Source: Cyclobacteriaceae bacterium (GTDB lineage: Bacteria > Bacteroidota > Bacteroidia > Cytophagales > Cyclobacteriaceae). Taken from it: a stretch of 64,000 nt of DNA. Positions 1 through 64,000 of this stretch are shown piece after piece. Under the pieces are notes generated by a model that was given only the letters and a program-made list of their open reading frames with translations, made no database searches and was not told the origin of the DNA. Location: contig JANQSI010000005.1 in the NCBI GenBank assembly GCA_028284125.1, forward strand, positions 62,001-126,000, given 5' to 3'. A program made the position numbers and the translations under genes. Position 1 is the first letter of the stretch, and every line of letters begins with the position of its first letter.

Positions 1-1
1 G

Positions 2-55
2 GACTTGCACGATGAGACAGATTCATTCCTGGTGATTTTAAAAATCAAGATTTAG
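2..55 (+). CDS. C-terminal end of a probable LytS-type sensor histidine kinase (partial)
   Basis: The window opens inside an open frame whose last 17 codons end ...FLVILKIKI followed by TAG at 53-55. The stop abuts the ATG of the next gene with no gap, so the two are co-transcribed and probably translationally coupled. In Bacteroidetes the gene directly upstream of a LytTR response regulator is usually a membrane histidine kinase of the LytS/YehU (His_kinase) type, and a short beta-strand tail fits the end of an ATPase domain. Too little is visible for direct domain evidence, so the identity rests on context. Confidence 0.45.
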   Translation, partial: DLHDETDSFLVILKIKI

Positions 56-781
56 ATGTCGATTAAATGCATGATTGTGGATGATGAACCGTTAGCCGGA
101 GAAGTCCTTGAATCATATATAGAAAAGGTTGAATCCTTGGAATTGGTAGCTACTTGCACCAATGCGGTGAGCGCATTTGATCAGTTAAAGAAGCATCAGG
201 TAGACCTGCTTTTCTTGGATATTCAGATGCCAAAACTGAATGGGATTGAATTTTTGAAGGTTATTAATCCAGCTCCAAAGGTGATTTTTACTACTGCCTA
301 CAGAGAATATGCGGTAGAAAGCTATGAGCTAAACGTGGTTGACTATCTCTTGAAACCGATTGCTTTCGATCGCTTTCTGATGGCCATCAACAAAGTAGAT
401 GAAGGAAACACCATATCAGAACAAGAATCACTAGAATCTAACCAAGAAGATCGTCCGTATTTGTTCTTAAAGGCAGATCGAAAAATGATCAAAGTCTATC
501 TGGACGAGATCAACTACATCGAAAGTCTAAAGGATTATGTGAGAATTAAGACGGTTGATGGAAATGAAATTGTCTCACTCCAGAAGATCAGCTATTTGGA
601 GCAAAAACTACCAGAAGATTGTTTCTTGAGAATCCACCGTTCATTTATTGTTCCTGTCCGAAAGATTGATGCATTCTCCAGTGTCGGAGTTGAGATTGGA
701 GGAAAGGAAATTCCGATAGGAAGAAATTACAAGCCTGAGGTTATGAAGGTTTTGAACGGGGATAAATCCATCCTTAAGTAA
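56..781 (+). CDS. LytTR-family response regulator
   Basis: A 241-residue two-domain regulator. Residues 1-118 form a receiver domain: acidic pair D9/D10 in IVDDE, phosphoacceptor D55 in LFLDIQMP, T80 and K100 in LLKPI. Residues about 135-235 are a LytTR DNA-binding domain with the typical KADRKMIKV start, the LKDYVRI strand and FLRIHRSFIV near the end. LytTR regulators bind direct repeats and control surface, cell-wall or exopolysaccharide genes. It follows the kinase fragment directly (stop at 55, ATG at 56) and ends at 781, back to back with the convergent gene whose stop starts at 782. Its target genes cannot be read from the sequence. Confidence 0.93.
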   Translation: MSIKCMIVDDEPLAGEVLESYIEKVESLELVATCTNAVSAFDQLKKHQVDLLFLDIQMPKLNGIEFLKVINPAPKVIFTTAYREYAVESYELNVVDYLLKPIAFDRFLMAINKVDEGNTISEQESLESNQEDRPYLFLKADRKMIKVYLDEINYIESLKDYVRIKTVDGNEIVSLQKISYLEQKLPEDCFLRIHRSFIVPVRKIDAFSSVGVEIGGKEIPIGRNYKPEVMKVLNGDKSILK

Positions 782-1900
782 TTAGTTCTTGAACCTCACT
801 CTAATCCGAACGGTGTCCACTTCATTTGTTCCATTTTTTCTTGCTGGATTCCATTTTGGACCTTCTCGTACCAATCGAATGGCCTCTTCATCACATCCAT
901 AGCCAAGGCTTCTCTTTGTCTCAATGTTTATTATTTCTCCAGTGGAGGAAATGATCAATTCCAGAATGACCGTTCCTCTGATTTCATTGTCTGTTGCAGC
1001 TTGTGGGTACACCAGATTTTCTGTTAGATATTTTTGAAATTCTTCCTCACCACCTGATGGTGTGGCGTCTACACTTAAGATTCTAGATGGTTGAATTTGG
1101 TCGCTGGATAGTGATCTCGCTCTAGCTGCTCTCGATACAGCTGGAGCTTGAGTTGGTTGATCAGTTTGAATTGCAGAATCTGTTTTTTTAGCTAGTTCAG
1201 CAGTTTCGGCTTTCTCAGATAAAGTAAAGAACTGTTCAGAAGTCTGGACTTCAGGTTCTGTATCTTCAGCATCAGCCTGAATGGTAACTGGAGGATTTTC
1301 AATTTCGGTCAAGCCGGCGCCTTTTGCATTCGCATCTTCGTCGGCAATTGCTACCGTAACTTCGGCCAAACCTTCACTTGCTTCACCGGCTGTCGGTTCA
1401 GAAACTTCAGCAACAGTACTTGAAGGTTGATCTACTTCTTCTTCTGGTTCTTGATCTACTTGCGCAATCGTTTCATTTTGGCTTTCGGATGGTATTTCCT
1501 CAATCAAACTATCCTCTTGCGCAAACTTTGTCGGTTCCTCAGTTACTTCAGCGAGATCCAATTTTTCTTCCACTACCTCCGTTTCCATTGCTACTGGCTC
1601 TTCACTTTCGAAAGAGTTAAATACAAACCACACGGCCAATGAGCTAATCAACAGCAACGAGACGGCAGCCGCGATTCTCATCAATGGGAATGTAGTTTCT
1701 TTCTTTTGACTCGTTTTTATTTTCAGTTTATCAAGATTTGAGAAAACTTCATCGGGATTCTGACCTTCAAATCCTTCAAGTGCTTCTTGGGCAAAAGGAT
1801 CTTTCAATACCTCACGCTCGAAGGCATGAGCTTCTTCGTTGCTCATTTCTCCTTTGAGATATTTCTCGAAATGGTCCTTATCGTATTTACCCGTTGACAT
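782..1900 (-). CDS. Membrane anti-sigma factor fused to a TonB C-terminal domain (energy-transducer-like)
   Basis: A 372-residue protein. The N-terminus (about 1-70) is the acidic helical segment seen in Bacteroidetes anti-sigma factors (FEKYLKGEMSNEEAHAFE), followed by one membrane helix at about 72-95. Residues 96-285 are a low-complexity Glu/Thr/Pro-rich periplasmic spacer. Residues about 290-372 are a TonB_C fold, with YPQAA, GTVILELIISSTGEI and RIRVRF. It overlaps the end of the sigma gene by 14 bp, so the two form one operon. The likely role is to hold the sigma factor at the membrane; whether the TonB domain transduces energy or senses a periplasmic signal is not known from the sequence. 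Confidence 0.82.
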   Translation of the reverse strand: MSTGKYDKDHFEKYLKGEMSNEEAHAFEREVLKDPFAQEALEGFEGQNPDEVFSNLDKLKIKTSQKKETTFPLMRIAAAVSLLLISSLAVWFVFNSFESEEPVAMETEVVEEKLDLAEVTEEPTKFAQEDSLIEEIPSESQNETIAQVDQEPEEEVDQPSSTVAEVSEPTAGEASEGLAEVTVAIADEDANAKGAGLTEIENPPVTIQADAEDTEPEVQTSEQFFTLSEKAETAELAKKTDSAIQTDQPTQAPAVSRAARARSLSSDQIQPSRILSVDATPSGGEEEFQKYLTENLVYPQAATDNEIRGTVILELIISSTGEIINIETKRSLGYGCDEEAIRLVREGPKWNPARKNGTNEVDTVRIRVRFKN

Positions 1901-2450
1901 TCTTACTTTCTAAACAGATCTTCAAATTTCGTTTTCCGTTCTGAATATGACTTTTTACTTTCTTTAATTCAAGCCCGGTCAGTTTATTCACTTCATTATA
2001 GCTCTTCTTTTCAAGGAAAAATAGTTTAACACATTCCTGCTGCTCCTCCTTAAGTTCACTTATACATTCATCCAGCACGCTTAATTTGGATTCCAATATA
2101 TCTTCCTCATCATTGAGATGCACAATTGCATCATTTTCCATAACAACGTGTGCATTTTTTTCAGGGTTGGACTTTCTCAACTCCATCAGGCAGTGATTTT
2201 TGCTGACCATGTATAGCCAGCTTTTGAAATGCTGCACCTCAGTGGTTAACAGCTTTTGGCTAATGTTTTCATAAATAGCCATCGTCGCATCCTGACTTTC
2301 TTCCCTGGATTTTAAGTACTTCAAACAAAGTCCATAAACAAGATGAAGGTAGTTGTTGTAAAGCTGCCCAATCAACTCAGAATCAGCGGTGGAGCGATAT
2401 TCAGCCAGGATTTCTTCATCCGTTCTCGATATGGATTTTTCTTGTGTCAA
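1887..2450 (-). CDS. ECF-type RNA polymerase sigma factor
   Basis: A 187-residue sigma-70-family protein. Region 2 spans about 30-95, with LYNNYLHLVYGLCLKYLKS, an SQDATMAIYE segment and HFKSWLYMVSKNHCLMELRK. Region 4 spans about 125-180, with LKEEQQECVKLFFLEKKSYN followed by the helix-turn-helix LTGLELKKVKSHIQNGKRNL. Regions 1.1 and 3 are absent, which is typical of the ECF class. It is first in an operon with the overlapping anti-sigma/TonB gene, and its start lies 71 bp from the divergent VWA-protein gene, a usual arrangement when sigma and anti-sigma factors control an envelope gene. Binding to that shared intergenic region is an inference. Confidence 0.9.
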   Translation of the reverse strand: MTQEKSISRTDEEILAEYRSTADSELIGQLYNNYLHLVYGLCLKYLKSREESQDATMAIYENISQKLLTTEVQHFKSWLYMVSKNHCLMELRKSNPEKNAHVVMENDAIVHLNDEEDILESKLSVLDECISELKEEQQECVKLFFLEKKSYNEVNKLTGLELKKVKSHIQNGKRNLKICLESKNVNG

Positions 2451-2521
2451 AAAAAGTTTGAAAAAATTTTATGGAATTTGGAATGGACCTGCATCTCAAT
2501 GACAAACATAAAAGTAGAAAG

Positions 2522-4372
2522 ATGAAAAATATACTGATAATGCTATCTATCCTTTTGGCCTCCAAGGTTGATGCCAACTTTGTCAATGGGACTGTTTATG
2601 ATGAAAATGGTTATGGAATTGCCAATGTGAATGTCACGATTGCTGGAACAAGAAATGCTGTCGTAACCGATATCAATGGCTTCTATTCCATAGAAGTACC
2701 GAATGAAAAATCCACACTCGTTTTTTCACAGTCAGGATTTATAACTCAGAAGATAAAAGTTGGGAAGAAAAAGGTCATAGATGTCACTTTGAAATATAAG
2801 CCAGTCGAGTTTTTAGAAGAAGATGTTGAAAGCGAAGTAGCGATCTCAAAGAAGTCTAAAGCGGAGTATAGCAATTCATACTTCAGAAGTGCAGGACGAG
2901 CGCTTAGTCCATCGTTGCATGGTGCGGGTGGAATGATGCACGATGAAGCACTCATTCATAACACGGAAGAGTATGCCACTATTCATGAAAATGGGTTCAG
3001 GAAAGTATTGGACAAACCACTTTCTACTTTTTCCATTGATGTAGATGCTGCCTCATACAGCAACATGAGGAGATTCGTCAACAATGGGCAATTGCCTCCA
3101 AAAGATGCTGTGAGAATCGAAGAAATGATCAACTACTTTGGCTATGACTATAAAAACCCGACGGGAAAAGATCCATTTTCCATCAATACGGAATTAAGCA
3201 TGGCTCCATGGAACAAAGAACACATGATCGTTCAGGTGGGTCTTCAGGGAAAGAAAATTGAAATGGATGAGCTGCCACCATCGAATATTGTTTTCCTCTT
3301 GGATGTTTCAGGATCTATGAGTTCTCCAAACAAGTTGCCTTTGTTGAAATCTGCTTTCAAACTTTTGGCCAACGAACTGAGACCTCAGGATAAAGTGTCG
3401 ATTGTGGTGTATGCCGGAGCAGCCGGTTTGGTTTTGCCACCGACAAGTGGAGACGACAAAAAAACAATGATGGACGCATTGGATAAACTGTCAGCTGGAG
3501 GATCGACAGCTGGGGGAGCAGGAATCAAGCTTGCTTACAAAACGGCAATGGAGAATTTCGTCGAAGGTGGTAACAATCGAATTGTTTTGGCAACCGATGG
3601 GGATTTTAACGTCGGAGCTTCCAGCAATGCTGAGATGGAGCGATTGGTTGAGGAGAAGAGAAAAGATGGTGTTTTCCTAACTGTACTTGGATTTGGAATG
3701 GGCAACTACAAAGATTCCAAAATGGAGATTCTAGCAGATAAAGGGAATGGAAACTATGCGTACATCGATAACATGCGGGAAGCGAAGAAAGTCTTGGTCA
3801 ACGAATTTGGCGGAACACTTTTCACGATCGCAAAAGATGTGAAAATTCAGGTGGAGTTCAATCCATCTGTTGTACAAGCCTATCGACTGATTGGGTATGA
3901 GAACAGAAAATTGAATGATGAAGATTTCAATGATGATAAAAAGGATGCAGGCGAGCTAGGAAGTGGACATACAGTTACTGCACTTTATGAAATAATTCCA
4001 GTTGGAGTTGAAAGTGAATTTGTAAAGGACATTGATCCATTGAAGTATCAGGAGAATAAAGGAAATCCAGTAGCAAGTTCTGACGAGTTGTTGACCGTAA
4101 AATTCCGATACAAGGAACCGGATGGCGAGAAAAGTAAGCTCATCACTCAGGTTGTGAAAAACAAAGTGTCAGAAGCAGGCGATAATTTGAAGTGGTCGAT
4201 GGCTGTGGCTGGATTTGGAATGCTTCTTCGAGACTCAGATTTCAAAGGTGAAATGACGTATGCCTCAGTTTTGGAACTGGCCAGAGCTTCAAAAGGAAAA
4301 GATCCCTTTGGCTATAGAAGAGAATTTATCGACTTGGTTGACCTTGCAAAAAGCATTGGACCAAGACAGTAG
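2522..4372 (+). CDS. Exported VWA-domain protein with CarboxypepD_reg-like domain (YfbK-like)
   Basis: I start at the ATG at 2522 because it begins a signal peptide (MKNILIMLSILLASKVDA); an in-frame ATG at 2471 would put a charged stretch before it. The mature protein has a carboxypeptidase-regulatory-like beta domain at about 22-100 (NGTVYDENGYGIANVNVTI), a linker, a YfbK N-terminal von Willebrand region (FSIDVDAASYSNMRRF), and a VWA domain with an intact MIDAS motif DVSGSMS, first Asp at residue 261. A YfbK-type C-terminal region (KWSMAVAGFGMLLRDSDFKG) follows. VWA domains bind metal and mediate protein contacts at the envelope. The gene is divergent from the sigma/anti-sigma pair. Confidence 0.88.
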   Translation: MKNILIMLSILLASKVDANFVNGTVYDENGYGIANVNVTIAGTRNAVVTDINGFYSIEVPNEKSTLVFSQSGFITQKIKVGKKKVIDVTLKYKPVEFLEEDVESEVAISKKSKAEYSNSYFRSAGRALSPSLHGAGGMMHDEALIHNTEEYATIHENGFRKVLDKPLSTFSIDVDAASYSNMRRFVNNGQLPPKDAVRIEEMINYFGYDYKNPTGKDPFSINTELSMAPWNKEHMIVQVGLQGKKIEMDELPPSNIVFLLDVSGSMSSPNKLPLLKSAFKLLANELRPQDKVSIVVYAGAAGLVLPPTSGDDKKTMMDALDKLSAGGSTAGGAGIKLAYKTAMENFVEGGNNRIVLATDGDFNVGASSNAEMERLVEEKRKDGVFLTVLGFGMGNYKDSKMEILADKGNGNYAYIDNMREAKKVLVNEFGGTLFTIAKDVKIQVEFNPSVVQAYRLIGYENRKLNDEDFNDDKKDAGELGSGHTVTALYEIIPVGVESEFVKDIDPLKYQENKGNPVASSDELLTVKFRYKEPDGEKSKLITQVVKNKVSEAGDNLKWSMAVAGFGMLLRDSDFKGEMTYASVLELARASKGKDPFGYRREFIDLVDLAKSIGPRQ

Positions 4373-4417
4373 TTTGAGTTCCTGAAATAAATTCAGGACA
4401 TGTTGAGTTTTGACTTA

Positions 4418-4448
4418 GGGCGGCTTATGACTGAGCTGCCCTTTTTTT
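4418..4448 (+). terminator. Rho-independent terminator after the VWA gene
   Basis: GGGCGGCT and AGCTGCCC form an 8-bp stem with one G-U or mismatch position around the loop TATGACTG, followed directly by a run of seven T. It lies about 45 nt after the VWA-protein stop codon and upstream of the aldo/keto reductase gene. Confidence 0.8.
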
Positions 4449-4459
4449 ACCACTGGGCA

Positions 4460-4523
4460 CACAAAGAATTCACCAAAGTCACAAGCGTTTGGTGTCCTTT
4501 GTGATCTCCTTGTTTGCTTTGTG
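4460..4523. repeat. CACAAAG/CTTTGTG intergenic repeat
   Basis: One CACAAAG (4460-4466), a related ACCAAAG, and two CTTTGTG copies (4497-4503 and 4517-4523) fall within 64 bp. The CTTTGTG...CTTTGTG stretch looks like a widely dispersed intergenic repeat rather than a gene-specific operator. It lies between the terminator and the aldo/keto reductase start. Confidence 0.4.
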
Positions 4524-4544
4524 TTAAAACCCTAACATTGAGTT

Positions 4545-5540
4545 ATGGAAAAAGTACAACTCGGCAATTCGGATTTATTGATTTCACCCATTGCTTTCGG
4601 AGCTTGGGCAATTGGGGGGACGGCTTGGGGAGGTACAGACGATGATGATGCGTTGAAAGCGATGCGTGCTAGCTATGATTTAGGGATCACTACAATCGAT
4701 ACCGCACCTGTATATGGACTTGGACACAGTGAAAAGGTAGTAGGTGAGTTTGTGAAGGAAGTTGGACGTGACAAAGTCGAAATACTAACGAAATATGGGT
4801 TCAATTGGAGAACCACAAAGGGAGAGTTCATGTTCGATAGCTCAGCTCCAAATGGTCCTAATGAAAAGGTGTATTTCTATACAGGAAAGGACGAGTTGAT
4901 CCAGGAATTGGAAAATAGTCTTAGGCTTTTAAAAACTGATTATGTAGATCTTTACCAGATCCATCGTCCGGATGCCAATATACCCATAGAAGAGACAATG
5001 GAAACGATTGATCTTCTAATGCAGCAAGGTAAGATCAGGGCTGCCGGAGTCTCCAATCATTCGGTGGATCTGATGAAGCGTGCAGAAAAAATTGTGGATC
5101 TGGCATCAACACAATCACCTTATAGCATGGTCTATCGAAAAATTGAAAAGGACATTGTTCCTCATTGCCTGATAAAAGACATAGGAATTTTGGCATACAG
5201 CCCCCTTCAGCGAGGACTTCTTACTGGGAAGATTACTCCGGGGTACCAATTCAGAGAAGGAGATCACAGGCCAACAACTAGATGGTTCAAAGAACCAAAC
5301 TTGACCAGAATCAATGCACTACTCCAAAAGATCCAACCTGTAGCAGAAAGTCATAACAAGACGCTGGGTCAGGTGGTTTTGAACTGGACGCTTCAGAGAC
5401 CCGGAATCACCGCTTTACTTGTGGGGGCACGGGATGCTCAACAAGCAGCTGAGAACGCTGCTTCTCTTGATTTTGAATTATTTGAGGAAGATATCCGGTT
5501 TATTGATACGGAGATGGAAAAATTGGTGATTGAGAATTAA
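4545..5540 (+). CDS. Aldo/keto reductase
   Basis: A 331-residue NADPH-dependent oxidoreductase of the AKR fold. The catalytic tetrad is intact: D52 and Y57 in IDTAPVYGLG, K83 in LTKYGF, H140 in DLYQIHRPD. The nucleotide-binding end is visible as SPLQRGLLTG and GITALLVGARDAQQ. The length and the LGNSDLLISPIAFGAWAIGG start fit the large family that includes YajO/IolS-type reductases; the substrate cannot be told. It has its own upstream gap of 172 bp with a terminator and ends 3 bp from the convergent permease gene. Confidence 0.9.
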   Translation: MEKVQLGNSDLLISPIAFGAWAIGGTAWGGTDDDDALKAMRASYDLGITTIDTAPVYGLGHSEKVVGEFVKEVGRDKVEILTKYGFNWRTTKGEFMFDSSAPNGPNEKVYFYTGKDELIQELENSLRLLKTDYVDLYQIHRPDANIPIEETMETIDLLMQQGKIRAAGVSNHSVDLMKRAEKIVDLASTQSPYSMVYRKIEKDIVPHCLIKDIGILAYSPLQRGLLTGKITPGYQFREGDHRPTTRWFKEPNLTRINALLQKIQPVAESHNKTLGQVVLNWTLQRPGITALLVGARDAQQAAENAASLDFELFEEDIRFIDTEMEKLVIEN

Positions 5541-5543
5541 GTT

Positions 5544-8156
5544 TCACTCATCTCTAAGAACATTCACAGGGTTTTTCAAAACAGTTCTTAATGTTTGATG
5601 GCTGATGGTCAGCAGTGATATCAATGTCAAAACAAGAGTTGCGAAAAGGAGAGCCATCCAACTGAATGAAACCCGATAGGCAAATTCATCCAGCCACAAC
5701 GACATAACAAAATAGACAACAGGTGCAGCCACTAATGATGAGATGCTTACAATCACCACAAATCGTTGAGAAAACAGCATCAAGAGAGATGAGACAGTTG
5801 CACCGAGCACTTTTCGAATTCCTATTTCTTTCAGTTTTTTGTTGATCACGAATGCAATCAAGCCATACAATCCAAGACAAGACAAAAAGACCGCTAGCAT
5901 GGAAAAGCCTGTTATGAGATAAGACAGCTTTTCTTCGTTTTGATAAAGTCTGTTTAAGTGATCATCCATTAATTGCATCTCAAGTGGAGCACCGTTGGTA
6001 ACACTTTTCCATCGGTCCTCAATCAAATTGAGATTACTAAGCAGATTTCCAGGAGCCACTTTGACGTACACATGTTCAAAGTCTACAAAAGGTAAAATGA
6101 TCACAGCAGGTCCTATTTCATGATGTAGCGAAGAGAAATTAAAATCATCCATCACCCCAACAATTGTTCGAGGACCATTCAGCGAAAAGAAATCAACATT
6201 GGTACCGATAGGATTGTCTAAACCAAGAAATTCTGCACATCTTTCGTTGATAATGATAGCGCCCACTGAGTCGTTCGCGAACTCTTTTGAGAACGTCCGA
6301 CCTTGTGTGAGTTCTATTTCGAAGGTTTCAAGAAAATCATAACTCACTTGAGTTCCTGAAATCTGTTTTGTTTCATTGGGATCTTCACCGACTACTGAAA
6401 TGCCGTTTACCGGCCAGGGTTCACCAACAATTCGCTCACTGCCGCTGACATTCAATACTTGTGATTCTTGAAGAAGACTTTCCTTGAATCGATCGAAATA
6501 GCGACCCATATCCTGTGGCAATAGCTTCATAGCGATTATCTGCTCACTTTCGATTCCTAACGAAGTATTTCTTAAAAGATTCAATTGATTGTGAATCGTT
6601 ATCGTTGCTGTGATTAACGAAATCGCAATGAAGAATTGCAATCCGATCAATCCATTACTTAGTTGGTTGGATCCTTTGTTTGAGTTGAGCCCACTTTTTA
6701 ATGCTTGTGCTCCTTTTATATTCGAAAGTAAAAGTGAGGGGTAAAGTCCTGTAACTATCCCAATTAATAAGGCGGCCAAAAGAACAAGAGGCGCTGAGTA
6801 CAAAATGATCATATAATTCAGTTCCAAATCCCATTCGAGAAGCTGTTTGATTTGAGGAAATAGCAAAATTCCAATTCCGTAAGCCAGGATGACACTGATA
6901 CACGAAATCAAAATAGATTCAAGAAGAATTTGTCCAATGAGTTTAGATTTTTCTATTCCCAGTACTTTTTTCACTCCTATTTCCTTTCCTCGCGTCAAAC
7001 TGATGGCAGTAGTGAGATTTACCAGATTGAAACAAGCAATGAACAAGATCAAAATGGCAATGATGGTAAGCGAGTAAATGGAACTTTTATTTCCCATTCG
7101 CATATGACTGGCGAGATCATCGACCAATTCAGAAGATCCTAAGTAGATATCATCCAAAGGCTGAACAATTGTTTTAAATGGCGTTTCCCAATTAGGAAAA
7201 AGTGAAATGAATAGATCATCCATTTTTTTCTGAAATGCTTCATGATCTGTATCTGGGGATAATTGAACGTAAGTCAAAAATCCCAGCCAGCTCCAGCTTG
7301 TCAGATCCGATCGATATCCAGCTGGAATCTGGTAGCTTGAAAACGAAACCAGGAAATCAAACTTGAGATGTGAGTTGGTCGGAATTTCTTCCAAAACGGC
7401 GGTCACTTTTAAATTCATTTCACCATTCATAAGAATGGTTTCTCCCATCGGATCTTGATCTCCAAAATACTTTTCCGCCAGTTTTTTAGTAATCACAACT
7501 GTGTTTGGTTCATCTAAAGCCGTTTGCGTATTTCCGGAAATAGCTGGAAAGGAAAACATCTCAAGAAATGACGAATCAGCGTAGAAGCCATGGTCTTCAT
7601 AAAAAACCTTATCCCCTTTTCTTAGGGTAGCTCTTAAAGTATATCGAAGTTGGGTTGATCTAAGAAGCTCAGGATAATTACCTCTAATGCCAGGCGCCAT
7701 CATTGGCGGACTGTTGGTCATCTTCGTTTCAGTTCCTGAGTTGTCCGAATAAATGACATTGATGCGGTAAATGTTTTTTGCATGTTGCTTATCAAACGAA
7801 AGCTCATGATGAAGAAAGTAGAAAATGAGCAAGCAGCTGACGATGGCGATGCTCAAGCCAGAGATATTGATCAGCGTATAAGATTTATTCTTAACAAGAA
7901 ATCGGAAAGGAGTTTTAATGTAATTGTTCATCATGAGGGGATTTCGAGTTCGATTGGTTTGCTTTTTTCCAGTTGTGAATCGATTGAAGAATTTGAGAAC
8001 AGTAAACCAATAAATGAGTTTTGCTTTGAGCAGCCCTTTCTTTTCAATGTCTTGGTAGAATTGCTCGTGCAGGTCACCGAGAATTGATTCCTGCAGTTCA
8101 TTTCTACAATACCGTTTAAAGATTAGGCCAGGAATTTTTGGAGGTTGATGCTTCAT
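5544..8156 (-). CDS. ABC transporter permease, MacB/FtsX type with N-terminal permease prefix
   Basis: An 870-residue inner-membrane protein. Residues 1-75 are a soluble prefix (RYCRNELQESILGDLHEQF) found on permeases that travel with PadR regulators. It is followed by a membrane helix at about 99-118, a MacB-type periplasmic core domain (SPPMMAPGIRGNYPEL ... VVITKKLAEKYFG), FtsX helices around 360-480, a second periplasmic domain (about 515-690) and final FtsX helices with GLIAFVINKKLKEIGIRKVL. This is a duplicated 4+4 helix layout. No ATPase is encoded nearby, so it needs an ATP-binding partner from elsewhere. It overlaps the PadR gene by 4 bp (ATGA). Confidence 0.88.
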   Translation of the reverse strand: MKHQPPKIPGLIFKRYCRNELQESILGDLHEQFYQDIEKKGLLKAKLIYWFTVLKFFNRFTTGKKQTNRTRNPLMMNNYIKTPFRFLVKNKSYTLINISGLSIAIVSCLLIFYFLHHELSFDKQHAKNIYRINVIYSDNSGTETKMTNSPPMMAPGIRGNYPELLRSTQLRYTLRATLRKGDKVFYEDHGFYADSSFLEMFSFPAISGNTQTALDEPNTVVITKKLAEKYFGDQDPMGETILMNGEMNLKVTAVLEEIPTNSHLKFDFLVSFSSYQIPAGYRSDLTSWSWLGFLTYVQLSPDTDHEAFQKKMDDLFISLFPNWETPFKTIVQPLDDIYLGSSELVDDLASHMRMGNKSSIYSLTIIAILILFIACFNLVNLTTAISLTRGKEIGVKKVLGIEKSKLIGQILLESILISCISVILAYGIGILLFPQIKQLLEWDLELNYMIILYSAPLVLLAALLIGIVTGLYPSLLLSNIKGAQALKSGLNSNKGSNQLSNGLIGLQFFIAISLITATITIHNQLNLLRNTSLGIESEQIIAMKLLPQDMGRYFDRFKESLLQESQVLNVSGSERIVGEPWPVNGISVVGEDPNETKQISGTQVSYDFLETFEIELTQGRTFSKEFANDSVGAIIINERCAEFLGLDNPIGTNVDFFSLNGPRTIVGVMDDFNFSSLHHEIGPAVIILPFVDFEHVYVKVAPGNLLSNLNLIEDRWKSVTNGAPLEMQLMDDHLNRLYQNEEKLSYLITGFSMLAVFLSCLGLYGLIAFVINKKLKEIGIRKVLGATVSSLLMLFSQRFVVIVSISSLVAAPVVYFVMSLWLDEFAYRVSFSWMALLFATLVLTLISLLTISHQTLRTVLKNPVNVLRDE

Positions 8157-8479
8157 ATTCCTTCCATTACAAGGCTAGGAATGGAATCCCAAAGCATTAA
8201 CCTTGATTCTTTTGATTCTTTCAAGGCCACTTTCCCAATTTGAGTGATGATGAAGTTTCGCTTGCGTCTTCCCCCACGAGTTCCACTTGAATCTCCCATG
8301 GCTGACTGAACCATTCCTTTCTCTTCAAGCCTGTAAAGCGTCGTATGAACATTGCTCAAATTGACTGATCGTCCCATTTCTTCAATGGCTGTTTTGATGG
8401 AAAGACCATAGGCCTGGTCATGTTGAACGGCGACCAAAAGAAGAATGAGTTCTTCAAATTCGCCAAGAACTTTTTTCAT
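8153..8479 (-). CDS. PadR-family transcriptional regulator
   Basis: A 108-residue protein with the PadR winged helix: LGEFEELILLLVAV start, ALTERN-like VNLSNVHTTLYRLEEKGMV recognition helix and wing with GGRRKRNFIIT, then a short C-terminal helix. It is first in a two-gene unit with the FtsX permease (4-bp overlap), the standard PadR-permease pairing in this phylum. PadR proteins usually repress their own operon and respond to small molecules. A perfect inverted repeat lies over its start codon and is the likely operator. Confidence 0.92.
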   Translation of the reverse strand: MKKVLGEFEELILLLVAVQHDQAYGLSIKTAIEEMGRSVNLSNVHTTLYRLEEKGMVQSAMGDSSGTRGGRRKRNFIITQIGKVALKESKESRLMLWDSIPSLVMEGI

Positions 8480-8503
8480 TAGTTACTGATTTGTGTAACT
8501 AAT
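8478..8503. promoter_or_regulatory. Candidate PadR operator (9-bp inverted repeat)
   Basis: ATTAGTTAC at 8478-8486 and GTAACTAAT at 8495-8503 are perfect inverted arms separated by 8 nt. The left arm overlaps the padR start codon, so a bound dimer could block the promoter or translation start. Autoregulation is an inference from the family. Confidence 0.55.
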
Positions 8504-8538
8504 ACGTTGGTGTCGTGAAAAAGGTTGGATTATTAAGG

Positions 8539-8958
8539 TTAGCTACCAAGCAATGGCAAGTTCTTGACTTTGTGATACCTCAAGGTCATCGAAATGCATT
8601 TTTTCAGATCTTCTACAGGAATTTCATCATTCAGCCCAAACACAATGGCGCGGGTAGTTTCATAATTGAATTTGTCTCCGAAAACCAATTGAAACGTTGG
8701 AACCAGTTTACTTGTGCATTTGAAATACATGGCATACTGATCTGGCTTTTTTTCTTTCCAATCCATTCTTAGCGTACTGCCATGCTTGGTGAGATAGCTG
8801 GGTTCACCCCATTTCAACGTTTCTTCAATCGAGTCCAACCCTTCAATTTCACCGGCCGTTTCAAGCACCAGCTTTCGTAGATATTTCATCTTTGACCGAA
8901 CATGTTTCGGATAATTATCAAAAACATCATCAACACGTTTATCTCTTTCAATCTTCAT
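8539..8958 (-). CDS. DUF1801 (YdhG-like) domain protein
   Basis: A 139-residue single-domain protein. The motifs YPKHVRSKMKYLRKLVLETA, ETLKWGEPSYLTKHGSTLRM and DQYAMYFKCTSKLV match the DUF1801/YdhG fold, a small alpha-beta family of unknown biochemical function with some members tied to iron-binding. It stands alone, with a gap on each side. No catalytic residues are assigned for the family, so no reaction is given. Confidence 0.8.
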   Translation of the reverse strand: MKIERDKRVDDVFDNYPKHVRSKMKYLRKLVLETAGEIEGLDSIEETLKWGEPSYLTKHGSTLRMDWKEKKPDQYAMYFKCTSKLVPTFQLVFGDKFNYETTRAIVFGLNDEIPVEDLKKCISMTLRYHKVKNLPLLGS

Positions 8959-8974
8959 TCAAAATCCCTATTTA

Positions 8975-9010
8975 TCTAACTAATCAACTGTTCAACCAAT
9001 CAACCAAACT
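8975..9010. repeat. Low-complexity AACCAATC-type tract
   Basis: A degenerate tract of CTAACTAATC, CAACC and AATCAACC units fills the gap just after the agmatinase-family gene. Such tracts are common at Bacteroidetes 3' ends. No hairpin or terminator is evident. Confidence 0.35.
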
Positions 9011-9794
9011 AACCAACCATCTTCGCCATAATCTCCTTCATCATCTTAGCAGCCAGAAAGGCAGTCATATTATGAAAATCCTTATCTGGATTGTACTCAA
9101 CAATATCTGCACCTACAATTTCTGCCTCTAGATTCTGAATGAGATTAATCACTTGCCGAGAGGTAAGTCCGCCCGGCTCATGATGAGAAACGCCCGGAGC
9201 ATATGCCGGATCAAACGCATCCATATCGAGAGAAATGTAAAGTGGATTTTTGAAGCTTTTGATCTTGGATAGATCCAGACCTCTCATTTCGTGAACGACC
9301 ACATTGAATTTCTCAGCCTGTTCTTTTTGATGAGTCGTCAACGTGCGAATGCCGACTTGGACCAGATTTTCCGCCAATCCATTTTCCATGATCCGCGCAA
9401 ACGGACATGCATGTGAATACTTGTCACCCTCAAATTCATCATACAGATCTCCGTGAGCGTCAATATGCAGAATATCCAGCTTAGGATATTTCTCTTGATG
9501 TGCTTTGATGATGGGATACGTAATGGAATGATCTCCTCCCAATGTCAATAACTTTCCATCCCGACCTAAATTCCTGGAAGTGATTGATTCAATATCAAAG
9601 TATTCCTTAATTCTAAAATCCCCTTTGTCTTCAATGAACAGCTTGGAAACATCTGTCAAATTCTCAGTAAACATATTCGCCGAGTCACTATGCAGCGCTT
9701 CACGAATCAAGGGCGGTGCCTTAGCCGGACCTTGCTGAAAAGAAGACTTCTTGTCGTATTGAATTCCTTGAAGGATGATGTTGTTCATTGTCAC
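9009..9794 (-). CDS. Agmatinase/arginase-family ureohydrolase
   Basis: A 261-residue ureohydrolase. All manganese ligands of the family are present: GGDHS, the DAHGD motif (HIDAHGDLYD), and SLDMDAFDP. SHACPFARIMENG and PGVSHHEPGGLT fit agmatinase (SpeB-like) better than arginase, but formimidoylglutamase cannot be excluded from sequence alone. It would release urea from a guanidino compound such as agmatine on the way to putrescine. The ATG used at 9794 gives MTMNNIILQG; the second Met, two codons in, is equally possible. It lies downstream of the TonB receptor gene but is separated from it by a terminator. Confidence 0.82.
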   Translation of the reverse strand: MTMNNIILQGIQYDKKSSFQQGPAKAPPLIREALHSDSANMFTENLTDVSKLFIEDKGDFRIKEYFDIESITSRNLGRDGKLLTLGGDHSITYPIIKAHQEKYPKLDILHIDAHGDLYDEFEGDKYSHACPFARIMENGLAENLVQVGIRTLTTHQKEQAEKFNVVVHEMRGLDLSKIKSFKNPLYISLDMDAFDPAYAPGVSHHEPGGLTSRQVINLIQNLEAEIVGADIVEYNPDKDFHNMTAFLAAKMMKEIMAKMVG

Positions 9795-9805
9795 AATCTA
9801 AGCAA

Positions 9806-9833
9806 TACAAAAGAAGGGGTCAACTGACCCCTT
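9806..9833 (-). terminator. Terminator after the TonB receptor gene
   Basis: AAGGGGTCA and TGACCCCTT form a perfect 9-bp stem around AC (9814-9833). Read on the minus strand it begins inside the receptor stop codon and is followed by CTTTTG, T-rich. It separates the riboswitch-controlled receptor from the agmatinase-family gene. Confidence 0.75.
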
Positions 9834-12042
9834 AAAATTTCAAGTTCAATCCGAGGAGAAAATTCCTTCCAGCCTGCGGGAAAAAATTATTCTGTTGATA
9901 CAGCATATCAGCTCCATAATAGTAGCCCCAGGTGTAGCCATTGGAAGAATATTCCTCATCCAAAATATTATTCACCAAAAGGGACAGACCAATATTCTTT
10001 ATACCCTTCACTTGGAAATCATAAGACATTCGAACATCATTGGTCAGGTAGGCATCAATGGCACGATCGTCGTTTGAAGTGTTGTCCAAGAACTGTTTGC
10101 CAACATACTTAGTCAACAGTTGAAAAGTGAATCCTTCTTTCGGAGTGAAACTCAAATCACTTGCACTTATCACGTTAGGAGAAAAAGAAATGTCCGAGTC
10201 TGAGTGTTGAATTTCACCAAAGCTGGCAGATACAATTTCACTAAACTGGTCAATCTTATTTCTGCTCAAGGTCAGGTTTGCTGTCCACAAAAGGCTTTCA
10301 GTCAGTTTGTAGGCTCCTGATAATTCGATTCCCATTCGAAAGCTTTTTGGAACGTTAGTTCGTATCGGCGCACCCACATCATTGACCGCTCCGGTCACTA
10401 CCAACTGGTTTTTATAATTCATGTAATAGTAGTTCGCCTCATAGCTAAATTTTGAACCTTTGGAACGAATACCCGCCTCGAAATTTCTCAAGGTTTCATG
10501 CTCAGGCTCTGTGCCTGGGTTGGCATCAATGAAATCCGAACGCACCGGCTCTCTGTTTCCAATAGCGTAAGAAGCGTATAAGTTTGTTGAGGTATTAAGC
10601 GTGTACGTCAAGCCAATCTTGGGATTAAAAAAAGTAAAATCAGTGTCAACATCATACGACGTTCGATCATTGTCCAAACCGGCAGTTTCATAACTGATGG
10701 TCCGAACCTGCGCATCCCCAAAAAGATTCAATTGATCATTTAGTTGGTAATTGACCTTTAGAAAAGAATTAAAATCTTTCTTTACTCCATTTCCATCGTA
10801 GTAGCGATCGCGAATGTCAACATTGCCAGCAAACTGTGCCCAAACAATCTCTCCAAAATGATCTCCGTCGTATTTGTTCCATGCACCACCGAGGGTCATG
10901 CCCAAGGCATCTGATCCATAGTTCAACGCATAGGTCACACCATAGAAATGATTATCGAGCCATCTTCTTCTGACAATATCTGAGGTGGAAATCGTTTCAG
11001 CTCCAACCACTACATCTGCCAATCCATAATCGGCTAAATCATCATCCGCTCGAAATTGCTCAAAGAAACCTCGCCCGCGTGTATAGTGTAGCGCACTCGT
11101 AAAATCCCAGTTATCAGATAAGGTATGAGCTAAGTGAAGTTGATAATGATCTTGCCGATAATCGTCAACCTCATTATCGTAAGTGTAGTAATTAAACGTT
11201 CTTCCCGAGTTTCTGAGGTTAGCCTCCAGTTCAGGTGAACCATATTCACCGCTGAAATCAATTAGCTCCTGAAGTTCAGCATCACCACCAGTGAGCCGAG
11301 CTTCAGGTGTTCCGTACCATGCTTGTTGTGTAATCTCTTGCCCGCCAAAAAGAACCGCTTTGATCATCGTTTTCTCCCCATACCTTCCGCCAGACAAGTA
11401 GTAAGATTTGAGATCAGCAGCTGAGCGGTCGATGTATCCATCGGAGGATATTTTAGACAAACGCGCTTCGAAGTTGAAGACGTCATTCATCAGACCCGTG
11501 TTGTATAACACATTTGTTCTCCACGTATTAAAGCTTCCAACAGAATTGGATGTTTCAAAAAAGGGATCCACAGAAACGTTTGATGATTGAAGGTTCACCG
11601 TTGCTCCAAAAGCCGCCGCTCCATTGGAAGAGGTTCCAACACCACGTTGGATCTGGATGTTGCTAACGGATGAAGAAAAGTCAGGCATATTTACCCAAAA
11701 AACACCGTGTGATTCAGAGTCATTCAATGGTATTCCATTCACAGTTACATTGATACGTGTCGCATCGCTACCTCTAATTCGCATCCCGGTGTAGCCGATA
11801 CCAGCCCCAGCATCCGAAGTTGATACTAATGAAGGAGAAAAGTTTAAAAGTATGGGCAAGTCTTGTCCAAGGTTTCTTGGCTTCAGCTCCTCAGCTGTAA
11901 TTTCAGAAAAAGTGGTAGGTGTTTTTTCGTTCGCCCGTGTGGCATAAACAATTACATCATCAAGCTTTCTGGTCTTAAGACTATCTTGAGAAAGCACAGC
12001 TAGCGACATGCACAACGTGCCAGCTAAAAAAAGAAATTTCAT
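9832..12042 (-). CDS. TonB-dependent outer-membrane receptor, thiamin(-precursor) uptake
   Basis: A 736-residue receptor. A signal peptide (MKFLFLAGTLCMSLAVLSQ) is followed by a plug domain at about 35-150 with DDVIVYATR as TonB-box-like start, GIGYTGMRIRGSDATRINVT, GIPLNDSESHGVFW and IQIQRGVGTSSNGAAAFGA. The rest is a 22-strand barrel ending NFLLGLNLKF with a terminal Phe. It belongs to the group of about 700-residue receptors without a carboxypeptidase domain. The TPP riboswitch in its leader points to transport of thiamin, its phosphates or a precursor, as predicted for TPP-regulated receptors in Bacteroidetes; the ligand is inferred from this control, not from the barrel. Confidence 0.9.
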   Translation of the reverse strand: MKFLFLAGTLCMSLAVLSQDSLKTRKLDDVIVYATRANEKTPTTFSEITAEELKPRNLGQDLPILLNFSPSLVSTSDAGAGIGYTGMRIRGSDATRINVTVNGIPLNDSESHGVFWVNMPDFSSSVSNIQIQRGVGTSSNGAAAFGATVNLQSSNVSVDPFFETSNSVGSFNTWRTNVLYNTGLMNDVFNFEARLSKISSDGYIDRSAADLKSYYLSGGRYGEKTMIKAVLFGGQEITQQAWYGTPEARLTGGDAELQELIDFSGEYGSPELEANLRNSGRTFNYYTYDNEVDDYRQDHYQLHLAHTLSDNWDFTSALHYTRGRGFFEQFRADDDLADYGLADVVVGAETISTSDIVRRRWLDNHFYGVTYALNYGSDALGMTLGGAWNKYDGDHFGEIVWAQFAGNVDIRDRYYDGNGVKKDFNSFLKVNYQLNDQLNLFGDAQVRTISYETAGLDNDRTSYDVDTDFTFFNPKIGLTYTLNTSTNLYASYAIGNREPVRSDFIDANPGTEPEHETLRNFEAGIRSKGSKFSYEANYYYMNYKNQLVVTGAVNDVGAPIRTNVPKSFRMGIELSGAYKLTESLLWTANLTLSRNKIDQFSEIVSASFGEIQHSDSDISFSPNVISASDLSFTPKEGFTFQLLTKYVGKQFLDNTSNDDRAIDAYLTNDVRMSYDFQVKGIKNIGLSLLVNNILDEEYSSNGYTWGYYYGADMLYQQNNFFPQAGRNFLLGLNLKF

Positions 12043-12068
12043 TTTATTTATTATTAAAAATTAAACCA

Positions 12069-12121
12069 TGAAAAGCGGGGACTTTTCACAATTGTTATCA
12101 TACATCGGTCACTTTTGACCG
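12069..12121 (-). promoter_or_regulatory. Possible expression platform of the TPP riboswitch
   Basis: Between aptamer and start codon the transcript can form two hairpins: CGGTC/GACCG (12106-12121) and GAAAAG/CTTTTC (about 12070-12086), the latter with GTCCCCG in its loop. CCCC could pair instead with the GGGG of the aptamer's 5' arm, which would give a ligand-dependent switch of the ribosome site. No T-run follows, so translational control is more likely than termination. The pairing is proposed by eye. Confidence 0.4.
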
Positions 12122-12190
12122 TCCCTACGCCGGCATTATCCGGATCAGGTTCTCGGGTATGATCTCAGCCGCTTATCGGCACCCCTGTTT
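12116..12190 (-). ncRNA. TPP (thiamin pyrophosphate) riboswitch, THI element
   Basis: Read on the minus strand, the conserved THI-box blocks appear in order: CAGGGGTGCC, GGCTGAGATC, ATACCCG, GAACCTGATCCGGATAATG and CCGGCGTAGGGA. GGCTGAGA and GATCCGGATAATGCCGG are the pyrimidine- and pyrophosphate-sensor arms of the aptamer. It sits about 75 nt upstream of the TonB receptor start codon on the same strand. High TPP should turn the receptor off. Confidence 0.96.
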
Positions 12191-12246
12191 TTTGATACAC
12201 ACAAATGTAATGATCTTGGTTTAACTAAGCACATTGGTTTGTTGTA

Positions 12247-12273
12247 GTCATACCGTGCTTGACACGGTATCTT
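12247..12273 (+). repeat. GTC-hairpin-CTT palindrome, family D
   Basis: GTC, arm ATACC, loop GTGCTTGACAC, arm GGTAT, then CTT. The inner GTG/CAC extends the stem to a perfect 8 bp (ATACCGTG/CACGGTAT). It has the same plan as the other palindromes in this window with a different stem sequence. Confidence 0.75.
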
Positions 12274-12306
12274 CCGATTCTCCCAATACAAAAAAGCTCG
12301 CCTAAC

Positions 12307-12344
12307 ATCACGTCATAGCGAACGAAGTGAAGCTATCTTGTGAT
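12307..12344 (+). repeat. GTC-hairpin-CTT palindrome, family E, with outer stem
   Basis: Core at 12312-12339: GTC, arm ATAGC, loop GAACGAAGTGAA, arm GCTAT, CTT. It is further enclosed by ATCAC/GTGAT (12307-12311 and 12340-12344), giving a two-part hairpin. No coding function. Confidence 0.7.
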
Positions 12345-12376
12345 TTAAAGGCACCTTTTCAAAAATGAGCTCTCCT

Positions 12377-12386
12377 GTCATCTCGA
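12377..12386 (+). repeat. Half of a family B palindrome at the broken end of a GIY-YIG remnant
   Basis: GTCATCTCGA is the left half of the family B element. It is joined directly to the truncated GIY-YIG remnant that starts at 12386, so the break in the gene coincides with the palindrome. Confidence 0.55.
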
Positions 12387-12456
12387 GTCCAACATAAACC
12401 TTTGACCAATTTGTAGTTGTAGTAAAGCACACGAAATAATTATGGTTTTTTCGTAT
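12386..12456 (-). pseudogene. 5' remnant of a second GIY-YIG nuclease gene
   Basis: About 70 nt and its upstream flank align with the first 24 codons of the intact GIY-YIG gene at 12774-13079. The remnant reads KNHNYFVCFTTTTNWSK then VYVG, against RNHNYFVYITTNPNRSL then VYVG in the intact gene, keeping the motif residues. Its start codon has become ATA and everything after VGL is missing, replaced by half of a family B palindrome. The upstream flank (12457-12494) including a family B palindrome is also shared, so gene and palindrome were copied together. Confidence 0.75.
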
Positions 12457-12467
12457 GAGAAATGTAG

Positions 12468-12492
12468 ATATCTCTCCTCACGTCGAGATGAC
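12468..12492 (-). repeat. Family B palindrome upstream of the GIY-YIG remnant
   Basis: On the minus strand: GTC, arm ATCTC, loop GACGTGAGGA, arm GAGAT, then ATCT instead of CTT. It is placed and sequenced nearly identically to the element before the intact GIY-YIG gene (13092-13117). Confidence 0.8.
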
Positions 12493-12535
12493 AGAAACGT
12501 CTATCCGCTTAATGCCCTTGAAGAATACCATTTAT

Positions 12536-12602
12536 TCATCCATGTCATCACTTTTTTTCATCCTGTCATCACTTTTTTCATCTATATCATCTCGTTTTTC
12601 AC
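12536..12602 (+). repeat. Tandem degenerate half-palindromes
   Basis: Three imperfect units of about 21-22 bp, each with a (T)GTCATC-like start and a T-rich tail, run up to the intact palindrome at 12606. They look like repeated 5' halves of the family B element. Similar half-copies precede the palindromes at 19459. Confidence 0.5.
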
Positions 12603-12605
12603 CCT

Positions 12606-12630
12606 GTCATCTCGACGCAGGAGAGATCTT
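12606..12630 (+). repeat. Family B palindrome
   Basis: GTC, arm ATCTC, loop GACGCAGGA, arm GAGAT, CTT, followed by TAC. Perfect 5-bp stem. Confidence 0.8.
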
Positions 12631-12693
12631 TACCTCTAATTTTCACTTCCTCAACGCTTAAAATTTCCAGCTAGATCAAAATGTCAAAGACGA

Positions 12694-12776
12694 TACATCA
12701 AGCTAACATTCATGCGGAAAAGTAATATTGACTGAACATCTATGTCATCTCGACGTAGGAGAGATCTTTACGTCTA
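12694..12776 (+). repeat. 83-bp repeat, copy 1, ending at the GIY-YIG stop codon
   Basis: TACATC, a GCTAAC block, TGCGGAAAA, about 25 variable nt, then a full family B palindrome (GTC...CTT at 12744-12768) and TACGTCTA. The same order of blocks recurs at 13127-13208. The right end runs into the stop codon (CTA at 12774-12776 on the plus strand) of the GIY-YIG gene, which suggests an insertion boundary. Confidence 0.6.
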
Positions 12777-13079
12777 GTCATCAATTACCTCATCATTTAA
12801 AAACTTCCAATCAGGATTCAATTGATCAATTAGTTTATTCTTCTTCTCTCTTCGCCATTTCTTGATTCCCTTTTCTCGTTCAATGGCATGACCTATATAA
12901 GAATGTCTTTCCCACCACACCAGATGATAGCAGTAGTATTTGCCGGCCCAACTTTTTGGATTGCCTCTGTTTTCATAGTGCTGGTTTAGTCTGGTTGCCA
13001 AATCATTGGTCAGTCCAACATAAACCAATGACCTATTTGGATTTGTTGTGATGTACACAAAATAGTTGTGGTTTCTCAT
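12774..13079 (-). CDS. GIY-YIG nuclease family protein (UPF0213/YhbQ type)
   Basis: A 101-residue single-domain endonuclease. The GIY and YIG strands are NYFVYITT and SLVYVGL, the conserved Arg is in DLATRLNQHY, and the metal-binding Glu lies in the AIEREKGIKKWRREKK helix. This is the stand-alone fold seen in UvrC and homing nucleases, cutting DNA with one tyrosine and one metal. It is bracketed by inverted copies of the family B palindrome (12744-12768 and 13092-13117), and a truncated second copy lies 320 bp away. Such small proteins are usually left unassigned in function; here the arrangement suggests it acts on, or moves with, the palindromes. That is inference. Confidence 0.88.
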   Translation of the reverse strand: MRNHNYFVYITTNPNRSLVYVGLTNDLATRLNQHYENRGNPKSWAGKYYCYHLVWWERHSYIGHAIEREKGIKKWRREKKNKLIDQLNPDWKFLNDEVIDD

Positions 13080-13091
13080 TTAAGAAATGTA

Positions 13092-13117
13092 GATATCTCT
13101 CCTCACGTCGAGATGAC
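13092..13117 (-). repeat. Family B palindrome upstream of the intact GIY-YIG gene
   Basis: On the minus strand: GTC, arm ATCTC, loop GACGTGAGGA, arm GAGAT, then ATCT. It lies 13 nt before the GIY-YIG start codon and is inverted with respect to the copy that follows the gene. Confidence 0.8.
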
Positions 13118-13126
13118 AGAAGCGAC

Positions 13127-13208
13127 TACATCCGGTTAACGTCCGTGCAGAAAATATCTCAATTGTTTCGTCTTGTCATATCGAGGCAGGAGAGATCTTT
13201 ACTTCTAC
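13127..13208 (+). repeat. 83-bp repeat, copy 2, with family B palindrome
   Basis: TACATC, GGTTAAC, GTGCAGAAAA, a variable middle, then GTC, ATATC, loop GAGGCAGGA, GAGAT, CTT (13175-13199) and TACTTCTA. One stem position is mismatched. It has the same block order as 12694-12776, showing that the repeated unit is longer than the palindrome alone. Confidence 0.6.
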
Positions 13209-13309
13209 GTTACCTCAATAGTTAAAAAACCTCGAGTCAGGCTAAGGTGGAAAAACAATTACACCGGAAGAAGCGATAGCGTAGAAACCATTATCTATTT
13301 TTTCGTCCT

Positions 13310-13334
13310 GTCATCTCGACGAAGTAGAGATCTT
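13310..13334 (+). repeat. Family B palindrome at the 3' end of the kinase gene
   Basis: GTC, arm ATCTC, loop GACGAAGTA, arm GAGAT, CTT. It ends 3 bp before the stop codon of the NadR-type kinase gene. A decayed version of the 83-bp unit precedes it (about 13250-13300). Confidence 0.8.
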
Positions 13335-13337
13335 TGA

Positions 13338-13862
13338 TTATTTAAAATGATTTTCTAAAGACTCAATTGCACTTCGTTTTCGCTCACTCTCATAACCAGA
13401 AACAACAGCATAAGGCAAGTCTCTTTCTTGCAAGTATTGATTGTACGCATCAAAAAAATGTTCCCTTAGCTTGGGATGTTCTCGTTGAGGGTCAGGTTTC
13501 CAAGGCAAATCGATATCACTGAGTAGGTAGTAGTCATATGCTCGGGATTTCAATTGCTCTTCAATCCAAGGATGGGTTTCACCATATTTATGGTAACTCC
13601 AGATTTTTATAACAATCAAGTTGGTGTCACAGAAAAGATAGCGTTCAGCGTAGTGGGCTCGCTCATCTTCCCATGCCAGTTGGCCCTTGGCTATTTCAAG
13701 TAAGTCATCTTGTTCGTAATCCCTGTCCAATCGATTCAGGTAAAACCTTGCGTACTCGGGCACCCATTCTGTTTGGTAATGCTGCGCAAGTTGTTGAGCC
13801 ATTTCACTTTTGCCAGTAGATTCAGGGCCAACAATTGCGATTCGTTTAAGATTGGGATCCAT
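13338..13862 (-). CDS. NadR-type P-loop kinase (ribosylnicotinamide kinase-like ATPase)
   Basis: A 174-residue P-loop protein. The Walker A motif GPESTGKS is at residues 12-19. It is followed by the EYARFYLNRL and DLLEIAKGQ segments, the LFCDTNLIVIKIW Walker B-like strand and the LLSDIDLPWKPDPQREHP loop typical of the C-terminal kinase domain of NadR. There is no adenylyltransferase or repressor domain. NadR-type kinases phosphorylate nicotinamide riboside; next to a PnuC-family transporter this traps imported substrate. Because a TPP-riboswitch gene lies just beyond, a thiamin-kinase role is an alternative. It starts 14 bp after the transporter gene and is co-transcribed with it. Confidence 0.85.
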   Translation of the reverse strand: MDPNLKRIAIVGPESTGKSEMAQQLAQHYQTEWVPEYARFYLNRLDRDYEQDDLLEIAKGQLAWEDERAHYAERYLFCDTNLIVIKIWSYHKYGETHPWIEEQLKSRAYDYYLLSDIDLPWKPDPQREHPKLREHFFDAYNQYLQERDLPYAVVSGYESERKRSAIESLENHFK

Positions 13863-13876
13863 TCAACTTTTGATGA

Positions 13877-14524
13877 TTAGTCAATGTCTGGAGAAGTTGG
13901 TCGGATGTTGACATCCGTTTCATGGTCTCCGTGAAACATTTTTTGTCGCCAGGAAATAAGTCCAAGAACAGCGATGTATCCAAAAACAATAAACTGAAAA
14001 CTAGTAAAAGGAAGCCCTTTGTAGATATATAGTGGGATCGAAGAGATGTTCGTGCCAATCCAAAAGTACCAATGTTGAATCTTTTTCTGAGCCATCAGGT
14101 ACATGGCTGTAATTGCAAATGAAGTTGTGAGTGCATCCCAGGCTGGAACATCGCTATCCGTGTTTTGGGAAAGCAAAATCCAAAGCAGAAAGAAAGCTGC
14201 CAGCATAATGGAAACATTGAGGATATTACCATTTTTAGTACTGCTCGTAATTGGAATTTGATTTGCACCAATTTTTGTATGCTTCCAATTGTACCAACCA
14301 TAAATACTCATCAGTAAGTAATAAGCATTGATTCCAGTGTCAGCATACAGCTTGTATTGGTAGGTAATAAAAATGTAAAGCCCCACACTGATTATTCCGA
14401 ACGGGTAAACCAGGATCTTTTCTTGTTTGCTAAACCAAACGCTGGCAATTCCAGTGATAACCGCAAGAAACTCCATTGCGGAAGTGGCTAAAAGCTGATC
14501 CAAAAAGGCATTCCACATTTCCAT
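13877..14524 (-). CDS. PnuC-family vitamin transporter (nicotinamide riboside or thiamin)
   Basis: A 215-residue membrane protein with about seven helices and PnuC hallmarks: AMEFLAVITGIASVWFSKQE, YPFGIISVGLYIF, KLYADTGINAYYLLMSIYGW with WYNWKHTK, and WYFWIGTNISSIPLYIYKGL. PnuC proteins let unphosphorylated vitamins diffuse in, to be trapped by a kinase. Subtypes carry nicotinamide riboside (PnuC), thiamin (PnuT) or riboflavin (PnuX). The kinase next door argues for PnuC; the nearby TPP-regulated receptor argues for PnuT. The subtype is not settled by what I can see. It is divergent from guaB. Confidence 0.85.
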   Translation of the reverse strand: MEMWNAFLDQLLATSAMEFLAVITGIASVWFSKQEKILVYPFGIISVGLYIFITYQYKLYADTGINAYYLLMSIYGWYNWKHTKIGANQIPITSSTKNGNILNVSIMLAAFFLLWILLSQNTDSDVPAWDALTTSFAITAMYLMAQKKIQHWYFWIGTNISSIPLYIYKGLPFTSFQFIVFGYIAVLGLISWRQKMFHGDHETDVNIRPTSPDID

Positions 14525-14572
14525 GTCTGTAAAAATATTCTTTTCAATAGTACTTTATCTATCGAATCCCCA

Positions 14573-14580
14573 TAATTTTG
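14573..14580 (+). promoter_or_regulatory. -7 promoter element of guaB
   Basis: TAATTTTG matches the Bacteroidetes TAnnTTTG -7 box. Transcription should begin about 6 nt downstream, at or inside the left arm of the inverted repeat at 14584. No good -33 TTG is present at the usual distance. Confidence 0.5.
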
Positions 14581-14583
14581 CGT

Positions 14584-14617
14584 GGCAAATAATAGTAACG
14601 ATCTCTTATTATTTGCC
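14584..14617 (+). promoter_or_regulatory. 11-bp inverted repeat filling the guaB leader
   Basis: GGCAAATAATA (14584-14594) and TATTATTTGCC (14607-14617) are perfect inverted arms with a 12-nt spacer. The right arm ends at the base before the ATG at 14618. The repeat fills nearly the whole untranslated leader, so it is either a repressor operator overlapping the start site or an RNA hairpin that hides the ribosome site. Confidence 0.7.
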
Positions 14618-16087
14618 ATGAAAACAGACGATAGATTCCTTTTCGAAGCACTTACCTACGATGATGTGCTTCTTCTTCCAGGTTATTCAGAAGTTCTACC
14701 GAGAGACGCAGATACGACTGCTCAGATTACCAGAAATATTCGTTTGAATATTCCACTTGTTTCAGCTGCAATGGACACTGTAACAGAAGCAAAATTGGCG
14801 ATTGCCATGGCGCTAGAAGGTGGTATTGGCATTATCCATAAGAACATGACCATTGATCAGCAAGCCGCACAGGTTAGGAAGGTAAAACGATCTCAAAGTG
14901 GAATGATACTGGATCCGATTACGCTGGACATCAATAGCAAAATTGGTGATGCGGAAACGATCATGAGAGAAAACAAGATCGGTGGAATCCCGGTGGTGGA
15001 CAAAGACAAAAAGTTAATTGGTATCGTAACCAACCGTGATCTTCGGTTCGAAAAGAGGCTTTCACGGCCAGTAAAAGATATTATGACCAAGGACAACCTT
15101 GTTACAGCCACTGCTGAGGTTGGATTGGGAGAAGCAGAAGAAATCTTACAAAAGCACAAGATTGAAAAATTACCAATCGTAGACAAGGATGGAAAACTAA
15201 CAGGTCTAATTACCTATAAGGACATTTTGAAAAATAGAGATCGACCAAATGCCTGTAAAGATGAATATGGCCGATTAAGAGTTGGAGCTGCAGTTGGGGT
15301 TACTCCGGATATTTCTGATAGAATCCAAGCGCTTCAAAAAGCTGGCGTAGACTTGGTCAGCATTGATACGGCACATGGTCATTCGAAAGGTGTGATTGAT
15401 ACAGCCAAACAGGTCAAAAAAGAATTTCCAGATTTGGAAATGATTGTCGGAAACATTGCTACCCCTGAAGCAGCAATTGCTTTGGTCGAAGCTGGGGCAG
15501 ATGCAATTAAGGTAGGAGTAGGACCTGGGAGTATTTGTACCACACGTGTGATCGCAGGTGTTGGTGTTCCTCAGCTTTCAGCGGTTTATGAATCAGCGAA
15601 AGCGATTAAAGGAAAAGGTGTGCCCGTTGTAGCGGATGGAGGAATTCGATTCTCTGGTGACATTGTGAAAGCAATCGCTGGTGGTGCCAACACTGTAATG
15701 ATCGGCTCACTGCTTGCCGGGACGGAAGAAGCTCCAGGCGAGGTGATTTTATACGAAGGAAGAAAATTCAAGTCATATCGTGGAATGGGTTCTGTTGAAG
15801 CAATGGAAGAAGGGTCGAAAGATCGCTACTTTCAAGATGCGGAAGATGACATTAAAAAGCTGGTGCCAGAAGGAATTGTAGGACGAGTTCCATTCAAAGG
15901 TTCCGTCGCAGAAGTTCTCTATCAAATGACTGGTGGATTGAAAGCCGGTATGGGTTATTGTGGAGCTGGTACAATTGAAGATTTACATAAAGCAAAATTC
16001 GTGAAGATTTCTGGGGCAGGCGTTGCTGAAAGCCATCCACACGATATTCACATAACTAGGGAAGCACCGAATTATAGTAGGAAGTGA
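14618..16087 (+). CDS. guaB: Inosine-5'-monophosphate dehydrogenase
   Basis: A 489-residue enzyme from the ATG at 14618 ([20 protein letters not shown]). A GTG 36 nt upstream is in frame but lies in the inverted repeat. It oxidises IMP to XMP with NAD, the committed step of GMP synthesis. The TIM-barrel catalytic domain is interrupted at about 90-205 by two CBS domains ([22 protein letters not shown] and [20 protein letters not shown], each shortened here to the visible core). The catalytic Cys is C307 in GPGSICTTR; the flap region is about 395-420. Length and start match the family. Confidence 0.97.
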
Positions 16088-16089
16088 TG

Positions 16090-16149
16090 AGCTGCAAGTT
16101 GCTAGCCTCAAGTTGCAAGGTGCTATTATCAAACTTGTCGCTTGCAGCT
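16090..16149. repeat. AGCTGCAAG/CTTGCAGCT inverted repeat after guaB
   Basis: Perfect 9-bp arms at 16090-16098 and 16141-16149 enclose further GTTGC/GCAAC pieces. It lies between the convergent guaB and permease genes, and could end transcription from either side, but there is no clear T-run. The sequence resembles a dispersed Bacteroidetes intergenic repeat built of GCTGCAAG units. Confidence 0.5.
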
Positions 16150-16168
16150 AATTACTTGCAGTTAAAAT

Positions 16169-18511
16169 TTACTCTGATTTCAAACTATTTATAGGATTTG
16201 CCATAGCCGTTTTCCAGGTTTGCGCAACTATCACCAATCCAATAACGAAAAAGATCACTAAAAATGCGCTTAGGAAAGGTAATATGGTAATGTCTATTCG
16301 ATAGCTAAATTCATTCAGCCACTCGCTTAGAAACACCAACGAGATTGGAGTAGCAATTGCCATTGACAGAAAAAGCAAACCTATAAGGCTTGAACAAAGG
16401 TGATAGAAAATATTGATTAGCGGAGCACCAAGCACTTTTCGAATAGCAATTTCACCGACTCTTGAGTTTTGAATAAACCCACTAAGGCTTAATACTCCGA
16501 TTGCAGCAATTACGATTGCAAGGAATGAAAAACTCGAAACAATTTTTTTCTGATCCATTTCTGATTGATGGAGTCGAGTAAAAGTATCATCCAGGAATTG
16601 ATAAGTAAATGGATATTTTGGAACATATGAATTCCAAATATTTTCAATTTCTGAAAGCGTCTTTTGATAATCCTGGCCGTTCAGTTTTACTACAAAAGTT
16701 TCTTCAGAATCCGTGGAAAGGAGTACTAGTGGATCGATTTTATTCTTGAAAGACTGGAAATGATAATCATTTATAACACCTACAACCTTCCTTTCCATAC
16801 CTCCATTGTCGTTCAGCACTACTTTGTAACCAATAATGTTTTTTTCTGGCCAACCAATCGCTTTTGCTGCGGTTTCATTCAGGATCACAGAGCTATTGAT
16901 CATTGAGGTTTTATCACTTAATCTGGTTCCATCTAGTATCCGAAGACTCATCATTTCTTCAAAACCTGGTTCAACAAATGCGGTTTTCCATTGAAAAGAT
17001 TCGTTGTTTATTTGGATGGATGCGACTTCAGTGGAAGTAGATGGAAGTCCACCATAGACCGTAATGGCATTCCTAACTGAAGGCAATTCTTTAATGGAAT
17101 TCTTAATATGATTTCTATTTTTCCAGGAATCCTTGTTATTGGAATTGAATACTAAAAGTTTCTCATAGTTAAGACCCAGATCTTTTGTTTGGATGTATTG
17201 AAATTGTCGGTCCATATTAATTGTCAATACGATTAGCACAGAAGAGACAACCAGTTGAAATAGTAATAGTAGGTATTGGATTCCTTTGGTTCTTATACTT
17301 TTTGTTCGATCCGCTAAAGCAGCAGATGATTTGATTTTTGAAAATAGAAGAAAAGGAATTAATCCAATGAATAAGGTCATTATCAGGCCGAACATCACTG
17401 CGATTATCGTCATCAAAAGCGGACTTGGTAATAAAATGTCAAGCTCGAATTCCTTATTCAGAAATGGGATCAATCCATAAAAGCTTGTAAAGCCAATAAG
17501 TATTGCTACAAAGACTGCAACACTCAGTTTACTAAACCAGTGAAGGACTAATTCATTTTTAGAAGATCCCAGAATTTTTCGTACGGCTATGGCTCTTATT
17601 TGACTTGCAAGTTTGACGAAAGTTGAGTTAGTCAAATTCAAGACTATAAGAATAAATATAACCGTACCAATGGCGATGGACGACTTGATGATAAATGGAT
17701 TGCCGTGATCAGCAATATCAAAAATCAGCGGTCCCTCAAAGTAAATCTCGGTGACAGGCTGTAGTTCCAAATTGGTCGTCTCTTCAGAACTTTCCTGATT
17801 GAGATATTCGTTGCAGAAGCCTGATATCTTTTCAGTAGCTAGGTTGAAATCAGATTGGATCATGTTTAGGTAAAAGGACATTGCATGAGCTGATTTGTCA
17901 GTCAATAATCGACTTGCATAGCCAAGCGCCTTATTGCTTGCAATGAAGTCAAGCTTCAAATGGCTCTTGAAATTTTGAGATATTACTCCTGTGATTTGAA
18001 GAGTTCCTTTTTTGTCAATGTCTATTGTTTGCCCAATCGGATTCCGTTCTCCAAAATATTTACTGGCTATTTTCTCGGTGATTACTACTGAATTTGGATA
18101 TCCTAGGGCCGATTCCGGATTTCCCTGCGTGAATGGAAAGTCTAAGATTTCGAAAAAATTATCATCAACATAAAGAAAGTTTGACTCAAAAAAGCTGGAT
18201 TCATTATAGGTAACTAATTCATCGTCTCGATAGACTCTTGTAATTGTTGAAGGCTGAAGTCTTTCTTGCAAAATCTCATAATAATAGCCTGACAAGGTTG
18301 GCGTCTCATAAGAATTGTTTCGATTATTGATCTCTCGGACTAACCGATAGACATTTTGTTCTTTTTTGAACTGATTATCGGTCTGATTCTCAGACCAGAC
18401 AAATGCAAAAAGCATATAGATTGAGCATATTGAAACGGCTAAGCCAAAAAGATTGATGAAATCGAATGCATTTGCATTTCGAATGAGTCTGAATAATTTG
18501 AATTGAAACAT
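16169..18511 (-). CDS. ABC transporter permease, MacB/FtsX type
   Basis: A 780-residue inner-membrane protein with the duplicated MacB/FtsX layout: helix at about 20-40, periplasmic core domain (YPNSVVITEKIASKYFGERN), FtsX helices with ASQIRAIAVRKILGSSK at about 300-310, a second periplasmic domain (GGLPSTSTEVASIQ ... SSVILNETAAKAIGW) and C-terminal helices with SRVGEIAIRKVLGAPL. It lacks the PadR-linked prefix domain of the 5.5-kb permease. No ATPase or membrane-fusion gene is adjacent. It could work with a shared LolD/MacB-like ATPase; the substrate is unknown. Confidence 0.87.
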   Translation of the reverse strand: MFQFKLFRLIRNANAFDFINLFGLAVSICSIYMLFAFVWSENQTDNQFKKEQNVYRLVREINNRNNSYETPTLSGYYYEILQERLQPSTITRVYRDDELVTYNESSFFESNFLYVDDNFFEILDFPFTQGNPESALGYPNSVVITEKIASKYFGERNPIGQTIDIDKKGTLQITGVISQNFKSHLKLDFIASNKALGYASRLLTDKSAHAMSFYLNMIQSDFNLATEKISGFCNEYLNQESSEETTNLELQPVTEIYFEGPLIFDIADHGNPFIIKSSIAIGTVIFILIVLNLTNSTFVKLASQIRAIAVRKILGSSKNELVLHWFSKLSVAVFVAILIGFTSFYGLIPFLNKEFELDILLPSPLLMTIIAVMFGLIMTLFIGLIPFLLFSKIKSSAALADRTKSIRTKGIQYLLLLFQLVVSSVLIVLTINMDRQFQYIQTKDLGLNYEKLLVFNSNNKDSWKNRNHIKNSIKELPSVRNAITVYGGLPSTSTEVASIQINNESFQWKTAFVEPGFEEMMSLRILDGTRLSDKTSMINSSVILNETAAKAIGWPEKNIIGYKVVLNDNGGMERKVVGVINDYHFQSFKNKIDPLVLLSTDSEETFVVKLNGQDYQKTLSEIENIWNSYVPKYPFTYQFLDDTFTRLHQSEMDQKKIVSSFSFLAIVIAAIGVLSLSGFIQNSRVGEIAIRKVLGAPLINIFYHLCSSLIGLLFLSMAIATPISLVFLSEWLNEFSYRIDITILPFLSAFLVIFFVIGLVIVAQTWKTAMANPINSLKSE

Positions 18512-18536
18512 CCGAAGTAATATACGTCGATAATAC

Positions 18537-18755
18537 CTAATTCAAGTCTTCTATCATTCGTTTGATTTTGACAGCCTTTTCAAAATGGTCTAATTTGTTC
18601 TGGAGAATCCACCATTCGGCCACTTCCATTAAGAGCTGAGGATTATCATTTTTGTTAGAGAAAAAAGCGTAAAAAGACAGACCTACATTATCTCCTTTGG
18701 CAACAATCTTAGAGTTGCAAACTTCGATGGCTTTCTTTTTGAAGTCTTGGGTCAT
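18537..18755 (-). CDS. Small conserved protein of unknown function
   Basis: A 72-residue soluble, mostly helical protein: KKAIEVCNSKIVAKGDNVGL, then FYAFFSNKNDNPQLLMEVAE, WWILQNKLDHFEKAVKIKRM. The gene overlaps the end of the phosphatidylserine decarboxylase gene by 4 bp (ATGA), so it is translated as part of that operon. I think I have seen this as a named domain of unknown function but cannot place it with certainty. No motif suggests catalysis. Confidence 0.7.
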   Translation of the reverse strand: MTQDFKKKAIEVCNSKIVAKGDNVGLSFYAFFSNKNDNPQLLMEVAEWWILQNKLDHFEKAVKIKRMIEDLN

Positions 18756-19408
18756 TTTAATTCAGCAACCACTGTCTCCCCACCTTTCGTCAAATCTCCG
18801 ATCTTTACTTGGATATCGGCATCCAAGGGAAGAAAAAGATCGACTCTGCTACCAAATCGAATAAAGCCTATTGAAGTTCCCTGGCTTACCGGATCACCGA
18901 CTTTTGGATAGAAAGCAATCCTTCTGGCCACCGCGCCAGCAATTTGACGCATAAGAATACTAATTCCATTCTCCAATTGATAGCCAATGGATGTGCGTTC
19001 GTTATCCGTGCTGGATTTTGGATGCCAGGCAACCAGAAATTTTCCAGGATGGTATTGAAAGAAATTGATTTTTCCCTTCACCGGACTTCTGTTCACATGA
19101 ACATTCAAAGGAGACATGAATATTGAAATCTGTATTCGATCTTCTTTCAGGAATTCACTCTCATACACCCGTTCAATCACGACTACTTTTCCCTCAGCAG
19201 GCGCATAAACAACTCCTTCCTGTTCCGGTGTTTCCACTTTTGGATTTCGAAAAAATCTGACAATGAGAACGAAAAAGATAGTTGCTGCAATTCCAAGTAA
19301 GTATTGAACGATCTGAACCGGAATTAGAGAATACAGCCCCCAATAAAGCAAGCCAATGATGACTGCCGCGATCGGAATGATTTTATAACCTTCTTTGTGA
19401 ATTCTCAT
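18752..19408 (-). CDS. psd: Phosphatidylserine decarboxylase
   Basis: A 218-residue proenzyme of the short Psd family. Two N-terminal membrane helices (about 12-50) precede the catalytic domain with YAPAEGKVVVIE, FMSPLNVHVNRSPV and the self-cleavage region IRFGSRVDLFLP. The cut would fall between Gly and Ser of FGS, leaving a pyruvoyl group on the small subunit; this short type has FGSR rather than the LGST of E. coli Psd. It makes phosphatidylethanolamine in the inner membrane. The cdsA gene lies 1.5 kb upstream on the same strand with gdhA between. Confidence 0.92.
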   Translation of the reverse strand: MRIHKEGYKIIPIAAVIIGLLYWGLYSLIPVQIVQYLLGIAATIFFVLIVRFFRNPKVETPEQEGVVYAPAEGKVVVIERVYESEFLKEDRIQISIFMSPLNVHVNRSPVKGKINFFQYHPGKFLVAWHPKSSTDNERTSIGYQLENGISILMRQIAGAVARRIAFYPKVGDPVSQGTSIGFIRFGSRVDLFLPLDADIQVKIGDLTKGGETVVAELK

Positions 19409-19458
19409 ACTTCAATTTAGGTCATGGGGTTCCTGTTGTTTCATGCGTTTCCTCTTGT

Positions 19459-19522
19459 GTCATGCTGAGGAACGAAGCATCTAATGTATTTGATAAAGAT
19501 CCTTCGCTACGCTCAGGATGAC
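19459..19522. repeat. Pair of facing family A palindromes (BIME-like)
   Basis: Forward element at 19459-19483: GTC, ATGCT, loop GAGGAACGA, AGCAT, CTA. Reverse element at 19496-19522: on the minus strand GTC, ATCCT, loop GAGCGTAGCGA, AGGAT, CTT. The two face each other 12 bp apart and can also pair into one long hairpin. Decayed GTCAT half-units precede it (19423-19457). It lies between psd and gdhA. Confidence 0.75.
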
Positions 19523-19531
19523 ATTTCAATG

Positions 19532-20806
19532 TCAAAAACCACCTCTGAATTTATAGGTCTTAGCTACTTTGTCGATAGCCACTATATATGCAGCGATTCT
19601 CATGCTGACATTAAAATCTTCAGCTACTTTGTAGACTTTGTCAAAGGCAGTTTTCATGATACGATCAGACCTTCGGCTAACACGTTCACGAGTCCAGCCG
19701 TAACCCAGTCTATTCTGTACCCACTCGAAATAGGAAACGGTCACACCACCAGCATTCGCCAAAATATCAGGTACCGCTAGAATGCCTTTTTCATTCAAGA
19801 TTGCATCTGCTTTGGCGGATGTAGGTCCGTTAGCACCTTCCACGATAAGTTTTGCCTTGATTTTATCTGCGTTGAATTTTGTAATTACATCCTCAATAGC
19901 AGCAGGAACCAAAACATCTACATCAAGCAATAACAAATCTTCAGGATCCATTTTCTCTGCACCATCAAACCCCTCCAAGCTTCCATTGTTAGCTAATCTG
20001 TATTGATATGCTTTGTTGATATTGATTCCTTCCTCATTGTAATAAGCACCAGTCAAATCACTAATCGCAACAATGCTTACTCCACGTTCTTCCAGGAGAG
20101 TAGCTGCCCACGAACCCACATTTCCAAACCCTTGAATGGCACAAGTAGCTTTGAAAGGATTGATTTTCAATTTCTCCATCGCAGCAAGTGCTGAGATCAT
20201 TACTCCACGTCCTGTAGCTTCCTCGCGTCCAAGAGACCCTCCAAGTACAAGCGGTTTCCCTGTTACCACCGAGTTGATGGTCATGCCTTGGTTCCGAGAA
20301 TACTGGTCCATCATCCAGGCCATTTCTCTTGGGCCTGTACCCATATCTGGCGCTGGAATATCACGATCCTTACCAAACACATCAATCATAGCTTGAGTGA
20401 ATGCTCGGGTCAATCTTTCAACTTCTCCCTCCGACATGTTTCTTGGGTTGCATTTGATTCCCCCTTTAGCGCCACCATATGGAATATCGACAACCGCACA
20501 CTTCCAAGTCATCCATGCGGCAAGTGCCTTTACCTCATCAATGTTTACATCAAGATCATATCGAACCCCACCCTTAGAAGGACCTAAAATGGTCGAGTGA
20601 ATGACACGATAGCCTTCAAACACCTTGATGGAGCCGTCATCCATTGAAACGGGTAGAGAAACAATTACTTGTTTAGCTGGAGTTTTTAAAACATCGTACA
20701 CTTCTTGATCCAATCCGAGGTGCTCTGCAGCAATCTCGAAACGTGACATCATTGATTCGAAGGGGTTATCTCTGTCCTTAATTGGAGCAGGTTCTATATA
20801 AGCCAT
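19532..20806 (-). CDS. gdhA: Glutamate dehydrogenase
   Basis: A 424-residue enzyme that interconverts glutamate and 2-oxoglutarate plus ammonia. The dimerisation/substrate domain shows FEGYRVIHSTILGPSKGGVR and the catalytic Lys motif PYGGAKGGI. The Rossmann domain has GFGNVGSWAA near residue 210-220 with an acidic residue (SDLTGAYY) after it that favours NAD. The length (about 420) matches the GdhA/RocG hexameric type. It has a 73-bp gap to cdsA upstream and carries the palindrome pair just after its stop. Confidence 0.96.
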   Translation of the reverse strand: MAYIEPAPIKDRDNPFESMMSRFEIAAEHLGLDQEVYDVLKTPAKQVIVSLPVSMDDGSIKVFEGYRVIHSTILGPSKGGVRYDLDVNIDEVKALAAWMTWKCAVVDIPYGGAKGGIKCNPRNMSEGEVERLTRAFTQAMIDVFGKDRDIPAPDMGTGPREMAWMMDQYSRNQGMTINSVVTGKPLVLGGSLGREEATGRGVMISALAAMEKLKINPFKATCAIQGFGNVGSWAATLLEERGVSIVAISDLTGAYYNEEGININKAYQYRLANNGSLEGFDGAEKMDPEDLLLLDVDVLVPAAIEDVITKFNADKIKAKLIVEGANGPTSAKADAILNEKGILAVPDILANAGGVTVSYFEWVQNRLGYGWTRERVSRRSDRIMKTAFDKVYKVAEDFNVSMRIAAYIVAIDKVAKTYKFRGGF

Positions 20807-20879
20807 TTGGGTATAAAAATGAGAGAATTTGGGGTGTGTTGTAAAATTTTGGCAAAGCTAAGTCGAAATCTATTTCCCG

Positions 20880-21698
20880 CTAGAATAATTTCAAGAAAAC
20901 TACGACAAATGGTACGGCTAATAGCAGGCTGTCGAACCGATCCAAGAAGCCACCATGACCAGGGATTGCTGAACCAGAATCTTTGATCTGCATGGATCTT
21001 TTAAAATGCGATTCTACCAAATCTCCGTATGTTCCTGCTATCACCACGATGATTGACACAATGACCCATTCCAGTAGGATGAGCCCAACAAAATAATTGC
21101 TTATGATCACTGAAGTTGTAACGGAAACTACACCACCACCTATACTTCCTTCCCATGATTTCTTCGGGGATATCCGTTCGAAAAGTTTTGTTTTCCCAAA
21201 AAGAATTCCGGTGAAGTAAGCGCCAATGTCATTGGCCCATACCAGAAACAGAAGTCCCATTAAAATTTCATAGGAATATTCCCCGCTGTAAAAAACAAGA
21301 ATATTGATCAAGGCAAATGGTACAGCCACATAGAGTATTCCAAGATAGAATAAAGCAATATTGATGAACGGATGTACGTCACTTTTTTTGTAGAGCTTGA
21401 TTAGAAACACGAAAGAGGCCAAGGGGAAAAGTGCCATATAGTAATTGGCAGCAAGAACTCCATATTCGATCAAAAAAGAAAATACAAATAATAGGGCTCC
21501 GATCGCAACGCCTAGTGGCCGAATGGGAACATAACTTTGAAGTCTTACCAACCGATAAAATTCCCACATGGTTAAGCAGGAAATTCCTAGAAACATGAGA
21601 AAGTAAGACCATTCGTTCCACAGCAAAGCGGAAATGACTAATGCTCCGCCAACAATTGCGGACGCTAAACGCGGTGCCAGGTCTTTGAACTTACTCAA
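20880..21698 (-). CDS. cdsA: Phosphatidate cytidylyltransferase (CDP-diglyceride synthase)
   Basis: A 272-residue membrane enzyme with seven to eight helices. The C-terminal signature is clear: SPKKSWEGSIGG and KDSGSAIPGHGGFLDRFDS. It makes CDP-diacylglycerol from phosphatidate and CTP, feeding phosphatidylserine and Psd. It overlaps the upstream DUF2007 gene by 8 bp, forming a three-gene unit CPBP protease - DUF2007 - cdsA. psd is on the same strand beyond gdhA, so the lipid genes were probably once contiguous. Confidence 0.95.
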   Translation of the reverse strand: MSKFKDLAPRLASAIVGGALVISALLWNEWSYFLMFLGISCLTMWEFYRLVRLQSYVPIRPLGVAIGALLFVFSFLIEYGVLAANYYMALFPLASFVFLIKLYKKSDVHPFINIALFYLGILYVAVPFALINILVFYSGEYSYEILMGLLFLVWANDIGAYFTGILFGKTKLFERISPKKSWEGSIGGGVVSVTTSVIISNYFVGLILLEWVIVSIIVVIAGTYGDLVESHFKRSMQIKDSGSAIPGHGGFLDRFDSLLLAVPFVVVFLKLF

Positions 21699-21897
21699 AT
21701 TTTATATCCTCCTTAATTGTTTTGATTGCTCGTAAGACAAAATCCGGAGCAACCATTACCTCGAAATTTCCAAGTCCATGACCCGAAATTGTTTTGTTGA
21801 CAACAACAGGATTCATCCCAAGGTCTTGCAAAACAGCCTTTACGATCTCAATTCGATGTTCTCTTGCGTCGACAAAAACAGATTGCCAGTTATCCAT
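21691..21897 (-). CDS. DUF2007-family small protein (putative signal-transducing)
   Basis: A 68-residue protein: WQSVFVDAREHRIEIVKAVL, then the MNPVVVNKT strand and FEVMVAPDFVLRAIKTIK. This is the ferredoxin-like DUF2007 fold, annotated elsewhere as putative signal-transducing protein without known mechanism. It overlaps both neighbours by 8 bp (CPBP protease upstream, cdsA downstream), an arrangement usual in Bacteroidetes, so it is made together with them. Confidence 0.85.
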   Translation of the reverse strand: MDNWQSVFVDAREHRIEIVKAVLQDLGMNPVVVNKTISGHGLGNFEVMVAPDFVLRAIKTIKEDIKFE

Positions 21898-22762
21898 CGG
21901 TCTTTGAAAATTTCCTATAAAATACGTTCAGCGATATTACACAAACCAACCCAAACACCAATAGCGCAGGCCAGGGAGCAGATGACTCCATTTGTTCAGG
22001 CGTCATTTCAATTGCTCCTAATGTGCCGAGATATAAAATGAATAAGGCAAATCCATTATTGACGAAGTGAGCCAAGATTGCGACACTTAAATTTCCTGAC
22101 CAATGGTACATATATCCGAAAATGACGCCCAACAGCATTCGTGGTACTACTCCGTAGAATTGCATGTGAATGGCTGCAAAGGCAAATCCAGTGATCCAAA
22201 TGGCCAAGTGGTGGTTGGAAAAAGCCCGTTGAAATAAGTTTTGAATAACTCCTCTAAATAGCAACTCTTCACCAATTGCAGGGATTATTCCAATGACGAT
22301 GAAGGCAGTGAGAAAATGAGGAAATGATTGGAAATTGATAAGATGTTCGACACCAACTTTCAATTTTTCCTCCATTCTTTTCGCCCAATCTTCGAATTGG
22401 CCATCAGGGAAATCTACATTTAAATTCCATTCGCCAATGGCGCTGTTTACTACCATAAAGCTTATTGTAATCAAAACGGTCAGTGCTAGTATTGACCATT
22501 GCGCTTTTGAAAAAAACTCACGAACAGAAACCCTAAGGACAAACCGTATAAACAAGAGCGGGATTCCAATAAACATGATTATTGAGAAGATTCCTTGTCC
22601 AACGAGAAGAATAATAGGATTCAATTGAAGGATCAACTCCTCGTCAACTTCTCCTTGATTTCCCAAAAACATAGAAAGGGAAACAAAAGCCAGCAGCAGC
22701 AGAGCGAAAAGCCAGGCTTTAAATAATTGCCTGTTGGAATGATTTCTTAAAATATCCTGCAT
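21890..22762 (-). CDS. CPBP-family intramembrane metalloprotease
   Basis: A 290-residue membrane protein with about eight helices. The Abi/CAAX motifs are present: GEELLFRGVIQ (EExxxR), the FxxxH motif in FAFAAIHMQF, and the third motif in SVAILAHFVNN. The fold matches CAAX prenyl protease 2 and bacterial Abi proteins, which cut within the membrane using Glu and His metal ligands. Substrates of the bacterial members are mostly unknown. It is first in the operon with DUF2007 and cdsA and divergent from dusB. Confidence 0.9.
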   Translation of the reverse strand: MQDILRNHSNRQLFKAWLFALLLLAFVSLSMFLGNQGEVDEELILQLNPIILLVGQGIFSIIMFIGIPLLFIRFVLRVSVREFFSKAQWSILALTVLITISFMVVNSAIGEWNLNVDFPDGQFEDWAKRMEEKLKVGVEHLINFQSFPHFLTAFIVIGIIPAIGEELLFRGVIQNLFQRAFSNHHLAIWITGFAFAAIHMQFYGVVPRMLLGVIFGYMYHWSGNLSVAILAHFVNNGFALFILYLGTLGAIEMTPEQMESSAPWPALLVFGLVCVISLNVFYRKFSKTDG

Positions 22763-22767
22763 GTGGC

Positions 22768-22775
22768 TACCTTTG
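22768..22775 (+). promoter_or_regulatory. -7 promoter element of dusB
   Basis: TACCTTTG matches TAnnTTTG and lies 22 nt before the GTG start of dusB. A TTG at the usual -33 distance is not found, so the call is modest. Confidence 0.4.
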
Positions 22776-22797
22776 CGGGCAAATATAACCGTTCGAA

Positions 22798-23790
22798 GTG
22801 GTTAAAATCAGCAACATAGAATTAGGCGAGTTTCCATTACTCTTAGCTCCAATGGAGGATGTAAGTGATCCACCGTTTCGGGCAGTGTGCAAAGAAAATG
22901 GCGCGGACTTAATGTACACGGAATTCATTTCCTCGGAAGGATTAATTCGTCATGCAGAGAAAAGTGTACAGAAACTAGACATCTACGATTACGAGCGACC
23001 TATTGGCATCCAAATCTTTGGAGATAAAATAGAGTCCATGCGAGAGGCGGCTGCAATTGCAGAAGCTGCAAATCCCGAAATTGTGGATATCAACTATGGC
23101 TGTCCAGTGAAGAAAGTTGCTTGTAAAGGAGCGGGCGCAGGTATTTTATTGGATCTTCCTAAGATGCAAGAAATGACCTCTGAGATTGTGAAGCGTGTCG
23201 AAAAACCTGTGACAGTAAAGACTCGCTTAGGCTGGGACCATTCCACCATCAAAATCAAAGAAGTAGCCAAGCGTTTGCAGGATGTTGGTATTCAAGCCTT
23301 GACGATTCATGGGAGAACAAGAAAGCAGATGTACAAGGGAGAGGCTGACTGGTCCTACATCGCCGAGGTTAAAAATGATCCTGAAATTCATATTCCAATT
23401 TTTGGAAATGGAGACATTGATAGTCCAGAAAAAGCACTGGAGTATAGAAATCGATATGGTGTAGATGGAATTATGATTGGTCGAGCTTCCATTGGATATC
23501 CCTGGATCTTTAATGAAATAAAGCACTACCTGAAAACTGGCCAAAAGCTGGAGGCACCGGACCTTGACGAACGTGTAAAAGTTGCTATTCAGCATGTGGA
23601 TTTTTCAGTGGAATGGAAAGGAGAGCGCTTAGGACTTTTGGAAATGCGTCGACACTACACCAATTACTTCCGAGGCATTCCAAATTTCAAGCCCGTCCGG
23701 ACCACATTGGTAGAATCGGAATCCTACGAGGAAGTCAAAGAAACACTCACCAAAATTCCTGAGATGTTTGGAGAAATGGCGTTTCATTGA
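22798..23790 (+). CDS. dusB: tRNA-dihydrouridine synthase B
   Basis: A 330-residue FMN enzyme that reduces uridines in the tRNA D-loop. Visible features: the N-terminal LLLAPMEDVSDPPFRAVCKE, the INYGCPVKKVACKGAGAG motif with catalytic Cys, KTRLGWD, the ALTIHGRTRKQMYKGEADW stretch with FMN-contacting residues, GNGDI and MIGRASIGYPWIF. The start is GTG at 22798; no in-frame ATG lies between it and the conserved N-terminus. Divergent from the CPBP protease operon with 35 bp between. Confidence 0.95.
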   Translation: MVKISNIELGEFPLLLAPMEDVSDPPFRAVCKENGADLMYTEFISSEGLIRHAEKSVQKLDIYDYERPIGIQIFGDKIESMREAAAIAEAANPEIVDINYGCPVKKVACKGAGAGILLDLPKMQEMTSEIVKRVEKPVTVKTRLGWDHSTIKIKEVAKRLQDVGIQALTIHGRTRKQMYKGEADWSYIAEVKNDPEIHIPIFGNGDIDSPEKALEYRNRYGVDGIMIGRASIGYPWIFNEIKHYLKTGQKLEAPDLDERVKVAIQHVDFSVEWKGERLGLLEMRRHYTNYFRGIPNFKPVRTTLVESESYEEVKETLTKIPEMFGEMAFH

Positions 23791-23820
23791 GAGGCATTTA
23801 AGCAGACTGTGATGTCTAAT

Positions 23821-23828
23821 TATCTTTG
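23821..23828 (+). promoter_or_regulatory. -7-like element abutting the formylglutamate amidohydrolase start
   Basis: TATCTTTG matches TAnnTTTG and ends 5 nt before the ATG at 23834. If it is used, the mRNA would have almost no leader. It could equally be chance, as read-through from dusB would serve the gene. Confidence 0.3.
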
Positions 23829-23833
23829 ATTTG

Positions 23834-24634
23834 ATGGAGTTGTTTGAAGTTAAAGTTCCAACCTACGATCCCGTTCCGATCGTGATAAGTGTTCCTCACT
23901 CTGGCACTTTATTTCCAGAAGAATTAAAAGATAATTACAACGAAAGATTGCAAACTGTTTTAGACGACACTGACTGGTTTGTTTATGAATTGTATGACTT
24001 TGCAAGTGAACTAGGGATCACGATCATTAAAGCCAATCTCAGTCGCTGGGTAATAGATCTGAACAGAGATCCTGAAAGCGTTCCACTTTATAACGATGAT
24101 CGACTGATCACTGGAATTACTCCAACAACAGACTTTTTTGGAAATAAGCTTTATAAATCAGAGAATCTGGAACCGGATAGTGATGAAATACAGCGAAGAT
24201 TGGATAACTACTATTGGCCCTATTATCGAAAAATTGAAGAACTACTTGCCGAACGAAAAGAGCAATTCGGAAAAGCCTTGCTTTGGGATGCCCACTCGAT
24301 ACGGCACCTGGTAAGCACCATTAGGAAAGATCCTTTCCCTGACATGATCTTAGGAAATAATGAAGAACAAACGGCAAGTACCGAGATTATCAAAGCGGCA
24401 CTGGATGGTTTAAGGTCTGGTCCTTTTGAAGTCAACCACAATTCTCCTTTTAAGGGAGGTCATATCACGAGGTATTTTGGAAAACCTGAACACAATGTGC
24501 ATGCGTTGCAATTAGAGATGAACAAAATACTCTATATGGATGATAATGAGTTGACATGGAATGAAGCGCGTGCGAACAGCGTAATTGAAGTTTTGAAGAA
24601 TGTCATGGCTGATTTAGTAAAAACGATGAAGTAA
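23834..24634 (+). CDS. N-formylglutamate amidohydrolase
   Basis: A 266-residue enzyme of the FGase family: VISVPHSGTLFPEEL start, LDDTDWFVYELYDFA, a NLSRWVIDLNRDP core with conserved Arg and Asn, LLWDAHSI, and GGHITRYFGKP with LQLEMNK near the end. It hydrolyses N-formylglutamate to formate and glutamate. The next gene, 2 bp away, is hutF, which makes N-formylglutamate. I take the ATG at 23834; a TTG directly before it is less likely. The pair gives the last two steps of the five-step histidine degradation route. The role matches HutG of pseudomonads. Confidence 0.92.
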   Translation: MELFEVKVPTYDPVPIVISVPHSGTLFPEELKDNYNERLQTVLDDTDWFVYELYDFASELGITIIKANLSRWVIDLNRDPESVPLYNDDRLITGITPTTDFFGNKLYKSENLEPDSDEIQRRLDNYYWPYYRKIEELLAERKEQFGKALLWDAHSIRHLVSTIRKDPFPDMILGNNEEQTASTEIIKAALDGLRSGPFEVNHNSPFKGGHITRYFGKPEHNVHALQLEMNKILYMDDNELTWNEARANSVIEVLKNVMADLVKTMK

Positions 24635-24636
24635 AA

Positions 24637-26022
24637 ATGAAAACTACCACTTATCATTTAAGAGGATTACTTCAGCGATCTGGCTGGCTGGAAAATGTCA
24701 GGATCACCATCGATCACAAAGGGAAAATCATAGAAATTTCAGAACGACAAGAAGCTCAAGAAGAAGACATTGAAATGGATGGCTGGGGGTTGCCTGGATT
24801 TCAAAATGCACATTCTCACGCATTTCAATATGCCATGGCAGGGTTGGCTGAGTCGCACAAAGGAGCTGCTAATCCGGATGACTTTTGGAGTTGGCGAGAT
24901 GCCATGTATCAATTGGCTTTAGGTGTAGATCCTGAGCAAATGGAAGCGATAGCGACCATGCTTTATTCCGAAATGGCAAGACACGGATATACGAACGTAG
25001 CAGAGTTCCATTATGTGCATCACGATAAAGATGGTCAACCTTATGAGAACTTAGCCGAGATGGGTAGTCGGTTGATTGCCGCAGCTCAAACGGCTGGAAT
25101 TGGAATAACGCTTCTTCCTATTTTTTATCAAAAAGGTGGTTTTGGGAAGGACCCGGAAGAACACCAAAGAAGATTCATTTCTTCCAATATTGACGAATAC
25201 TTAAGGTTGCTAGATGCCAGTGCGGCTTCATGTGCATTTTATGATTATGCGAATGTCGGTATTGGAATCCATTCCATGCGCGGTGTAGAACCGTCTGATA
25301 TAGAAATAGTTGCTAAGACATTTCAACAAGACCTTCCATTTCACATTCATGTTGCGGAGCAGTTAAAAGAGATTGAAGACTGTGAAGCTTATTTTGGGAA
25401 GCGACCTGTGGAATGGTTGCTTGAAAATGTGGAGCCAAACGAACGATTTCATTTGGTGCACGCGACACACCTGACTGATGAGGAAACACGAGGGATTGCA
25501 GATAGTAACACTCATGTGGTACTCTGTCCTAGCACCGAAGGGAATCTTGGGGATGGATTATTTCCACTAAGAAATTTTCAAGATGCTGGTGGAAAATGGA
25601 GCATAGGAACAGACAGTCATATTGGAATCAGTCCACTGGAGGAACTCCGAATTCTGGATTACGGACAACGACTGATTTCTCATAAACGGAATACTTTCAC
25701 ATCAGAAGATGAAGGAAATAGCGGATTGTTTGCCATTGAAATGGCTACCTCTTCAGGTCGAAAAGCAATGAATAATTTTGAATCTGAATATTTTAAAGAG
25801 GGAGAGCCATTCAGTGCCTATGTTGTTGATGCCAATGCTCCTCTTATCGCTTCCACTTCACCCGAAAATCTTGCTTCAACTGTAGTATTCGCGGGTGATC
25901 CTTCGATACACCTAGCTACCATATCATATGGAGATGTGATTTCAGAAAAAGGCGAACATAAATATGGCTCAGAAATCAGATCGAAGTTTCAAGAAGTGAT
26001 GCAATCCTTAAATGTTAGGTAG
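24637..26022 (+). CDS. hutF: Formimidoylglutamate deiminase
   Basis: A 461-residue amidohydrolase. The first metal motif is GFQNAHSHAFQYAMAG, further ligands are in HIHVAEQ and HLVHATHL, and the Asp is in GTDSHIGISPLEELR. It converts N-formimidoyl-L-glutamate to N-formylglutamate and ammonia. The length matches HutF rather than hutI (about 400). It is translationally coupled to the formylglutamate amidohydrolase gene. hutH, hutU and hutI are not in the window. Confidence 0.93.
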   Translation: MKTTTYHLRGLLQRSGWLENVRITIDHKGKIIEISERQEAQEEDIEMDGWGLPGFQNAHSHAFQYAMAGLAESHKGAANPDDFWSWRDAMYQLALGVDPEQMEAIATMLYSEMARHGYTNVAEFHYVHHDKDGQPYENLAEMGSRLIAAAQTAGIGITLLPIFYQKGGFGKDPEEHQRRFISSNIDEYLRLLDASAASCAFYDYANVGIGIHSMRGVEPSDIEIVAKTFQQDLPFHIHVAEQLKEIEDCEAYFGKRPVEWLLENVEPNERFHLVHATHLTDEETRGIADSNTHVVLCPSTEGNLGDGLFPLRNFQDAGGKWSIGTDSHIGISPLEELRILDYGQRLISHKRNTFTSEDEGNSGLFAIEMATSSGRKAMNNFESEYFKEGEPFSAYVVDANAPLIASTSPENLASTVVFAGDPSIHLATISYGDVISEKGEHKYGSEIRSKFQEVMQSLNVR

Positions 26023-26029
26023 TCATTTG

Positions 26030-26124
26030 GAGATTCTTCGCAACGCTCAGAATGACATTCCAACTCTTAAACCTGTGCTGTTATACTGAAATCCGTGCTG
26101 TCATGCTGACGAAGGAAGCATCTT
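26030..26124. repeat. Pair of family A palindromes, back to back
   Basis: Reverse element at 26030-26056 (minus strand: GTC, ATTCT, loop GAGCGTTGCGA, AGAAT, CTC) and forward element at 26100-26124 (GTC, ATGCT, loop GACGAAGGA, AGCAT, CTT). Between them a GTGCTGTTATACTGAAATC stretch looks like a decayed further copy. It lies between the convergent hutF and AraC-type genes. Confidence 0.75.
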
Positions 26125-26140
26125 AACGTGTGACTTCTGA

Positions 26141-27184
26141 TTAATTGACGGCTATTTTGTCGGCAGCTTGAAATGCTGTTTTCTTAAACTCAGAAGGTGA
26201 TGTTCCAGTCAATTTCTTAAAAGCAGAATTGAATGATGATAACGAGTTAAATCCACAGTCATAGGCAATGAATGCAATCTTATGATTTTGAAACGCTGGA
26301 TCGATTAGTAATTCCTTGGCTCTCTCGATTCGATAGCCATTCGTAAAGTCTGTAAAACTTTGATTCATACTTGCGCTGAAAAACCTGGAAAGTAGGTGTT
26401 TAGGTATCGAGGTAATCTGAGAAAGCTCTGTCAGACTGAAATCACTATCCAAGTAAGGTTTTTCATTAACCATGACTCCTTCCACTTTCTCTCTGTGCTT
26501 TTCTATCTGGTCAGCCGAAAGGTTGATGTTTTTGTATTTCTTTTTATCACCTAATGGAGTGAAAATTTCCTGGTTTGAGAACATAACGAAACTGATGAAA
26601 TAGATCACCATTGAATAGATCACAGGCCCGGTGATGTATGGGTTCAGTCCATAAATGTAATTGGTGAAGTAAGCAATGCAGAAAATTGAAACTCCGATAA
26701 ACAGATTTCGGTACCAGGGGAAGTAAATCTTTTTCTGCTTGTAAATTACCCATAAGAGATACATGCTCCAGCCTAGATAAGCGGCAGTGAAATACAATAA
26801 GGCCTCATAGCCGCCGATATACCAAAAGTTGCTCAGATCAATGTATGGACTCACAACCACCAAAGCGATGGCTGGAAGTAAGATGGCGATTTTGTAAAGC
26901 AATTTGATTTTCGCATCCGTTTTCCTCAGGAAATACAAAACCAGAATCGGCCCAATAAATCCGTGTGCAGCAAAGCCCATGTTGAGAAAAGACTGATCAT
27001 AAATGTCGAAGAAAAACCAACCCATCGACTTAACCAGTCGAAGTGTGATCGCTAACAGCAATGCTCCCAAAAGCAATCGCTCTTCTGTACGAATATTTCT
27101 AGAGTAGAAAATATATATGGACAAAAACAGGCTTTGTATCACGCCTGCACCGCATAAAATCAGCCAAAATGAACTAAGATCCAT
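26141..27184 (-). CDS. AraC-family regulator with seven-helix membrane domain
   Basis: A 347-residue protein. The first 210 residues form about seven membrane helices; the end (about 240-340) is an AraC HTH_18 domain with DFSLTELSQITSIPKHLLSR, FTDFTNGYRIERAKELL and IAFIAYDCGFNSLSSFNSAF. This build is common in Bacteroidetes, where a membrane sensor is fused to the DNA-binding domain, so the protein senses at the inner membrane. Two direct repeats in the divergent promoter region (27204-27234) are candidate binding sites. The target could be the MFS transporter gene across the gap. Confidence 0.9.
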   Translation of the reverse strand: MDLSSFWLILCGAGVIQSLFLSIYIFYSRNIRTEERLLLGALLLAITLRLVKSMGWFFFDIYDQSFLNMGFAAHGFIGPILVLYFLRKTDAKIKLLYKIAILLPAIALVVVSPYIDLSNFWYIGGYEALLYFTAAYLGWSMYLLWVIYKQKKIYFPWYRNLFIGVSIFCIAYFTNYIYGLNPYITGPVIYSMVIYFISFVMFSNQEIFTPLGDKKKYKNINLSADQIEKHREKVEGVMVNEKPYLDSDFSLTELSQITSIPKHLLSRFFSASMNQSFTDFTNGYRIERAKELLIDPAFQNHKIAFIAYDCGFNSLSSFNSAFKKLTGTSPSEFKKTAFQAADKIAVN

Positions 27185-27203
27185 TGTGCGATAAAAAGGT
27201 CAT

Positions 27204-27234
27204 TTAATTAATAAACCTAACAGATTAATTAATA
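27204..27234. promoter_or_regulatory. Two direct TTAATTAATA repeats, candidate AraC-type sites
   Basis: TTAATTAATA occurs at 27204-27213 and 27225-27234, starts 21 bp apart, two helical turns. AraC-family proteins often bind direct repeats at this phasing. They lie in the 87-bp gap between the AraC-type gene and the MFS transporter gene. Confidence 0.45.
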
Positions 27235-27271
27235 CGGAAGGCATACCATAAGTGGTTTCGTAACTAGGTCC

Positions 27272-28576
27272 ATGAAGATTTTCCGTATGGACCCGTTGAA
27301 ATTGTTTTTTAATGTTACAGATAAAGAATGGAAACCTGTCGCGTATTCCTTTCTTTATTTCTTCTGTCTCATGAGTTCATACTTCATTCTCCGACCCGTT
27401 CGAGATGAAATGGGAATTCAAGCTGGAGTAGAAAATATGCAGTGGCTGTTTACGGGGACATTTGTTGTAATGCTTTTGGTCGTGCCGGTTTTTGGATACC
27501 TGCTTAAAAAAGTCAAGAGGACATTGCTCATTCCTGGCATCTACATTTTCTTCTCATTAAATATCTTGTTGTTTTACGTATCCTTCAGCTGGTTCGAAAT
27601 CTCGTTCATGTCCAGCGTTTTCTTTATTTGGCTCAGCGTATTTAATCTTTTTGTCATTTCTATTTTCTGGAGTTTCAATTCCGATATGTTCAATTCTGAG
27701 CAGGCCAAGCGCTTGTATGGGCCAATAGCAGCTGGTGGTAGTTCCGGCGCGATAGTAGGTCCAATCATCACTTCGTTTTTAGTCGGAAGAATTGGGATAA
27801 GCAGTCTCTTACTTATTTCCGCAGGCCTTCTGGTTATGGCAACTTTGTTCATTATGCTACTGCTCAAGAACAACCAAGGCGACAATATCAGAAGGTTGAA
27901 TCAGCAAGAGGGAACAAGTATTTGGTCAGGGATAAAAATGATGTTCCAATCTCCATTGTTGAAACAAATAGGAGTTTTTATCCTTTTGTACACGACAATT
28001 TCAACGTTTCTGTATTTCGAACAAGCGCACATTATTTCCGATGCGTATTCATCTTCGTCTGATCGAACGCAATTCTTTGGAACCCGAGACTTGTTGGTGA
28101 ATTCCTTTACACTGATTTTTCAATTTTTCTTAACAGAAAAGATCATCAGGAATTGGGGTATTGCATTTTGCTTGATGGTAGTTCCGTTCGTCGCTGCAAT
28201 TGGATTCTTTGGACTGGGATTAAGTCAATCGGTTTATTTATTGCTTGCTGTTCAAGTGGCTTATCGCTCGTTGAGTTTTGCAGTGCAAAGGCCGGCTCGC
28301 GAAGTGTTGTTTACGTCAGTCTCAGTTGATGAGCGATATAAGTCTAAAAATTTCATTGATACTGCACTCTATCGTGGTGGCGATGCAATTAGCGGATGGC
28401 TTTTTGCCGGACTTTCCGCAGTAATTTCCTCACTGCAGATTATTGCATTTGTTACGATCCCAATCGCGATAGGATGGATGCTATCGGGAAGAAGAATTGG
28501 AAAAATTTTCGGTCAAAAAACGATTAACTATTATGGAACCATTGAAGAATCAAGTCTCTCGAAGAAGAGCGCTTAA
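27272..28576 (+). CDS. MFS-fold transporter (NTP/NDP-exchanger-like group)
   Basis: A 434-residue membrane protein with about 12 helices. The start FFNVTDKEWKPVAYSFLYFF and the SYFILRPVRDEMGIQAGVEN stretch are typical of a bacterial MFS group that some databases label Npt/ATP-ADP-translocase-like. Later features are GPIAAGGSSGAIVGP and RPAREVLFTSVSVDERYKSKNF. Nucleotide exchange is not demonstrated for free-living members, so the substrate is open. Its last 44 bp overlap the start of the next aldo/keto reductase gene. Divergent from the AraC-type regulator. Confidence 0.75.
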   Translation: MKIFRMDPLKLFFNVTDKEWKPVAYSFLYFFCLMSSYFILRPVRDEMGIQAGVENMQWLFTGTFVVMLLVVPVFGYLLKKVKRTLLIPGIYIFFSLNILLFYVSFSWFEISFMSSVFFIWLSVFNLFVISIFWSFNSDMFNSEQAKRLYGPIAAGGSSGAIVGPIITSFLVGRIGISSLLLISAGLLVMATLFIMLLLKNNQGDNIRRLNQQEGTSIWSGIKMMFQSPLLKQIGVFILLYTTISTFLYFEQAHIISDAYSSSSDRTQFFGTRDLLVNSFTLIFQFFLTEKIIRNWGIAFCLMVVPFVAAIGFFGLGLSQSVYLLLAVQVAYRSLSFAVQRPAREVLFTSVSVDERYKSKNFIDTALYRGGDAISGWLFAGLSAVISSLQIIAFVTIPIAIGWMLSGRRIGKIFGQKTINYYGTIEESSLSKKSA

Positions 28577-29465
28577 ATATCTTGCTGTAGGATCGGTTGG
28601 GCTTTCAATTCCAAACCTCTCTTTTAGTCAGACCAAATCCATGATTAGAAAGGCCATCCCATCTACTGGAGAAAAAATAGGAGTAGTCGGAGTGGGGACG
28701 TGGCAAACATTTGATGTTGGTAGTTCGGCAGCAGCAAGGGGACCTCTAAAAGAGGTGTTGAAAATCTTGGTTGAAAAAGGAGGTAGCGTGATTGATTCTT
28801 CCCCAATGTACGGTTCCTCTGAGCAAGTGGTGGGGGATTTAACCAAAGAACTAGACATTGAAGATCCTATTTTTTATGCAACGAAAGTTTGGACGACAGG
28901 AGAGTCTAGAGGTAAGTCTCAAATGCAAAATTCCATGAAAAAAATGGGAACTAACCCGATGGACTTGATGCAGATCCATAACCTCCAGGATTGGAGAACC
29001 CATATCAAGACCCTGTATGATTGGAAAGAACGAGGATTAATCCGATACATTGGAATCACCCATTACATTGATAGTTCTCATAGTGAACTTGAACGAATCA
29101 TAAAATCTGAAAATATCGATTTTGTACAAGTCAACTTTTCCATAGCAAATAGAAATGCAGAGCGATCTCTGTTGCCAACTGCAAAAGACAATGGGGTAGC
29201 TGTCATTACCAATAGACCATATTCAGGTGGGTCATTGTTCAGAAAAACGAAAGGAAAAGAACTACCAGGTTGGGCAAGTGAATTTGATTGCGAGAGCTGG
29301 GGTCAATTCTTTCTGAAGTATTTGATCTCAAATCCAGCTGTGACCTGTGTGATCCCCGGAACCTCGAAACCGCATCACATGAAAGATAATGTAGGCGCCG
29401 GTTTTGGAAACCTACCAACCACTGCCCATCGAAAGAAAATGCGTGAATTAATTAACTCAATTTAA
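28533..29465 (+). CDS. Tat-exported aldo/keto reductase
   Basis: A 310-residue oxidoreductase. The ATG at 28533 starts a twin-arginine signal: SRRRALKYL with a hydrophobic run AVGSVGLSI and a cleavage region before QTKS. An ATG at 28497 is in frame but lies deeper in the upstream gene. The AKR residues are kept: Tyr in IDSSPMYGSS, Lys in ATKVWT, His in MQIHNLQDW. Export of a folded, cofactor-loaded reductase would explain the Tat route. It overlaps the MFS gene by 44 bp and ends 10 bp before an FtsX permease gene, so the three are probably co-transcribed. Confidence 0.85.
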   Translation: MEPLKNQVSRRRALKYLAVGSVGLSIPNLSFSQTKSMIRKAIPSTGEKIGVVGVGTWQTFDVGSSAAARGPLKEVLKILVEKGGSVIDSSPMYGSSEQVVGDLTKELDIEDPIFYATKVWTTGESRGKSQMQNSMKKMGTNPMDLMQIHNLQDWRTHIKTLYDWKERGLIRYIGITHYIDSSHSELERIIKSENIDFVQVNFSIANRNAERSLLPTAKDNGVAVITNRPYSGGSLFRKTKGKELPGWASEFDCESWGQFFLKYLISNPAVTCVIPGTSKPHHMKDNVGAGFGNLPTTAHRKKMRELINSI

Positions 29466-29475
29466 TCAACAAAAC

Positions 29476-31881
29476 ATGTTTAAGAATTATCTCATCACCG
29501 GATGGAGAACGCTTAGGAAAAAGCCGTTTGTCCATCTGTTAAACATTTCAGGATTAGCAATCGGCGTTGCAGCATTTTTGTTCATTTCACTTTCGGCCTG
29601 GCATGAACACTCTTTTGACGAATTTCATGAAGATGTAGATCGAATCTATCGAGTGAATCATGTAATCAAACAAGAAGGACAAGATTCGTATTATGCGGCA
29701 GCCACTTTTCCAAGGGTAGGACCTGCGATGGTAGAGGAGTTTGAACAAGTTGAAGCTTCCTGTAGGCTGGTTCATACCTTTAAAGGAGCCATCGGAGTTG
29801 TTGATGAAAAGCCTATCAAACATCAGCAGGCTTTCTATGCCGAGTCCTCCGTTTTTGAATTGTTTTCCTTTCCCTTCATTCATGGCGATCGAAAAACAGC
29901 CTTAACAAATATTTACAGTGTTGTACTTTCAGAAAATGCTGCCGTACAGCATTTCGGGACTACTAATTGTCTCGGAAAACAAATTGATTTCCATACATTG
30001 GAGGGGGAACGTACCTATTTGGTGACTGGTGTTTTTGATAACTCAGCACCCAGCCATATGGATGTTGAAGTTTTTCTTTCGTTTCCCTCGATTCTTCAAG
30101 CTTGGGGACCGGAAGCTGATCGGAATTGGGCTTGGTTTGATTTTATCACTTATCTGAAAATGAAGCCAGGAACCGATATTTCTAATATGGAAAAACAGGT
30201 GATTTCTTTCATTGACAAGCATGGTGGAGAGCGAATGGGAAGTAATCGCCTTGACTTGGATTTTATTCCTGTTACAGACATTCACCTTAATTCGAACATC
30301 AACCAGGAGATCACAGTGAATGGAGATGGTCAAATGGTGAATTTTTTACTATTGGTCGGCGGATTTATCCTGATCATCGCATGGATCAACTATGTCAATC
30401 TTTATACAGCTCGAGCAAGCGATCGATGCAAGGAAGTAGGAATTCGTAAAGCATTGGGGAGCGATCGTAGCAGCTTGATCAAGCAATTTTTTACAGAAGC
30501 GGCTATATCAAATCTTATAGCGATTGTGTTGGGATTTTTAGGATTTCTTTCGATCAAGTTTCTCATTCATCAATATTTGGGTGTTACACTTCCATCTATT
30601 GGTGAATTCGGATTGATTTTTCCGGTTATCCTAATCTCAATTTGGATTGTGAGTGTTCTTTTTTCCGGAACTTACCCGGCGTTATTTATATCCAAGTTTC
30701 GAACAATTACCGCTTTGAAAGGAAATTCTGGTGTTGGTTCAGGCGCAGGTTTTCGGAAGGCACTTGTCATTTTCCAGTTCATGGCCTCAGGGGCTATGAT
30801 TGGTGGAACTGTGGTTGTATTCACGCAATTTCAATTCATGAAAAATCAACCAACAGGAGTTGATACTACCGATACAATAGTCATGGAAGTTCCAAACTTT
30901 ATAGGAGATCCAGGAGCTTATGCTCAGTCCATTGATGTTTTGAAAAATGAGCTAAATCGAATCAATGGAGTTCAGGAAGTAGCAGTTTCGTCCGATGTTC
31001 CGGGTGCTCAGGTCGAGTGGCGTGGCGGTTCACTTTTAGTGAATAAGCCAAATGACCGAAAAATCGTATTCAAAATGACAGTGGACGATGAATACCTTGA
31101 TTTTTTAAAAGCTGAATTCATCGCCGGTCGAAATTTTTATGATGATAATGACAGCCTTTCTGTGATCATTAATAGAGAGACCATGTATCTCTATGGGTTT
31201 CAAAACCCTGAAGATGCAATTAACCAACGTGTTCGTTTTTCTGGACTCGATACGCTGAAAATAGTTGGAGTGATTGAAAATTTCTATCAAGAATCATTAC
31301 GGGAATCTTTTAAGCCAACGGCATATCTCCGAATCAACAATGAATTGCGCTACATGTCGATACGTGTGAACAGTCAGAATACTCGCAATTTCTTAGAAGA
31401 GGCTGAAATCAGTTTCAGTTCTGCATTTCCTAGTTTGCCTTTCTCTTATTCCTTTATGGATGATTTACTTGAGATTCGACACGAGCGTGAAGTCCGATTT
31501 CAGTGGCTATTCAATGCTTTTTCTGGGCTAGCAATTTTTCTTTCATTCTTGGGATTATTGGGATTGGCATTTTACACCACTTCTAAAAGAAAAAAGGAGG
31601 CCGGAATCCGAAAAGTGCTCGGGTCTTCTACAGGCCTCATTGTTCAGTTGGTATTTAAGGATTTTGCTAAGTTGGTCTTGGCTGGAAATATTCTTGCCGT
31701 TCCGATTCTTTGGTTGTTATCGAATCAGTGGCTGAATCAGTTTGCTTTTCATATCAACTTTTCATGGATGATTCCGTTTGCAACCGTTTTCATCAGCATA
31801 CTTTTTGCCTTTTGCTTCACCTTTTTTCACTTGGTCAAATTAGGAAACGTGAATCCTGTGGAGGTTTTAAAAGATGAGTGA
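29476..31881 (+). CDS. ABC transporter permease, MacB/FtsX type
   Basis: An 801-residue protein with two FtsX modules: N-terminal helix (about 20-40), periplasmic domain with YAAATFPRVGPAMVEEFEQV and SVVLSENAAVQHFG, helices with SDRCKEVGIRKALGSDR, a second periplasmic domain (VPGAQVEWRGGSLLV), and C-terminal helices with STSKRKKEAGIRKVLGSSTG-like sequence (TTSKRKKEAGIRKVLGSS). The RKALG/RKVLG loops before each helix set are the FtsX signature. No ATPase gene is adjacent. It follows the Tat-type reductase by 10 bp. Confidence 0.88.
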   Translation: MFKNYLITGWRTLRKKPFVHLLNISGLAIGVAAFLFISLSAWHEHSFDEFHEDVDRIYRVNHVIKQEGQDSYYAAATFPRVGPAMVEEFEQVEASCRLVHTFKGAIGVVDEKPIKHQQAFYAESSVFELFSFPFIHGDRKTALTNIYSVVLSENAAVQHFGTTNCLGKQIDFHTLEGERTYLVTGVFDNSAPSHMDVEVFLSFPSILQAWGPEADRNWAWFDFITYLKMKPGTDISNMEKQVISFIDKHGGERMGSNRLDLDFIPVTDIHLNSNINQEITVNGDGQMVNFLLLVGGFILIIAWINYVNLYTARASDRCKEVGIRKALGSDRSSLIKQFFTEAAISNLIAIVLGFLGFLSIKFLIHQYLGVTLPSIGEFGLIFPVILISIWIVSVLFSGTYPALFISKFRTITALKGNSGVGSGAGFRKALVIFQFMASGAMIGGTVVVFTQFQFMKNQPTGVDTTDTIVMEVPNFIGDPGAYAQSIDVLKNELNRINGVQEVAVSSDVPGAQVEWRGGSLLVNKPNDRKIVFKMTVDDEYLDFLKAEFIAGRNFYDDNDSLSVIINRETMYLYGFQNPEDAINQRVRFSGLDTLKIVGVIENFYQESLRESFKPTAYLRINNELRYMSIRVNSQNTRNFLEEAEISFSSAFPSLPFSYSFMDDLLEIRHEREVRFQWLFNAFSGLAIFLSFLGLLGLAFYTTSKRKKEAGIRKVLGSSTGLIVQLVFKDFAKLVLAGNILAVPILWLLSNQWLNQFAFHINFSWMIPFATVFISILFAFCFTFFHLVKLGNVNPVEVLKDE

Positions 31882-31893
31882 TAACTTGCGGCC

Positions 31894-32802
31894 ATGGACA
31901 AAAAAAGAGCTCTGGCCTGGGTCTTGTTGTTTGTATTAGCGCTCATCTGGGGGAGTTCTTTTATTCTGATAAAAAAAGGTCTGGTCGGTTTGACTCCTTA
32001 CGAGTTGGGGTCATTACGTATAGTTGCAGCATCTCTTTTTTTGTTGCCATCAGCATTCAAAAGATTCAGGGGAGTTGATAAGAAATCATATCCTTTTCTG
32101 ATTTCAGTGGGATTATTGGGAAGTTTGGTTCCATCATTTCTGTTTGCAATTGCTCAGACGCGAATCGAAAGTTCAGTCACTGGAGTTATTAACGGATTGG
32201 TGCCCATTTTCACCATTCTGGTTGGACTCATCATCTATAAAGTAAAACAAGAGCCAAAAGTATTCTTAGGTATTCTTGTTGGCTTTGTTGGAACCGCTGT
32301 GCTCATTTCGGCTGGTAAGGGAATGGAGTTATCCGGAATCAATGTTTATGCATTATTGATTGTTCTTGCTACTGTATGTTATGGTACTAATCTGAATTTT
32401 ATCAAATTTCATCTCGGACATTTACACCCAATTACTGTTACTAGCGTATCACTTTTGTTTGTAGGACCTATAGCCATTATTCACTTGTTTGGGTTTACGG
32501 AATTCTGGCCCAAACTGATCAGCATTGAAGGCACAGTGTTATCAACTTCTTACATAGTAATCCTGGGTATTTTCGGAACTGCAATAGCATTAATTCTTTT
32601 CAATAAGATTTTACAAATCACAGATGCATTGTTCGCCTCTTCGGTCACTTATCTTATTCCAATTGTTGCTGTGGCTTGGGGTGTTCTAGATGGCGAGAAC
32701 TTATATCCCATGCACTATATTGGAATGATAGCTGTGGGAATTGGTGTCTACATCGCCAATTCCAACAGAGCAGCTTACAAGAAAAAAGGTAACACGGAGT
32801 AA
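31894..32802 (+). CDS. DMT-superfamily EamA transporter
   Basis: A 302-residue membrane protein with ten helices in two EamA repeats: ALIWGSSFILIKKGLVGLTP with YELGSLRIVAASLFLLPSAF in the first half, and FGTAIALILFNKILQITDAL plus VTYLIPIVAVAWGVLDGE in the second. Family members export amino acids or other metabolites; the substrate is not predictable. It follows the permease gene by 12 bp and its last 28 bp overlap the convergent SLC13 gene. Confidence 0.9.
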   Translation: MDKKRALAWVLLFVLALIWGSSFILIKKGLVGLTPYELGSLRIVAASLFLLPSAFKRFRGVDKKSYPFLISVGLLGSLVPSFLFAIAQTRIESSVTGVINGLVPIFTILVGLIIYKVKQEPKVFLGILVGFVGTAVLISAGKGMELSGINVYALLIVLATVCYGTNLNFIKFHLGHLHPITVTSVSLLFVGPIAIIHLFGFTEFWPKLISIEGTVLSTSYIVILGIFGTAIALILFNKILQITDALFASSVTYLIPIVAVAWGVLDGENLYPMHYIGMIAVGIGVYIANSNRAAYKKKGNTE

Positions 32803-34193
32803 ACCAATAAGCTGATTAGGAAACTTGAAATAACATTCAGCCAGACTCCTGCTTTAACCATATCTCTCATTTCCAATTCTCCTGATCCAAAAACAATTGC
32901 ATTCGGTCCAGTGGCAATCGGGAGCATAAATGCACATGAGGCGGCCATTGTTGCTGGAATCATTAACAAAAATGGGTGAACTCCAATTGCATCGGCCAAT
33001 GCTGCTAGAACTGGTAACATGATGGATGCTGTTGCTACGTTTGAAGTTATTTCTGTCAAAAAATTTACCGAAAGTGTGATGATGAGGATAATTACAAAAA
33101 GTGGAAGCGCTTCCACTGATGTCAGTTTAGATCCAATCCATATCGCTAATTCTGAGCTCTGGAAGGCTGCTGCAATGGATAATCCACCTCCAAAAAGGAT
33201 GATTACCCCCCACGGAAGTCGTTCAGCTTCTTCCCAGGTGAGAAGTGCTCTTTTTTCACTTTTCGCTGGAATGATAAACATGAGAGATGAAGCGGCAATG
33301 GCAATCACAGTATCATTAATGCCGGGAATAAAATGACTCAATAAAAAAGATCTTGTGATCCAGGCGAATGCCATAGCTATGAAGACGATAGCAACTGCTT
33401 TTTCTTCATGGCTCATTTTTCCTAGTTTGGTTATCTCGTTTTTAATGCTTTCTCTTCCCAAAGGCATTTCCACTTTATTCACTGGAAACACAACTTTTGT
33501 CAACAGAAACCAACAAAAAAACAAAGTCACTAAGGCGAAGGGTAAAGAGAACGCCATCCAGGTAGCAAAGGAAAATTCGATACCATAAAGCTGTTTGGCT
33601 ACTGAAACGAAGATCGGATTGGTAGGAGTTCCCACCAGTGTGGCTACACCGCCGATTGAAGCTGCATAAGCAATCCCAAGTAATAATGATTTAAAAAATA
33701 TCATCCCACTTTCGCCCGAGAGTGATCGCATTTCAGAAATCAGGGCAGTGGCGATCGTAACCATCATTAAAGTGGTTGCCGTATTGGAAATCCACATAGA
33801 AAGCAGACCCGTTGCGAGCATAAAACCTAATACGATGTAAACAGAATTCGATCCGATCGCATAAATGATGTTAAGAGCTATTCTTTTATGTAGGTTCCAT
33901 TTCTGCATGGCGATGGCAATAATGAATCCTCCTAAGAACAAGAAAAGCATTTTATCACCATAAGCGGCAGTAGTCTGAGCGATTGGTGCTCCACCAGCTA
34001 GTGGTAAGATTGCTATGGGTAGAAGAGCTGTTGCAGAAATAGGAAGTGCTTCCGATAGCCACCATGAAGCGATCCAAAGAGTGGATGCGAGTACTGCATT
34101 GGCTTCTTGGTTAAGGTCGGCGAATGGCTCAAGGAAAAAAACAATACAAAATAAAATGGGCCCAATAATGAGCCCAAATTTTCTTCGAGTCAT
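32775..34193 (-). CDS. SLC13/DASS-family sodium-coupled anion symporter
   Basis: A 472-residue membrane protein with both family signatures: GGVATLVGTPTNPIFV (the first SNT-type motif region) and LTEITSNVATASIMLPV (the second). These bind sodium and dicarboxylate or sulfate. GTPTN rather than GTPPN is a small variation. Substrate is probably a C4-dicarboxylate, phosphate or sulfate, by family. It overlaps the convergent DMT gene by 28 bp and is followed upstream by the zinc-ribbon protein gene with a 9-bp gap, so those two form an operon. Confidence 0.9.
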   Translation of the reverse strand: MTRRKFGLIIGPILFCIVFFLEPFADLNQEANAVLASTLWIASWWLSEALPISATALLPIAILPLAGGAPIAQTTAAYGDKMLFLFLGGFIIAIAMQKWNLHKRIALNIIYAIGSNSVYIVLGFMLATGLLSMWISNTATTLMMVTIATALISEMRSLSGESGMIFFKSLLLGIAYAASIGGVATLVGTPTNPIFVSVAKQLYGIEFSFATWMAFSLPFALVTLFFCWFLLTKVVFPVNKVEMPLGRESIKNEITKLGKMSHEEKAVAIVFIAMAFAWITRSFLLSHFIPGINDTVIAIAASSLMFIIPAKSEKRALLTWEEAERLPWGVIILFGGGLSIAAAFQSSELAIWIGSKLTSVEALPLFVIILIITLSVNFLTEITSNVATASIMLPVLAALADAIGVHPFLLMIPATMAASCAFMLPIATGPNAIVFGSGELEMRDMVKAGVWLNVISSFLISLLVYSVLPFFL

Positions 34194-34202
34194 GAAGCGA
34201 AT

Positions 34203-35120
34203 TTAGTATGAATCTTCATGTAATTTCTCAAGATCGAATTCTTGAAGAAAATTCTTTGCTTGATCAAGGTTCTGGAAATCAAATTCTTTCAACTCTCCAT
34301 TCGTGGCATGAATTTCAACCTTGATCACTGCAATTCGATTATCGTGAGATAATGGATCATCAATCAATCTTGCCGTATCTGATTTTTCTTTGATCTTGTG
34401 TGAAAGAACCACGTTTTTTCGCTTGATTCTACCACAGTAGGAACAATTATATTCTTTGTGTAATTCTCCATCTTCGGTTTCAGTCGCTTCTTTCACAATC
34501 TCTTCTTTGACAAGTCTTAATGTCTGGAAGCCACATCTGTCACATTCCAGTGCGCTTAAATGCCCTTTGTACTTTTCAATTTTGGTGTAACCGGTACTTG
34601 GATCAATCCAAACGTCATAATCTACTGAGAATACATTCTCTTCTGCTTGCATACCCTCATCCAGGTAAGCGTCTTCCTCCTCTTCACTCAATAATTTCAT
34701 CTTGTTTCCATTCTGAGGATTAACGCGGGGAGTATAGCGTAATCTTTTAAGTCTTTTATCAAGTTTTCCCGGATAGTAAAATTTCAGGACAAGATGAGAA
34801 ACATAGCCCCACAAGAAACCAATAGAAAAACCTACAAATAGTCGTATAAAAAACCACGTGGTTTTGAGCTCCACGGTCTCGTCGCTTAATGTATTTATAA
34901 AGAGAAAAATGGCAAAAGCTAGGAGAACTTGTGAGCGAAACAGCATTTTGGTCTGTTTCTCGTTAGCTAAGTCGAATTTTTCCTTGAAATCCTTCAGGCT
35001 TTGATATTTAACCTGGAATAACAAGTAATTGAGCACAGCCAGCCCTAGAGAAACAAACATTAAAATGAAGACGATCTCATGCCAGCTCGCAATAAAATCG
35101 AGGTACTGTTCTTTATTCAT
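34203..35120 (-). CDS. Membrane protein with C-terminal zinc ribbon
   Basis: A 305-residue protein I do not recognise. Residues about 12-35, 67-80 and 88-110 are likely membrane helices. A charged cytoplasmic segment follows (KLDKRLKRLRYTPRVNPQNG, EEEEDAYLDEG). Two CxxC pairs, CDRCGFQTLRL and CSYCGRIKRK, are spaced about 35 residues apart and form a zinc-ribbon-like knuckle. The tail is ordinary soluble sequence. It is co-oriented with the SLC13 gene, 9 bp upstream of it. No function is assigned. Confidence 0.7.
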   Translation of the reverse strand: MNKEQYLDFIASWHEIVFILMFVSLGLAVLNYLLFQVKYQSLKDFKEKFDLANEKQTKMLFRSQVLLAFAIFLFINTLSDETVELKTTWFFIRLFVGFSIGFLWGYVSHLVLKFYYPGKLDKRLKRLRYTPRVNPQNGNKMKLLSEEEEDAYLDEGMQAEENVFSVDYDVWIDPSTGYTKIEKYKGHLSALECDRCGFQTLRLVKEEIVKEATETEDGELHKEYNCSYCGRIKRKNVVLSHKIKEKSDTARLIDDPLSHDNRIAVIKVEIHATNGELKEFDFQNLDQAKNFLQEFDLEKLHEDSY

Positions 35121-35203
35121 ACGGGTGTAATCAAGATTTCAAGCAAAAATAATCGAAAAACAGTTCGATTATTTACTTGAGAACAGAGTAACGTAGGATT
35201 ACC

Positions 35204-35452
35204 CTAATTGTTTTTTGTATTAGGAGCAAGTAGAGGTTCCAGGATGGAAATGTCTGTTAGTGAGGCTTTTCGTGCGTATGGATTGATGGATTTGGTGTTT
35301 TGAGTCTCTTCCTCAAATTGAGGAAGCAAAGACGCCCAGTGTGACAAATTAGTCCTTGCAAAGCTCTTGATCCTTTGCTCGGCTTCCATAAAGAAAGCAA
35401 ACGTGCCTAGGAGCAGGAGCAGAGTTATGAGTTTATTGAACTTGGGTTGCAT
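35204..35452 (-). CDS. Small exported or membrane-anchored protein, unknown
   Basis: An 82-residue frame: a basic start (MQPKFNK), a hydrophobic stretch LITLLLLLGTFAFFMEA, then a polar tail of about 60 residues. It could be a small secreted protein or a type II anchor. There is no recognisable motif. The gene stands alone between the zinc-ribbon gene and a long gap, with a perfect 7-bp hairpin 42 nt before its start. Conservation would be needed to be sure it is real. Confidence 0.45.
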   Translation of the reverse strand: MQPKFNKLITLLLLLGTFAFFMEAEQRIKSFARTNLSHWASLLPQFEEETQNTKSINPYARKASLTDISILEPLLAPNTKNN

Positions 35453-35493
35453 CGGATTTCTTATTTATCTATCTAAGCGTCTTTTTTTCCTCT

Positions 35494-35509
35494 TGTCGAT
35501 ACATCGACA
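35494..35509. promoter_or_regulatory. Perfect 7-bp inverted repeat before the small exported protein
   Basis: TGTCGAT and ATCGACA around AC. It lies 42 nt upstream of the small protein's start codon and could be an operator or a leader hairpin. No T-run follows on the gene's strand. Confidence 0.35.
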
Positions 35510-35754
35510 TTCGAAAACCTAACCTTTAACTAACAATAAGATGATTGACCTATCTAAAAAGTTGCATATCATCTTACAAACTTTACAAGAACGATTGTTA
35601 ATTGCTGTTAATTAGTGCTAAAAGCTGCAATTATCAGCCGACTTGTACAAAGAATACTACGGGTTGTTCGAATGGTTACAGGATAAATTGAGATTTCTTC
35701 TTGATATCTATTTCCAATGATGTAACCGTATTTTTTAAGTCATCTTGAATTCAA

Positions 35755-35830
35755 GTCATTCTGAACTTGTTTCAGAATCTTCCGATTGTTAAATGGTCTC
35801 CTGAAGACCCTGAAACAAGTTCAGGGTGAC
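35755..35830. repeat. Facing pair of family C palindromes
   Basis: Forward at 35755-35781: GTC, ATTCT, loop GAACTTGTTTC, AGAAT, CTT. Reverse at 35804-35830: minus strand GTC, ACCCT, same loop GAACTTGTTTC, AGGGT, CTT. The loops are identical while the stem arms differ and still pair. Together the two can fold into one 21-bp stem. It lies downstream of the S41 protease stop. Confidence 0.8.
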
Positions 35831-35922
35831 TATTTGGGTTCATGGTCACTAGATGGGTTCCGTATGACTATATGATTCAGAGTGACTGTGTGATTAAGTA
35901 TTGCCTAGAATGATTAGTCCAG

Positions 35923-37551
35923 TTATTTATTTGCCAGTTGATTTGCTTCGTTCATTAAGCTGATGGCTTTGAGAAAAACTTCATCTTGCTCATTGAAAAT
36001 GGGATAAAACCCATCATTGTCCCAAACCCCACGGGCGATATACGCCTTCGTAAGCAATTTGATAAGCGATTTGGATTTTTTATAGTCAGCCTCATCAAAT
36101 GGAAGATCATTACTTTCAGCACTTGAAATCAAGTCCTTGATAACCTTATCTGAAACTACAAAAGACTTTCTGAATTTTTCTAATCCCATTTCCTCGAGCT
36201 CTTCTTGGTTCTCTTCGGCATATTTTACTGTGAACTCCTGCATGGAATTAGTACTAAATAGTCGATTTAGATAAGCACTATTCTCTGAGGTGTCAAGAGG
36301 GACAAAGAAATCCGGAATGATTCCACCACCCCCATACACCGTTCTTCCTTTAGAGGTCTTGAAAACAAGACTGTCACTTACTTTGATACTGTCGGAAGTG
36401 TAAAGTTCACCATTGGTGAATCGATTGTAAGCTTCCATATGATAATCTTCCAATTTCCCTTCATAAGATTTCTGAATACTTCTTCCGCTTGGTGTGTAGT
36501 ACCTGGAAATCGTTAAACGCAGTTGCGAGCCATCATTCAGGCTAATTGGAAGCTGGACTAAACCTTTACCAAAAGATCTTCGACCGACAATCAATCCACG
36601 ATCGTGATCTTGAATGGCACCTGCCACAATCTCTGAAGCTGAAGCTGAACCTTCATCCATCATAATTACTATGGTCCCATCTTCGAAATCTCCATCTTCC
36701 CCTGAAAAATGTTGCTCTGTATAACGTTTCTCTTTGCCATCTGTGTATACGATCATTTTTTCACCAGCAAGAACTTCATCAACCATTTGTACCGCTCGTT
36801 GTAAGTATCCGCCTGGATTTCCAGTAAGATCAAGTACCATTTTACTCATTCCTTGGTCCTTAAGCTTTAGTAGGGCTTCCTTGAATTCAAGAAATGTGGA
36901 ATTTGCAAACCGACTTACTTTGATGTAACCGATTTCATCATCTACCATGTATGAAACATCAACTGAATATTGTGGGATGACATCACGTTCGATATTGAAA
37001 TCAATGAGTTCCCTTTCACCTTTTCTTAAAATTGAAACGATAACCTCTGAACCCTTTTCCCCTCTCAAGAGATCAATCACTTTTCGATTATTGATGTCAA
37101 TACCAGCAACGTTTTCTCCATCTACTTTAATGATTTTATCACCAGTTCTAATTCCTAGTTTTTCTGACGGGCCACCGCTCAATGGAGAAACGACAAAAAT
37201 GGTGTCTTTGAAAATGTTGAATTCTATACCAATCCCCTCGTAATTTCCTTCCAACTGTGATTGAGCAAGTTCGGATTCTCTGGGTGGGATATAAACCGAG
37301 TGTGGATCAAGATCTTTGAGCACATTTGATATTGCACCTTCGACAAGTTCATCAGAATCTACCTGATCAACATAGTCGTTTTCGATATAAGTCAGAATTT
37401 GACGAAATTTTTGTAAGTTTTTAACCAACCCCTGAGTAGGATTAGAAGAAGGTGTAGCCATATTGGCTCCAAGGAAAATACCGATGCTAATGGCAATTGC
37501 AATATAGAGTGGAAGTCTTATCGCTTGCTTTGAATTTTTATGGTTACTCAC
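35923..37551 (-). CDS. S41-family C-terminal processing protease (CtpA/Prc-like)
   Basis: A 542-residue protease with a single N-terminal anchor (about 14-32, LYIAIAISIGIFLGANMA). A PDZ domain spans about 90-170 (GIGIEFNIFKDTIFVVSPLS, GIRTGDKIIKVDG). The peptidase domain has LDLTGNPGGYLQRAVQMVDE, the catalytic Ser in DEGSASASEIVAGAIQD and Lys in GRRSFGKGLVQ. It degrades or trims periplasmic proteins from their C-termini. A C-terminal extension (about 410-542) is typical for Bacteroidetes members. Divergent from the RIC-like gene. Confidence 0.93.
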   Translation of the reverse strand: MSNHKNSKQAIRLPLYIAIAISIGIFLGANMATPSSNPTQGLVKNLQKFRQILTYIENDYVDQVDSDELVEGAISNVLKDLDPHSVYIPPRESELAQSQLEGNYEGIGIEFNIFKDTIFVVSPLSGGPSEKLGIRTGDKIIKVDGENVAGIDINNRKVIDLLRGEKGSEVIVSILRKGERELIDFNIERDVIPQYSVDVSYMVDDEIGYIKVSRFANSTFLEFKEALLKLKDQGMSKMVLDLTGNPGGYLQRAVQMVDEVLAGEKMIVYTDGKEKRYTEQHFSGEDGDFEDGTIVIMMDEGSASASEIVAGAIQDHDRGLIVGRRSFGKGLVQLPISLNDGSQLRLTISRYYTPSGRSIQKSYEGKLEDYHMEAYNRFTNGELYTSDSIKVSDSLVFKTSKGRTVYGGGGIIPDFFVPLDTSENSAYLNRLFSTNSMQEFTVKYAEENQEELEEMGLEKFRKSFVVSDKVIKDLISSAESNDLPFDEADYKKSKSLIKLLTKAYIARGVWDNDGFYPIFNEQDEVFLKAISLMNEANQLANK

Positions 37552-37612
37552 GTTTCAAAAAAATTTTATCAAAAATAGTGTAATGTCTAAGAACGCTTCA
37601 GAGTGAAAACAG

Positions 37613-37643
37613 TTGGAGTCTACATAGATTGCAGCTATTTTTG
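37613..37643 (+). promoter_or_regulatory. Bacteroidetes promoter with near-zero leader
   Basis: TTG at 37613-37615, a 20-bp spacer and TATTTTTG at 37636-37643 match the TTG/TAnnTTTG pattern. The ATG at 37648 is only 4 nt after the -7 box, so a transcript from here would be leaderless or the true start lies further in. Confidence 0.5.
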
Positions 37644-37647
37644 AGTA

Positions 37648-38361
37648 ATGGTTTTTGAGAAGACACTGGCTGAGATTGTTGATGAAAATTATGTCTATGC
37701 GAGAGCATTGCATTATCTAGGAATTTCCTTTTTTGAAAACCCTAATAAAGCCTTGAGTGAGATTTGTTGGGAAAAGGGCCTGGATCAGGAAAAAGTGATT
37801 CAGAGTTTTTATTTGTTTGATACCTGTTCCAGAGTGTCTTTCAACGAGCTCAAATCTTATCCTATTGATTTATTAGTAGAATATCTTAAGCACTCGCATC
37901 ATTTATTTATAAAGGATAAGTTGCCATTCATTATTCATCTCGCGAGAAATTGTGAAGAGGAACTAGCCATTCAAAAACTACTTCCGGAATTTGTTGAGGA
38001 TTTCATCAGACATATTTATGAAGAAGAAGATTCTGTCTTCAAGTATGTTCAAATCTTGGATAAATCCTCTAAGGGATCGGTTTCAAATCCAATTTCTGAG
38101 CTGTTACAATTCGGAAAGTTTTCGCTGACTCATGAGTATGAACATCACCAGGGAGATGACGAAATGCGAGCTATTCGATCTCTGATTGAAGCTTTTGAAC
38201 CAAAATCTCTAAAAGAGCAAGTGTTGGTCAAGGAGGTAAAAGCATTTGACCGTGAGATGCTTTATCATGCTGCTATTGAAAATGAAATATTCTTTCCAAA
38301 AGCACTTGAATTAGAAGAAGAGGTTTATTCGACCCTTCGCAAAACAAGTTCACTTAATTAA
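37648..38361 (+). CDS. Hemerythrin-like protein resembling RIC/YtfE/ScdA iron-sulfur repair proteins
   Basis: A 237-residue helical protein. An N-terminal domain (about 1-65; ETLAEIVDENYVYARAL-like start KTLAEIVDENYVYARALHYL) resembles the ScdA_N domain, though its usual Cys pair is reduced. The hemerythrin part has HSHHLFIKDKLPFIIHLA, FIRHIYEEEDSVF, LTHEYEHHQGDDEMRAI and MLYHAAIENEIFFPKALELE, with His and Glu ligands for a di-iron site. RIC proteins repair iron-sulfur clusters after nitrosative or oxidative damage. It is first of a tight four-gene run with ruvX, def and the omega-amidase. Confidence 0.78.
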   Translation: MVFEKTLAEIVDENYVYARALHYLGISFFENPNKALSEICWEKGLDQEKVIQSFYLFDTCSRVSFNELKSYPIDLLVEYLKHSHHLFIKDKLPFIIHLARNCEEELAIQKLLPEFVEDFIRHIYEEEDSVFKYVQILDKSSKGSVSNPISELLQFGKFSLTHEYEHHQGDDEMRAIRSLIEAFEPKSLKEQVLVKEVKAFDREMLYHAAIENEIFFPKALELEEEVYSTLRKTSSLN

Positions 38362-38774
38362 TGAGCCGAATTCTGGCTATTGATTACGGCGCAAAACGTA
38401 CAGGCCTTGCAGTTACCGATCCTTTGGGAATCATTGCTACTCCGTTGGACTATATCCAAACGCATGAATTGGAAAACTTTTTAAAAGATTACTTCCAGCG
38501 TGAGACTGTGGATAAAGTGATATTAGGTAAGCCGAGCAAGTTGGATGGTTCTGATACTAATGCGACGAGCTTGGTCCAAGCATTCATCAATAGATTTAAA
38601 AAAGTGTTTCCCAACAAGGAGCTAATTTTGCATGATGAGCGCTTCACATCTAAGATGGCTTTGGATGCCATGATTGCAGGAGGTATGAAAAAGAAGGGTA
38701 GGCAGGAAAAAGGCAATATAGATAAGGTAAGTGCTACTATAATTCTACAGTCATATTTAGAAAGTAATTCATGA
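38361..38774 (+). CDS. ruvX: RuvX/YqgF putative pre-16S rRNA nuclease
   Basis: A 137-residue RNase H-fold protein: ILAIDYGAKRTGLAVTDPLG with catalytic Asp, VILGKPSKLDGSD, the HDERFTSKMA strand with acidic residues, and KGNIDKVSATIILQSYL at the end with the last Asp. YqgF proteins process the 5' end of pre-16S rRNA; the resolvase label is historical. It starts on the last base of the RIC-like stop codon (TAATG) and overlaps def by 4 bp. Confidence 0.93.
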   Translation: MSRILAIDYGAKRTGLAVTDPLGIIATPLDYIQTHELENFLKDYFQRETVDKVILGKPSKLDGSDTNATSLVQAFINRFKKVFPNKELILHDERFTSKMALDAMIAGGMKKKGRQEKGNIDKVSATIILQSYLESNS

Positions 38775-39316
38775 TTTTCCCAATTGTATTGTACGGAGAT
38801 CCGGTTCTGAAGAAAAAAGCCAAAGAAGTTGAGCATGGTGACGAATCAGTTGTTGAATTTGTCGAGAACATGTTTGAAACCATGGAGGCTGCACAAGGTG
38901 TTGGTTTAGCTTCTCCTCAAGTAGGTCAATCTTTGAGAATTTTCATAGTAGATAGCACCCCTATGGAAGATGAAAATGAAGGCTTGAGACAAGCATTTAT
39001 TAATCCTGTGATGCTTGAGGAAGAAGGAGATCCCTGGAATTTTGAGGAAGGTTGTCTAAGTATTCCAGGAATCAGAGAGGACGTTGAAAGAAAATCAAGA
39101 ATTCGTATCAAGTATTTCGATGAGAACTGGGAGGAACATGAAAGGGAATTTGAGGGAGTTCAGGCACGCATTATTCAGCATGAATACGATCATATAGAGG
39201 GAGTTTTATTTACGGATTACATCTCCTCGTTTAAGAAAAGATTGCTTAAAGGAAAGCTTGCAAAAATCAGCAAGGGTGAAACGGATGCTGAGTACCGAGT
39301 AAAAATTCCTAAGTAG
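38771..39316 (+). CDS. def: Peptide deformylase
   Basis: A 181-residue metalloenzyme. Motif 1 is GVGLASPQVG (Ala to Ser in the usual GxGLAAPQ), motif 2 EEGCLSIPGI with the Cys ligand, motif 3 IIQHEYDHIEG with the two His ligands and catalytic Glu. It removes the formyl group from nascent proteins. It overlaps ruvX by 4 bp and the omega-amidase by 1 bp. Confidence 0.96.
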   Translation: MIFPIVLYGDPVLKKKAKEVEHGDESVVEFVENMFETMEAAQGVGLASPQVGQSLRIFIVDSTPMEDENEGLRQAFINPVMLEEEGDPWNFEEGCLSIPGIREDVERKSRIRIKYFDENWEEHEREFEGVQARIIQHEYDHIEGVLFTDYISSFKKRLLKGKLAKISKGETDAEYRVKIPK

Positions 39317-40101
39317 TGGATGATCTAAAAATTTCATTAGTTCAAGCAGATCTTCATTGGGAACAACATGATGCTAATCTGGCCATGTTTGAGGAAATGA
39401 TATGGAACATCGAGCAAACGGACTTGATTGTTTTACCAGAGATGTTCACTACCGGCTTTTCAATGAATGCCAAAGAACTTGCAGAACCGGTTGGTGGAAA
39501 AACCTTCAAGTGGATGCGTCAAATGGCGAAGCAAAAAAAAGCTGCAATTGTTGGTAGCCATATTGTAAAAGAAGGACCGAACTACTTCAACCGATTATAT
39601 TTTGTCCATCCTGACGGATCATCAGAGCAGTACGATAAAAAACATCTGTTTGCTTTGGCTGGAGAGAATGAACCTTACACAGCCGGGAAAGATCGATTGA
39701 TTATTACGTATAAAGGCTGGAGGATTTGTCCATTGATCTGCTACGATTTGCGATTCCCTGTTTGGGCAAGGTCTCAAAGAAGTGAAAAGGAACTCTATGA
39801 ATATGATTTGTTACTCTATGTAGCCAATTGGCCAGGAGCTAGAATTAATGCCTGGGATTCTTTACTTACGGCCAGAGCTATTGAAAATTTGAGTTATTGT
39901 GCAGGTGTCAACAGGATTGGTACAGATGGGCTTTCTAAAGATTACCCAGGACATACTGCTGCTTATTCTTTTCTTGGGGAACGGTTGGGATTCGCTACAG
40001 AAGAAAATGTCATGAATGTTCGTCTTTCAGCCTCCGAGCTTAATTCATATAGAGAAAAATTCCCATTTCAGGAAGACGCTGATGCTTTTCATTTCGATTG
40101 A
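39316..40101 (+). CDS. Nitrilase-family omega-amidase (YafV/Nit2-like)
   Basis: A 261-residue C-N hydrolase starting at GTG 39316, on the last base of the def stop (TAGTG). The catalytic triad is present: Glu in LPEMFTTGFSMNA, Lys in YDKKHLFALAGE, Cys in PLICYDLRFPVW. The nearest match by eye is YafV, an omega-amidase acting on 2-oxoglutaramate, clearing a transamination by-product. The C-terminus (YREKFPFQEDADAF) also fits that subgroup. Confidence 0.88.
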   Translation: MDDLKISLVQADLHWEQHDANLAMFEEMIWNIEQTDLIVLPEMFTTGFSMNAKELAEPVGGKTFKWMRQMAKQKKAAIVGSHIVKEGPNYFNRLYFVHPDGSSEQYDKKHLFALAGENEPYTAGKDRLIITYKGWRICPLICYDLRFPVWARSQRSEKELYEYDLLLYVANWPGARINAWDSLLTARAIENLSYCAGVNRIGTDGLSKDYPGHTAAYSFLGERLGFATEENVMNVRLSASELNSYREKFPFQEDADAFHFD

Positions 40102-40178
40102 TATCATCTTTTAATGATCAACGTTATGTTTTCGGTCATTTGCAACTCAATTAAAAATGGTAGGTTTTTATTTGTAAA

Positions 40179-40721
40179 ATGAAATCTTTCGTATTTCTCA
40201 TATCTATTGCATTAAGCAATGCGGTGTTTGCTCAGTCACTGGAAGAAGTGAGAGAGAGTTTTCATCAAGCCGTTTTGGATCCAGATCAGTCGAGAGCCTT
40301 TCATGATTTCTTGAAAGATACTCAGCCGAGCACTCCAACACTAAAAGCCTATAAAGCTGCCTCTGAAGCAATGCTGGCTAGAGTAGTTTGGAACCCCTTC
40401 ACCAAACTTTCACAGGTCATGAAATATTCTGATCTTATTGAAACTGCCATTCATGAAGATGTAGAAAACATTGAGATTCGGTTTTTACGGTTGTCCATTG
40501 AGTACAACCTTCCCAAATTCTTAGGAATGAGTAAAAATCTTGAGGAGGATCGTGATGTAATCGTTAATAATCTGTCCAATGTGAACGCAATGGATGTAGA
40601 TCCATCTTTTTGTCGTTACATCATTTACTTTTTAAATGATACTGGCTTATGCACAGACGATGAAATTGTATTGATGGAAAATGCGTTGGCAGCCACAGAT
40701 GGAACCTCCGGCAATGAATGA
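40179..40721 (+). CDS. Exported helical protein of unknown function
   Basis: A 180-residue protein with a clean signal peptide (MKSFVFLISIALSNAVFAQ, cut after AQ or FA). The mature part is helical and carries KAYKAASEAMLARVVWNPFT and AIHEDVENIEIRFLRLSIEY, a pattern I have seen in small periplasmic proteins of this phylum without known role. A TTG (40139), 19-bp spacer and TAGGTTTT (40161) give a plausible promoter of its own. The preceding gene ends 77 bp away. Confidence 0.75.
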   Translation: MKSFVFLISIALSNAVFAQSLEEVRESFHQAVLDPDQSRAFHDFLKDTQPSTPTLKAYKAASEAMLARVVWNPFTKLSQVMKYSDLIETAIHEDVENIEIRFLRLSIEYNLPKFLGMSKNLEEDRDVIVNNLSNVNAMDVDPSFCRYIIYFLNDTGLCTDDEIVLMENALAATDGTSGNE

Positions 40722-40736
40722 ATCAGTTTACTGCAG

Positions 40737-41144
40737 TTATTCCAAGATGTAAGTCTCTTCCATTACGATTCCAGATTTACCATCATTGGAATCGTACCAT
40801 TCCCAGTAAATCACTTCTTCTCCTTCGAAAATCGAGTATTTAACTTCCCAGTGAATATCTGCCCCATCTGGCACACCTTCCATTGCATTGAAAAGCTTGA
40901 TCGTCAGTTCGTTTGAGTATTCAAGAAGTGAGTCATCTATGTCTACCCAAATCTGTAGGTTCTTTGGATTTTTTCTTATGATCCCACTATCGTAAATCAA
41001 AGAATCGCCCATGTACACCTCAACTCGATTATCAATTTTCTCAAACTCGATATGATAATCGCCACCTCTGTTAGCCTCCGGCTTTTGGAAAATAAATGAG
41101 GTCAAAAAGATCTCTGCAATACTTAGAATCGATGTAATGGTCAT
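40737..41144 (-). CDS. Small secreted/anchored protein, paralogue of the lipoprotein at 58907
   Basis: A 135-residue protein with an N-terminal hydrophobic segment (MTITSILSIAEIFLTSFIF). The domain about 28-135 shares a block pattern with the lipoprotein at 58907-59389: KIDN, DSLIYDSG, NP, then HWE and a closing acidic tail. No known family is recognised. It lies at the left edge of the glycan region, the paralogue near the right-hand ABC exporter. The N-terminus has no lipobox Cys, so this copy would be anchored or secreted rather than lipidated. Confidence 0.65.
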   Translation of the reverse strand: MTITSILSIAEIFLTSFIFQKPEANRGGDYHIEFEKIDNRVEVYMGDSLIYDSGIIRKNPKNLQIWVDIDDSLLEYSNELTIKLFNAMEGVPDGADIHWEVKYSIFEGEEVIYWEWYDSNDGKSGIVMEETYILE

Positions 41145-41274
41145 TTCAAAAAACTTTCGATCTATTGAAGATTTTTACTCTCTAATGTCTAGTCATTAAA
41201 AATGATAGATCACCCTAAGAATAACAATACAATTTACGTACCGAACATGTTCCAGTTCCAAACTCGAAGCGAAA

Positions 41275-42402
41275 TTATTTTATAGTACCCTCCAAATGAT
41301 TAATGTATGATTTTGCTAAAACGGGGTAAGTATACTTTTTAGCTGTCTCCATGGCTCGGTTGCTTACCTCAGTCAGCTGATCATTGGTCATTTCAATGAT
41401 TTTATTAAAGACTTTTGCTAGAGCATCCACATCTGGATCACATAGAAAACCGTTTTCTCCGTCTTTGATTATTCCGTCGACTCCTTCATTTAAGGTAGCA
41501 ATTACTAGGCATCCTCTTGCCATTGCCTCCAAATAGACCAACCCGAAGGTTTCTCTTTCACTTATCATCACAAAAATGTCTGAACGATCCATTCGATCTA
41601 GAACTTCTGAGTTCGGTAGGAATCCTTCAAACTTTATTCTAGAGCGAATATCATTTTCATCAGCAAGACTTGATAATTTATCCTTTTCCGGTCCAACACC
41701 TGCAATTCGGTAAACCCAGTCTTGTTTAATGGATTTCAAAGAACAAATGACCTTGTCAATGTTTTTTCTTTCAATAAGACTGGCTACTGTTAAAATGTTA
41801 ATAGGGCTGTTTTGAAAGTCGAATCTTCGTTCAGGTATTGATTCTAACCAAATCGCATCTACTCCCCCTGGAATGGGAAAAGATTTATCCCGAATTTTGG
41901 GAATTGCTTCTACAAATTTTCTCTGAAGAAAGTACGATCTAAAACCAACTGCGATCGATTGAGAAATCATTTTCTCATACTTTTTAGTAAGCGAACCTTC
42001 TCTGACCTTTGATCTTTTAAAATCTGTGTAATGAATTCCTTGAATAAATGATTTTTGATATTTGACGCTAAGTCTATATGCCAGCGCCGCTCCAACAGGC
42101 ATATGACCAATCAATATGTCAAATTGTTCGATAAATTCCTTTTCGAATGATGGATAAATGTTAAGTCCAAGCGGAAGACGAATCATTGTGCGATTGGAAA
42201 CTTGTACGCCATCTAAAACAAAATTTAATGGAAGTTCTCTTTCTTTCAATTCTGCAAGTTCAAGCACGTTTGGTGCATGAAGAGCTATCGCATGAACCTG
42301 ATGATCTTTAGCCCACTGTCTTGCATAGTAATGAAGTGCAAACGTAGAATCCTGATCGTCTTCTTTGCAAGGGTATAAATTGGTAATGAGCAGGAGTTTC
42401 AA
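41275..42402 (-). CDS. GT4-family glycosyltransferase
   Basis: A 375-residue GT-B enzyme. The N-terminal domain starts MKLLLITNLYPCKEDDQD; the C-terminal domain has LTVASLIERKNIDKVICSL, the VGPEKDKLSSL loop and the E-x7-E motif ERETFGLVYLEAMARGCLVI. It transfers a sugar from a nucleotide donor to a growing glycan at the inner membrane. Donor and acceptor are not predictable. It is alone on its strand at the left end of the glycan region. Confidence 0.9.
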   Translation of the reverse strand: MKLLLITNLYPCKEDDQDSTFALHYYARQWAKDHQVHAIALHAPNVLELAELKERELPLNFVLDGVQVSNRTMIRLPLGLNIYPSFEKEFIEQFDILIGHMPVGAALAYRLSVKYQKSFIQGIHYTDFKRSKVREGSLTKKYEKMISQSIAVGFRSYFLQRKFVEAIPKIRDKSFPIPGGVDAIWLESIPERRFDFQNSPINILTVASLIERKNIDKVICSLKSIKQDWVYRIAGVGPEKDKLSSLADENDIRSRIKFEGFLPNSEVLDRMDRSDIFVMISERETFGLVYLEAMARGCLVIATLNEGVDGIIKDGENGFLCDPDVDALAKVFNKIIEMTNDQLTEVSNRAMETAKKYTYPVLAKSYINHLEGTIK

Positions 42403-42540
42403 TTAAGGGGTTTTTAGGGATTTGCTTTTCAAAGTGCCAAAATTAAGTGGTTAGAGAATGATACTTCAATTCAAATCATAAATGAAATTCTATCAGGATA
42501 TTTCATAGATTAGCAGCCCAATAATTTCCCCTAGTTTAAC

Positions 42541-43974
42541 ATGAATTTTGAGACTTGGAAACCACGTATTCAAGGCCTGTCTTTAGATAAGGAAATAAAG
42601 CGTTGGATTCTTGTCTCGAGAATTAAAAAAGCGTTCGATCCTGTTGAAGTCAGTAGGGAGTTGAAAGGTGCCAGTACCAGATCAGAGTTGGCCCAATTGT
42701 TCATAAAACAAGCTAACTCCAAAGACATTAATGTTTCTCATGATGAAGTGAATGAACTTCTTGGGTTGCTGGAATGCAAGGAGACAATGGAAAATCTTGC
42801 TTATCCCAATCCATCTTTAAGTGAATTCTCATTAATTGAAAAAATATACATAGTCATTGGGTACTTGTCAGGTTTAGTTTCAAGAGAATTAAAAAGTGGA
42901 TTACGTCTCTTGTTCAGATCTAGTAAGAAAAAAATTGCCAACCCTGTTGAAACTATTCAGATGTCTGGTGAAGAGTTTGAAGCAAGTGTTTCGAAACTTT
43001 CTCGGCCTAAGAATGAACTCTGGCGACTTCACATTGATTGGGAACACCAAATGTATGGTCCTGAAACTTATGAAGAAGGATACCATTCAACCAACAAGCG
43101 TCACAGAGAACGAGGTTATCTGAATGGATGTGTGAACGCCCACGAAGAAATGATTTTACATGTGGGCGAACCAATTGATTTACAACTTTTTACCGAAGTA
43201 AATCGACTATTGCTTACTCCTCATCGACCACACAGAAATGTGTATGCATTGGAATATGCTCAAGTCACTCGCATCAAGCATACAACGGATGAACCTTTCA
43301 TCAAAGATCTGGACAAGAAGTATGTTCGAAAACACCCGTTTGCGAGATGGGAGGTTTACGTCTTTGGCAAGTTCCTTAGGAAGAAGGATTTTATGTATAA
43401 ACACTATCCGTACTTAGCCAACTATTTCAACTACAAGTATGGGGATGACTTCAAACTGACCAAACGAATGCTAAATGATGAAATGTATCGTTATCATGTT
43501 TCTTTCACAGAATTCAGATGGTTCAATAGGAGGAGGCATCATGAAAAAGGAATAATAGATAATCTTCAAGAGGTTTCCATTGATATGGAAAAGCTGCGAG
43601 AAGAGCGCAAAAGAATTCTTGAGGAAAATTCAATTGATCAAGAAAATAAGTTATTTGATCTGTCTCGTCGACAATTGCTTAGAATAGCCGTTTTTCAAAA
43701 ATGGATAGAATATCTGCATGCATTTTCTGACGGAACTTCAAGACAAGGATGTATGCTGGCCAACAAAGTATTGGTAGAATACGGTTTTAGTCCCTCAGTT
43801 TCTTGCTTTCGACATGATAGTCGATTTTATACGGATGAAATTTGGGCGGCTAACATGTGTGAAGGAATGAGCAGATGGGAAATGATCGCTCTTTTTTCAG
43901 AAATGGGAATACTGGAAGAAGTATTAAGACTTGTAGGTAATGAAACGGTTAAAGTGGAAAAATCAAAAGAATGA
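42541..43974 (+). CDS. Protein of unknown function with a degenerate Fic-like motif
   Basis: A 477-residue, mostly helical soluble protein I cannot place in a family. Near the C-terminus H393 starts HAFSDGTSRQG, which matches the Fic core H-x-F-x-D-G-N-G-R except that the N and second G are T and S, and the last R is C. The following helix CMLANKVLVEYGFSPSV and the YTDEIWAANMCEGMSRWEMI stretch also sit where Fic proteins have theirs. Fic enzymes transfer AMP or other groups; with these changes activity is uncertain. It lies within the glycan region facing a run of GT2 genes on the opposite strand, 8 bp from the first. Confidence 0.6.
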   Translation: MNFETWKPRIQGLSLDKEIKRWILVSRIKKAFDPVEVSRELKGASTRSELAQLFIKQANSKDINVSHDEVNELLGLLECKETMENLAYPNPSLSEFSLIEKIYIVIGYLSGLVSRELKSGLRLLFRSSKKKIANPVETIQMSGEEFEASVSKLSRPKNELWRLHIDWEHQMYGPETYEEGYHSTNKRHRERGYLNGCVNAHEEMILHVGEPIDLQLFTEVNRLLLTPHRPHRNVYALEYAQVTRIKHTTDEPFIKDLDKKYVRKHPFARWEVYVFGKFLRKKDFMYKHYPYLANYFNYKYGDDFKLTKRMLNDEMYRYHVSFTEFRWFNRRRHHEKGIIDNLQEVSIDMEKLREERKRILEENSIDQENKLFDLSRRQLLRIAVFQKWIEYLHAFSDGTSRQGCMLANKVLVEYGFSPSVSCFRHDSRFYTDEIWAANMCEGMSRWEMIALFSEMGILEEVLRLVGNETVKVEKSKE

Positions 43975-43981
43975 AGCTCTC

Positions 43982-44929
43982 TTAACTCCCGTCAGTATTG
44001 GCGTAGTTCTCAAACTTTTTACGAAACATGGCACTCAGGAGGCCTTTCAACTCGGCGATTTTTACCTTTCTTTTCACGCGGGTCCTATTTGATTTTGAGA
44101 GATAGCTTCTAACTATCCAAAAACCATTTCGAAGGATCGAACCCAATCCTTTTCTAAAGGCTTTTACTTTTCCAAATAATAGTTGTTCTCTCAGATAGGC
44201 GGTGTAACCAACCGTTTTTCGTCTCTTCCAGATATAGTCTTCTGTAGTTCGATCTTCCACGATATCAGAGTAAACAACTGCTTCTTCGCACCAAACAATT
44301 TTAGCACCTTTAAGTGTCATTGATTCAAAGAAATGGGTATCCTCACCTCCACTTAAATTGAAAATTGGATGGAAATTGAGTTCGTGTTCCTTTACAAAAT
44401 GATAATCAACTAACGTGTTGCAAGATCCACATCTTGTTTTGATATCTCCAGTTTTGAAGTTGACACGTGTCCTATCGTAAATGTATCTGACTTCATCATC
44501 AAGAGAGCAAGATTCTGGCCAGGTAAATATCATTCTTCCTGTGACAACCGTGGCGGAATATTCTTGCATACATTTCCATAAATTTTCGAGCCAACCCTCA
44601 TCAGGGTGATCATCATCATCAAAAAAAGCGATATAGTCGAACTTATTCTCTTCTGCCACTTGTAGCACCCGGTTTCTAGCAAAAACAATCCCGCGTTGTG
44701 GTTCCTCCACATATTTTGCGGGAATCGAAAAGTCGGCAGTTTCTTCTGCAAACAAGTCTCTGACCTCATCGGACGGGGCATTATCGACAACAATTAGGCT
44801 AGCCGAGAGCGTATCCGGAACTCTTACTTTCTTAATTGCCTGAATTGCCCCTCTGAGAAGTTTAGGCCTTTTGTATGTACATACTGAGATTGCTACAGTT
44901 TTGATGATAGTAGATTTAGAGGCCCGCAA
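43982..44929 (-). CDS. GT2-family glycosyltransferase
   Basis: A 315-residue GT-A enzyme: AISVCTYKRPKLLRGAIQAI, FDYIAFFDDDDHPDEGWLEN with the DxD-like metal site, and the acceptor part with FNLSGGEDTHFFESMTLKGA. It is a paralogue of the genes at 44932 and 62799, sharing RGIVFARNRVL and the KFENYAN-type tail. It is last in an operon ABC exporter - GT2 - GT2 - GT2 running from 48390 to 43982, with a 2-bp gap to the gene before it. Confidence 0.9.
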   Translation of the reverse strand: MRASKSTIIKTVAISVCTYKRPKLLRGAIQAIKKVRVPDTLSASLIVVDNAPSDEVRDLFAEETADFSIPAKYVEEPQRGIVFARNRVLQVAEENKFDYIAFFDDDDHPDEGWLENLWKCMQEYSATVVTGRMIFTWPESCSLDDEVRYIYDRTRVNFKTGDIKTRCGSCNTLVDYHFVKEHELNFHPIFNLSGGEDTHFFESMTLKGAKIVWCEEAVVYSDIVEDRTTEDYIWKRRKTVGYTAYLREQLLFGKVKAFRKGLGSILRNGFWIVRSYLSKSNRTRVKRKVKIAELKGLLSAMFRKKFENYANTDGS

Positions 44930-44931
44930 AA

Positions 44932-45861
44932 TTAATCTCCATGAATCACATCATACTCAGCAAATGGTACGCCTAGCATCGCGTGAAAGGTTCCTTTCGC
45001 TCGAAGACATCTTTTTTGGAGTAAAATACCTTCCACCGTTTTTTCAAGCTTAGTTTTCTTTTTTGTAAAAACACATTTTTTGACTGCTCGGTAAACCATC
45101 TGAATACCTCGCGTGAGAGCTCTTATTTTACCAAATTTCATTTTATCAATGTGGTACTTTGTATAGCCATTTCTGTAAAATCTGGATAGTACCCAATCAA
45201 TAGACGCTCGTGAAGTCGGAATTTTTTCCGTGACAATTGCTTCCTTGCAAAAAATTATACTGGCGCTATTTTTCTTTAGCTGTGAAAAAAAGAAACTATC
45301 GGACCCGCCGGTCAAATTGAATTTGGCGTCAAATCTTATTGATGAATTTCTAACAAGAGATAAATCAAACAATACATTGTTAGTGTAAGCTTCAAGTAAA
45401 TCAGCTCCAGTTTCTTTCTTAAAGCTTCCAGGGAAAAACTCTTTAACTAAGTCCAGGTTATCAACATCAGGAAAATTCTGAATAATGTGCCCTTGAACAA
45501 TATCTGCTGAAAACTTTTCTTTGGCCTCAAGGAGTTTCACCAGCCAATTTTTATCAACAACTTCATCATCATCAAAAAATGCCAACATTTCTGATTCGCT
45601 TTTGATTGCCTCATCAAGAATTCGGTTACGCATATAAACAATTCCTTCTTTCTCTTCTATTATGAATTTGACTTTGAATGGGAGTTTTTGTTTTAAATCA
45701 ACAACAATTTTTTCCGCTGTGTTCGAAACACCATTTTCGCATACCAACAGTTGGATACTCACTTCATTTGGAATTACAAGGTTTTCTAACGAAACAAGAG
45801 CTTCTCTCAGCATCTCTGATCGATCCCGTGTTCCAAGTCCGATAGTTACTAATGGCTTCAT
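44932..45861 (-). CDS. GT2-family glycosyltransferase
   Basis: A 309-residue GT-A enzyme: TIGLGTRDRSEMLREALVSL, KEGIVYMRNRILDEAIKSE, MLAFFDDDEVVDKNWLVKLL and FNLTGGSDSFFFSQLKKN. The tail FAEYDVIHGD resembles EEYRNVHGN of the enzyme at 62799, so these two are close paralogues on opposite sides of the housekeeping block. It overlaps the preceding gene by 4 bp. Confidence 0.9.
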   Translation of the reverse strand: MKPLVTIGLGTRDRSEMLREALVSLENLVIPNEVSIQLLVCENGVSNTAEKIVVDLKQKLPFKVKFIIEEKEGIVYMRNRILDEAIKSESEMLAFFDDDEVVDKNWLVKLLEAKEKFSADIVQGHIIQNFPDVDNLDLVKEFFPGSFKKETGADLLEAYTNNVLFDLSLVRNSSIRFDAKFNLTGGSDSFFFSQLKKNSASIIFCKEAIVTEKIPTSRASIDWVLSRFYRNGYTKYHIDKMKFGKIRALTRGIQMVYRAVKKCVFTKKKTKLEKTVEGILLQKRCLRAKGTFHAMLGVPFAEYDVIHGD

Positions 45862-46772
45862 TGAATGCTAAGTTGTGATTCCTGATTTTCAGTGAATCTT
45901 CGAACTTTCTGAGAAAGTCTGTAGAATTCTAGCATGCATTTAATGCGAAAAAACAGCTTCGAAATCCCACTAAATTTCTTTGATAACCTTTTAGACAATG
46001 TCCTTGCCAATTGGGATGCTTCTTTTCGAGGTTCTTCAATTTGCGGATTTAGTAAGGCCCTCAAAATGGATCGTTTGAAAAGTCTTGTTGGGTCATCCTT
46101 TAGATGGTTGACCGCTTCTGTATCTCGGTCATGATAGATTTTGACTTGGGTATCAAGTCCCAACTTTAGGCCTGAATGATGCAGACGATCCAAGTAGTTA
46201 TCGTCTTCTCCATAATGATCAAATAATGGATGAAATAGACCTACTTTTTCAAGCGTGCTTCTATTGACCATCCAGCACGCAGCATTAATAAATGGAGCTT
46301 CATACAATTGTTCCTTCACCTGATCCTTCTTCAGATCTTCTTGATACACATCCATTCTGGAAAGGTAGAATTCAAAAAAATGGTCAAGCTTAGTTCCATT
46401 CCCATTGTAATGCATTGGGGAAGTTATCCCAAACTTAGATTCACTCTCCATTTGGACTATGAGGTGCTCGATCGTATTTTCCTCTACCCATGCGTCTTGA
46501 TTCAGCAGAAGGAAATAGTCATAACCTTCATTAAATCCATGTTTTAGACCAATGTTGTTTGCCTTGCCAAAACCAAGGTTTGCCTCAGATTCATGTAAGT
46601 GAGTGCACCTTCCTTTTTGCCTTAGTATTTCGAGAGTACCATCGGTAGATCCATTGTCGATAATCAGAATATCAGCTTTGGTGGATGATTTTTCAATACT
46701 GCTGAGGCATTTGTCAATCCACTTGATCCCATTGTAAGTAACGATTACCACACATACTTTAGGCGAGAACAT
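45858..46772 (-). CDS. GT2-family glycosyltransferase (rhamnosyltransferase-like)
   Basis: A 304-residue GT-A enzyme with the WbbL-type pattern: VCVVIVTYNGIKWIDKCLSS, LIIDNGSTDGTLEIL, NLGFGKANNIGLKHG, FLLLNQDAWVEENTIEHLI and GLFHPLFDHYGEDDNYLDR. These often add rhamnose or other deoxysugars. It starts within the last 14 bp of the ABC exporter gene and overlaps the next GT2 gene by 4 bp. Confidence 0.9.
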   Translation of the reverse strand: MFSPKVCVVIVTYNGIKWIDKCLSSIEKSSTKADILIIDNGSTDGTLEILRQKGRCTHLHESEANLGFGKANNIGLKHGFNEGYDYFLLLNQDAWVEENTIEHLIVQMESESKFGITSPMHYNGNGTKLDHFFEFYLSRMDVYQEDLKKDQVKEQLYEAPFINAACWMVNRSTLEKVGLFHPLFDHYGEDDNYLDRLHHSGLKLGLDTQVKIYHDRDTEAVNHLKDDPTRLFKRSILRALLNPQIEEPRKEASQLARTLSKRLSKKFSGISKLFFRIKCMLEFYRLSQKVRRFTENQESQLSIQ

Positions 46773-48390
46773 CAGGAGCTATGATTTTTTCAACCTTGCC
46801 ATTTTTGATTGTTATTATTCGGTCAGCGATTGAGTAAAACTTGTCGTCATGTGAGATCAGGATGATGGTTTTGCCTTTCTTTTTCAAGCCAGGGACAATT
46901 TCAGTATAAAATTTCTCCTTGAAATAAATATCCTGATTAGCCGCCCATTCATCCATGAAATAAACATCTCGGTCTTCAAGCAGAAGTCTCAATAGATTTA
47001 AACGGCCTCTTTGTCCATTAGATAAATTCAAATTTGTGATAGCAAACCCATTGTCCAAAGAGGTCTTGTCTTTCAAATCCAAATACTCGATAAGTTCGGC
47101 AACTCTTGATTTATTTTCATCATTTACGATGTAGCCCAAATCATCGAATAGTTGGGAATCTGTGAAAAAGCACGAAAAATGACTTCTGTAGGATTGCAAA
47201 TTTTCTCTATGAATTGGCTGTCCTTGGAAAGTGATTTCCCCCTCTTGAGCTGTATAAAGACCAATTATGAGTTTAAAAAGTGTTGACTTTCCACTTCCAT
47301 TACTTCCATTGATGATTACAATCTCATTTTGCATCATCTCAAAATCAATGGATTCAAGTTTAAATGTACTTTTACCTTTATAGGAGTAAGAAACGTTATC
47401 AACTTTTATCAATGGTAGATTAGAATTCTTACTGTATTCAACAGTTTCTTCTGATTCATACAACGACTTTCTAATGTCAACATCGAGTGATTCTACCTGC
47501 TCAAGAGCATTCTCGACCCCTTTTACTTGTTTTGTAAAACCAGCAATTCTGTTTAGCGAAGGGCGTATGTAAAGAATCAATGCCATGTACTCAATGAGTT
47601 CATTTTCAGTGAAAGCAGAACCAGTCATGGCGTATACCAATAGCAAGCCCAGACTAATGATCACAAAAGTATTTTCCGATTTGTCTAGAAGTGTTCGTAA
47701 AAAGAACCCTCTAACATTTAAATCCACTAGCCCTTTGTTTGGCATATCTATTGAACCACCTATATATGCTTTAGAATGTTGCTTATTCACAATCAGGTCT
47801 TTAAACCCTTTTTCCATTCTATCGAGTGAAAAATGAAGCTTAAACCGTGTCTTTGATATTGCTTCTTCTAGTTTCTTAAATAATGGTAGAGTGAGGATAT
47901 TCGTGACAGTTACAATCATAAATATTGGTAAAAAGGACACCGTCAAAACCCATGATAGTTTGAACAAGTAGCCCAGAACTACAGCTGATTGAAAGACTGC
48001 AACCATGAAACCAGGAATGTTCTTGCCAAACCCTCCAATTGCACCTGTTTCGAACATTAAGATTGGAACAAGTTTGTCTAATTTGTTCTCGATCTTATCG
48101 TATTTTGAATAAAGTGCTTTTTCGGCGAGCTCTTTCCTATAATTAGCAACTTTTAATTCAAAATACTTGGTAACGTACTTACCTGAAAATAAGGTGATTA
48201 TCGATGAAATAATAATCAAAACCGAAATGTATCCCAGCAAGAGATAAAGATTGGGATCTTCTCCAGTTACTACTTCCCCTAATAGCTTTAGTGAGTAAAG
48301 ATTTGCTCCAGCAGCTGCGGCGCTGCTTACTGCGGAGAAAATTATCACTTTCCAGGAAGACTTAAAGAAAAACCCAATGACACGCCACAT
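46759..48390 (-). CDS. ABC exporter, PvdE/SyrD-like (cyclic-peptide-export type) half transporter
   Basis: A 543-residue fusion of six membrane helices (about 1-300) and an ATPase. The ATPase has Walker A NGSNGSGKST, signature LSNGQRGR, Walker B-D-loop FMDEWAANQD and switch His in ILISHDD. DEWAANQD in place of DEPTSALD, and FTDSQLF at the Q-loop site, are marks of the PvdE group, which exports pyoverdine precursor or cyclic lipopeptides. In a glycan locus it may instead flip a lipid-linked sugar. A second copy lies at 57164. It is first in an operon with three GT2 genes. Confidence 0.85.
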   Translation of the reverse strand: MWRVIGFFFKSSWKVIIFSAVSSAAAAGANLYSLKLLGEVVTGEDPNLYLLLGYISVLIIISSIITLFSGKYVTKYFELKVANYRKELAEKALYSKYDKIENKLDKLVPILMFETGAIGGFGKNIPGFMVAVFQSAVVLGYLFKLSWVLTVSFLPIFMIVTVTNILTLPLFKKLEEAISKTRFKLHFSLDRMEKGFKDLIVNKQHSKAYIGGSIDMPNKGLVDLNVRGFFLRTLLDKSENTFVIISLGLLLVYAMTGSAFTENELIEYMALILYIRPSLNRIAGFTKQVKGVENALEQVESLDVDIRKSLYESEETVEYSKNSNLPLIKVDNVSYSYKGKSTFKLESIDFEMMQNEIVIINGSNGSGKSTLFKLIIGLYTAQEGEITFQGQPIHRENLQSYRSHFSCFFTDSQLFDDLGYIVNDENKSRVAELIEYLDLKDKTSLDNGFAITNLNLSNGQRGRLNLLRLLLEDRDVYFMDEWAANQDIYFKEKFYTEIVPGLKKKGKTIILISHDDKFYSIADRIITIKNGKVEKIIAPDVLA

Positions 48391-48474
48391 CTGCTTCTAC
48401 TGATTAATTTATCTGCATAATTAATAAATTCAATAAACTAGATCACTATAAATTCACATTCCAAACGATCAAGA

Positions 48475-49302
48475 ATGCATTTTCTGACATTAGCAGGAAT
48501 ATTTAAGAACGAAAGCCATGTTATTAAGGAATGGGTACAACATTACTTAAATGAAGGAGTCGATCATTTTGTTTTAATAGATAACGGAAGTACTGATGAC
48601 TACCAAAGTCAAATAAAAGAATTTGTTGACAAGGGTCAAATAACAATTATTCACGATGATACCCGTTGGGCTCAAATTGAGTTGTATAACAAATATTTTC
48701 ACGATTTAAAAGGTAAAAGTGAATGGCTGTTGATCTGTGATTTAGACGAGTTTATTTATGCTCGAAAAGGTTATAAAACGATAGCCTCATTTCTTAAGGA
48801 TATTCCAAAAGCTGATGTCGTTCGAATACCATGGAAGATGTTTGGATCGTCTGGGCATGCTGAACAACCTAAAGAAATAATTTCGTCTTTTGTGAAAAGG
48901 GCCATTCAGAACAAAGAAAAAAAACCCTGGATGCCGGACAGGAGAAAAACACTTAGTAAAATAATCGTGCGTCCAGAATTGGTGAGTCGATTCCATTTAC
49001 ATTTCTGTTATTTGAAAGGAAAGTGCAAAGTGATTGGCGCTGATAAGAAAAGAATAAGATATCCTAGAGATAACGAAAAGAAACACTTTCAGCCTGTTAA
49101 TGAGAAAATTTTGGAGCGGTCGTATCTCCATTTGAATCACTATGCGTTACAGTCGAAAGATTGGTTTTTGGAGGTAAAATGCAAAAGAGGCGCGGCTGAC
49201 ACAGAAGCACATGATCAAATAAGAAACATCTCTTATTTTGAAGAATATGATAAAGCTAGCAGTGACATTAAAGACAATGAACTGTCGAGTAAAGTATATT
49301 GA
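48475..49302 (+). CDS. GT92-like (Glyco_tranf_2_4) glycosyltransferase
   Basis: A 275-residue enzyme: FLTLAGIFKNESHVIKEWVQ, HFVLIDNGSTDDYQSQIKEF, LLICDLDEFIYARKG with the DxD, and PWKMFGSSGHAEQPKE with conserved His further on (LHLNHYALQS). The pattern matches the Glyco_tranf_2_4/GT92 family, which in bacteria appears in capsule and LPS loci. Its paralogue is the gene at 61303. It stands alone on its strand between the exporter gene and a GT2 gene. Confidence 0.85.
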   Translation: MHFLTLAGIFKNESHVIKEWVQHYLNEGVDHFVLIDNGSTDDYQSQIKEFVDKGQITIIHDDTRWAQIELYNKYFHDLKGKSEWLLICDLDEFIYARKGYKTIASFLKDIPKADVVRIPWKMFGSSGHAEQPKEIISSFVKRAIQNKEKKPWMPDRRKTLSKIIVRPELVSRFHLHFCYLKGKCKVIGADKKRIRYPRDNEKKHFQPVNEKILERSYLHLNHYALQSKDWFLEVKCKRGAADTEAHDQIRNISYFEEYDKASSDIKDNELSSKVY

Positions 49303-49309
49303 TTAGAAC

Positions 49310-50263
49310 TTAGTTTTTAGAAGAAAAAATACCTAACAACTTCTCCCAACGTGTCTTTTCCGGTTCAATGTATTGAAAGAAACTTTCATCAATTCTGGTG
49401 GCAAGTTTCTCTTGACCATATCGTTTTGTGTATTCATTAACATATTTCTTTAGAAGGTCTTCCGCGAAACTGTCACCTGCAACATCTTTGAATTTTTGAT
49501 ATGACTGATCTGAGTGCATTTTAGAAGTCAGGTGAATTCGATCCAGGTGTGATGGATTTATTTCAGTTGCTCTTGAATTTTTTGCTCCTTGCGATTCGTT
49601 GTGAAGCCTGAAAATGTGCAGCCTTTCTGGGATGAAGCCAATTTTTACGTTTATTGCTAAACGTATCCAGAATTCAAAATCTCCGATCTGATAAAAAGTA
49701 TCGTCGTAAACTCCATACTTATCAAAAACTTCCTTCTTCACTAGTCCTAATATTGGCTCACCCATGAAATTCATGTTTGTCCCTTTTTCCAGCAAAAGAT
49801 CAATGATAAATGAAGGCTCGATAACGGCATCTTCTTTGAAGTGATCAGAAAGTCTTGGTAGTTGATCAAGATAGAAATGATTGATATCATTCTCGAATGT
49901 GTATTCCCGATCAGTAAGTACAACATCAACTTCCTTATCTTGGGCTAAGGACATCATTTTTTCGATGGTGTCTTCTAACATCATATCATCTTGGAATTGA
50001 AGTTTTACGAAATCCCCACTTGCTTCCGAAATACACTTGTTCCAATTCCCAACCAAGCCGAGATTTTTTTTATTATGAACCATCTTTATCCGATTATCAT
50101 CGGATTGATATTCTTTGATGATATCTGTGCTTTTGTCCGTTGAACAATCATCAACGACTAGAATTTCAAGGTCTTGGTAGGTTTGATTTATAATGGAATC
50201 CATACTTTCTCGAAGGTATTTTTCTCCATTATATATAGGCACACATACACTTACCAGGCTCAT
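49310..50263 (-). CDS. GT2-family glycosyltransferase
   Basis: A 317-residue GT-A enzyme: VSVCVPIYNGEKYLRESMDS, ILVVDDCSTDKSTDIIKEYQ, LGLVGNWNKCISEASGDFVK and QFQDDMMLEDTIEKMM. Later, FYQIGDFEFWIRLAINVKIG fits a chain-building acceptor site. It is convergent with the GT92-like gene (7-bp gap) and divergent from the Wzi gene. Confidence 0.9.
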   Translation of the reverse strand: MSLVSVCVPIYNGEKYLRESMDSIINQTYQDLEILVVDDCSTDKSTDIIKEYQSDDNRIKMVHNKKNLGLVGNWNKCISEASGDFVKLQFQDDMMLEDTIEKMMSLAQDKEVDVVLTDREYTFENDINHFYLDQLPRLSDHFKEDAVIEPSFIIDLLLEKGTNMNFMGEPILGLVKKEVFDKYGVYDDTFYQIGDFEFWIRLAINVKIGFIPERLHIFRLHNESQGAKNSRATEINPSHLDRIHLTSKMHSDQSYQKFKDVAGDSFAEDLLKKYVNEYTKRYGQEKLATRIDESFFQYIEPEKTRWEKLLGIFSSKN

Positions 50264-50310
50264 ATTTGTACAATCAAAAGAATAAGAATTACTAAACTTC
50301 GTGCAAAGAT

Positions 50311-51888
50311 ATGGATATGCTTACATTTGGAAATATGCATAGAATCCAAACGATAAAAAGACTTTTTCAACATAACGGATCCATTGTTTCAGTAGGTGTA
50401 AAAGTCCTCTTGGTCTGCTTATCTCCATTTTGGATATATGGTCAAGTTCAGATTCCTGGTGATTTTCATGATCCAATTGATAAGGCCAACGACACGACCT
50501 CACTTTCATTATTTACTTCTATTAAGCCACTTTCAACCGATGGATTTGAGCTGAATGATATCTATTTCAAAACTTTTCGCAATAACGAATACGGGAGAGG
50601 ATACAATGATGGCCCAGTATGGAAGGGAGAAGGATTCACTTTTGAGTTACATGCTGGTTTTACCGGAAGGTATGGTAAACTTTCCTATACATTGAACCCA
50701 GTCGTTTTTTATTCTTTCAATGACCTATTTAGTATTCCAAACCTTCAAGCAAATACAAGTGAGTGGGCATATCCGTTTACAAATAGAATAGATTGGGTAC
50801 AGCGTTACGGAGACGATCCGTTCGCAAAGTTTCATCTAGGTCAGAGTGAGCTAAGGTTAGATGTTGGGAAATTTTTGGCCTCAATAGGAACTCAAAACTA
50901 CTCGTTGGGCCCTTCAATTTTTAATCCAATTATAATGAGTAGACAAGCTGGCGGATTTCCACATGCCAGGTTTGGATTAAAACCGACGTTTCTTTCTTCC
51001 AAAGAGAACATCGCTAAGGTAGAAGCTAATTTAATGTTTGGTTTACTCAAAGAGTCTGATTACTTCGACAATGACTCGGACAATGATAACAGATACTTTA
51101 ACGGTCTGTTTCTTGCGGTAAATCCATCATTTCTTCCGGAATTGACCATTGGTTTTAACAAAGTGCTATACAAGCAAACACGTTTTTTTGAAGGAACAGA
51201 TATTTTTTCAACCCTCTTCATTGTGGATGATGGTGTCTTAAATGGAGATACACTTTCTCCAAATGATGCATTCGATCAAATGGCCTCATTGACAATTGAG
51301 TGGAATTTTCCAGAAGTAGGGTTCAGAGCCTATGCAGAGTTTGCCAAGAATGACTTCACCTCTGATGGTGCAGGACTGAGACCTTCTGCAGTAGAACCAG
51401 AGCATTCTCGTGGCTATACCATAGGATTTGAGAAGTTTCTTCAAAACAAAAAGGGAGTTGAATTTATTGTTTCATATGAACATACAAATCTTTCCATTGG
51501 TCATCAACCATGGCGACCCACACCACCATTTTATGCTCATGGTATAAACCGACAAGGTTATACTCATGATGGTCAAATAATTGGGGCAGGAATTGGTCCT
51601 GGTGGAAATAGCGATCACCTTGGTCTAAGAGTAAAGAAAGAAACCTTTTCTGGATTCTTTTTGCTTCAGCGCATAGAACGCGATAGGGACTATTTTGTGA
51701 ATCAAATTAGAAATGCTAACAGACATGATATGGAATATTCTCTTACCGCTGCAGCCCAAAAACAATTCGAAAGATTTGATCTTTTCGTCGAAACAGTCTT
51801 TAGTCATAACTACAGTAGAAACTTTCAGTCATCGTCTAATGACATATGGAACATAGGTTTTGGACTTGGAGGAAGAATGAGATTGTAG
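50311..51888 (+). CDS. Wzi-family capsule assembly outer-membrane protein
   Basis: A 525-residue beta-barrel protein. A basic start and hydrophobic stretch (VKVLLVCLSPFWIYG) form a signal peptide; an ATG at 50335 may be the real start. The Wzi pattern is clear: YNDGPVWKGEGFTFELHAGF, NRIDWVQRYGDDPFAKFHLG, NYSLGPSIFNPIIMSRQAGG, PEHSRGYTIGFEKFLQ and GHRQGYTHDGQ-like NRQGYTHDGQIIGAGIGPGG. Wzi anchors or organises capsular polysaccharide at the surface. It is a paralogue of the 54206 gene. A terminator-like hairpin after it belongs to the opposite-strand tRNA. Confidence 0.88.
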   Translation: MDMLTFGNMHRIQTIKRLFQHNGSIVSVGVKVLLVCLSPFWIYGQVQIPGDFHDPIDKANDTTSLSLFTSIKPLSTDGFELNDIYFKTFRNNEYGRGYNDGPVWKGEGFTFELHAGFTGRYGKLSYTLNPVVFYSFNDLFSIPNLQANTSEWAYPFTNRIDWVQRYGDDPFAKFHLGQSELRLDVGKFLASIGTQNYSLGPSIFNPIIMSRQAGGFPHARFGLKPTFLSSKENIAKVEANLMFGLLKESDYFDNDSDNDNRYFNGLFLAVNPSFLPELTIGFNKVLYKQTRFFEGTDIFSTLFIVDDGVLNGDTLSPNDAFDQMASLTIEWNFPEVGFRAYAEFAKNDFTSDGAGLRPSAVEPEHSRGYTIGFEKFLQNKKGVEFIVSYEHTNLSIGHQPWRPTPPFYAHGINRQGYTHDGQIIGAGIGPGGNSDHLGLRVKKETFSGFFLLQRIERDRDYFVNQIRNANRHDMEYSLTAAAQKQFERFDLFVETVFSHNYSRNFQSSSNDIWNIGFGLGGRMRL

Positions 51889-51903
51889 CAAGCCTTCAAG
51901 TGT

Positions 51904-51936
51904 CTAAAAAAGAAAACCCAACACTTAGTGTTGGGC
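51904..51936 (-). terminator. Terminator of the tRNA-Ser transcript
   Basis: CCCAACACT/AGTGTTGGG is a perfect 9-bp palindromic stem with T at the centre. On the minus strand it is followed by TTTTCTTTTTT and lies just after the tRNA 3' end. Confidence 0.85.
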
Positions 51937-51941
51937 TACTG

Positions 51942-52026
51942 CAGAGGCGGAGGGATTCGAACCCCCGGTACCTCGCGGTACAACGGTTTTCAAGACCGCC
52001 GCATTCGACCACTCTGCCACGCCTCT
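51942..52026 (-). tRNA. tRNA-Ser (anticodon UGA)
   Basis: Read on the minus strand: acceptor arm AGAGGCG pairs with CGCCTCT, discriminator G, D-arm GGCAGAGTGGTCGAATGC, anticodon stem-loop CGGTCTTGAAAACCG with anticodon TGA, a long variable arm as expected for serine, and T-loop GGGTTCGAATCCC. CCA is not encoded. The 85-nt length fits a class II tRNA. Confidence 0.96.
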
Positions 52027-52089
52027 GTGATCTCGCTAAATTCGGATCGCAAAAGTACTAGAATTCAGTAAACTCGCAAATCGATTTTG

Positions 52090-52497
52090 TTAATCAAAAA
52101 ATGGCTCAAGTAGGTCACTCATAACTTCAGGCATTCTTACTGGCTTACCAGATTTCATATTTATGAAGGCTAATGTTGTTTCCCCACGATTCAAAAGCGT
52201 GTTCTCTTCGTTGTAGACCTCATATAAATACTTGATTTTGACTTTTGGAAAGTCTGGAATAGAAACGCGAATGGTTAGTAAGTCATCATACTTTGCTGGT
52301 AAAATGTAGTTACTCTTCAATTCAAGCACGGGCATCATGATGCCAGCTTCTTCCAGTTGTTTGTAGGCGTATCCCAGGTTTCGAAACGATTCTACTCTCG
52401 CAACTTCGTAGTAGGCTGCATAATTTCCATAATAGACATAGCCCATTTGGTCTGTATCAGCATAACGAACTCTGATTTGAACATCATGACGATACAT
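52090..52497 (-). CDS. Acyl-CoA thioesterase, YbgC/4HBT type
   Basis: A 135-residue hotdog-fold protein with RYADTDQMGYVYYGNYAAYY, the catalytic Asp in ADTDQMG, followed by EVARVESFRNLGYAYKQLEE. This group hydrolyses acyl-CoA thioesters; YbgC works with the Tol-Pal/phospholipid system in proteobacteria. It starts on the last base of mltG (52497) and belongs to the minus-strand block PPTase - mltG - ybgC - tRNA-Ser. Confidence 0.9.
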   Translation of the reverse strand: MYRHDVQIRVRYADTDQMGYVYYGNYAAYYEVARVESFRNLGYAYKQLEEAGIMMPVLELKSNYILPAKYDDLLTIRVSIPDFPKVKIKYLYEVYNEENTLLNRGETTLAFINMKSGKPVRMPEVMSDLLEPFFD

Positions 52498-53531
52498 TAT
52501 CGATAGATCCTTTCTCGATTGAGCGCTCGTTGAAATTTTCGCGCATTGACATTATGCTCACGAAGTGTTCTTGCAAATACATGATACCCAGAGAAATCTT
52601 CTTTTGCACAGAAATATAAATACCGATGATCTTCGAAATTGAGTACCGCATTCAGGGCTGGAATTGAAGGCACGTTTATAGGACCCGGAGGTAATCCATA
52701 ATTTTTATAGGTGTTGTAGGGAGAATCTAGCTCCTTGTCTTTGTTAAGAATTCGCCTGATCGAAAAATCTCCAATGGCGAATACTAATGTTGGATCTGCT
52801 TGCAAAGGAATTCGTCTTTTTAGCCTATTGATATAGACACCTGCGATTGTAGGAGCTTCATCCATTTTATTCGTTTCACCTTGAACAATTGAAGCAAGTG
52901 TGGAAACTTCTTCCTTTGACATTCCTAGGCTCTCGGCTTTCTCAAGTCTCTCTTCATTCCAAAACCGATCATATTCACGCTTCATTCTATCCAAAATACT
53001 TTTTGGTGATGCAGTCCAGTATACCTCGTAGGTGTTAGGAATGAACATACTGATAAAGGTTTCTTTGGAGAAGCCATAATATTGAGCTGTAGTATCATGG
53101 AGAAGCAACTGTGCCATGTCTATGGAATCAATTTCGAGATTGCTAGTCAGTATTTTTGGTAACTGAGATATCAAACGAGCGTTTGAAAATGTCAATTTCA
53201 CAGGAGTTTCGGCGCCAGACCTTAGCAAATTGATGGCTTGAATATTTGTCATATCACCTTTTAGCAAATACATCCCTGCCTTAACTTCTTGATCGTAACT
53301 TTTCAATCTGGAAAGAAAACTGAACGAGACTACATCGTTTAGAAATCCTTCATCGTAAAGTCGATCTCTTACCTGTTTGAATGTACTGCCTTTAGGGATC
53401 GCAAAAAGTCTGTCATCTTTTTCTATCAAGATGTTTGGTGTGTAGACAATCTGATAAGCATAAAATGCAAAAGACGAAAGCATCATTGTAAACACCACCA
53501 GAAAGATTGCAATCAGATTTTTTCTGCGCAT
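52497..53531 (-). CDS. mltG: Endolytic murein transglycosylase
   Basis: A 344-residue protein with one N-terminal membrane helix (about 6-27) and a YceG-like fold. The active-site region reads LASIVQGETNKMDEAPTIAG, where the usual EKET is QGET; the second Glu is retained. Further family marks are RLKRRIPLQADPTLVFAIG, SPYNTYKNYGLPPGPINVPS and ALNAVLNFEDHRYLYFCAKE. It cleaves nascent glycan strands to end chain growth. It lies 37 bp after the PPTase gene and is followed directly by the thioesterase gene. Confidence 0.93.
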   Translation of the reverse strand: MRRKNLIAIFLVVFTMMLSSFAFYAYQIVYTPNILIEKDDRLFAIPKGSTFKQVRDRLYDEGFLNDVVSFSFLSRLKSYDQEVKAGMYLLKGDMTNIQAINLLRSGAETPVKLTFSNARLISQLPKILTSNLEIDSIDMAQLLLHDTTAQYYGFSKETFISMFIPNTYEVYWTASPKSILDRMKREYDRFWNEERLEKAESLGMSKEEVSTLASIVQGETNKMDEAPTIAGVYINRLKRRIPLQADPTLVFAIGDFSIRRILNKDKELDSPYNTYKNYGLPPGPINVPSIPALNAVLNFEDHRYLYFCAKEDFSGYHVFARTLREHNVNARKFQRALNRERIYR

Positions 53532-53567
53532 GCCGCAAAAATAATTTTAATTACTTATTGAGGAGTA

Positions 53568-54086
53568 TTAAGATTCCAGAACAGAATTTGGATAGGCAAA
53601 AGCAGCAAAAGCCCCATGATGAGTTATTGAAATGGGTAGCCTGTCGTTGATCAACGGTAAACTTCCACTTTTACTCACTGATGCTGAGATTCCTCTGTTC
53701 GCAAAGTGGGTTTTGATTCTTTTCCGAATAGTGCTGCTCCAGTTGGTACTGTTTTCGTTGACTACTGAAAAGTTAATAGGTTCTATGGCATCACCAGCAA
53801 TCGAAAGAATATAGTTCTTATCAGTCCAAATTTCGCCTTTGATTTCATCGGATTCAAACTTGATTTTTGAACCTTCTTGTTTTAGAACTATTGGAATATT
53901 TTTTGGAGAAAATGAAGTAATCTCTCTTCTGGTTTTAAATACAGCTTCTTTGGCAGACCACAAAAGCCAAAAAAGATCAGGATGATTAATGAATTGATCT
54001 TGTTCATTGGTAATTAAATCCAATGACCGCTCTGTTCTTTTCTTAAAAAGAGGATCATTCAAGTCAACTATATCAATTCCAATCAT
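53568..54086 (-). CDS. 4'-phosphopantetheinyl transferase superfamily protein
   Basis: A 172-residue protein. The start MIGIDIVDLNDPLF carries the first Asp/metal motif; WSAKEAVFK is the second signature shared by AcpS and Sfp types. It loads the phosphopantetheine arm from CoA onto a carrier protein. The frame is longer than AcpS (about 125) and shorter than Sfp (about 220); C-terminal residues 115-172 (SISVSKSGSLPLINDRLPIS-like, ASVSKSGSLPLINDRLPISI) look like an extra half domain. Which carrier protein it serves cannot be told. Confidence 0.85.
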   Translation of the reverse strand: MIGIDIVDLNDPLFKKRTERSLDLITNEQDQFINHPDLFWLLWSAKEAVFKTRREITSFSPKNIPIVLKQEGSKIKFESDEIKGEIWTDKNYILSIAGDAIEPINFSVVNENSTNWSSTIRKRIKTHFANRGISASVSKSGSLPLINDRLPISITHHGAFAAFAYPNSVLES

Positions 54087-54205
54087 CAGGTCTTAGGTAG
54101 GTTTCAGAATTTGTGCTGAAATCTGATGTATGGAAAGAGTGGGAGCCTATACCCCCAAAAAAAATCTATGAAAATTTTAAAGTGAGTGGGTAGTATAACT
54201 CTAAG

Positions 54206-55729
54206 CTATCTATCAAGCTTAATTCGTGTGGCCAATGCTAGATAAAAATTCAAATCACTATGAATATAGTACCTGTTGAAATTATAGCTTAGTATGCTTT
54301 CTAAACCATAAAACATGGAACTGGTTTCCTTTTGAATATTGAACCCCAAAGAGTATTCAATATTATGCCGCTCGCGATCTTGAATGTTTACTACAAAGTA
54401 GTCCTTATTGTATTCAATTCTTTCGAATAAAAATCCAATGATTTGATTGTCCTTTTTAATGAGCACATTAAAATGACCGCTGTTACCACCAGGACCAATT
54501 CCTGCTCCTAACAATTGACCACCGTGCGTATATCCTTGTCTATTTATGTGATGAGCGTAGTATGTAGGTTCTGGTTGATAGAGAAATGTATGATTTCTTG
54601 AGAGGTTGGTGTGTTCGTAGCTAATTATTACCTCTTTCCCCTTTGCAGTTTGAACGCTTTTTTCAAATCCAATGGTGTATGCCCTACTATGTTCTGGTTC
54701 TTTCAAGAAACGGATAAATTTTCCTGAAAAGTCGTTTCTGGCAAACTCCAAATAGGCTCTAAATCCAGATTCAGGAAGATCCCAAGTAAAAGAAAGTGAG
54801 GCCAGCTGATCAAAGGTATCATTGGTATCGATACTATCACCTCTCGTTCCACTATCGAAAATGTGAATGGTAGAAAGCAAATCCCATGCCTCAAAAAACT
54901 GTGTATCCTTATACAGTCCTCTATTAAATGCTACTGTCATTTGTGGGAGGAATTTAGGCTGATACGCAATAAACATTCCGTTGAAATAACGGTTGTCGTT
55001 CGCCGAGTTTGAATCAAAATGATCCGATTCAGAGAGTAATCCAAACAAGAAATTCATTTCCCATTTTCCTGTTTCGATCTTTTTGATGTTTATATCGAAA
55101 GGCTCGGTTCCCAATCTGACATGAGGAAAACCACCTCCTTGTCTGCTAAGAACTATTGGATTGTAAATCGCAGGACCAGCGGAATAGTTTTGAGTCGAAA
55201 TACTTGTAATAACTTTCCCCCACCTCATTTGAATTTCACTTTGCCCTGGATGAAAGCTGAAGAAAGGGGAATCTCCAAACCTCTGGACCCAGTCAATATT
55301 TCTACCATCAGGAATGAACTGGTATGCATTTCTAGATACATCTGTTCTTATGATTGGAGATTGTAAATAATCGGAATTTTGTGAGAAAAATAGGATTGGA
55401 TAAAATGAATAGGAAAGTCGTCCTTTTCTGCCCGAAAAACCACCTTGGGATTCTAGAGTTAGTCCTTTGCCTTTCCAAACTGGCCCGTCATTAAAACCTC
55501 TGGGATAAGCGCTGTTATAGGATACTTTAAAAAGCAAATCATGTTTCTTGAAATAGTCACTTTCCAAATAATTAGTGGAAGTATGAAAATTGAGATTTAA
55601 TGTATCTACATCTCTTGGATAACTTTCGAAGTTATCCCACACTTGGGCTAGACATTCTTTTTGACAGGAGAGAACGATCACCAATAGAATAAACTTGCCT
55701 TTAAGAATTCCATGCATAGCTATAGACAT
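54206..55729 (-). CDS. Wzi-family capsule assembly outer-membrane protein (second copy)
   Basis: A 507-residue protein with a signal peptide (KFILLVIVLSCQKECLAQ) and the same Wzi blocks as the copy at 50311: FNDGPVWKGKGLTLESQGGF, GRNIDWVQRFGDSPFFSFHP, NYSAGPAIYNPIVLSRQGGG, SRAYTIGFEKSVQ and NRQGYTHGGQLLGAGIGPGG. The two are paralogues and point toward each other across the housekeeping block. The final residue pattern (RIKLDR) is unusual for a barrel, which often ends in an aromatic. Confidence 0.88.
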   Translation of the reverse strand: MSIAMHGILKGKFILLVIVLSCQKECLAQVWDNFESYPRDVDTLNLNFHTSTNYLESDYFKKHDLLFKVSYNSAYPRGFNDGPVWKGKGLTLESQGGFSGRKGRLSYSFYPILFFSQNSDYLQSPIIRTDVSRNAYQFIPDGRNIDWVQRFGDSPFFSFHPGQSEIQMRWGKVITSISTQNYSAGPAIYNPIVLSRQGGGFPHVRLGTEPFDINIKKIETGKWEMNFLFGLLSESDHFDSNSANDNRYFNGMFIAYQPKFLPQMTVAFNRGLYKDTQFFEAWDLLSTIHIFDSGTRGDSIDTNDTFDQLASLSFTWDLPESGFRAYLEFARNDFSGKFIRFLKEPEHSRAYTIGFEKSVQTAKGKEVIISYEHTNLSRNHTFLYQPEPTYYAHHINRQGYTHGGQLLGAGIGPGGNSGHFNVLIKKDNQIIGFLFERIEYNKDYFVVNIQDRERHNIEYSLGFNIQKETSSMFYGLESILSYNFNRYYIHSDLNFYLALATRIKLDR

Positions 55730-55853
55730 ATTTCAAGCTGATTACAATCTTAACCCTAAAAACCACCTTGAATTGTGCCTGTAATTTAATTTGCAGATTT
55801 TATTGAATATTGTAGCAGAAATAAATTAAACATGATTCTTTTTGCAGCTGAGA

Positions 55854-57173
55854 ATGATGAAGAGAAGATTACTGTTAATATCTCCTTATTTTCCACCAGC
55901 TAACGTTATTGGAGCAAAACGAGCAGTGAACCTTGCCCAAGGGATTCATGATACAGATGGATGGGATGTTGTAGTTTTAGCCAGTCGGCCCTTCAAAGAG
56001 ATTGATAGCAATAAAACTCTACCCTTACCTGCAGGGGTAAATGTTGTTTATGGGTTCGAAAGTTTCCTTAGACCGTTTGTAAAATGGCTGGTAAAATTGA
56101 TTTTCACTCCTGATCACAGCAAAGAAAAAAGTGAACAAAGAAGGGCAAAGAAAAAAACGTCTGATATTAATAAACCTCCCAAGAAAAAATTATCATATAC
56201 ACCGTTTGATCAATATCTCTGGGATGTTCCTGGGGCACTTAAAAGCGGTAAAAAAATCATCAAAAAATTCAAACCGGATGTCATTTGGGTAAATGCAGAT
56301 CCTTGGTCTGGTTTACTGGTCGGTCGCATTTTAAGTAAAAGAACGGGCATCCCATGGATTGTGGATATGAGAGATCCATGGACAGTTTTTCATAAGCGAA
56401 TGCTCCAAAGACCCAAACTGACGAGGAAGGTAATTCATCATTATGAAAGAGTCTTTCTCGAGACTAGCTGCAAAGTGGTTTTTAACACGAGGAATGCACA
56501 TAATGCATATTCTGAAGTTTACGGCGAGGAATTAGCAGGGAAGTTCACCTACATTAGAAATGCATTCAATGAGAATCTGTTCGAGAAAATCGATAAATCC
56601 GAGGATAAAAAATTTGTGTTCGGATACTTCGGCTCATTTAGAAGTTTTGTTTCATCAGAAAGAGTTCTTGAGGCATTTACACTTTTCATAAGAAAAAATC
56701 AGTTGACCCCAGATAAAGTTGGATTAGTCATAAATGGAAGTGTAGACAGTCAATTTTGGGATGATCTTGATAGTTCCGGAATCTCGGAATTCGTATCAAT
56801 CAATGAAGAGGTAAGCTTAAGTGAGACGCTATCTCTTCTTCAATCATGGGATGTGTTGTTGATGATGGTTTCTCCAGAATACAAATGGATGGTTCCAGCT
56901 AAGCTTTACGATTATTTAATAGCTCAAAAGCCAATTATAGCCATTTCCGATAATCAAGAGGTCAATGAAATCATTAAGAAAACTGAATCTGGAGTTCCTG
57001 TCTCTTTCGAAAGCGTCGAAGCTATAGCGGATGTCTTTACTGTATATTTTCTTGCCGGAAAGACTAAAAAACTGCAAAATGATAAATTGATCCAACCATA
57101 TGGACTTCAAGAACAATCTCGAAGGTTTTTAGAAGTGCTTAATGGAATCTTTCCTGAATCCGATCAAGAATAG
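55854..57173 (+). CDS. GT4-family glycosyltransferase
   Basis: A GT-B enzyme of about 440 residues. I start at the ATG at 55854 (MMKRRLLLISPYFPPANVIG); a TTG 12 nt upstream is unlikely. Donor-domain features: SGLLVGRILSKRTGIPWIVD, RDPWTVFHKRM, FVFGYFGSFRSFVSSERVLE and SPEYKWMVPAKLYDYLIAQK. A basic region (KSEQRRAKKKTSDINKPPKK) may hold it at the membrane. It overlaps the convergent ABC exporter by 10 bp. Confidence 0.88.
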   Translation: MMKRRLLLISPYFPPANVIGAKRAVNLAQGIHDTDGWDVVVLASRPFKEIDSNKTLPLPAGVNVVYGFESFLRPFVKWLVKLIFTPDHSKEKSEQRRAKKKTSDINKPPKKKLSYTPFDQYLWDVPGALKSGKKIIKKFKPDVIWVNADPWSGLLVGRILSKRTGIPWIVDMRDPWTVFHKRMLQRPKLTRKVIHHYERVFLETSCKVVFNTRNAHNAYSEVYGEELAGKFTYIRNAFNENLFEKIDKSEDKKFVFGYFGSFRSFVSSERVLEAFTLFIRKNQLTPDKVGLVINGSVDSQFWDDLDSSGISEFVSINEEVSLSETLSLLQSWDVLLMMVSPEYKWMVPAKLYDYLIAQKPIIAISDNQEVNEIIKKTESGVPVSFESVEAIADVFTVYFLAGKTKKLQNDKLIQPYGLQEQSRRFLEVLNGIFPESDQE

Positions 57174-58780
57174 TTGACAAGCTTTCCATCCTGAAGCTTT
57201 AGTACTCGGTCGGCTAAATGGAAATATCGGTCATCGTGGGTGATAACAATTAAAGTTTTGCCCCTTTCTCTTAGATATGCCAAAATCTTATCGTAGAAAA
57301 TTTCCTTGAAGTAAGGATCTTGATTGGCAGCCCACTCATCAAAGAGGTAAACCTCCTTGTCTTCAAGAATTGAGCTGATCAGAGATAATCTTTTTTTCTG
57401 ACCATCAGACAATCTTGTGGTTGTGAATTCCTTATTTTCGATCTTGACTTTCTTGGTAAGTTCAAGCATATCAATCAGTTCCTGTCCTTTCTCTTCGAGT
57501 AACTCTGCCGAGATGTGATCCAATTCCTGGAATACATAGGAATCCGTAAATACCGCAGAAAATCTGGAACGGTAATAGGATAAATTTTCCTTCGAAATGT
57601 TCACACCTCGATAATTGATTTCGCCTCCTTTGGGTTTGTATAAACCCAAAATAAGTTTTGCTAGAGTCGTTTTTCCACTACCATTTCCTCCAACAAGAAA
57701 AAGCGATTCACCTTGCTTAATATCAAAGTCCAAAGGGCCAAGTTTAAAATGCTGGTCTTCATCAGCATGATAGTATGTATGTTCCAGCTGTTTAGCTTGA
57801 ATAAGTGGTTCGGAATCTTTCCAGTTTTCATTTTTTATTTCTTCTGTATACTGATAGGACTCTTCTAAAGAAATTCCCACCTGTTCAATATGGTTAAAGA
57901 TCACTTCGGCATTCTTCAGACTTCTTAGAAATCCAGTAGCTGAAGAAAGTGGAGCTATTGTGAAAAGGACGATTGTTAAGTAGCTACCAAAAAATTCGAG
58001 TGTAACAAATTGCGTCTGAAAGATTGCGACAACAAGAATGCCCATACCTAGAAGAAGTACTAAGTCAGTGGATTTATTCACAATAGAACCTACCACACTT
58101 TCTTTCAAATAGTAACGCATTTGAGTATTACTAGTGGGAATAATGTGATCGTCCACGAATGATTTTGAAAACTTACGATTTAAGGTCAGTTCTTTGATTC
58201 CAAGAACAAGACCTTCAAAATGTTCGAAAAGATTATTCAAATGACTCCTTGCTCCATGTGAGTGTTTCCTGATAGCTGGAAGAGCCACTTTGGTAAGAAA
58301 GAAAATTATGCTGAACAAGATTATGGTAGCCAATGAAAGTATCGGCGAATACCAAATCATGTAAGCAAGAATCCCTATCACCGTTGCTAATCCAGTTGTA
58401 ACTGCTGGAAGAGTGGATATATACTGAGCTATTCTGTCAATGTCACTGGTCAGTATTGGAAGAAGTTTGGATTCATTGTTTTCTATTTCCTCATAAGGAG
58501 CCTGAATGATCTTTCTTGACATGTCAATCCTGAGTTTGTGGATGATTCGCTGCATCATTCGTGAGACTGAATAGGATGCCACAATAGAAAGAACACCGTA
58601 CAGAAACCAAAAAGACCCAAACTCGATAATAAATGAGTTAAGATTAAAATTGGTATCCTTTACCGCTTGCGTAATACTCTTGATGACAAGTGTGGAAGAA
58701 GCTCCTGTCAATACACTTGCAAAAAGCGCCACCAAAAACAATGGAAGTGAGGATTTGATTAAAATTCGGATTACCGCCAT
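57164..58780 (-). CDS. ABC exporter, PvdE/SyrD-like half transporter (second copy)
   Basis: A 538-residue paralogue of the exporter at 46759, with six membrane helices and an ATPase: Walker A VGGNGSGKTT, FTDSYVF at the Q-loop, signature LSDGQKKR, FDEWAANQDPYFKEIFYDKI and His in VITHDDRYFHLADR. The DEWAANQDP block is the PvdE mark. The two may pair as a heterodimer or serve separate glycans. It is convergent with a GT4 gene (10-bp overlap) and followed upstream by the small lipoprotein gene. Confidence 0.85.
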   Translation of the reverse strand: MAVIRILIKSSLPLFLVALFASVLTGASSTLVIKSITQAVKDTNFNLNSFIIEFGSFWFLYGVLSIVASYSVSRMMQRIIHKLRIDMSRKIIQAPYEEIENNESKLLPILTSDIDRIAQYISTLPAVTTGLATVIGILAYMIWYSPILSLATIILFSIIFFLTKVALPAIRKHSHGARSHLNNLFEHFEGLVLGIKELTLNRKFSKSFVDDHIIPTSNTQMRYYLKESVVGSIVNKSTDLVLLLGMGILVVAIFQTQFVTLEFFGSYLTIVLFTIAPLSSATGFLRSLKNAEVIFNHIEQVGISLEESYQYTEEIKNENWKDSEPLIQAKQLEHTYYHADEDQHFKLGPLDFDIKQGESLFLVGGNGSGKTTLAKLILGLYKPKGGEINYRGVNISKENLSYYRSRFSAVFTDSYVFQELDHISAELLEEKGQELIDMLELTKKVKIENKEFTTTRLSDGQKKRLSLISSILEDKEVYLFDEWAANQDPYFKEIFYDKILAYLRERGKTLIVITHDDRYFHLADRVLKLQDGKLVNYS

Positions 58781-58906
58781 GGGGAAAAAATTTCAACCGC
58801 GAAGCTACGCAAAATCCGAATGAATGAACTGAGATTCAGCGTACCCGAATTTTTTAGAAAATTTCTTAATTGAAGTTATTGAGAAGTTAGGGTTGTTTTT
58901 AAGCCT

Positions 58907-59389
58907 TTATTCTAACTCGTCTAAAAAGTGAAATTCTTCAAATACCTTTCCCACATCACCATTATCGTTTGCTTCCCTTACAAAGTCGATGATCTCATCA
59001 TTCTTGTAAATATCGTAGACTAGTTCCCAATGTGAATCTGCTTGATTATAAGGTTCCACTCCATTATAGCTATCAATTCGAATTTCGATTTGACCTCTCT
59101 TTACATAATCCGTAAGGAAAATTTCGACCTCAAGATCCGGATTACCTGCAATTGTTCCGCTATCATAAATGAGGGAGTCTTCCACAAATAGTAAGGCCTT
59201 ATTGTCAATTTTTCTAAAAACGATTTTATAGGAATCTTCTTGATTAGTACTGTCACTACTAACCTGGGCAGTTTCCGACGCAGAATTTTCAGGAGTTTCT
59301 TGCTCATTGTTTTCCGCGGTTTCTTTTTTAGATGAGCCACATGAAAACAGAAGTAACGATATGAATACCAATTGCAGAGCTCTCAACAT
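58907..59389 (-). CDS. Small lipoprotein, paralogue of the 40737 protein
   Basis: I start at the ATG at 59389 because it begins a lipoprotein signal (MLRALQLVFISLLLFSC) with lipobox FSC; a longer frame to 59461 adds a non-signal stretch. After the Cys comes a low-complexity Glu/Asn/Ser tail (about 30 residues), then a domain sharing KIDN, DSLIYDSG, NP and ADSHWELVYDIY with the 40737 protein. Function is unknown. It lies directly upstream of the second exporter gene with 126 bp between. Confidence 0.75.
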   Translation of the reverse strand: MLRALQLVFISLLLFSCGSSKKETAENNEQETPENSASETAQVSSDSTNQEDSYKIVFRKIDNKALLFVEDSLIYDSGTIAGNPDLEVEIFLTDYVKRGQIEIRIDSYNGVEPYNQADSHWELVYDIYKNDEIIDFVREANDNGDVGKVFEEFHFLDELE

Positions 59390-59474
59390 AGGTGTGTATG
59401 GTTTATACTGGATTTGAGTCTGCAAAGATGCGATATTATAAACTTGAAAAAAAACTAGCAAGAATTAATCAACA

Positions 59475-59502
59475 TTGATGAATTCAAATCTTGATAGCTT
59501 TG
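59475..59502 (+). promoter_or_regulatory. Bacteroidetes promoter before the methyltransferase gene
   Basis: TTG at 59475-59477, a 17-bp spacer and TAGCTTTG at 59495-59502 match the TTG/TAnnTTTG consensus. The ATG lies 29 nt after the -7 box. Confidence 0.6.
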
Positions 59503-59531
59503 CCACCTAACCACTTCATCAAGTCAATTTA

Positions 59532-60290
59532 ATGAACACATCCGTTAAGTATTTTTTTGAAAATATCCTTGGAAGCATCATAAGCAAACGTCCCGAAATT
59601 TCTATCATTTCCAATATGGAAATAGATACCACCTTAGACAAGAAACTTAAGAATGTGAATGTGCATAAGCCTACGAAGCTTTGCAAGCTCATGAAGGAAC
59701 ATAACAGTGATAAGGGTATAGCGAGACATAATTATACCACAGTTTATAATGCATTATTTTCAAAAATTAAGGATGAAACCAAGGAGATGTTTGAGATGGG
59801 CATTGGGACAAACAATACTTCTTTTACCCATAACATGGGAAAGAAAGGAACCCCAGGAGCTTCTTTAAGAGGGTGGAGCATCTATTTTCCAAATTCAAAT
59901 GTTTATGGTGCCGATATTGATAAGGGGGCTCTTTTCGAGGAAGATCGAATCAAAACCTATTACTGTGATCAACTAGATGGAGATGTAATAAGGAACATGT
60001 GGCAAGAAATTGGTGATTCAAAAGAGTTTGATGTGATCCTTGACGATGGTCTTCATACGTTTGAATCAAATGTTTCTCTTTTTGAAAACTCTATCCATAA
60101 AATAGCGAAATCGGGCTATTACATCGTAGAAGATGTCAAACTCGATGATATTCCGAAATGGAATGAAAGAATTAAGGAAAAATATTTAAAGGAATTTCCC
60201 GATCTGGTTTTTGTAACAATTAAAGTGCCTAACAGACCTTTAAGAAACATTGCTGACAACAACCTCATTGTTATCTATTATGGGAAATGA
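59532..60290 (+). CDS. Class I SAM-dependent methyltransferase, sugar-locus type
   Basis: A 252-residue protein. FEMGIGTNNTSFTHNMG is the glycine-rich SAM loop (about residues 95-110), YGADIDKGALFEE the acidic strand-2 end, and FDVILDDGLHTFESNVSLFE the motif shared with rhamnosyl O-methyltransferases and CmcI-like enzymes, where DDGxH binds metal. In a polysaccharide locus it probably methylates a sugar hydroxyl. It has its own promoter and is convergent with the PLOD-like gene (3-bp gap). Confidence 0.8.
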   Translation: MNTSVKYFFENILGSIISKRPEISIISNMEIDTTLDKKLKNVNVHKPTKLCKLMKEHNSDKGIARHNYTTVYNALFSKIKDETKEMFEMGIGTNNTSFTHNMGKKGTPGASLRGWSIYFPNSNVYGADIDKGALFEEDRIKTYYCDQLDGDVIRNMWQEIGDSKEFDVILDDGLHTFESNVSLFENSIHKIAKSGYYIVEDVKLDDIPKWNERIKEKYLKEFPDLVFVTIKVPNRPLRNIADNNLIVIYYGK

Positions 60291-60293
60291 TTT

Positions 60294-61154
60294 TTAGAGT
60301 GGTAAGCTTAAAAAAATCGCTGCAGAAACAATAGCAAGGCCCACAATAACCACGAAAGACTGAACAAGCAGATGAAATAGGTAATTGTCTTCTATGGTCT
60401 TTGCCGTCAATACGTTCCAGAACCTCGACTTTTTGTACTTCTTGATTTCCTCTTCATTGAACGATTCTTCTGGGATGTAAGGGAGTTTTCCAATCACTTT
60501 GTACAACCCAAAGAAATTCTTCCCGGCGGCATGCAATATTGCAGGATAGCTTTTCGTAATCGAATTTTTGACTTTACCGTCCTTTTCAATTACGTAATCT
60601 CTTTCCTCCATTCCCGTTCTTCCTGCCATGCAACTGAAAATTCTATTTTCATAGTCTAGCTTAATGCTGTCTCTATTTGTAGTCAGATGGCGGTTTAGCA
60701 TGTCCTGGTCACATTCGCCATCCTTTTCTACTAATTTCAGAATCTCGTTAACATAGCCAGCCCTCCCAATCCAACCTCCGGCATTGAGGAAACGATAAGG
60801 TTTTGATCCTTTAGGATAATTGAGGTAGTAAGACATTTTGGCAAAAAAAGGAGCATCACAATTGAAATTCTGTTCTGTGCCCATGACGAACGGATGATCC
60901 ATTTTCAGGTATTCTTCCTCTACGTATTTTAAATCCGAAAGAAAAACACTGTCATAACCATCGGTATAAAGAATGATTTCATCCTTATCAAGATCGCGAA
61001 GATATTCGAGTAAAATCCTCGTTTTGTCGTTATGGGTCACGTAGTTCATGCCCTTCCCCAATAATTCCACTTCTATTCCGAACTCCCTTGCCGAAGAAAG
61101 CAACCTTTCCAGATGGTGATTGCCATGGGTCGCTATGGTTATGACTTTAATCAA
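60294..61154 (-). CDS. PLOD-like (procollagen-type) glycosyltransferase with a C-terminal membrane helix
   Basis: A 286-residue protein: VITIATHGNHHLERLLSSAR, ILLEYLRDLDKDEIILYTDG with the metal-binding Asp pair in YTDGYDSVF, FLNAGGWIGRAGYVNEILKL and a C-terminal hydrophobic segment (about 260-283). The pattern matches the glycosyltransferase domain of collagen lysyl hydroxylases and similar bacterial enzymes. Bacterial members add galactose or glucose to unknown acceptors. The C-terminal anchor points to the membrane. It is on the minus strand between two plus-strand genes. Confidence 0.78.
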   Translation of the reverse strand: MIKVITIATHGNHHLERLLSSAREFGIEVELLGKGMNYVTHNDKTRILLEYLRDLDKDEIILYTDGYDSVFLSDLKYVEEEYLKMDHPFVMGTEQNFNCDAPFFAKMSYYLNYPKGSKPYRFLNAGGWIGRAGYVNEILKLVEKDGECDQDMLNRHLTTNRDSIKLDYENRIFSCMAGRTGMEERDYVIEKDGKVKNSITKSYPAILHAAGKNFFGLYKVIGKLPYIPEESFNEEEIKKYKKSRFWNVLTAKTIEDNYLFHLLVQSFVVIVGLAIVSAAIFLSLPL

Positions 61155-61302
61155 GTAATTAAGACTTTAATGCGGTAATAGACGGCAAAATTAATCATGA
61201 GTTTCTTTTAGGCTAATAATTTGGACGCTCCAATGCCTGTTTCTGTCTATAATCCGGTTACTTTGCGCCTCTTTAACATTCATTTTGACAACATAATTCA
61301 CG

Positions 61303-62079
61303 GTGAAGAAACATTTTCTTACGTTCGCCACCAATTTTAAGAACGAAAATGCCTACTTGAAGGAATGGCTCGACTACCACCTGAAGGTAGGAGTCGATCA
61401 TTTCTATTTGTATGATCAGGATGGTGGGGAGGAAGCTCGTGAGATTCTAAGACCTTACGAAGAGAAAGGTCAAGTGACTCGCCATTTATGGACTCGTTGG
61501 GATGGCACCAAATACGATGGGGCGACAAAATGGTATCAGAGGAATAAAAATCACATGGGGTTTGCTCATGCAGCAAAAACTTATCGCAAGGAGTTCCAAT
61601 GGCTGATGAAGATTGATGTTGATGAATTTCTTTACCCGCTTAATGATGAAACGGATTTGACGATTTGGTTGAAGGAGGTAAACATTAAAAAATATAAAGG
61701 AGTCAAGATTCCAAGAATCAATTTTGGAAATAATGGACATGTCTCAAAACCTACAGACCCACTTCTAAAGGCTTATACCAAAAGGGAGGAAAACTACTCC
61801 GATCACAAAGACCTGGGAAATGGAGATTTTCTTTCTAGCAACAGGTTTGCCTATAGTGCACACTGGTGGCATTATAAATGGTACAAGTTTGGCAAAATGT
61901 TAACCGATCAATCAGAAATAGGCTGGAGGATCAATCACTATTATACCAAATCTGAAGAAGAATACTTGAGCAGACAAAATGTATCCGGTGGTCGTCCAGT
62001 GGGGCTGGATGGATTCAAGGAAAAGAACAACGGTTGTAACGAAGTTCTTGATGAAGGCATGCTCAAATTCCTCGACTAA
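61303..62079 (+). CDS. GT92-like (Glyco_tranf_2_4) glycosyltransferase (second copy)
   Basis: A 258-residue enzyme starting with GTG at 61303 (MKKHFLTFATNFKNENAYLK). It shares with the 48475 gene the start pattern (FKNE..), HFYLYDQDGGEEAREIL, and the DxD segment LMKIDVDEFLYPLND, as well as FGNNGHVSKP. The fold is Glyco_tranf_2_4. It is convergent with the methyltransferase gene at 62083 (3-bp gap). Confidence 0.85.
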   Translation: MKKHFLTFATNFKNENAYLKEWLDYHLKVGVDHFYLYDQDGGEEAREILRPYEEKGQVTRHLWTRWDGTKYDGATKWYQRNKNHMGFAHAAKTYRKEFQWLMKIDVDEFLYPLNDETDLTIWLKEVNIKKYKGVKIPRINFGNNGHVSKPTDPLLKAYTKREENYSDHKDLGNGDFLSSNRFAYSAHWWHYKWYKFGKMLTDQSEIGWRINHYYTKSEEEYLSRQNVSGGRPVGLDGFKEKNNGCNEVLDEGMLKFLD

Positions 62080-62082
62080 TTC

Positions 62083-62670
62083 TCACAGAACTTCCAACAC
62101 ATAGATTTTTCGTTCCACTGGATAAACTGGATACTCACATCTTGAGATTGTAATTGTCTCTAGAAGTTTTAGGTTGTTTTGACAAAACAAAAGTTGCCAA
62201 CCTTCATCAGTATTGAATCCATTTTTGCTTCTAGACCAGGGGGAAGTGCCAAGATGGATATTCCCAAGCACTCTATCTAAGCAACAGACCATGACATCTT
62301 CACCTATTATGATTCTTTTTTTCGTGACTCGAACACATTCTTTTAGTAGTTCTTTCACATTGTCTGTATGATGAAGGACGAACATTAGAATAGAGGTATC
62401 AAACATTTTGTTTCCAAATGGAATGAATTTCCCATCAAAGAGGGTAGTCCGTAATTCTTTAAACTCTGACTTATCTACAACATCAATCGATCGTACCCTG
62501 TGACCCATTTTCTTCAAGAATTTGGAAAACCGCCCCGTGCCTGATCCTATATCAAGACAGTACTTACCATAATACTTTTTGATTTTGGAATATTTGTAAG
62601 GAAGGAAGAAATCAGTTTTTTGTTTGCGAAGCTTGTTGAGCAAGATTCTAAGAATTCGGATTAGTGCCAT
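62083..62670 (-). CDS. Class I SAM-dependent methyltransferase
   Basis: A 195-residue protein: motif I CLDIGSGTGRFSKFLKKMGH, acidic residue in RSIDVVDK, and TSILMFVLHHTDNVKELLKE as motif IV with RIIIGEDVM. Methyltransf_11/25 type. The C-terminal acceptor part is short. It probably acts on a lipid or sugar of the locus, but nothing pins this down. It is 128 bp from the next GT2 gene on the same strand. Confidence 0.85.
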   Translation of the reverse strand: MALIRILRILLNKLRKQKTDFFLPYKYSKIKKYYGKYCLDIGSGTGRFSKFLKKMGHRVRSIDVVDKSEFKELRTTLFDGKFIPFGNKMFDTSILMFVLHHTDNVKELLKECVRVTKKRIIIGEDVMVCCLDRVLGNIHLGTSPWSRSKNGFNTDEGWQLLFCQNNLKLLETITISRCEYPVYPVERKIYVLEVL

Positions 62671-62798
62671 TATTTAAAGGAGTTTGGTGAACAAATTTTA
62701 TTACTCCAAACTGAGGCTTAATCCGTGATAGGGGTTGGTATTGGTTAGTAAGTCAAAAATTAACAGACCCCCACTTTTGCCAAAAAAAGATTATGTCC

Positions 62799-63731
62799 CT
62801 AATTCCCGTGCACATTGCGATACTCTTCAAACTTATAACCTACCAGACCCGCAAAAGAGCCAGCTCCTTTCCAAAAAAATCGTAACGTGTGAACAATGCC
62901 AGCCTTTCCTCTGAAAATATTGATGGGGAATGAAAAAATGCCTAGCAAAAAGTGAGCGATCCCATAAATACTTTCTGAAAAAAGAACTGAAGAGTAGCTA
63001 TTCGAGATTCGTTTTCTTACTGTTCTGCAATTCGTGTGTCGAAAAGCTCTATTAAGTTGCCATTTCACTGTCATTCGGCTCTTTGGAATGTTCTCACTCA
63101 CAAGATCTTCGTTCAACCACACGATCTTAGCACCCTTTTGAGTGGCCGTTGAAAAGAAATGTGTGTCAGATGAACCAACCAAGTTCAACGCCCGATGAAA
63201 TCTCAATCCAAAATCTTCGCATAGTTTGAGCAGATCAAATAATACGTTACTTGTGCTTGCGGCTTTTCTAATAGTGCCTGTTGGAATACTTGGTCGCTCA
63301 AAAAACTTTCCGTGTTTAATCCATTTTGGCGTGTTTTTCGGGAGGGTTCTAGCTACTCTTCCAACGACCACATCGGCATTGTACTTTTCTTTCGTGGATA
63401 GCATTTTTTCCAACCAATCATTAGTCACCTCTTCATCGTCATCAAGAAAGGCAAGAAAGTCAGCTTTATGATCTAATGCGTATTGAACAATTTCATTTCG
63501 CATATGAACAATGCCTCGTTCTTTAGCGAGAATGTAAATGAGATCTAGGTTTTTAAATTTATCGGCAAACTCTTCTACTGTAGATTCAGCACTTTTGTCC
63601 GGGTCATTATCGGCCACAACTAAACTTGCCTGAATTCCTTCGGGAATATCAAGTTTCGATAGTGAATCAAGCGCATCAGCTAGCATATTGGGACGCCGAT
63701 AAGTTCCCAATCCAATGATTAGCTTTTTCAT
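62799..63731 (-). CDS. GT2-family glycosyltransferase
   Basis: A 310-residue GT-A enzyme: IIGLGTYRRPNMLADALDSL, VVADNDPDKSAESTVEEFAD, RGIVHMRNEIVQYALDHKAD, FLAFLDDDEEVTNDWLEKML and LNLVGSSDTHFFSTATQKGA. Its tail EEYRNVHGN matches that of the 44932 gene. The start at 63731 lies 56 bp inside the end of the GT4 gene, so they are coupled. Confidence 0.9.
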   Translation of the reverse strand: MKKLIIGLGTYRRPNMLADALDSLSKLDIPEGIQASLVVADNDPDKSAESTVEEFADKFKNLDLIYILAKERGIVHMRNEIVQYALDHKADFLAFLDDDEEVTNDWLEKMLSTKEKYNADVVVGRVARTLPKNTPKWIKHGKFFERPSIPTGTIRKAASTSNVLFDLLKLCEDFGLRFHRALNLVGSSDTHFFSTATQKGAKIVWLNEDLVSENIPKSRMTVKWQLNRAFRHTNCRTVRKRISNSYSSVLFSESIYGIAHFLLGIFSFPINIFRGKAGIVHTLRFFWKGAGSFAGLVGYKFEEYRNVHGN

Positions 63732-64000
63732 TTTCTTCTATGGCTGTTGTGTAAATCTCACGCAACTTGAGATTTTGGCTGGCTAGGCTAAAATCTTTGT
63801 CTACAGTCTCTCGTGCTGCTTCATTGATCTTAAGATCCTTAAGCTGTGTTAGTCTCCTAAAGGCAACTACATATTCCTCAATATTTCTTTCATCAATCAA
63901 GAAGCCATTCTTTTCACTTTCGATTAGTTCAGGAATTCCCGAATGATATGTCGAAACAACGGGTAAACCGGTGGCCATTCCTTCGGTAATTACGACAGGA
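63676..64000 (-). CDS. GT4-family glycosyltransferase, C-terminal part (runs past the window edge)
   Basis: The frame is open through base 64000 and ends at 63676. Visible: PVVITEGMATGLPVVSTYHS with GIPELI, the E-x7-E region of the GT-B donor domain, then GFLIDERNIEEYVVAFRRL. At least 108 residues are seen; the N-terminal domain lies outside the window. An ATG at 63978 is internal and not the start. Confidence 0.88.
   Translation of the reverse strand, partial: PVVITEGMATGLPVVSTYHSGIPELIESEKNGFLIDERNIEEYVVAFRRLTQLKDLKINEAARETVDKDFSLASQNLKLREIYTTAIEENEKANHWIGNLSASQYAS

Follow-up and report, generated by a model that had tools for sequence, protein, structure and literature searches.

Does the small nuclease gene of a Cyclobacteriaceae bacterium belong together with the palindromes that surround it, and do gene and palindromes travel as one? 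The question is raised by a 1.1-kb spacer in the stretch of DNA analysed here (64,000 nucleotides, referred to as the window), which lies between a PnuC/AAA_28 gene pair (13338-14524) and a TPP riboswitch with a TonB receptor gene. The riboswitch and the receptor gene adjoin the genes of the PnuC-type transporter and the AAA_28 kinase (12104-14524), and the locus is probably a thiamine uptake locus. In the spacer lie one intact GIY-YIG gene and a second, truncated copy of its 5' end, together with six whole palindromes and one half palindrome of a single family (Table 1). Our main reading, to which a probability of about 0.82 is given, is that an Ssn-type GIY-YIG nuclease and its cognate CGTC-tagged REPs form a REPtron-like unit, which was gained in this apparent thiamine-uptake spacer and partly duplicated there.

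An earlier note on this DNA had described the intact gene as bracketed by inverted palindromes and accompanied by a truncated copy with the same palindrome, and these observations were reproduced. The palindromes next to the start and the stop codon of the intact gene lie in opposite orientation. Over 63 nt the remnant is 81% identical to the beginning of the intact coding sequence, and it has lost the ATG at the position of the start codon. The stretch upstream of it, including a palindrome at the same place as in the intact copy, aligns over 57 nt at 89%, and the remnant breaks off at half of another palindrome. The exact pattern with the stem ATCTC has three matches in the 4.55-Mb genome (23 contigs), all of them at this locus, and its reversed control has none in the same genome; other CGTC-type stems give 19 and 70 matches by two patterns.

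Table 1 Features of the GIY-YIG locus (positions in the window) and, in the last line, pseudo-tRNAs of the tRNA-linked branch (positions in the loci named)
Feature	Position	Strand	Basis
TPP riboswitch, edge of the insertion site, outside the unit	12104-12196	-	Rfam RF00059
Older REP, other stem (ATACC); by eye, a similar palindrome persists at a congener's empty site	12247-12274	+	
Another REP, stem ATAGC	12312-12340	+	
Half palindrome, point where the remnant breaks off	12373-12386	+	
Remnant, first codons of a second GIY-YIG copy	12386-12456	-	Alignment to the intact gene
REP palindrome upstream of the remnant, position as in the intact copy	12464-12494	-	
REP palindrome, same family	12606-12631	+	
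REP palindrome, CGTC/TGTC-type, downstream, beside the stop codon; stem ATCTC, tail CTT	12744-12769	+	
Intact GIY-YIG nuclease gene, Ssn-like, 101 aa	12774-13079	-	PF01541; invariant alignment columns; AlphaFold
REP palindrome, imperfect stem, about 14 nt before the start codon, orientation opposite to 12744-12769	about 13094-13118	-	
REP palindrome, same family, degenerate	13175-13200	+	
REP palindrome, same family, at the 3' end of the neighbouring kinase gene	13310-13335	+	
Pseudo-tRNAs with palindrome arm	L077: 8258-8320; L123: 7840-7860; L002: 1380-1460; L004: 1430-1450, 1860-1945		

The window protein consists of a single small GIY-YIG domain homologous to the Neisseria enzyme discussed below and matches PF01541 (3.1e-15, 56.7 bits, cut-off 22.6). 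It retains Y9, Y20, G22, R30, E69 and N88, which are invariant columns in the alignment of its clade (clade A, see below) and which we take to be the catalytic positions of the GIY-YIG family. In the AlphaFold model (mean pLDDT 93.9) a helix at 62-74 holds Glu69 and is followed by a turn at 74-76 and a further helix at 77-87. The closest solved relatives by sequence are the UPF0213 proteins 1zg2 and 1ywl (1zg2 3.9e-09); 1zg2 also ranks first in a fold search of the model (E 7.6e-03), in which no match fell under E 0.001. UPF0213 was nevertheless set aside as family name: in the protein tree the window gene lies outside the UPF0213-like sub-branch (L056, L057, L060 and L067, named by eye), and the UPF0213-like genes sampled outside the family are mostly free of palindromes, none of them with a tRNA gene within 300 bp. 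None of the NCBIfam models matched the window protein above its own cut-off. Among the best 80 of 562 relatives the nearest ones with a name belong to Bacteroidota, with Mucilaginibacter and Ekhidna among them. An origin from phage was considered and rejected, as no phage record matches the protein at 1e-5 and its matches to PHROG families of GIY-YIG homing endonucleases are weak (best 8.4e-04).

The genome of the window carries five small GIY-YIG genes and one UvrC-sized match. Three of the five have CGTC-type palindromes on both sides, each with other stems (ATCTC in the window, ATGCT/ACCCT at L001, ATTGC at L005 with other stems on the left), and the remaining two (L002, L004) adjoin tRNA genes. 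L005 (G000:C1:43341-43635) has an internal stop and looks inactive; its ATTGC palindromes remain (19 pattern matches). For the family, 60 genomes were surveyed and 80 stretches taken from the best-first match list, leaving out UvrC and other long frames as well as a small number of copies at contig edges; with the own genome added, 83 clusters resulted. In the flank-repeat test, from which 4 of 85 loci were dropped with the gene within 160 bp of the stretch end, strong direct repeats on both sides (score at least 25) were found at 27 of the 83 sampled clusters, some of them tRNA copies, versus 8 of 640 control ORFs of the same stretches. Inverted repeats on both sides (score at least 14) were present at 17/83 clusters and at 14/640 controls.

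In a protein tree of the sampled family genes, with 99 rows and only 99 columns, all 25 rows with similar flanks and without a tRNA gene inside 300 bp fall into one clade of 34 rows (clade A, SH-aLRT 96), which contains no tRNA-linked row. Repeat-linked and tRNA-linked labels require 14 changes on this tree versus 36.3 in shuffles, six tRNA-linked clusters that also have similar flanks being counted as tRNA-linked. A strict motif (GTC, five bases, a loop, their complement and CT) lies within 600 bp of 27/33 clade-A clusters versus 6/49 others, the fragment L069 at 9893 being left out of the clade motif counts; the six clade-A clusters without it are L056, L060, L066, L070, L092 and L099, and L245 also lacks it. 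The motif reaches 3.27 per kb near class A versus 0.18 beyond 3 kb (18-fold), and six altered tags gave 0- to 2.4-fold in class A. Since the label class A was initially assigned from the repeats, this comparison is partly circular, the clade test less so, and the following one with 80 loci chosen by protein not at all.

These loci were obtained by scanning GTDB species genomes with the clade-A alignment and picking the best 80 of 562 relatives by protein alone. Among them, 255 copies of the pattern GTC-S5-..-rc(S5)-CT were counted over the 94.2 kb that lie no more than 600 bp from the gene, and 63 over the 627 kb that lie more than 3 kb away, a 27-fold higher density near the gene; 67/80 loci have at least one copy in the near zone. 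For ten altered tags, each with a one-base tail, the near/far ratios were 0.7-2.1 at the same best 80 of 562. With the tail C and a stem starting with AT or AC, the motif is found at 77 of these 80 best loci, in eight named phyla and candidate division KSB1: Bacteroidota 56/57, Pseudomonadota 11/11, Bacillota 3/3 and one positive locus each in Chloroflexota, Thermodesulfobacteriota, Spirochaetota, Elusimicrobiota, Acidobacteriota, KSB1 and one unnamed bacterium, where single-locus phyla may be misbinned since many of the 80 loci come from metagenome bins. It is absent from the sole Verrucomicrobiota locus of this set and from Bacterium BMS3Abin03. Palindromes on both sides were seen at 59 of the best 80 of 562 loci, with the nearest pair inverted in 36 of the 59 and thus not always; CC tails occur near 25 of the 80, rhizobia included, and the rhizobial relatives show the CCA form.

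A further sample comprised the 40 best listed matches in other families of the phylum, away from contig ends. Here a REP was found at 8 of 9 ORFs with more than 100 bits for clade A and a palindrome at 3 of 17 UPF0213-like ORFs with 60-82 bits, the latter 17 having no tRNA gene within 300 bp. In a plasmid collection, 33 records have a match, and four of the five named loci examined carry such palindromes: those of Neisseria, Spirosoma, Planktothrix and, with three copies, Sinorhizobium meliloti pSymB. On the Planktothrix agardhii plasmid the REP-linked gene (L292, 3007-3291) has a type IIL restriction-modification gene on one side and the DISARM gene drmA on the other. The N. gonorrhoeae homologue is 35.9% identical to the window protein, reaches 114 bits with the clade-A profile and is surrounded by ten CGTCATTCCCGCGCAGGCGGGAATCC-type (dRS3-type) repeats within 700 bp. 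A gene of Novosphingobium aromaticivorans (L289) has no such palindrome nearby, though the species is named for CGTC-2 (PMC3733652), which counts against a strict rule. On the whole, most sampled clade-A genes have the palindromes, and the finding that would have spoken against the proposal of the earlier note, orthologues at loci free of flanking palindromes, was not obtained.

Protein and palindrome also vary together. A REP with an AT or AC stem lies within 500 bp of 113/123 clade-A ORFs (80 bits or more), part of which must be chance, as this looser motif still reaches 0.35 per kb far from the gene. In 41 of the 113 cases the five-base stem is identical to that of the nearest relative at a different locus, versus a mean of 10.6 and a maximum of 23 in 1000 shuffles, and the more similar two proteins are, the better their stems agree (Mantel r 0.20, against at most 0.08 after shuffling). 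The strongest signal for bases 4 and 5 of the stem comes from residues 74-76, the turn after Glu69; for bases 2 and 3 it is weak and located elsewhere in the protein. G75 goes with G as stem base 4 in 19/20 ORFs (other residues 4/93) and K74 with C as stem base 5 in 29/29, in the window likewise (other residues 44/84); on branches with good support only 1 and 4 of the pairs are independent, so the residue code is a prediction and shared descent is possible.

At the site itself, genomes with and without the unit can be compared. Seven loci with an AAA_28 gene were examined in congeners (L207-L213), two of which have a TPP riboswitch downstream; the remaining five have different downstream sequence and are uninformative on the site. 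In these two, G063 and G062, the AAA_28 proteins are 84% and 81% identical to that of the window, the riboswitch follows the kinase gene after about 160 and 220 bp, versus about 1,140 bp in the window, and GIY-YIG gene and array are absent from both spacers. The G063 spacer keeps one REP pair of other stems, one of which resembles by eye the ATACC palindrome of the window, and the G062 spacer a degenerate REP remnant. Gene and ATCTC palindromes were thus either added here or lost from both relatives.

REPs were counted by two patterns in the 60 family genomes, stems outside both patterns staying uncounted, and the nuclease was scored as present at 70 bits or more, broken copies included. The 32 genomes with nuclease have a median of 10.5 copies versus 2 in the 28 without (p 5e-5, uncorrected for kinship), and at least nine copies occur in 19/32 versus 4/28; the palindromes are hence not equally abundant where the nuclease is missing, apart from four exceptions with 9-25 copies (G047, G011, G021 and G050). 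Exceptions of the other kind, with nuclease and 0-2 copies, are G013, G006, G015, G023, G033, G054 and G058. G013 holds 24 near-identical matches to a Y1 transposase and no match to the two palindrome patterns.

One alternative is that a RAYT, that is a Y1/HUH transposase, moves the palindromes, which would be common REPs or bidirectional terminators, and that the GIY-YIG gene is a passenger in a REP-rich spot. It draws on Y1_Tnp genes in 48/60 family genomes and on the literature, where REPs are known partners of RAYTs (PMC2817692, PMC3733652) and Bacteroidetes have Y1 subclasses of their own (PMC6006769). However, a GTC..CT palindrome lies within 600 bp of only 1 of 30 Y1_Tnp loci examined, REP copy number is independent of Y1_Tnp (p 0.12 and 0.39), and G027, G057 and G011 have 30, 14 and 24 REP copies with no Y1_Tnp match. 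Moreover, CGTC-tagged REPs apparently have no dedicated transposase, the transposase genes flanked by them being a few fortuitous cases (PMC3733652). The RAYT was rejected as partner for want of a link to either palindromes or copy number, and this explanation is extremely improbable. Hitch-hiking by recombination is hardly more attractive: fragile, recombinogenic palindromes would gain, lose and duplicate any gene between them, and the nuclease would not need to recognise them. The direct repeats at 27/83 clusters would indeed recombine, but the control ORFs of the same stretches seldom have such flanks (8/640), and the co-variation of protein and stem is left unexplained, so that we regard it as very unlikely.

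A domesticated regulator of DNA uptake is a more serious candidate, though still an unlikely one. The host would keep the nuclease to trim incoming single strands at its sites, and neither gene nor repeats would be mobile; the Neisseria homologue belongs to the same family as the window protein, and Ssn/NTS reportedly changes natural transformation. Against this stand the patchy presence (a match of at least 70 bits in 32/60 genomes), one genome with three divergent copies that differ in stem, the empty sites of the congeners, the truncated copy in the window and a double gene copy in L098, all of which make the gene look like a mobile one. The uptake regulator and the mobile gene can, moreover, both be true.

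The nearest known system to the unit proposed here is that of Neisseria. Ssn is said to be a GIY-YIG nuclease which cuts single strands at a repeated site, reportedly described in Nature Communications in 2025 with many homologues and matched sites, and Ssn and its site NTS reportedly alter natural transformation, incoming single strands being trimmed at these sites. The N. gonorrhoeae homologue mentioned above we take to be Ssn, and the NTS presumably equals dRS3. Like Ssn, the window protein belongs to this protein family, and its gene lies amid repeats of its own cognate type, as do those of the relatives and of Neisseria. Unlike Ssn, it comes from a host of another phylum, with the stem ATCTC instead of ATTCCC and few copies instead of hundreds. 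To the Neisseria case the window adds evidence for gain, truncation and duplication at one site.

The palindromes fit the form of the CGTC-tagged REPs, (C/T)GTC-AT..stem..AT-CT. As described by Di Nocera 2013, these have a CGTC or TGTC foot, a stem that almost invariably begins with AT, a short tail and occur as dimers; they are reported from five phyla, Bacteroidetes included, and dRS3 is equated with CGTC-1 (PMC3733652). The window shares with them the unpaired terminal CGTC/TGTC, the AT-complementary start of the stem, the short unpaired tail and the head-to-head dimers, and differs in the tail, since the published tails mostly fit CCA, whereas that of the window is CTT and that of its relatives mostly CT. 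Many dispersed copies, typical of CGTC REPs, are likewise not seen for the ATCTC stem with its three exact matches at one locus. CGTC REPs were described as apparently lacking a transposase of their own (PMC3733652); here the GIY-YIG gene would take the place of the partner. The arrangement resembles REP/RAYT (TnpA-REP) in that a nuclease gene is flanked by its own tagged palindromes and co-varies with them, but the flanked gene encodes a GIY-YIG nuclease and the tag is GTC, whereas REP/RAYT combines an HUH/Y1 nuclease with the tag GTAG.

The idea of the earlier note that a GIY-YIG enzyme is the partner in a REP-like system is therefore supported by the 67/80 loci (best 80 of 562), the stem co-variation and the empty site. 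The earlier note knew no description of such a system but allowed that one could exist. A literature search with incomplete journal coverage, which does not establish absence from print, recognised no paper on either of the two branches in bacteria, and within the same scope no tie to the CGTC-REP superfamily outside Neisseria, no prediction from residue to stem, no gain plus duplication of gene with palindromes at one site and no tRNA-linked branch in bacteria was found. The Ssn-like kind as such, however, is reportedly published, and if so, the window element belongs to that kind.

The pairing of gene and palindromes, the matching of protein and stem, the presence or absence at one site and the partial duplication are visible in the compared sequences; that the enzyme does the mobilising is what we infer. 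By analogy to Ssn and to TnpA-REP, it would cut its own palindrome at the unpaired GTC/CT feet when the DNA is single-stranded or extruded, for which the lagging strand, DNA uptake or an extruded hairpin may offer the occasion. The turn K74-W75-R76 after Glu69 would read the inner stem bases. Repair or recombination of the cut ends would then copy palindrome and gene together, nearby or to a new site, a step suggested by the truncated, tandem and absent copies.

The same family has a sister branch linked to tRNA genes. Among the 83 sampled clusters, 43 have a tRNA gene within 300 bp and 41 within 100 bp, the latter versus 3/640 control ORFs, and all 58 tRNA-linked ORFs share the strand of the tRNA. 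In a tree of the 43 tRNA-linked loci the clades largely follow the tRNA isotype: Val (six loci, support 99), Asp (five, 55), Met (five, 99), Leu (five, 94) and also Glu (two loci) each form one side of a branch, while Pro, Ser, Ala, Arg, Asn, His and Thr do not. Over the whole tree the isotypes require 16 changes, with a shuffled mean of 32.5 and 11 as the least possible. A second tRNA-like stretch on the far side of the gene (score at least 20) was found at 25/41 loci and in 0/41 sets of six far windows, two of the 43 loci having no far windows. This second copy is degenerate in several loci, with a short palindrome replacing the anticodon arm (Table 1); the arm is a short GC-rich palindrome such as TCCCGA..TCGGGA, and a like small palindrome also occurs in a REP loop (L091). 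Gene and tRNA-like stretch are arranged in tandem in L077, L090 and L123. L118 is another example of a GIY-YIG gene directly beside a tRNA gene. At the 40 best listed loci from other families of the phylum, 12 ORFs have a tRNA gene no more than 300 bp away, and each of them shares the strand of that tRNA.

This branch suggests that the same small fold was used to colonise other hairpin-forming targets. A mechanistic precedent is SegB of T-even phages, a free-standing GIY-YIG enzyme which is encoded amid tRNA genes and causes the segment that carries it to be amplified in tandem (PMC13096335); SegB is a phage gene (in T6), whereas the tRNA-linked branch sits in bacterial chromosomes with clades that follow the isotype. 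We lean, with less assurance than for the locus itself, towards a wider reading in which small GIY-YIG enzymes are a mobile family homing on hairpin-forming DNA, with a CGTC-REP and a tRNA branch and with the three-residue turn setting the stem bases of the REPs. On the same reading, the second, degenerate tRNA copy means that one functional tRNA is kept.

A small nuclease gene thus travels, in all likelihood, with palindromes that its product probably recognises. If the wider reading is true, these enzymes would be the missing partners of the CGTC REPs, and the tandem units of GIY-YIG gene and tRNA would be explained as well. Repeats without a known enzyme would gain a likely partner, with a candidate enzyme for each repeat family, and together with the prediction from residue to base such candidates would make the origin and spread of CGTC REPs directly testable.
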